A stretch of 20,244 nucleotides of DNA from a bacterium. Lineage in GTDB: Bacteria; AUK180. Both the position numbers and the translations under genes were made by a program. Positions 1 through 20,244 of this stretch are shown here, one piece after another; the first letter of the stretch is position 1; each line of letters starts with the position of its first letter. Location of the stretch: positions 1 to 20,244 of the forward strand of contig JAUXGM010000023.1 in assembly GCA_030622125.1 (NCBI GenBank), given 5' to 3'. The notes under the pieces were generated by a model. That model saw only the letters and a program-made list of their open reading frames with translations. It did not search any database and was not told the DNA's origin.

Positions 1-50
1 AAGATTTAATGAAAAGTGATTTAGTAAAATCACTTAAACTGAAAATTTAA
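1..50 (+). CDS. Possible 3' end of an upstream gene (partial)
   Basis: One frame is open from position 3 to a TAA at 48-50 and would encode a short lysine- and leucine-rich C-terminus ending SLKLKI. The other two + frames stop at 9 and 18. Fifteen codons are too few to identify a family or to prove coding; the strand agrees with every other gene here. The inverted repeat at 14-35 lies inside this frame. If the gene ends at 50, a 160-bp intergenic stretch follows that holds the repeat, promoter and operator described below. Confidence 0.25.
   Translation, partial: DLMKSDLVKSLKLKI
14..35. repeat. 9-bp perfect inverted repeat with AGTA loop
   Basis: AAGTGATTT at 14-22 and AAATCACTT at 27-35 are exact reverse complements separated by 4 nt. 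No T-run follows, so a Rho-independent terminator is not well supported. It may be a 3' stem-loop of the upstream transcript or a chance result of the open frame it lies in. Confidence 0.45.
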
Positions 51-60
51 AAGACTTTGG

Positions 61-119
61 AATCCGTATAATCCGTTAAATCCGTGGTTAAGAAAATCTT
101 ATTTCGCAAAAAACTAAAA
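61..119 (+). repeat. Intergenic dispersed repeat, copy A, with 9-bp tandem units
   Basis: Positions 61-87 hold three consecutive 9-bp units of form AATCCGTnn. The block from 78 to 119 then recurs almost exactly at 4971-5011, with one 1-nt indel and one or two substitutions over about 41 bp, in the same orientation. Neither copy is coding. Both lie in gaps just outside the envelope operon. Short families built on this AATCCGTGGTTAA-like core are, from memory, seen in intergenic DNA of several candidate phyla; that recollection is not checked. Confidence 0.6.
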
Positions 120-130
120 GTAACAGAAAT

Positions 131-159
131 TTGATAAAAACTAAAAAATATGTTATATT
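131..159 (+). promoter_or_regulatory. Sigma70-type promoter for the MMPL/LolA-like/barrel operon
   Basis: A -35 element TTGATA (131-136) and a -10 element TATATT (154-159) are separated by 17 bp. A TG dinucleotide at 151-152 gives an extended -10. Transcription should start near 166, inside or next to the palindrome at 168-179, leaving a leader of about 45 nt before the ATG at 211. This is the only good promoter seen between 1 and 4889, so it probably drives all three genes. Confidence 0.6.
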
Positions 160-167
160 TATAATAG

Positions 168-179
168 CCGACTGGTCGG
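168..179. promoter_or_regulatory. Putative TetR-family operator overlapping the transcription start
   Basis: CCGAC and GTCGG form a perfect 5-bp inverted repeat around a central TG, within GCCGACTGGTCGGT. The GC-rich palindrome stands out in an A+T-rich leader and resembles the ACCGAC-n2-GTCGGT type bound by many TetR-family repressors (family knowledge). Its place at the predicted +1 fits repression by blocking RNA polymerase. No TetR gene is visible in the window, so the regulator would have to be encoded upstream or elsewhere. Confidence 0.5.
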
Positions 180-210
180 TCATAAGGAAGCGCATATTTG
201 GAGGATGGCT

Positions 211-2895
211 ATGCGAAAAAAAATCTTACTAAAAATTGCCGATTTAGCAGCCGGTAAGCCGGGGTTGCTGTTTATTATTGTAATTCTAATTACTATAATT
301 GCAGCAGGTATTTCCAGTAGGTTGAAACTAACCATGCATTTTAAAAACCTTATGCCGCAAAATGAACCAATCGTGCAAGAATTTAATCAGATTATTGATG
401 AATACAGTACCGCTTCAATGATTATCATTGCCGCCAGAGGAAAAGAACAAGAGCTTAAACACTTTGCTGATGATATTGTCCCAAAGATTAAAGATATGAA
501 GAAATATGTTCAACGTGTTGATTATAAGCTTGACCGTAATTTTTTTCTGAAACACGGATTTATGTTACAAAAAGTCGATGATCTAAAAAACACGAAAGAT
601 ATCTACAAGAATCTCAGCTTAACTCCCTTGATCGGAAACCTTAATAATAACTTTGAAAAAGAATATGTCCAGGATGAGGAAAGTATTTCAACTAAAGAAA
701 AAGAAAATAATGCTATTTTGTTTTTGGACGGGATAAAATATTGGCTTGAGACTGTAAAACAATATATAACAAAAGGGGCTGCTTTAAAACCAATTGTTGC
801 CAAAACCGCAGTGGACAGATTTCTTATCGGTGATGAATACATTATTTCTCAAGATAAAGATATGCTGCTTATTTTTGCCCAACCCACATTCACCATAAAT
901 GACATAGCCAAGGTTGTTGAAGCTGAAAATACTATAGATGAACTCATTAATCGGGTATCTGAGAAGTATCCCAGTATTTCTGCGGGAACAACAGGAACAA
1001 TCGCACTTGCACGGGATGAGATGGTTTCATCATCAAAAGATATGCATATTACATCAATCATTGCATTCATACTTATTTTAGTACTTTTTATTGTTTCTTT
1101 TCGTATGTGGATATCACCAATACTTGCCGGTATTAGCCTTATGATAGGTATTATATGGACAGCAGGGTTTGCTGCCTTGACAGTAGGTAGTTTGAATATA
1201 ATGACTTCAATGTTTTCGGTAGTTTTGATAGGATTAGGTGTTGATTTTTCAATACATGTAATCTCTGTTTATACTGAGGGACGTTCAGCGGGTCTTACGA
1301 ATAGAGAGGCACTACGTCAGATGTTACTTAAATCAGGGAATGGGATTGTTATCGGTGCATTAACAACGGCGTGTGCATTTTTAACATTGACGGTTTCAAA
1401 TTCCGCAGGTATGTCTGAATTCGGAATTGTAGCCGGCAGTGGAGTAATATTCTGTATGTTTTCAACATTAGTATCGCTTCCCGCAATGCTTTCTTTGCGT
1501 GATAAAATTTTAACGAAGTTTCGTAAAGAAAAATATAAAACAACATATACAGAATTTTCATTTTTAGGCAAAATTGCTGAAAAAATTCATAGAAAGCCCA
1601 TTCGTATTTTATTAATAAGTTTTGTTGTAACAGGAATACTATTATATTTTGCTTTGAACATCAAGTTTGACTATAACTACCTGAATATGGAACCTGTTGG
1701 ATTGATGTCAATAAAATTACAGGATGAAATGATCGAAGAATTTGATATAACTCCCGATTCCGCCTTGATCACCGTAGAGACAGTTGAAGAAGCACGCAGG
1801 ATTACTGCTGCTGCCAAGGATTTAGATATGATCGGGATGGTAACAAGTATTTCTAATTATGTGCCTTCAAAAGAGGAACAAAAAAAACGAGTTCCGTATA
1901 TTAATAAGATCCGAAAATACTTAATAGAAAACCGGAATTTGATATTAATAACAAAAAACAACTCCGGTCAATTCATAGAAGAATTGGAACGGTTAGAAGC
2001 GAATATCATTGAATTTGCACAACTGGCATATCTCGGAGGGCAGGATAAAGTAGACCAAAAATGTAAGGAAATTATCGGGGATTTGGAGAATCCTGAAAAT
2101 CAAACTACAATTGCCCTGTTAATAGAAAGGTTCAATAGTAATAGAAGTAATTCAATTAATAATCTGAATCTTTTCCAAAAACATTATGAACCTTATTTCA
2201 GGCAGGTTTCATTGGGGATGACTTCGACGGAGCCGATTGAAGTAAAAAATTTACCAATTAATATCTATAACCAATTTGCCAATAAAAGAGGGAACAAGTA
2301 TCTTGTGACCATATATCCGAAGCAACAGGTATGGAATATTAAATTTTTAAAACAATTTACCGGACAGATGGGCAAACTTGATAAACGTGTTACGGGACTG
2401 CCTATAGTGTTTTATTATCTAATGGAAATTATTGCAAAGGACGGCAGAATTGCCACCCTACTGACAATTATAGTTATTTTTTTACTATTATTCTTTGATT
2501 TCGGGAATGTACGAGTGGCATTGACAGCTATGATACCGATTGTTGTGGGAAGTATATGGATGGTCGGAACAATGAAATTACTCGGATTACAATTGACGGT
2601 GATGAATATTATGGGAATACCCCTTATTCTTGGAATTGGTATAGATGACGGGGTACATATTATCCACCGTTATAGGATAGAAGGTTTAGGCAGCATTAAG
2701 ATTGTCTTTACCAGTACCGGTAAAGCGGTATTACTTACCTCGTTGACGACTATGTTAGCCTTTGGATCATTGAAATTCGCTACTTATCGTGGATTGGGCA
2801 GTTTGGGAATTGCATTGTTCATTGGAGTAGGAATGTGTTTCTTAGCTTCGGTAATAATACTTCCTGCATTACTGGGGCTAATGGAAAAGAAGTAA
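211..2895 (+). CDS. MMPL/HAE3-type RND transporter, probable lipid exporter
   Basis: This inner-membrane RND-superfamily transporter of the MMPL/HAE3 branch resembles hopanoid/lipid transporters such as HpnN in size and layout. Numbering counts from the ATG at 205. It has two repeated halves: a membrane segment near 20-38, a soluble loop to about 278, membrane helices at about 280-430, a second anchor near 467-485, a second loop to about 745, and terminal helices at 747-893. The charged motifs GVDFSIH (345-351) and GIDDGVH (812-818), typical of proton-coupled MMPL proteins, are present in both halves. The start at 211 is preferred because GGAGG (200-204) sits 6 nt before it, while the ATG at 205 directly abuts that site. 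The gene lies 21 bp upstream of a LolA-like protein. Substrate is unknown; lipid, fatty acid or hopanoid is inferred from family and neighbours. Confidence 0.9.
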   Translation: MRKKILLKIADLAAGKPGLLFIIVILITIIAAGISSRLKLTMHFKNLMPQNEPIVQEFNQIIDEYSTASMIIIAARGKEQELKHFADDIVPKIKDMKKYVQRVDYKLDRNFFLKHGFMLQKVDDLKNTKDIYKNLSLTPLIGNLNNNFEKEYVQDEESISTKEKENNAILFLDGIKYWLETVKQYITKGAALKPIVAKTAVDRFLIGDEYIISQDKDMLLIFAQPTFTINDIAKVVEAENTIDELINRVSEKYPSISAGTTGTIALARDEMVSSSKDMHITSIIAFILILVLFIVSFRMWISPILAGISLMIGIIWTAGFAALTVGSLNIMTSMFSVVLIGLGVDFSIHVISVYTEGRSAGLTNREALRQMLLKSGNGIVIGALTTACAFLTLTVSNSAGMSEFGIVAGSGVIFCMFSTLVSLPAMLSLRDKILTKFRKEKYKTTYTEFSFLGKIAEKIHRKPIRILLISFVVTGILLYFALNIKFDYNYLNMEPVGLMSIKLQDEMIEEFDITPDSALITVETVEEARRITAAAKDLDMIGMVTSISNYVPSKEEQKKRVPYINKIRKYLIENRNLILITKNNSGQFIEELERLEANIIEFAQLAYLGGQDKVDQKCKEIIGDLENPENQTTIALLIERFNSNRSNSINNLNLFQKHYEPYFRQVSLGMTSTEPIEVKNLPINIYNQFANKRGNKYLVTIYPKQQVWNIKFLKQFTGQMGKLDKRVTGLPIVFYYLMEIIAKDGRIATLLTIIVIFLLLFFDFGNVRVALTAMIPIVVGSIWMVGTMKLLGLQLTVMNIMGIPLILGIGIDDGVHIIHRYRIEGLGSIKIVFTSTGKAVLLTSLTTMLAFGSLKFATYRGLGSLGIALFIGVGMCFLASVIILPALLGLMEKK

Positions 2896-2916
2896 TATAT
2901 AGGAGGTGTTATTACT

Positions 2917-3696
2917 ATGATTAAATCAATAGTGTTAATTGTTTTATTGTCTGTCGGTGTAATACAGGCACAGGATTTATTGCCAAAAGAAATTATTGAA
3001 AAAATCGACAACGCAGAACGGGTTGGATCAAGTGAAGCCAGTTTAAAACAGATTATTATTACTTCAAAAGGTAAAAAACGTATACTTGAGGTTAAGGTAT
3101 ATTCTAAGGATCAGAATGAGAAACAATTGATGATCTATACTAATCCTGCACGGGTTAAAGGCGACAAGATTCTAATGTTAAATGATGGTGATGATATATG
3201 GTTTTATACCCCGAAAACCGACAGGATACGCCATCTTGCCAGTCATGCCAAAAGACAAAAAATCCAGGGAAGCGAATTTTCTTATGAAGATATGGCTGGC
3301 GGAAATATCGAAGAAGATTATACCTATAAATTGTTGGGTGAAGAAAAAATCGACAAGGTCAAATGCTATAAACTCGAGTTAATACCTACTAAGACCGGTC
3401 CAAATTATTCAAAATTAATTCTATGGGCGGATAAAGAGAAATATCTTACCCGAAGGATTGATTACTACAAGAAAGGTGAACTCTTCAAGCGTTTAAGGCT
3501 ATATGACATTGATGAAAAAGTCGGGCATTGGTATATGAAAAAGATTGAAATGGAAAATCTACAGTCGGGAGGAAAGACTATAATTGAAACAGGTGATATT
3601 ACCTTTGACCTTGAATTATCCGATAAGATGTTTACTACCAACAGCCTCAAAAGCAGGATAACAAAGGAAAGTTCAGAAGAAATGAGAAGTGAATGA
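2917..3696 (+). CDS. Periplasmic outer-membrane lipoprotein-sorting (LolA-like) protein
   Basis: The 259-residue protein begins with a cleavable-looking signal peptide (about residues 1-19, ending VIQAQ), so it is probably periplasmic. The mature part matches the LolA-like family often annotated 'outer membrane lipoprotein-sorting protein'. It has an early strand region around the RILEVKVYSKD segment, the sequence DDIWFYTPKTDRIRHL in the middle and a GSEFSYEDM motif near 119-127, which I recognise as characteristic. Such proteins have a half-barrel with a hydrophobic cavity that carries acyl chains. An excellent Shine-Dalgarno (AGGAGGTG, 2901-2908) is 8 nt before the ATG. The gene sits between an MMPL pump and an outer-membrane barrel, and its end overlaps the next start by 4 bp. 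The inferred role is shuttling a hydrophobic cargo from pump to outer membrane; true lipoprotein sorting is less likely, as no LolCDE genes are near. Confidence 0.85.
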   Translation: MIKSIVLIVLLSVGVIQAQDLLPKEIIEKIDNAERVGSSEASLKQIIITSKGKKRILEVKVYSKDQNEKQLMIYTNPARVKGDKILMLNDGDDIWFYTPKTDRIRHLASHAKRQKIQGSEFSYEDMAGGNIEEDYTYKLLGEEKIDKVKCYKLELIPTKTGPNYSKLILWADKEKYLTRRIDYYKKGELFKRLRLYDIDEKVGHWYMKKIEMENLQSGGKTIIETGDITFDLELSDKMFTTNSLKSRITKESSEEMRSE

Positions 3697-4889
3697 AACA
3701 ATATATTATTACTATACTATTTTTGATCATCTGTTCTATTTCAGTAAATGTTTCAGCTCAAAAATTAGATCTTTCCGGATACATGGAATATCAGATCACA
3801 TCTATGGAATTAAATCAAAAAATATGTTTGCAGGATTATGCTAAACTCAGGATAGATTTTACATCAGAAATTGGAAAAAGTGTCGGTTTCAGCGGTGATA
3901 TCATCCACAGGGTATTTCATGGGACAACGGAGTTCAATGCGTTGGATTTTATCCCCGAACGAGTTGTTACGGAATATTCCAATACAACAGGTCAGACTGT
4001 TTCAGCTCTCAGCCCACTTTTTGACTTCAAATTTTCTGATGAAAATTTCCTGGATAATGCGTACATCACCATAGATCTCGCCTGGACAACAGTTAGGATC
4101 GGAAGGCAGCCGTTACCCTGGGGGGAGGGATATTCATGGAATCCCACCGATATTTTCAATAGCAAAAATTTCCTTGATCCTACATATGAGAAGGTTGGAA
4201 TCGATGCTTTTAAACTGGAACTGCCTTTTTCGTCGGAAGGTATGGTAACAGGTGTTATTAGTATCAAAGATGAATGGAGAAAGTCAATAAAAGCAGTAAA
4301 GATCAAGGAACATTTCTTGGGCTATGATATTTCAATGATGTATGCGGAAAAAATTTATGAAGAAATAGACTACTTACAGATACCATTTTCATTAAACTCC
4401 GAGCTAATAAAAGTTATCGGCGGAGGTTTTTCCGGAGAGTTGTTCGGATTGGGTATATGGGCGGAAGGTGCCTATAATATAATGAAAACCTCTAATGATT
4501 ACGGACAATACCTTTTCGGTACAGATTATACTTTTGAAAATGGGCTTTATGTAATGAGCGAATATTATATTAATGAGTTGGGGAAAACGGATAAAAATAA
4601 ATATACAATTAATGACTGGATGCGATTTTTAAGTGACGATAGTGAGAATATTGGGCGAAATTACCTGTTTTTCGGTGAAACATACCCGATAACAGGATTA
4701 TGGATATGGTCGAACTATGTTATTTCTAACTTGAATGATGGCAGCGGAATATTCTCAACATGGTTTATATATAGCCTCAATGATAATACAGAGTTGAGTT
4801 TTGTCGGAAATATCCCTTTTGGTGATAAAGAGACTGAGTTTGGCGAATACGGTGGTAGTGGATTTGTAAGAGTAAAAGTATATTTTTAA
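3693..4889 (+). CDS. Outer-membrane beta-barrel protein (DUF1302-like)
   Basis: The 398-residue protein has a signal peptide (about 1-22, ending NVSA before QKLDLSG). It then shows alternating amphipathic strands rich in aromatic and small residues and ends in phenylalanine (VRVKVYF), the usual outer-membrane barrel C-terminus. A GRQPLPWGEGYSWNPTDIF segment at 137-155 resembles the conserved G-R-Q/WG motif of DUF1302-type barrels; this family link is tentative. The start overlaps the previous stop (ATGA, 3693-3696), so translation is probably coupled. It would be the outer-membrane member of the MMPL/LolA-like/barrel trio. Known proteobacterial MMPL-DUF1329-DUF1302 operons have a comparable composition (family knowledge). 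Whether it is a pore, a receptor or a lipid acceptor cannot be told from sequence. Confidence 0.7.
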   Translation: MKQYIITILFLIICSISVNVSAQKLDLSGYMEYQITSMELNQKICLQDYAKLRIDFTSEIGKSVGFSGDIIHRVFHGTTEFNALDFIPERVVTEYSNTTGQTVSALSPLFDFKFSDENFLDNAYITIDLAWTTVRIGRQPLPWGEGYSWNPTDIFNSKNFLDPTYEKVGIDAFKLELPFSSEGMVTGVISIKDEWRKSIKAVKIKEHFLGYDISMMYAEKIYEEIDYLQIPFSLNSELIKVIGGGFSGELFGLGIWAEGAYNIMKTSNDYGQYLFGTDYTFENGLYVMSEYYINELGKTDKNKYTINDWMRFLSDDSENIGRNYLFFGETYPITGLWIWSNYVISNLNDGSGIFSTWFIYSLNDNTELSFVGNIPFGDKETEFGEYGGSGFVRVKVYF

Positions 4890-4894
4890 AAATG

Positions 4895-4930
4895 GGGACG
4901 GTGGTCCCGCACCTTGGAAAATATGCGGGA
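4895..4930 (+). other. Two overlapping, mutually exclusive hairpins after the barrel gene
   Basis: GGGAC (4895-4899) and GTCCC (4904-4908) can pair across a 4-nt loop. TCCCGCA (4905-4911) and TGCGGGA (4924-4930) can pair across a 12-nt loop. The two stems share 4905-4908 and cannot form together. This GC-rich patch contrasts with its surroundings. There is no following T-run, so it is not a classical terminator. It may be a 3' stem-loop that protects the upstream operon mRNA or part of an RNA switch; neither is shown. Confidence 0.4.
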
Positions 4931-4970
4931 TAAATTGCAAAAGTAGAAAAATTGCCAAAAAGACATGGTC

Positions 4971-5011
4971 AAATCCGTGGTTAAAAAATCTTATTTCGCA
5001 AAAAATTAAAA
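4971..5011 (+). repeat. Intergenic dispersed repeat, copy B
   Basis: This is the second copy of the block at 78-119, in the same orientation and nearly identical: AAATCCGTGGTTAA, an A-run, then ATCTTATTTCGCAAAAAA and an A-rich tail. The tandem 9-bp units of copy A are absent here. It lies immediately before the metallophosphoesterase gene and supplies its upstream DNA. Confidence 0.6.
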
Positions 5012-5012
5012 T

Positions 5013-5041
5013 TTGCAAAAAAATGAAAAAAATGGTAAAAT
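5013..5041 (+). promoter_or_regulatory. Candidate promoter for the metallophosphoesterase-to-djlA run
   Basis: TTGCAA (5013-5018) is followed after 17 bp by TAAAAT (5036-5041), preceded by TG at 5033-5034 as an extended -10. The predicted start is about 5048. This would make the internal ATG at 5047 close to leaderless and leave the ATG at 5023 untranscribed. In A-rich DNA such matches are common, so support is weak. Confidence 0.3.
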
Positions 5042-6141
5042 ATAATATGTTAAAGAAATTACATCTTTTATTTTTCACAATTTTAGTTATTACTACTACT
5101 TTCTCATTTGAATTTGCAATACTTGGTGACAATAGACCATCTTATGGAAAGGTAGAACAACCACAGGTATATGCAGACATTCTTGATGAGATCAATAAAA
5201 ATGATAGTATTGCATTTGCAGTAAATACAGGTGATTTGATCGCCGGATACACAAACGATGATTCAAAAATATTGGAAGAATATAATAGTTTTGTTAGTTG
5301 TAGTGAAAAACATATCAAAAAGCCGTATTATTTGGTTGCAGGGAATCACGATATTTTTGACAACAAATTTGCGGAAAATACATTTATAAAAAAGTTTGAC
5401 CTGAAATCATCACTCTACTACTCATTTGATTATGAAGATACACATTTCATTGCTCTTAATACGGAAGAAGTAGGAAATTTGGGAAAGATTATCGGAGAGC
5501 AATATAGATGGCTTGTAGATGACCTTAAGAAAAATAAAAATAAATTTATTGTCGTAATGGGACATCGTCCTCTTTTTCCCGTGAATGAACATATTGGTTC
5601 ATCATTGGATGCTTACCCTGAATTAAGAGATAAATTATTTAAGACATTGAAGAAATATAATGTGAAAGTTTATCTATGCGGGCATGAACATCTTTTGAAT
5701 ATTTCAAATCATAAGGATATATTACAAATAATATCCGGTGGTGCGGGTGCACCGATAAGAGCACCTGAAAAAATGGGTGGTTATCATCACTACATAATCG
5801 CAACGATTGAAAATGGGAAGTTTTCATATAAAATTATTAAAAAGCAATATGGTTTTTATCCATTGAGAAGATATTTTATAATAAAAAACGGACAAAGATC
5901 ACTTTACCTTGAATTTCTTTTTAAGGAAGATAAGGATATACCCAAAGAACTTACAGCCATCTATCAATTTAAAAACTCCACTGATCAATATTCAATAAAA
6001 ATGATCAAAAAAAAGAATGGCTTTAAAGTTGATATTGATCTATCCAATGTCTCTCCCGATTATATGAAAGTCTATTTTAAAGATAAAACAGGAAAAATTT
6101 TTAAAAAATACGGAAGGAGGTATAAGATTTGGATGAATTAA
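5023..6141 (+). CDS. Secreted calcineurin-like metallophosphoesterase
   Basis: This is a 372-residue protein with a hydrophobic N-terminal signal (LHLLFFTILVITTTFS) followed by a calcineurin-type phosphoesterase domain at about 30-270. All metal-site motifs are visible: GDNR (D36), NTGD (D71), GNHD (108-110), GHRP (H181) and GHEH (H221, H223). It should be a two-metal phosphatase or phosphodiesterase acting outside the cytoplasm; the substrate is unknown. About 100 C-terminal residues form a further, unrecognised beta-rich segment. Start choice is uncertain: ATGs at 5023, 5032 and 5047 all precede the signal core and none has a Shine-Dalgarno; 5047 would give the shorter, more typical signal peptide MLKKLHLL. 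The 3' end overlaps cinA by 13 bp, so it is probably the first gene of the cinA-addBA transcription unit, although its function is not obviously related. Confidence 0.85.
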   Translation: MKKMVKYNMLKKLHLLFFTILVITTTFSFEFAILGDNRPSYGKVEQPQVYADILDEINKNDSIAFAVNTGDLIAGYTNDDSKILEEYNSFVSCSEKHIKKPYYLVAGNHDIFDNKFAENTFIKKFDLKSSLYYSFDYEDTHFIALNTEEVGNLGKIIGEQYRWLVDDLKKNKNKFIVVMGHRPLFPVNEHIGSSLDAYPELRDKLFKTLKKYNVKVYLCGHEHLLNISNHKDILQIISGGAGAPIRAPEKMGGYHHYIIATIENGKFSYKIIKKQYGFYPLRRYFIIKNGQRSLYLEFLFKEDKDIPKELTAIYQFKNSTDQYSIKMIKKKNGFKVDIDLSNVSPDYMKVYFKDKTGKIFKKYGRRYKIWMN

Positions 6142-7370
6142 CGAAAAGAGCAATAATCATTAATACGGGAACGGAGATACTATTAGGAAATATTGTAAGT
6201 ACAAATTCCGCGTTCATTGCAAAAGAACTTGCGAATATCGGTATAGATTGTTATAAAATCGTATCTATTGGTGATAATTTAAATAGATTAAAACAGGAGA
6301 TTTTGGCAGAACTTGATAAAAATGATATATTTATTTTAACGGGTGGACTTGGTGGTACCGTTGATGATATTACAAAAGAAGCGGTTTCCGATGCATTAGA
6401 GATCTCTCTCGTCTTTGATAAAAAAATCGAGGATGAGATAAGAAAAAAATATGAGAAGAAAGGTATAAACTTTAAAAAAACAAAGGAAGCGAATGTTTTT
6501 AAAAACGGGCTAATTTTAAGAAATGAGATCGGCTCCGCCCCGGGTTTTATCATTGAAAAAAATAAAAAGATCTTTATATTACTTCCTGGGGTTCCTCATG
6601 AAATGAAAAAAATGTTCTTAGCGGTTCAATCTTATTTAAAGGAGCATTTTAATGAGAATTTAGTGATAAGATCTAAGGTATTAAGATGTATGGGACTTAA
6701 GGAGATTGAAATAAATGAGAAGATAAAAGAAATATTTAATAAGAGTAGAAATCCGACCATTGCACTTCTTGCAATTCCCGGAGAAGTGTCTATAAGATTA
6801 ACGGCAAAAGGAAATGAAAAAGTTACCGATAAATTATTAGGAAAAATGCAATCAAAATTTGAAAAAATATTTAAAGGATATATTTGGGGATATGATGATG
6901 AAAAGATTGAAGAAAAATTGGGAAATCTGTTAAATAAAAATGGGCTGACAATTGCCGGTGCGGAATCCTGTACCGGTGGTCTTGTTGCTAAATTATTTAC
7001 GGATATTTCAGGTTCTTCAAAATATTTTTTAGGAAGTGTCGTAACTTATTCAAATAGTTCAAAATCCTCACTTCTTGGTGTTGCTCCTGAAACCATAGAA
7101 AAATATGGTGTTGTTTCCAAAGAAGCTGCTCTTGAAATGGTAGAAGGAGTAAAAAGAAGATTTAGAAGTGATATCGGTTATGCAATTACCGGTATTGCGG
7201 GACCAACCGGTGGAAGTGATAAAAAACCTGTCGGTACAGTGTTCGTTGCATATTATGTTGATAATCGTGTTTATTGGGATAGATATAATTTTAACGGTGT
7301 TAGGGATGACATTAGAAGACAGGCAGCCAATTGCACACTCTATAAAATATTAAAACGTCTCTATTTATGA
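6129..7370 (+). CDS. cinA: CinA-family protein (competence/damage-inducible; NMN amidase domain)
   Basis: This full-length, 413-residue CinA has both usual domains. The N-terminal MoaB/MogA-like (COG1058) domain, about 5-170, carries NTGTEILLGNIVSTN, TGGLGGTVDD (71-80; most homologues have TGGLGPT) and LPGVPHEM (152-159). The C-terminal nicotinamide-nucleotide amidase domain, about 260-410, carries AESCTGG (catalytic Ser280) and TGIAGPTGG (354-362). Known members recycle NMN to NaMN and cleave ADP-ribose-type pyrophosphates. The start is TTG at 6129: AAGGAGGT (6114-6121) lies 7 nt upstream, and the only nearby ATG, at 6133, is out of frame and stops after two codons. The gene overlaps the metallophosphoesterase by 13 bp and is followed after 3 bp by thpR, an arrangement common in other bacteria. 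Confidence 0.95.
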   Translation: MDELTKRAIIINTGTEILLGNIVSTNSAFIAKELANIGIDCYKIVSIGDNLNRLKQEILAELDKNDIFILTGGLGGTVDDITKEAVSDALEISLVFDKKIEDEIRKKYEKKGINFKKTKEANVFKNGLILRNEIGSAPGFIIEKNKKIFILLPGVPHEMKKMFLAVQSYLKEHFNENLVIRSKVLRCMGLKEIEINEKIKEIFNKSRNPTIALLAIPGEVSIRLTAKGNEKVTDKLLGKMQSKFEKIFKGYIWGYDDEKIEEKLGNLLNKNGLTIAGAESCTGGLVAKLFTDISGSSKYFLGSVVTYSNSSKSSLLGVAPETIEKYGVVSKEAALEMVEGVKRRFRSDIGYAITGIAGPTGGSDKKPVGTVFVAYYVDNRVYWDRYNFNGVRDDIRRQAANCTLYKILKRLYL

Positions 7371-7373
7371 ACT

Positions 7374-7916
7374 ATGAGAATATTTTTAGCTGTTGAAATT
7401 CCGGATTACATAAAAGATAACATCTATGATTATTTTGAAAGACAAGGATTTTTTACATTAAAAGGACTTTCTTTTGTATCAAGGGAAAATCTTCATTTAA
7501 CCATTAAATTTCTTGGAGAGCAGGATGATACAATAGCGGATGAACTGAATTTCATCTCGGATCTAAGACAAAAATTGCTCCCAACTAAGATTAACTTTTC
7601 TGTATTTGATTACTGTATGTTCTCAAACCACAAGGCACCCAGAGTGCTTTGGGTTAATGTTTCCGATAATAAAAAGATACTTGTGAATTTTGCAAGGAAA
7701 TTGGAGTCGGAACTTTTTAATAGAAAGATCATTAAAGAGTCTACTGACAATTTCAGACCACATATTACAATAGCACGCAATAAAACAGGTAGAAAATTTA
7801 ATTTTGATAAGACAAAAAATCTCCGATTTGGAAAATTTAATATAAATAAAATTCTACTGTTCAAATCTACATTAACAAAAACCGGTCCGATATATGAAAA
7901 AATAAAAAGTTATTGA
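7374..7916 (+). CDS. thpR: RNA 2',3'-cyclic phosphodiesterase (ThpR/LigT, 2H family)
   Basis: The 180-residue length is normal for ThpR. It has the two HxTx motifs that define 2H phosphoesterases: HLTI at 41-44 (in HLTIKFLGE) and HITI at 130-133 (in RPHITIAR), plus the characteristic N-terminus MRIFLAVEIP. Family members hydrolyse 2',3'-cyclic phosphates on RNA ends in the cytoplasm. The ATG is 3 nt after the cinA stop, with no recognisable Shine-Dalgarno, so translation probably depends on ribosomes finishing cinA. The stop codon overlaps the next ATG by 1 nt (TGATG). cinA-thpR adjacency is widespread, often with recA next; here addBA follows instead. Confidence 0.93.
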   Translation: MRIFLAVEIPDYIKDNIYDYFERQGFFTLKGLSFVSRENLHLTIKFLGEQDDTIADELNFISDLRQKLLPTKINFSVFDYCMFSNHKAPRVLWVNVSDNKKILVNFARKLESELFNRKIIKESTDNFRPHITIARNKTGRKFNFDKTKNLRFGKFNINKILLFKSTLTKTGPIYEKIKSY

Positions 7917-10615
7917 TGGAACTCACTATCCTGCCTTCAAACCTTGCTCTTCAAAAGAAAATGGTTGAGGATGTTAAGAACAAAGGATTGTTTTTCGGTC
8001 AAAATATCATTACATACAACACATTTCTCAATAAGTTAAAAGCTGAATCAACATCCGATATGATGCCGATAACCAATTATGAATCACTTCATTTGATCTA
8101 TAATATACTCAAAGAAGAAAAGAATAATATATTTTCAAATGTTAGTAAAATTGAAGGTGAGATACTAAAATTTATAGAGAAAATAAAATTCGAAAATTTT
8201 ATATCGGGAAAACATATAGATGAAAATCTCATTAACGGCAGAAAATGGAGAGATCTTTATCTAATATATCAAAGCTACGAAAATCATCTTTCTGATCAAG
8301 GAATGATGGATGGAACGGATGTATTGAATTTTATTTTTGAAGAACTGGAGAACGCATCCTTTTTAAGAAAATACGACAGTTTGGTCTTTAAGAATTTTTA
8401 TATAATTGAGGATGAAGAAATTGCATTGATCTCCCGAATAAGTAAGTTAAAGAAGATCGTAATAGAAGTTGATATTCCATCGGATATGAAAGATGAATTT
8501 GAGGAAAAATTTATTCCTTATGATCTAAAAAATTTCTATAAACTAAACATATTTGAAAGCCAAAAGCCGGATATTACTGTTTTTAGCGGAAAAAATGGGG
8601 ATATTGAAATGAAATATCTCCTTCATTATATCTTGAAGGAATATGATGAAAAAAAAGATATCTCAATAATATTTTCCGACCGATCATTGCTTAATGAGAT
8701 AAGAACAATGCTTGATCAAGATCAAATCAGCTACTACTCCGGACATTCAAAGGGTATTGGAAACGATCCGATTATAAAGGCATTTAATCTTCTATTTAAT
8801 GGTTTTGAGAATAATTTTTCCAATAGTTACTTTTTAGCACTTACTTCAACAAAGGTCTTTAAATTTAGGAATTTCTTTAAGATATCATCAATAATTAAAC
8901 ATCATAATTTTATCAATGATCTAAAAAAATGGAAATTGTATTCGGATGACGGTGATCTCGATCTATTTATCCAATTTTTGGCGGAATTCTCTGATTTATT
9001 GGAAAAAGGGGATTTTTTAAATGATACTGAAAAATTATTCCAACTCTTTGAAGATAATCTTTCAGAGGATCTTGACCTTGACGGATACAGCAATCTCAAG
9101 GAAAATTTTTTAGTGATCAGGGATTTTTATATTCGGTTTAATTTTAAAATTGATAGAAATAATTTTTACAGGATCTTTAATGATCTTGCACAGAGTTTAA
9201 CATTAAGATCAAGATCAAGGAATATACTTGAGGGAATAATGATATTAAATCCTTATGATGCCGTTACAATTAGTCATGATACTTTATTTTTTCCCGGAAT
9301 GAATGCCAATATCTTTCCTAATTTTGTAAATAGAATGCCGATTTTTTCGATAGATGAACTAATGAGTAAATTTTCAATAGATACAAACTACAATATTTAT
9401 AAAAAAGAGGAGTTTAAGTTTAAAATTTTACTAAGTAAAACAAAGAAACTCTATATTTCATACAGAATCATGGGGGATGACGGGAATCCGCTTTTGAAGA
9501 GTAGCTTTATTGACAAGGTTCATCCGGATAGAGAAATTATATTTAATGGTGATTCATCGGACAATGAAAAAATTGATTATCTATGTTCTCTTGCCGACAA
9601 AAATATAGAATTCAAAAAGGAGTATGATAAGGCATTGGAATTTAATAATTATTTGGATTCACTTGATCCAGCTATTTTTGTAACTCCTCCGAGCAAAAAC
9701 AAAAGGTATCTTGGATTTTTGGAACAAGAAATTACTACGGAGTCATTTAGTATATCCGCATTGCAGGAATATGCCAATTGTCCGTATAGTTATTTCTTAA
9801 AATATATTCTCGGTTTGAAAGAAATGATCTATGAGGATGAGGGGGATAACTTTTTAGAGGGGAATATCTATCATGATGTTATGTTTAGAATTCAAGATCA
9901 ATTAAGGAAAAAAGAGTTTAATTATGATGAATTCAACAGGCAATTCAATAAGGTCATTGAAGGATTCATTAAGAAAGGTGAGATGCGTAATATCGGTTTT
10001 TTACCGTTTGAACAATACACCTATAAAAAAAAGATAAGGAATTTTATTGAAAATGAGATCAATGAATTAGGAAATGATGCGACAAGACAGGTAAAGTATT
10101 TTGAACTGCAATTAGGAAAACCATATAGAGATTATGGTGAATATGATCCAAACTCAAAATTGGATGAGATACTGATAAAAATAGGCAGTGATGAATTAAG
10201 ATTTGAGGGAAGGATTGACAGAGTTGATAAGATAAATGATCATTATGAATTGATCGATTATAAAGCTACTGTCGGTTATATCGATAAAAAAATGAAGCAC
10301 AATCTATTATTTCAAAATTATATCTATCAAAAATTATTTGAAAAAGCGAATCTTGGACATATCCATGATTTTGAATATAAGGGGATAAAGGATAACAAAA
10401 ATATCTCCGGGAGCAAGGTGGATATTGATGCTATTGATAAATTCATGGTATTGATCATAAAAAATATAAAAAATGGTAAATTCCCATTTTATTATACAAG
10501 ATCCATAACCAAATTCACCACCGTTAAGAATGAAAGTGAGATGAGTAGAAAATGCAAATTTTGTCCATTTAAAGGTATATGTCAAAGGAGGGATAAAAAC
10601 CTTGAATTCTATTAA
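7916..10615 (+). CDS. addB: AddB-like subunit of the AddAB helicase-nuclease
   Basis: This 899-residue AddB-type protein is shorter than Bacillus AddB (about 1,160). Its N-terminal helicase-like part is degenerate: no Walker A of the GxGxGKT kind is found, so it is probably non-motor. Numbering from the ATG at 7916, the C-terminal PD-(D/E)XK nuclease holds H653, GRID (D768), the DYK triad D781/K783 and QNYIY (Q800/Y804). One cysteine before the nuclease (C622, in YANCPYSYF) and three after it (KCKFCPFKGIC; C880, C883, C889) match the 4Fe-4S 'iron staple' known in AddB. With AddA it should process double-strand breaks for RecA loading. An in-frame TTG at 7913 is an alternative start, but the ATG in TGATG is preferred for stop-start coupling with thpR. 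Its end overlaps addA by 14 bp. Confidence 0.9.
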   Translation: MELTILPSNLALQKKMVEDVKNKGLFFGQNIITYNTFLNKLKAESTSDMMPITNYESLHLIYNILKEEKNNIFSNVSKIEGEILKFIEKIKFENFISGKHIDENLINGRKWRDLYLIYQSYENHLSDQGMMDGTDVLNFIFEELENASFLRKYDSLVFKNFYIIEDEEIALISRISKLKKIVIEVDIPSDMKDEFEEKFIPYDLKNFYKLNIFESQKPDITVFSGKNGDIEMKYLLHYILKEYDEKKDISIIFSDRSLLNEIRTMLDQDQISYYSGHSKGIGNDPIIKAFNLLFNGFENNFSNSYFLALTSTKVFKFRNFFKISSIIKHHNFINDLKKWKLYSDDGDLDLFIQFLAEFSDLLEKGDFLNDTEKLFQLFEDNLSEDLDLDGYSNLKENFLVIRDFYIRFNFKIDRNNFYRIFNDLAQSLTLRSRSRNILEGIMILNPYDAVTISHDTLFFPGMNANIFPNFVNRMPIFSIDELMSKFSIDTNYNIYKKEEFKFKILLSKTKKLYISYRIMGDDGNPLLKSSFIDKVHPDREIIFNGDSSDNEKIDYLCSLADKNIEFKKEYDKALEFNNYLDSLDPAIFVTPPSKNKRYLGFLEQEITTESFSISALQEYANCPYSYFLKYILGLKEMIYEDEGDNFLEGNIYHDVMFRIQDQLRKKEFNYDEFNRQFNKVIEGFIKKGEMRNIGFLPFEQYTYKKKIRNFIENEINELGNDATRQVKYFELQLGKPYRDYGEYDPNSKLDEILIKIGSDELRFEGRIDRVDKINDHYELIDYKATVGYIDKKMKHNLLFQNYIYQKLFEKANLGHIHDFEYKGIKDNKNISGSKVDIDAIDKFMVLIIKNIKNGKFPFYYTRSITKFTTVKNESEMSRKCKFCPFKGICQRRDKNLEFY

Positions 10616-13600
10616 AAAAGAGCTGGTATCTTATCTTAATATTTCAAAAGAAAAAGAAAAAAGCCTGGAAGATAATAATATTATTGTTACAGCAGGTGCC
10701 GGTTCGGGAAAAACCAAATCACTTGTAGCAAGATACCTTTATTTGATCCTGATAAAAAATATTCCACCGGAGAAGATACTTGCATTAACATATACCAATA
10801 AGGCAGCAGCAGAGATGAAAGAGAGGATCAGAAGAACTCTAATAGATATCTATGAAAAGGATGAGAAGGCAAAAAAATTAAGGCAGTTATTAAGGGATCA
10901 TTATGAGAATTTTGAAGAAAAAAAGGAAAAAGATCTTTTGGGAATAGAATTCTCTTTTATATCCACCTTTCATTCATTTGCACAATCTATTATTTCATCA
11001 ATGCCGATAGAATTCTCAAGCGGCGTAGATATTCAGATCATAGATGATATAGCCGAATTTATTCTTATTGACGATATCATTAAAGAAGTAATTACCGATA
11101 TATTGAATAATGGAAAAGATAATGCTCTTTACAAGGATATTGTTGATTTAATGGGCGTGATTTCTCTACAAAAACTTATGGAATATACAAAAACAGCGGT
11201 ATTATCATGGCATACAAAAGGACGGGAAAGGGGTATATACGATTTTTTTGAGACAAAGTATAAGGAATTCATTAGATCGGAATATAATGATACCTTAGAT
11301 CGTTTAAAGGAAAAACTGAAAATAGAACTTTTAAATATAAAGGATCATAGAATAAATATTAAAAAGAACAAAAATATTGAAACATTTGATAAACTCACTT
11401 CATTTTTGAGCAAATTCTCTATGGGAAACTCATTTTTTGATATTGCGAATTCACTCTTCCAAAGATTTCCAAGCTTTTCATTCAATAAAAATACTACAAA
11501 TGACGAAAAAGAATATCTTATAGAAATAGAAAAAACAATAGAAAATGTATTTGAAATATTAAATATCATCTATTCAGGTGTTATCATACGATTTGGCGAT
11601 CTTGTCAATAATAGGATGGAAGAAGAACTGCAAAAGAAAAATATACTGACCTTTTCAAGGATGATAGAACTTCTTGCAGATACATTAGAGAACAATAGAG
11701 AATTGAGAAACACATTACAAGTTAGGTTTGACGGGATACTGATAGATGAGTTTCAAGATGCGAATGATCTTGAAAAAAAAGTCGTCTACTATATTGCAGG
11801 AGAGGGGAAAGGTAATGATCTTGATAGTTTCACCTTTCCAAAAGGGAAACTCTACATAGTTGGAGACCCGAAGCAATCAATCTATTATTTTAGAAATGCC
11901 GATGTCTCGGTTTTTATAAAAACGATCTCACATTTTTATAAAATGAGCTATACTGTGTTGCAGTATGGAGATAACTATCGTTCGGAGGAAGAATTAATCG
12001 ATTACTATAACACTACTCTTTCAAAGATATTAAATGGAAAAAGCGGAAAGCTTTACGATATTGAATATGGCAGACCACTCAATTGTAAAAAAAACGAACC
12101 GACCGAAAATGGAGAGGTAGGATATATTGATACCGACGATATATATGAAAGCACAGCGCGATTGATTCTCCATTTAAAATATGAAGAAGGTTGCAATTTT
12201 AAAGATATTACTGTGTTGTTAAAGAACTATCGGAGTGAAATTGATAATTATACAAATCTTTTTGCTATATATAATATTCCTTTCCTCTCAAGTGGAGAAG
12301 ATACAATTGGTGATTATATAGAACTTGATAGTATAATTAAATATCTCGGTGCTCTTTCGAACCCCTATGATGATATTAAATTGATCTCGTTATTCAAAAC
12401 CCCGTTTTTTTATATTGACGATGTAACTCTTTATGATATCTCAAAAGTAGAAAAAAACAACTACTTTGAAAAATCAGAGGAATATTTTAAAGATCACAAA
12501 AAATTCAATTCCAAATTTTCTATTTTCAGGACACTTCTACAAGAGGTTAATATTAAAAGTAATGAAGATATTATTAAATCAATAATTAAAAGGAATAATT
12601 ACGATTATTATCTTTCATTAAGAGAGAACAAAAAGATTCTCATGTCAGGTGTAAATAAAATTATCAAAATAGCAAGAGAGTTAACTATTCAAAATCTATT
12701 TACATTTTACGAGTTATCTAATTATCTTAACAGTAACTCTGATATAATTCCCATAAACAATGATATTGCCAATGATGAAGATGTAGTTAGAATTATAACA
12801 GTTCACAAATCAAAAGGACTTGAATTTCCAATTGTTATTTATCCGCAAATGGATAAAGGAACAAAAAATAGAAATCGTTCGGTATTCTATATGGAAGAAA
12901 ACGGTATAATTTTTAAGTTTATAAAAAAAACTAAATATTTAGATTCTATCAAAACGCTGATCAATGATAAAGAGGAAAAAGAATACTACCGTCTTCTATA
13001 TGTTGCTTTTACAAGAGCTAAGGAGAAATTATTTTTATTAAGCAAGGATAATAAAAATAAGGAAATAAAGGATATCGTAAAAGAAGGATATGAATGGAAT
13101 GTTTCATTGAGTGAAATAGAAAATATTGAAATCACAAAAGAAAAAACAACTTTATTACCTATAAAGAAGATATCAATTATTCCATCGGAGATAGGAATGT
13201 CTGTAAGTAATTTCTTAGAGAATATCTGTTTTCAAGGGGATGGAAAAAAGGAGAAGAAGAAAGAGGTAAGATCGGAACTTGCTGTTATTGGTACAATAGT
13301 TCATAATATTTTGGAAAATGACGATTTTGAATTTGAAAAGGTTAATTTTAATGATCTACCCGAATCGGTCTATGAAAAGGTCAAGAATATTATAGAAAAA
13401 TATAAAAATTCATCAATTTTTAATGAAATATCCTCCTCAAACGGCAATGATTTTCGTGAGGTAGAAGTTGCCGGTATATATAATTATAATGGAGTAAATT
13501 ATATGTTACACGGCAGAATTGATCGTTTAATTATCAATAAGAATGGAAACGCTACATTGATTGATTACAAAACATCCATTTCAGGATCAGGATTTGAAAG

Positions 13601-13715
13601 GGATAAAATGCAGTTAAAAATATACAAGAAAATACTTTCAAATCGATTCAAAATTATCGATGCTTTTCTTCTTGACCTTGAAAACCTAAGAAAGATCAGG
13701 ATAAGCGAACAATGA
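10602..13715 (+). CDS. addA: AddA-like UvrD-family helicase-nuclease
   Basis: This 1,037-residue superfamily 1A helicase has a full motif set: Walker A AGAGSGKT (31-38), Ia [12 protein letters not shown] (61-72), II DEFQD (382-386), [14 protein letters not shown] (421-431), IV NYRS (458-461), [10 protein letters not shown] (733-741) and [13 protein letters not shown] (800-810). A C-terminal RecB-type nuclease domain carries H901, GRID (D974), DYK (D988/K990) and QLKIY (Q1004/Y1008), so both activities look intact. It is the 3'-5' motor and one of two nucleases of AddAB. The start is TTG at 10602: AGGAGGG (10586-10592) lies 9 nt upstream and no suitable ATG exists nearby. It starts within the last 14 bp of addB, and its end overlaps djlA by 4 bp, so subunit production is probably coupled. 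Confidence 0.94.
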
Positions 13716-14509
13716 AAAAAAGATTTATATTTAGACCTAAATGTGGTTCAATATTCTGGGGTGCTTTGATTGGACTTATATTCTTCAATATTCCCGGAGC
13801 GATCATTGGTGGAATAATAGGGGCAATTATTGATCAAATATCATCTTCGGGAACATCTGACAGAACAACCTATGCCAAAAGAAATGTGGCAGTTGAAGCA
13901 ATAACGAATTGTATGATGCTTGTTGCCGCTGCCGATAAAGTTATTAAGAATGTTGAAACGGATGTCATTGTGAATTTCTTTATTCAAAATGGCTTTGACA
14001 GTACTACACTTTTAGAGGTCAGAAAAACGATCAGTGATTTCAAAAGCTACCCCAGGGATATCTATTCGGTTACGGAGAATATCAATAAATATTTAAATTA
14101 TAATGACAAATTAGCAATTTTAAACTCTCTATTTATTATTGCTCTTGCCGACGGTATTATTACAAAAGATGAGGTCAAAACAATAAGGCAGATCGCTCAT
14201 CTGGTAAGGATAAAAACCTATGATTATAGCTCAATTCAATCACAGTATATTGATGCATCATCCAGGTATTATGAAAAAAAAGATCACAATCAATATTATT
14301 ATAAACAAAGGGGAAAAATAAATCCTTATGAAATACTAAGTGTTTCGGAAGAAGCATCAAAAGATGAGATAAAAAAAGCATATAGACGATTGGTAAAACA
14401 ACATCATCCCGATAAAGTTATGCATCTTGGGGAAGAGTTCAGAAAGATTGCAGAAGAGAAGATGAAAACGATAAATGAAGCGTATACGATGCTTGGTGGC
14501 AGGGATTGA
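13712..14509 (+). CDS. djlA: DjlA-like membrane co-chaperone (TM-TerB-DnaJ)
   Basis: This 265-residue protein has the DjlA architecture and length. A glycine-rich membrane segment is at about 12-41, with repeated small-residue spacing ([18 protein letters not shown]). A TerB-like helical domain is at about 58-168, with the acidic pairs [11 protein letters not shown] and [11 protein letters not shown] linker rich in Tyr, Lys and Gln follows, and a C-terminal J domain at 204-262 carries the HPD tripeptide (232-234) and NPYEIL start. The J domain should stimulate a DnaK partner at the membrane surface. ATGA overlaps the addA stop by 4 bp, so it is the last gene of the addBA run; a functional link to DNA repair is not evident. 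Nothing resembling a strong terminator follows it before the next promoter. Confidence 0.85.
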
Positions 14510-14535
14510 TAAAAAAAAGAGTTCTGAAAATCCCC

Positions 14536-14564
14536 TTGACAAAATCGGGAAAATATTGTATACT
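14536..14564 (+). promoter_or_regulatory. Strong sigma70-type promoter for the Rrf2-iron-sulfur operon
   Basis: A consensus -35 TTGACA (14536-14541) is separated by 17 bp from TATACT (14559-14564). The predicted start is near 14571, giving a short leader of about 13 nt before the ATG at 14584. It lies in the only sizeable gap (74 bp) between djlA and the Rrf2-family gene, so the regulator, desulfurase and scaffold genes are probably transcribed from it. Confidence 0.75.
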
Positions 14565-14570
14565 TATAAG
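14563..14570. promoter_or_regulatory. Possible Rrf2 autoregulatory site
   Basis: CTTATAAG is a perfect 8-bp palindrome between the -10 element and the predicted start, where bound repressor would block transcription. Rrf2/IscR-type regulators commonly repress their own operon from such a place (family knowledge). The palindrome is short and A+T-rich, and I do not recognise it as a described Rrf2 site. Confidence 0.25.
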
Positions 14571-14583
14571 GTAGAGAATAACA

Positions 14584-14982
14584 ATGAAGATAACAACACG
14601 ATTTATCTATGGACTTAAATTTCTTGAATATATTTATAAAAAAGATGATATCGTAAAGATGGATGAAGTGGTTTTTCACCTGGATATCTCAAAAAAATAC
14701 CTTGAAAAAATCTCAAGGCGGCTGCAAAAAAACGGGATCATAGAAACAGTAAGGGGACCGAACGGTGGATATAGGTTATGTGAAAATAACAATAATATTA
14801 ATCTATATTCAGTCTATATTGCATTAGAAGACAAGGTTGAAGAAGGAATTTGCTTTGAAAAACAGATATGCCGAACAAAGCTTTGCACTACAAGTAAAAT
14901 TCTTACAGATATTAATCAAGAGATAGCAACATATATGCAAAGGAAGAGTTTAATTTCATACTTTAAAGGAGAACAAAAATGA
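14584..14982 (+). CDS. Rrf2-family (IscR-like) transcriptional regulator
   Basis: The 132-residue protein has an N-terminal winged helix (about 1-65) with the Rrf2 signature LDISKKYLEKISRRLQKNG and the wing RGPNGGYRL (58-65). Three cysteines follow in the ligand region: C90, C96 and C101. IscR binds a [2Fe-2S] cluster through a similar C-x5-C-x5-C set, so a cluster-sensing role is inferred; spacing here is C-x5-C-x4-C. The gene follows its own promoter closely and overlaps the desulfurase start by 4 bp (ATGA). Like iscR heading isc operons, it probably represses its own operon when clusters are plentiful. The Shine-Dalgarno is weak (AAGG at 14569-14572). Confidence 0.88.
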   Translation: MKITTRFIYGLKFLEYIYKKDDIVKMDEVVFHLDISKKYLEKISRRLQKNGIIETVRGPNGGYRLCENNNNINLYSVYIALEDKVEEGICFEKQICRTKLCTTSKILTDINQEIATYMQRKSLISYFKGEQK

Positions 14983-16130
14983 AAGGATATTACTTTGATA
15001 ATATTGCCGCTACAAAGGTTGACAAAGAAGTAATAAAAGCAATGCTCCCATATTTTGACACTTATTACGCTATGCCTTCCTCACAGTTTTCTCATCAACC
15101 CGGCATATTCATAACGGATAAAATTGAACAAGCAAGAAAGAATATTGCTCACTTTATCAATGCCGATAAGGACGAAATAATATTTACATCGGGTGAAACC
15201 GAATCAAATAATCTTGCTATAAAGGGAGTGGCAAGAGCGAACAAAAAAAGAGGGAATCATATAATTACAGTTAAAAATGAACATAGATCCGTCTTAAATT
15301 CCTTTAAAACACTTGAAAAAGAAGGCTTTGATGTTACCTATCTTGATGTTGATGGTGAGGGATCCGTTGATCTCCAACAGATAAAAGATTCAATACGAGA
15401 TAATACTATATTGCTCTCGGTAGCCCTTGTTGATCAAGTAGTAGGAACGATCCAGCCGATAGCCGAGATAGGAAAATTAATAAAAGAAAAGCAGGTAATA
15501 TTTCATACTAATGCAACCTATGGACTCGGTTACCTTCCCCTTGATGTTAAAAAAATGGGTGTTGATCTTTTAACCATTAGTGGAGATAAAGCTCATGCAC
15601 CAAAGGGAATCGGTGTCCTTTATAAAAGAAAAGATATAAATATCAATAGAATATTTGATGGGAATTTTAATGAATTTTATATAAGACCCGGTATTGAAAA
15701 TGTTCCGGGAATCATTGGCTTTTCAAAGGCAGTTGATCTTTTAAAACATAATGAGAATACAATAGAAAAGATAAATGAATTACGCGATATACTTATTGAC
15801 AAACTTTTAACGATAGGGGACTCCGTATTGAATGGATCAAGAACAAAAAGAGTGGCAAACAATGTCAATATTACTTTTTATAAGGTTGAGGGTGAATCGG
15901 TAATGTTGCATCTTGATATGAATGGGATTTCCGTTACTACCGGATCCGCCTGTTTTTCCAGATCATTGGAACCGGACTATGTTCTAAGTTCCATGGGTTT
16001 TGATCATGAAAGGATACACGGCTCTATAAGATATTCTCTTTCAAAATACAATACTAAGGAAGAGGTTGAATATGTTAGCGAAAAGACAAAAAAAATTATT
16101 AAAAGATTAAGGGAAATTAGCCCCTTATAG
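14979..16130 (+). CDS. Divergent NifS/IscS-like cysteine desulfurase
   Basis: This 383-residue fold-type I PLP enzyme aligns end to end with NifS/IscS. It keeps FTSGETESNN (69-78), the PLP-stacking His in NEHRSVL (H102), GTIQPI (156-161), Schiff-base Lys204 (SGDKAHAPKGIG), RPGIENV (236-242), the persulfide-forming Cys325 (TGSACFS) and SIRYSL. Several IscS cofactor contacts differ: the Asp facing the pyridine nitrogen (HVDAAQ) is Asn178 in HTNATY, the following Gln is Tyr181, the NNE triplet is DQV (152-154), and the His before the lysine is Asp203. The start YFDNIAAT also departs from DNAATT. Expected role: release sulfur from cysteine for the adjacent scaffold and perhaps the TusA-like protein. 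The substitutions leave activity and substrate uncertain; a specialised or altered PLP enzyme is possible. Confidence 0.85.
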   Translation: MKGYYFDNIAATKVDKEVIKAMLPYFDTYYAMPSSQFSHQPGIFITDKIEQARKNIAHFINADKDEIIFTSGETESNNLAIKGVARANKKRGNHIITVKNEHRSVLNSFKTLEKEGFDVTYLDVDGEGSVDLQQIKDSIRDNTILLSVALVDQVVGTIQPIAEIGKLIKEKQVIFHTNATYGLGYLPLDVKKMGVDLLTISGDKAHAPKGIGVLYKRKDININRIFDGNFNEFYIRPGIENVPGIIGFSKAVDLLKHNENTIEKINELRDILIDKLLTIGDSVLNGSRTKRVANNVNITFYKVEGESVMLHLDMNGISVTTGSACFSRSLEPDYVLSSMGFDHERIHGSIRYSLSKYNTKEEVEYVSEKTKKIIKRLREISPL

Positions 16131-16140
16131 AGGAGGAATT

Positions 16141-16800
16141 ATGTCGATACCATATACAAAGAAGATATTGGAAAACTTTTTACATCCCAAAAATGTTGGT
16201 GAAATTAAAAACGCCGACGCTATTGCAACGGAGGGTTCTTCGATTTGTGGTGATGTTGTTAAACTTTTCATAAAAGTTGACCCGAAAACGCATAAGATAG
16301 TTGATATTAAGTTTAAGTCCTATGGCTGTGCGGCAAACATTGCAACTGCTTCTATTATTACTGAACTTGCAAAAGGAAAAACAATTAATAAGGCAAAAAA
16401 GATCAGTTGGGAAAAAGCCAATAAAGAGCTTGGTGGGCTTCCACCCGTTAAGGTTCACTGTGCGGTTTTAGCGATTGATGCGTTGAAGTCGGCAATTGAT
16501 AATTATGAACAGGCACATGGACTTATAAGGGAAAAAGTGCCGACTGATGGAAAAATAATTATTAAACGATTACGTCATATCATCAATCCGATATTTGGAA
16601 AAGATGTTGTTTCCACCAAACTAATAAAGGAAATTAAGATAAAAGATGGAATTATTTCCATTAAAATGAATTTAGCACCCGATCACCAATTCTATAACAA
16701 CATTTCAGATGAAATAAAAGAACGCCTCGAACCTCTCTGGGATGTCAAAAAAGTTGACATTGTTGGGGACTTAGACAGTCTGACATCGCAAAAGTCCTAA
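16141..16800 (+). CDS. IscU-type Fe-S scaffold fused to a MIP18/DUF59-like domain
   Basis: The N-terminal part (about 3-125) of this 219-residue protein is an IscU/NifU-N scaffold with all cluster residues: C36 and D38 in SSICGD, C63 in KSYGCAAN, and H106/C107 in PPVKVHCAVL. A linker follows. The second domain, about 135-213, has the pattern of the MIP18/DUF59 (SufT-like) family: a helix ending at INPIFGKDVVS, then strands KIKDGIISIKMNL and a helix before VKKVDIV. The Cys that many DUF59 proteins carry after the LT strand is absent (LAPDHQFYNN). Classical NifU instead ends in a CxxC Nfu domain, which is missing here. The DUF59 match is by pattern only. A strong AGGAGG (16131-16136) precedes the ATG, 10 bp after the desulfurase stop, so both proteins are probably made together to assemble clusters. 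Confidence 0.82.
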   Translation: MSIPYTKKILENFLHPKNVGEIKNADAIATEGSSICGDVVKLFIKVDPKTHKIVDIKFKSYGCAANIATASIITELAKGKTINKAKKISWEKANKELGGLPPVKVHCAVLAIDALKSAIDNYEQAHGLIREKVPTDGKIIIKRLRHIINPIFGKDVVSTKLIKEIKIKDGIISIKMNLAPDHQFYNNISDEIKERLEPLWDVKKVDIVGDLDSLTSQKS

Positions 16801-16846
16801 AAATTACAAAATCATGGGTTAATAAAATTGTGAGAGAGAAAAAAAT

Positions 16847-17095
16847 ATGAAAAATCAACAGAATCAACCACCGTCCCTAATCGATGTCATCGGTAAGAGT
16901 TGCCCGTATCCTCTTATTGAGATGAGGAGAGCAATACTTTCTGCAAATGATGGGGATTTTCTAATAATAAAAGGTGATCATGAAAAATCATTTAGCGAAA
17001 TACAGATGGGAGCCGAATCAATGAGCTGTGAGATCATAGAAAAAACAATCGATAAAAATGGTGTTTGGATAATAAAAATACTTGTAAAAAAATAA
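16847..17095 (+). CDS. TusA/SirA-family sulfur-carrier protein
   Basis: This 82-residue protein has the TusA signature IGKSCPYPLIEMRRAI with the CPxP cysteine at residue 19, which accepts persulfide sulfur in known members. The alpha/beta sandwich continues to VWIIKILV. It starts 46 bp after the scaffold gene, behind a purine-rich stretch (GAGAGAGAA), and probably belongs to the same operon. Receiving sulfur from the upstream desulfurase is inferred from position and family. Known TusA proteins feed tRNA thiolation or molybdenum-cofactor and sulfur metabolism; nothing here decides which. Residues 1-10 (QQNQPPS) are a variable extension. Confidence 0.85.
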   Translation: MKNQQNQPPSLIDVIGKSCPYPLIEMRRAILSANDGDFLIIKGDHEKSFSEIQMGAESMSCEIIEKTIDKNGVWIIKILVKK

Positions 17096-17101
17096 AAACT
17101 A

Positions 17102-17129
17102 TTGAAATTTTTTGAAAAAGTTGTATAAT
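17102..17129 (+). promoter_or_regulatory. Sigma70-type promoter ahead of the PilB/GspE-type ATPase gene
   Basis: TTGAAA (17102-17107) and a perfect TATAAT (17124-17129) are separated by 16 bp. Transcription should start near 17136, about 100 nt before the ATPase ATG and within a few nt of the small ORF described next. It begins 7 bp after the tusA-like stop codon, marking a new transcription unit. Confidence 0.65.
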
Positions 17130-17146
17130 ACAAAATGAAGGTTTTT

Positions 17147-17254
17147 ATGAAAAAAATGGTAATTTACATTAATTTATTACTCATACCGACATTTCTTTGC
17201 TTATCCGAACAAAAAAAAATATTAAAAAATAGGATATTATGGCTCAATTATTAG
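17147..17254 (+). CDS. Small signal-peptide-like ORF overlapping the ATPase start
   Basis: This 35-codon ORF starts MKKMVIYINLLLIPTFLCLS, which looks like a signal peptide or single membrane helix, and ends in a basic tail at a TAG (17252-17254), 16 bp inside the ATPase gene in another frame. GAAGG (17137-17141) lies 5 nt before the ATG; an upstream in-frame ATG at 17135 would be nearly leaderless. Together with the promoter it looks like a translated leader or coupling ORF. It could also be the decayed 5' end of a lost secreted protein or simply chance. No family is recognised. Confidence 0.35.
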   Translation: MKKMVIYINLLLIPTFLCLSEQKKILKNRILWLNY

Positions 17255-18990
17255 GTGAGATGCTTATTGAGGCAGGAATTATTTCAAAAGAAGATCTTAA
17301 ATTAGCCTTAGAAATTCAAAAAAAAGAGGATACCGAAGAAAAAGCCCATAGAAAGATAGGTGAGATTCTGGTGGCAAATAAGATTATATCAGAGGATAAA
17401 TTATATCAATTTCTTGCAAATAAATTTGGACTTGAACTTATTGATCTTTCAATGTACGAGGATATTCCAAAGAATGTGCTTCATACTATTCCAACTAAAA
17501 TTGCAAAACAGTTAAAGGTAATACCGGTTGATATGCTTGGAAAAATGTTGACATTGGCGATCGCCAATCCCGTTGATAAAACAAAGATAGAAGCTGATTT
17601 ACGATTTAGAACAGGTTTGAACATAGGATTTATGCTTGCAACAAATACTCAGGTAGATGAAGCATTACAAAAATTTTATCAGGATACAACTAGTGTGGAT
17701 AATGAGCTTTCCGACTTTGAAACAACGCTCATAGATGATGCAGAAACAATTGACCATGAATCCCTTGAGGAAAGTGAAGCACAAATACAGACCTCTGCCG
17801 AGGATTCACCCGTAAGAAAATATTTAAAAAGCCTTATTGCAAAAGGCGTTAATATAGGGGCTTCGGATATACATATTGAGGTGTTTGAGAAAAAGATCAG
17901 ATTTAGATATCGTATTGATGGAATGTTACGCACCGCCGGTAAAGATCTTCCAACCGGGTATAAAAATCCAATTGCAGCAGTAATAAAAACCATGGCTAAA
18001 TTAAAATTAGATGAAAAAAGAATACCTCAGGATGGCAGAATAAAAATGAGAATCGGCAGAAAAGAGGTTGATTTCAGGGTCTCTACCTTACCTTGTATGT
18101 ACGGGGAAAAGGTTGTTATGAGAATTCTTGATAAAAGCAATCTAATGCTTGATCTAACAAAACTTGGGTTTGAACCTTCTCAATTAAAGGATTTTGATAA
18201 AGCAATTAGAAGTCCATGGGGAATGCTTCTTATCACAGGACCTACCGGTTCGGGAAAGACAACAACACTTTATTCGGCACTTTCCAATTTAAATAAAACA
18301 GATGTTAATATTATGACCTCGGAGGATCCTGTTGAATATAATTTAAAAGGTATAAATCAGGTTCAGATCAGGTCGGAAGTAGGAATGACATTTGATGCTG
18401 CATTGAAGGCTTTTTTGCGTCAGGATCCCGATATAATAATGGTCGGCGAGATCAGGGATTATCCGGTTGCGGAGATTGCCATAAAAGCAGCATTAACGGG
18501 GCATCTTGTCCTTTCAACATTACATACGAATGATGCTCCATCTTCTATTACAAGACTTGTTGATATGGGGATTGAGCCGTTTTTGGCTGCCTCATCTCTG
18601 ATCTTAGTTATGGCACAACGACTTGTTAGAAAGGTTTGTCCCAAATGTGGTGAGCCTGTAAAGATACCTGAGGTTGAACTTAAAAAACTTAGAATAACAT
18701 CAGAAGAACTTGCAAATGCAACTTTTAAGCAGGGAAAGGGATGTTCGTATTGCAATGGTAGCGGTTATAAAGGCAGGCTTGCTGTATATGAGATCATGCC
18801 CGTATCGGAAGAAATAAGAGAAATGATCACCAATAATGCTACTGCTGCCGATCTAAAGAAAAAGGCAATGGAAGATGGAATGCTTACCCTTCATCAGAGT
18901 GCAAGAATAAAATTTTTAAGGGGAGAAACAAGTCTTGCCGAGGTTATAAGAGTTACCGGTACAGGGGAAGGAGAACATAAAAATGGTTGA
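17239..18990 (+). CDS. GspE/PilB-family ATPase (type IV pilus or type II secretion)
   Basis: This 583-residue cytoplasmic motor ATPase is complete. An N-terminal MshEN-type domain (about 1-150) is followed by an acidic linker (155-190), the N2 domain, and the ATPase core: Walker A GPTGSGKT (334-341), the Asp-box region SEDPVEY (361-367), Walker B IIMVGE (399-404) and the His box GHLVLSTLHTND (421-432). A tetracysteine zinc motif follows, CPKC (467-470) and CSYC (502-505), which separates extension-type PilB/GspE from PilT. It powers assembly of pilin or pseudopilin subunits. PilB versus GspE cannot be settled here, because no pilin, PilC/GspF or secretin gene is in view. The ATG has a modest AGGA (17231-17234) 4 nt upstream. 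The 3' end overlaps the TPR gene by 8 bp. Confidence 0.94.
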   Translation: MAQLLGEMLIEAGIISKEDLKLALEIQKKEDTEEKAHRKIGEILVANKIISEDKLYQFLANKFGLELIDLSMYEDIPKNVLHTIPTKIAKQLKVIPVDMLGKMLTLAIANPVDKTKIEADLRFRTGLNIGFMLATNTQVDEALQKFYQDTTSVDNELSDFETTLIDDAETIDHESLEESEAQIQTSAEDSPVRKYLKSLIAKGVNIGASDIHIEVFEKKIRFRYRIDGMLRTAGKDLPTGYKNPIAAVIKTMAKLKLDEKRIPQDGRIKMRIGRKEVDFRVSTLPCMYGEKVVMRILDKSNLMLDLTKLGFEPSQLKDFDKAIRSPWGMLLITGPTGSGKTTTLYSALSNLNKTDVNIMTSEDPVEYNLKGINQVQIRSEVGMTFDAALKAFLRQDPDIIMVGEIRDYPVAEIAIKAALTGHLVLSTLHTNDAPSSITRLVDMGIEPFLAASSLILVMAQRLVRKVCPKCGEPVKIPEVELKKLRITSEELANATFKQGKGCSYCNGSGYKGRLAVYEIMPVSEEIREMITNNATAADLKKKAMEDGMLTLHQSARIKFLRGETSLAEVIRVTGTGEGEHKNG

Positions 18991-20179
18991 TAATATTTCT
19001 AATAATGATATAGAATCCCATTTGAATCTTGCCTGGGTCTACTTTAAACAGGATTTACTTGACGATGCCTCATCTGAATTATACAATGCATTACAAATTG
19101 ACAAGAAAAATATAACTGCCTTGAATTTATTAGCGGATATTTTTTTAAAAAAGGGAAATATTGATAAAACAGAGAGTGTATTGTTTCAAATTCTGAGAAT
19201 TGATCAAAATGAACCGAAAACATTAAAAAAAATGGGTGAACTCCAATTTAAAAAAGGAAATTTAAAAACAGCAATAAATTATTTTGCAAAATGCTTAAAA
19301 TTAGGACATGGAGATATTGACATTTACCTTGACATTGCAAGCATTTTTAAATCACTCGGCAATTATCAAAAAACACTTGCTGCGATCAGAAATGCTTTAA
19401 AAATTGAACCGAACAACCAAATAGCATTAAAAGAAGGAGCAGAGGTATATCTTCATACGGAACATTATGATGAAGCAATAATAATTTATGAGAGATTTAT
19501 TAAAGAAGATGATAAAAATATAGAATACTATAAAATTCTCGGTTCAATATATATGTTTCAAAAAAAATGGGAAGAGGCATTAAATATATTTAAAAGTGCA
19601 AATAAAATCGAATCCGATGACCTTGGAATTTTGAACAACATTGCTCTTTGCTATTTTAAGTTGGAGAAATATAAGACCTCAATTAAGATATTCAAGTTCG
19701 TAATAAAAGAAACCCCCGATGATTTTGAGGTTTATACAAATCTCGGCAATGTATATATGAAACTTGGGCAACTGCATGAAGCACTCCAATGCTACCTGAA
19801 GGCATTAGGATCTTCTCCGAATAATTTAAAACTCTTATCTGTTGTCGGTATCGTTTATGATGATATGGGTAAAAGCAAAGATGCGATTGATATTTTCAAA
19901 AAAATACTCAGTAAATCACCGGACTATTTTGAAGCTAACTATTATCTTGCAAATTTGTATCTATATGAAGATATAATAGATCCCGCTATTGAACTCTATA
20001 ATAAAATACTAAATATGAGCCCTGATTTCATTGATGCAAAGACCAATCTTGCAGTATGCTACCTTAAGAAAAAAGATTATGATGCCGCCCTAAGTATCTA
20101 TGACGAAATTTTGGAAAAAGATTCAGATAATCAAGTTGCAAAGGAGAATAAAAATTTTATTCTCAATATCAAACAGTGA
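18983..20179 (+). CDS. Tetratricopeptide-repeat (TPR) protein
   Basis: The 398-residue protein consists almost wholly of about eleven 34-residue TPR units, beginning near residue 12 (LNLAWVYFKQDLLDDASSEL) and recurring with the usual small/aromatic positions (for example TNLGNVYMKLGQLHEALQCY and TNLAVCYLKKKDYDAALSIY). There is no signal peptide or membrane segment, so it is probably a cytoplasmic scaffold for protein contacts. A purine-rich GGAAGGAG lies about 10 nt before the ATG, and the gene overlaps the ATPase stop by 8 bp. Co-translation suggests a role with the pilus/secretion ATPase, but TPR proteins are versatile and no specific partner can be read from sequence. Confidence 0.9.
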   Translation: MVDNISNNDIESHLNLAWVYFKQDLLDDASSELYNALQIDKKNITALNLLADIFLKKGNIDKTESVLFQILRIDQNEPKTLKKMGELQFKKGNLKTAINYFAKCLKLGHGDIDIYLDIASIFKSLGNYQKTLAAIRNALKIEPNNQIALKEGAEVYLHTEHYDEAIIIYERFIKEDDKNIEYYKILGSIYMFQKKWEEALNIFKSANKIESDDLGILNNIALCYFKLEKYKTSIKIFKFVIKETPDDFEVYTNLGNVYMKLGQLHEALQCYLKALGSSPNNLKLLSVVGIVYDDMGKSKDAIDIFKKILSKSPDYFEANYYLANLYLYEDIIDPAIELYNKILNMSPDFIDAKTNLAVCYLKKKDYDAALSIYDEILEKDSDNQVAKENKNFILNIKQ

Positions 20180-20244
20180 AAAATACTAAGATAGTATTTT
20201 TGAAACAGAATAATTATTATAAACAAGAATTAGAAAAGAAAATC
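20176..20244 (+). CDS. Possible 5' end of the next gene (partial, GTG start)
   Basis: A GTG at 20176 overlaps the TPR stop (GTGA) and opens a frame that stays open for 23 codons to the window edge, beginning MKNTKIVFLKQNNYYKQELE. The start-stop overlap matches how genes in this window are joined. No close Shine-Dalgarno is seen; an in-frame TTG at 20200 is an alternative. Too little is present to name a family. Confidence 0.35.
   Translation, partial: MKNTKIVFLKQNNYYKQELEKKI
20179..20201. terminator. A+T-rich hairpin after the TPR gene (weak terminator candidate)
   Basis: AAAAATACTA (20179-20188) and TAGTATTTTT (20192-20201) form a perfect 10-bp stem with a 3-nt loop, and the 3' arm ends in five Ts. 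The stem is nearly all A-T, so it would be a weak terminator and could act in either direction. It also lies inside the open frame that begins at 20176, which argues against full termination here. Confidence 0.35.

Follow-up and report, generated by a model that had tools for sequence, protein, structure and literature searches.

The NifS/IscS-like protein encoded in the window (the whole 20,244-nucleotide stretch analysed here) differs from E. coli IscS at five of ten contacts around the cofactor PLP (Asn155, Asp180, Gln183, His205, and Thr243'), and its gene lies in a compact Fe-S cluster assembly operon (Table 1). We put at about 0.5 the probability that this protein partners IscU with its own desulfurase activity strongly reduced or lost, resembling Archaeoglobus fulgidus IscS (AfIscS) and using sulfide-derived sulfur. 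In such a system, the divergent IscS/NifS would be the obligatory partner of a fusion between IscU and FeS_assembly_P in a minimal (MIS-like) operon, within a clade in which selection on PLP chemistry may have relaxed, with the flexible loop bearing Cys325 and the association with IscU retained. The NifS-like dimer would dock IscU in the manner of ordinary IscS, and Cys325 could then reach the three cysteines of IscU and act either as a sulfur carrier or as a fourth cluster ligand, as in the A. fulgidus IscS-IscU complex. Sulfur would come mainly from environmental or intracellular sulfide, and PLP-dependent cysteine desulfuration would be strongly reduced or absent.

Table 1. Genes of the cluster and pocket codons of the NifS/IscS-like protein in the window.
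Feature	Position	Strand	Basis or remark
Rrf2/IscR-like regulator with Cys cluster	14584..14982	+	Rrf2 5.9e-23; TIGR00738 passes its cut-off; IscR falls short of its own at 71.5 bits
NifS/IscS-like protein, remodelled PLP pocket	14979..16130	+	384 codons, 383 aa; PF00266 Aminotran_5 1e-77
Clade-marking loop PSSQFSHQPG	15075..15104	+	Two residues longer than in most NifS; confined to the 13 insert-clade rows
His102 codon (E. coli His104), kept	15282..15284	+	Alignment
Gln153 codon (E. coli Asn155), changed	15435..15437	+	His in other AUK180 proteins
Asn178 codon AAT, replacing E. coli Asp180 (Asp at the pyridine nitrogen)	15510..15512	+	Alignment
Tyr181 codon (E. coli Gln183), changed	15519..15521	+	5/5 AUK180 proteins
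Asp203-Lys204 codons	15585..15590	+	E. coli His205 (phosphate contact, changed) and Lys206 (Schiff-base lysine, kept)
Ile239 codon, replacing E. coli Thr243' (cross-dimer phosphate contact)	15693..15695	+	Ile/Leu/Met in AUK180
Cys325 codon (E. coli Cys328, persulfide cysteine), kept, in TGSACFSRSLEP	15951..15953	+	Alignment
IscU-type scaffold (NifU_N) fused to C-terminal FeS_assembly_P (DUF59/MIP18-like)	16141..16800	+	NifU_N 1e-41; PF01883 2.8e-12
TusA-like sulfur carrier, CPYP motif	16847..17095	+	PF01206 1.5e-13

Residues were mapped onto E. coli IscS taken from NC_000913.3. An earlier note on this DNA had listed Lys204, His102, and Cys325 as kept, and Asn178, Tyr181, Asp203, and a DQV triplet (residues 152-154) as standing in place of Asp180, Gln183, His205, and NNE. 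The alignment returned each of these residues exactly, and it added the replacement of Thr243' by Ile239, which the note had overlooked. The DQV triplet is peculiar to the window protein; NHE stands there in the remaining four AUK180 proteins. Thr76, Ser203, and Arg354 are also kept, as Thr74, Ser201, and Arg351. Asn155 and Arg354 have established roles in IscS, Arg354 binding the substrate. Two of the replacements, His205 to Asp203 and Thr243' to Ile239, alter phosphate contacts; the second is counted as a loss because the equivalent Thr268 of the T. onnurineus enzyme (ToCDS) binds phosphate, as does the counterpart of His205, the phosphate there being held by Ser87, His215, Ser213, and Thr268 (PMC5426080).

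Judged by the features of group I cysteine desulfurases, the window protein has the fold and family membership, the Schiff-base lysine, the cysteine of the SGSAC loop, and the equivalents of His104 and Arg354, and it lacks Asp180, Gln183, His205, Thr243', and a curated equivalog score. Its best NCBIfam match is NifS, at 432 bits under a cut-off of 530.75, and the IscS equivalogs also score below their cut-offs (378.6 versus 643.2 and 395.1 versus 548 bits). An AlphaFold2 model built from nine sequences has a mean pLDDT of 81.8, with the insertion loop (residues 28-40), residues 227-238, and the Cys loop (325-329) modelled at low confidence; its top Foldseek matches among PDB folds are NFS1, AfIscS, and EcIscS (TM about 0.9), and, containing no cofactor, the model carries no information on PLP binding.

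The remodelling is a property of the lineage. The window's genome (2.08 Mb, 96% complete) has as its nearest named MAG AUK180 (67% identity), which gives its name to a GTDB phylum, alternatively Ca. Uvuciota, with genomes from deep-sea and marine hydrothermal sediments (PMC11382960). Five of the seven AUK180 genomes sampled belong to the window's family (G000-G004), and all five carry the gene, at 54-100% identity. Tyr181, Asp203, and an Ile, Leu, or Met at position 239 occur in every one; Asn178 occurs in four, representing three genera (G000, G002, G001, and G004), and G003 has Asp. Lys204 is present in all five with a synonymous codon change, and the Asn178 codon likewise differs synonymously (AAT/AAC) between G001 and G004. 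With dN/dS at about 0.12 for G004/G001 (0.029/0.247) and 0.14 for G000/G002, a pair with synonymous sites near saturation, the gene is under purifying selection. Among 104 sampled relatives outside the clade described below, Asp180 is invariant (104/104), and Tyr181, Asp203, Asn178, and loss of Thr243 are found in none, a count made on correctly read rows (with L140 and L159 left out and L110 assigned to the clade) from relatives chosen by similarity to that clade, so that the frequencies are not population frequencies.

It is scarcely credible that these replacements reflect an artefact or ordinary variation, such as misalignment, assembly error, or a decaying pseudogene. The window does come from a metagenome assembly and Asp is present in G003, but the same residues recur in independent MAGs of three genera. 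The earlier note had allowed that the Asp might be supplied from nearby; the HTNATY region aligns without gaps, and residues 171-188 contain no Asp or Glu, so that no substitute acid takes the place of Asp180. The ungapped alignment thus excludes misalignment and a shifted Asp, and the dN/dS values together with the open frame in all genomes exclude a pseudogene. Moreover, the departures concentrate on the cofactor. In columns conserved in at least 85% of 43 canonical rows, 56% of AUK180 cells are changed at nine PLP contacts versus 14% in 75 other columns (permutation p = 0.0016), and in the window protein alone 56% versus 13% (p = 0.007), both p values being approximate since columns are treated as exchangeable. 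This concentration, together with the number of contacts changed, is one reason for preferring strongly reduced or lost desulfurase activity.

In trees computed with IQ-TREE, the second of them with the key columns and insert columns removed, the AUK180 proteins form a single group (100/100) nested in a clade of 13 proteins that share the two-residue, PSSQFSHQ-like insertion (99/94). This insert clade includes, besides AUK180, proteins of Aenigmatarchaeota, Spirochaetota, and other bacterial genomes. Its sister (100/99), with members from Zixiibacteriota, Calditrichota, and others, mostly has His or Tyr for Asn155 in pockets that are otherwise near canonical. Within AUK180, G003 branches with G000 and G002 at only moderate support (95/82 and 85/81 in the two trees), so that Asn178 may have arisen once and reverted in G003, or arisen twice.

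Across the insert clade, the PLP pocket drifts while the cysteine loop stays intact. The lysine is replaced by Thr in three members (L044, L056, and L110); His104 by Pro (L012), Arg (L048), Asp (L056 and L110), or Asn (L060); and His205 by Asp in AUK180, L047, L048, and L110. Position 183 is occupied by Tyr, Phe, His, Ile, or Gln, and position 243 by Ile (as in L056), Leu, Met, Val, Ser, or Thr. The loop GSAC(F/Y)S, in contrast, does not vary among the 11 tabulated insert-clade rows that extend over it, and L110 has it as well. The loss of the lysine in three members and of His104 in others, set beside this invariant loop, further inclines us to an IscU partner with little or no desulfurase activity, as does the complete genome G240 (2 contigs, 100% complete), in which no NifS/SufS-type protein was found besides the lysine-less L110. 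That protein (also L167; G240:C1:175753-176886) has Thr for the lysine, has lost His104, Gln183, Ser203, and His205, and is encoded next to an IscU fusion.

The operon context ties the protein to cluster assembly. The earlier note had placed a regulator, a scaffold, and a TusA-like protein beside the gene, and profile matches identify these as Rrf2/IscR-like, IscU-type, and TusA-like; the regulator gene overlaps the start of the nifS-like gene by four bases (ATGA), and the scaffold keeps the CGD, YGCA, HCA, and LPPVK motifs. The same gene order is found in L041 and L042. The IscU-FeS_assembly_P fusion adjoins insert-clade genes in AUK180, L044, L056, L057, L058, L060, and L110 (the last judged by eye), that is, in all readable insert-clade cases but one: L048 has no adjoining scaffold, and at L047 the contig edge is reached. 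It also adjoins the sister-clade gene L015 and is absent beside the AfIscS-like L018, where IscU is unfused. The fusion therefore marks the insert and sister clades, lysine-less members included, and the fact that it partners members with and without the lysine alike is another reason for our preferred reading. A literature search with little coverage of subscription journals found no paper describing a NifU_N-FeS_assembly_P fusion.

Several neighbouring genes were observed in passing. In the window, positions 7913-13715 hold genes that look by eye to be AddB-like and AddA-like (UvrD/PD-(D/E)XK) and that start with TTG; a TerB-DnaJ protein follows at 13712-14509. Elsewhere in the insert clade, L057 and L058 show a tandem arrangement in which a canonical nifS and then a short IscU-like protein without the CGD motif precede the insert-clade nifS and the IscU fusion. 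Two unrelated genomes (L056:1044-1478 and L047:3754-4278) encode a small DsrE-like protein immediately upstream of their insert-clade nifS, which suggests another sulfur-relay partner.

Four of the AUK180 genomes show no other desulfurase. The search for a second canonical enzyme that the earlier note had advised, made with PF00266 and SufS, found no other NifS, IscS, or SufS in the 96% complete assembly of the window's genome; its remaining PF00266-like proteins were rejected as desulfurases by sequence inspection, being of the SerC, DegT, AONS/KBL, aspartate aminotransferase, and glycine decarboxylase types. G001, G002, and G004 likewise have only SerC/DegT-type proteins besides the remodelled copy, these absences being judged on MAGs that are 91-96% complete. 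SufB/D is absent from the seven AUK180-phylum genomes searched, which rules out SUF as an alternative system. G003 has an additional canonical NifS (L039/P0002), and its remodelled copy (L042:3981-5156) has Asp at the pyridine position and Pro for His104. G006, of the same class and 72% complete, has the lysine-less L018 as its sole copy. Six insert-clade genomes outside AUK180 also have a canonical NifS or SufS.

This sole-copy status is also what makes a genuine cysteine desulfurase with an altered cofactor environment a serious alternative, to which we give somewhat less than an even chance. Lys204 would bind PLP, Asn178 (with the pyridine nitrogen unprotonated or weakly protonated) and Tyr181 would replace Asp and Gln, and a slower or retuned enzyme would feed persulfide to IscU, TusA, and MnmA. 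Some PLP enzymes function without the Asp, alanine racemase using Arg and tryptophan synthase Ser. The protein is the only NifS/SufS-type protein in four of the five AUK180 genomes, its Lys, His, Arg, Ser, and Thr contacts and the Cys are kept under purifying selection, and His102 is missing only from G003, which also has a canonical paralogue. MnmA is encoded in all seven AUK180-phylum genomes, with both catalytic cysteines in G000 and G004, and together with the TusA neighbour suggests a need for persulfide. Lys204 in 5/5 proteins, His102 in the four sole-copy genomes, the kept Arg351, Thr74, and Ser201, and the persulfide traffic implied by MnmA and TusA all weigh against a complete loss of desulfurase activity. 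Against a working desulfurase, the phosphate subsite is changed as well (His205 to Asp, Thr243' to Ile/Leu/Met), and lysine-less members show the same changes (Asp205 in L110, Ile243 in L056). In E. coli IscS, moreover, H104Q, D180G, Q183E, K206A, and C328S abolish desulfurase activity and R354K remains active (PMC9978102). The inactivity of D180G and Q183E speaks for our preferred reading, although the Asp-to-Asn replacement seen here is milder than the tested D180G, which counts against it.

The best PDB sequence match to the window protein is AfIscS (PDB 4eb5, 4eb7, 4hvk), which likewise keeps the Cys loop, has an IscU partner and a degenerate PLP site, and comes from an anaerobe. AfIscS is described as supplying a cluster ligand to IscU without desulfurase activity (PMC7585200), a precedent that also underlies our preferred reading. 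The two proteins nevertheless degenerate differently: AfIscS has lost the lysine (Asp199), has Leu for Arg354, and keeps the pyridine Asp and Asn155, and the window protein is the opposite on all four. In the trees, AfIscS falls in a separate lysine-less clade with eight sampled bacterial proteins (L018, L023, L034, L130, L135, L143, L149, and L162), in which the lysine is Asp, Arg, Gln, or Ser and Arg354 is Leu, Gln, or Glu. Several genomes with such a protein also have a canonical copy. Membership of the window protein in this group, considered on the strength of the PDB match, was rejected by the tree and by Lys204 and Arg351; it is possible, by analogy, that the protein works like AfIscS without belonging to its group. 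Methanosarcina acetivorans IscS1 (PMC7585200) offers a similar case, an IscS homologue that pairs with IscU and has altered PLP-binding residues, but it lacks the lysine and coexists with canonical IscS2/3.

Compared with E. coli IscS and human NFS1, the window protein shares the fold and the equivalents of Lys206, His104, Cys328, and Arg354, and differs in having Asp180, Gln183, His205, Thr243', and Asn155 replaced; unlike in the E. coli system, its gene cluster contains no HscBA, ferredoxin, or IscA. The adjacency of an iscS homologue and iscU in a cluster without chaperones or carriers (hscBA, fdx, or iscA), seen in the window, L041, and L042, resembles the two-gene IscS-IscU type of MIS, or minimal ISC (as defined in PMC12192291). 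The window departs from that type in its scaffold fused to FeS_assembly_P, its altered pocket, and the adjoining Rrf2 and TusA genes. Hydrogen sulfide rescues anaerobic E. coli lacking IscS, with IscU still required (PMC13015791), and AUK180 habitats are probably sulfide-rich; both points favour a sulfide-fed IscU partner.

A change of substrate or of PLP reaction (to selenocysteine or some other amino acid, for instance, or to C-S lyase activity) we consider improbable. Substrate and cofactor contacts are indeed remodelled, with Gln or His for Asn155 and Tyr for Gln183, but PLP contacts are lost across the clade without a new conserved set emerging, the Cys loop is conserved, the operon link to IscU and TusA is strict, and the genome has no other sulfur supplier. 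The subfamily with altered chemistry or substrate that the earlier note had envisaged is real as a remodelled and maintained subfamily, whereas the altered chemistry or substrate is conjectural, as the clade looks equally like an erosion of PLP chemistry. Taken to its furthest point, our preferred reading would leave the phylum with no working cysteine desulfurase for Fe-S cluster assembly, its sole IscS being a near-pseudoenzyme that gives the IscU-DUF59 fusion a cysteine ligand or sulfide-derived persulfide; the clade would then record a stepwise loss of PLP chemistry, in which phosphate and ring contacts changed while the lysine was still kept. We advance this stronger form tentatively and think it rather doubtful.

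Outside some archaea, Fe-S assembly and tRNA thiolation are normally held to require cysteine desulfurase activity, and AUK180, a small and little-known phylum, seemingly has no canonical desulfurase except in one genome. The graded states of the clade, from an intact pocket to loss of the lysine, make it testable whether, in the presence of sulfide, IscS matters for its PLP chemistry or for its cysteine loop and its docking of IscU. The Asp-to-Asn replacement at the pyridine nitrogen in a sole-copy protein is in itself a natural test of the textbook rule for fold type I PLP enzymes. If our preferred reading is true, AUK180 cells may depend little, or not at all, on cysteine desulfurase chemistry to assemble their clusters.
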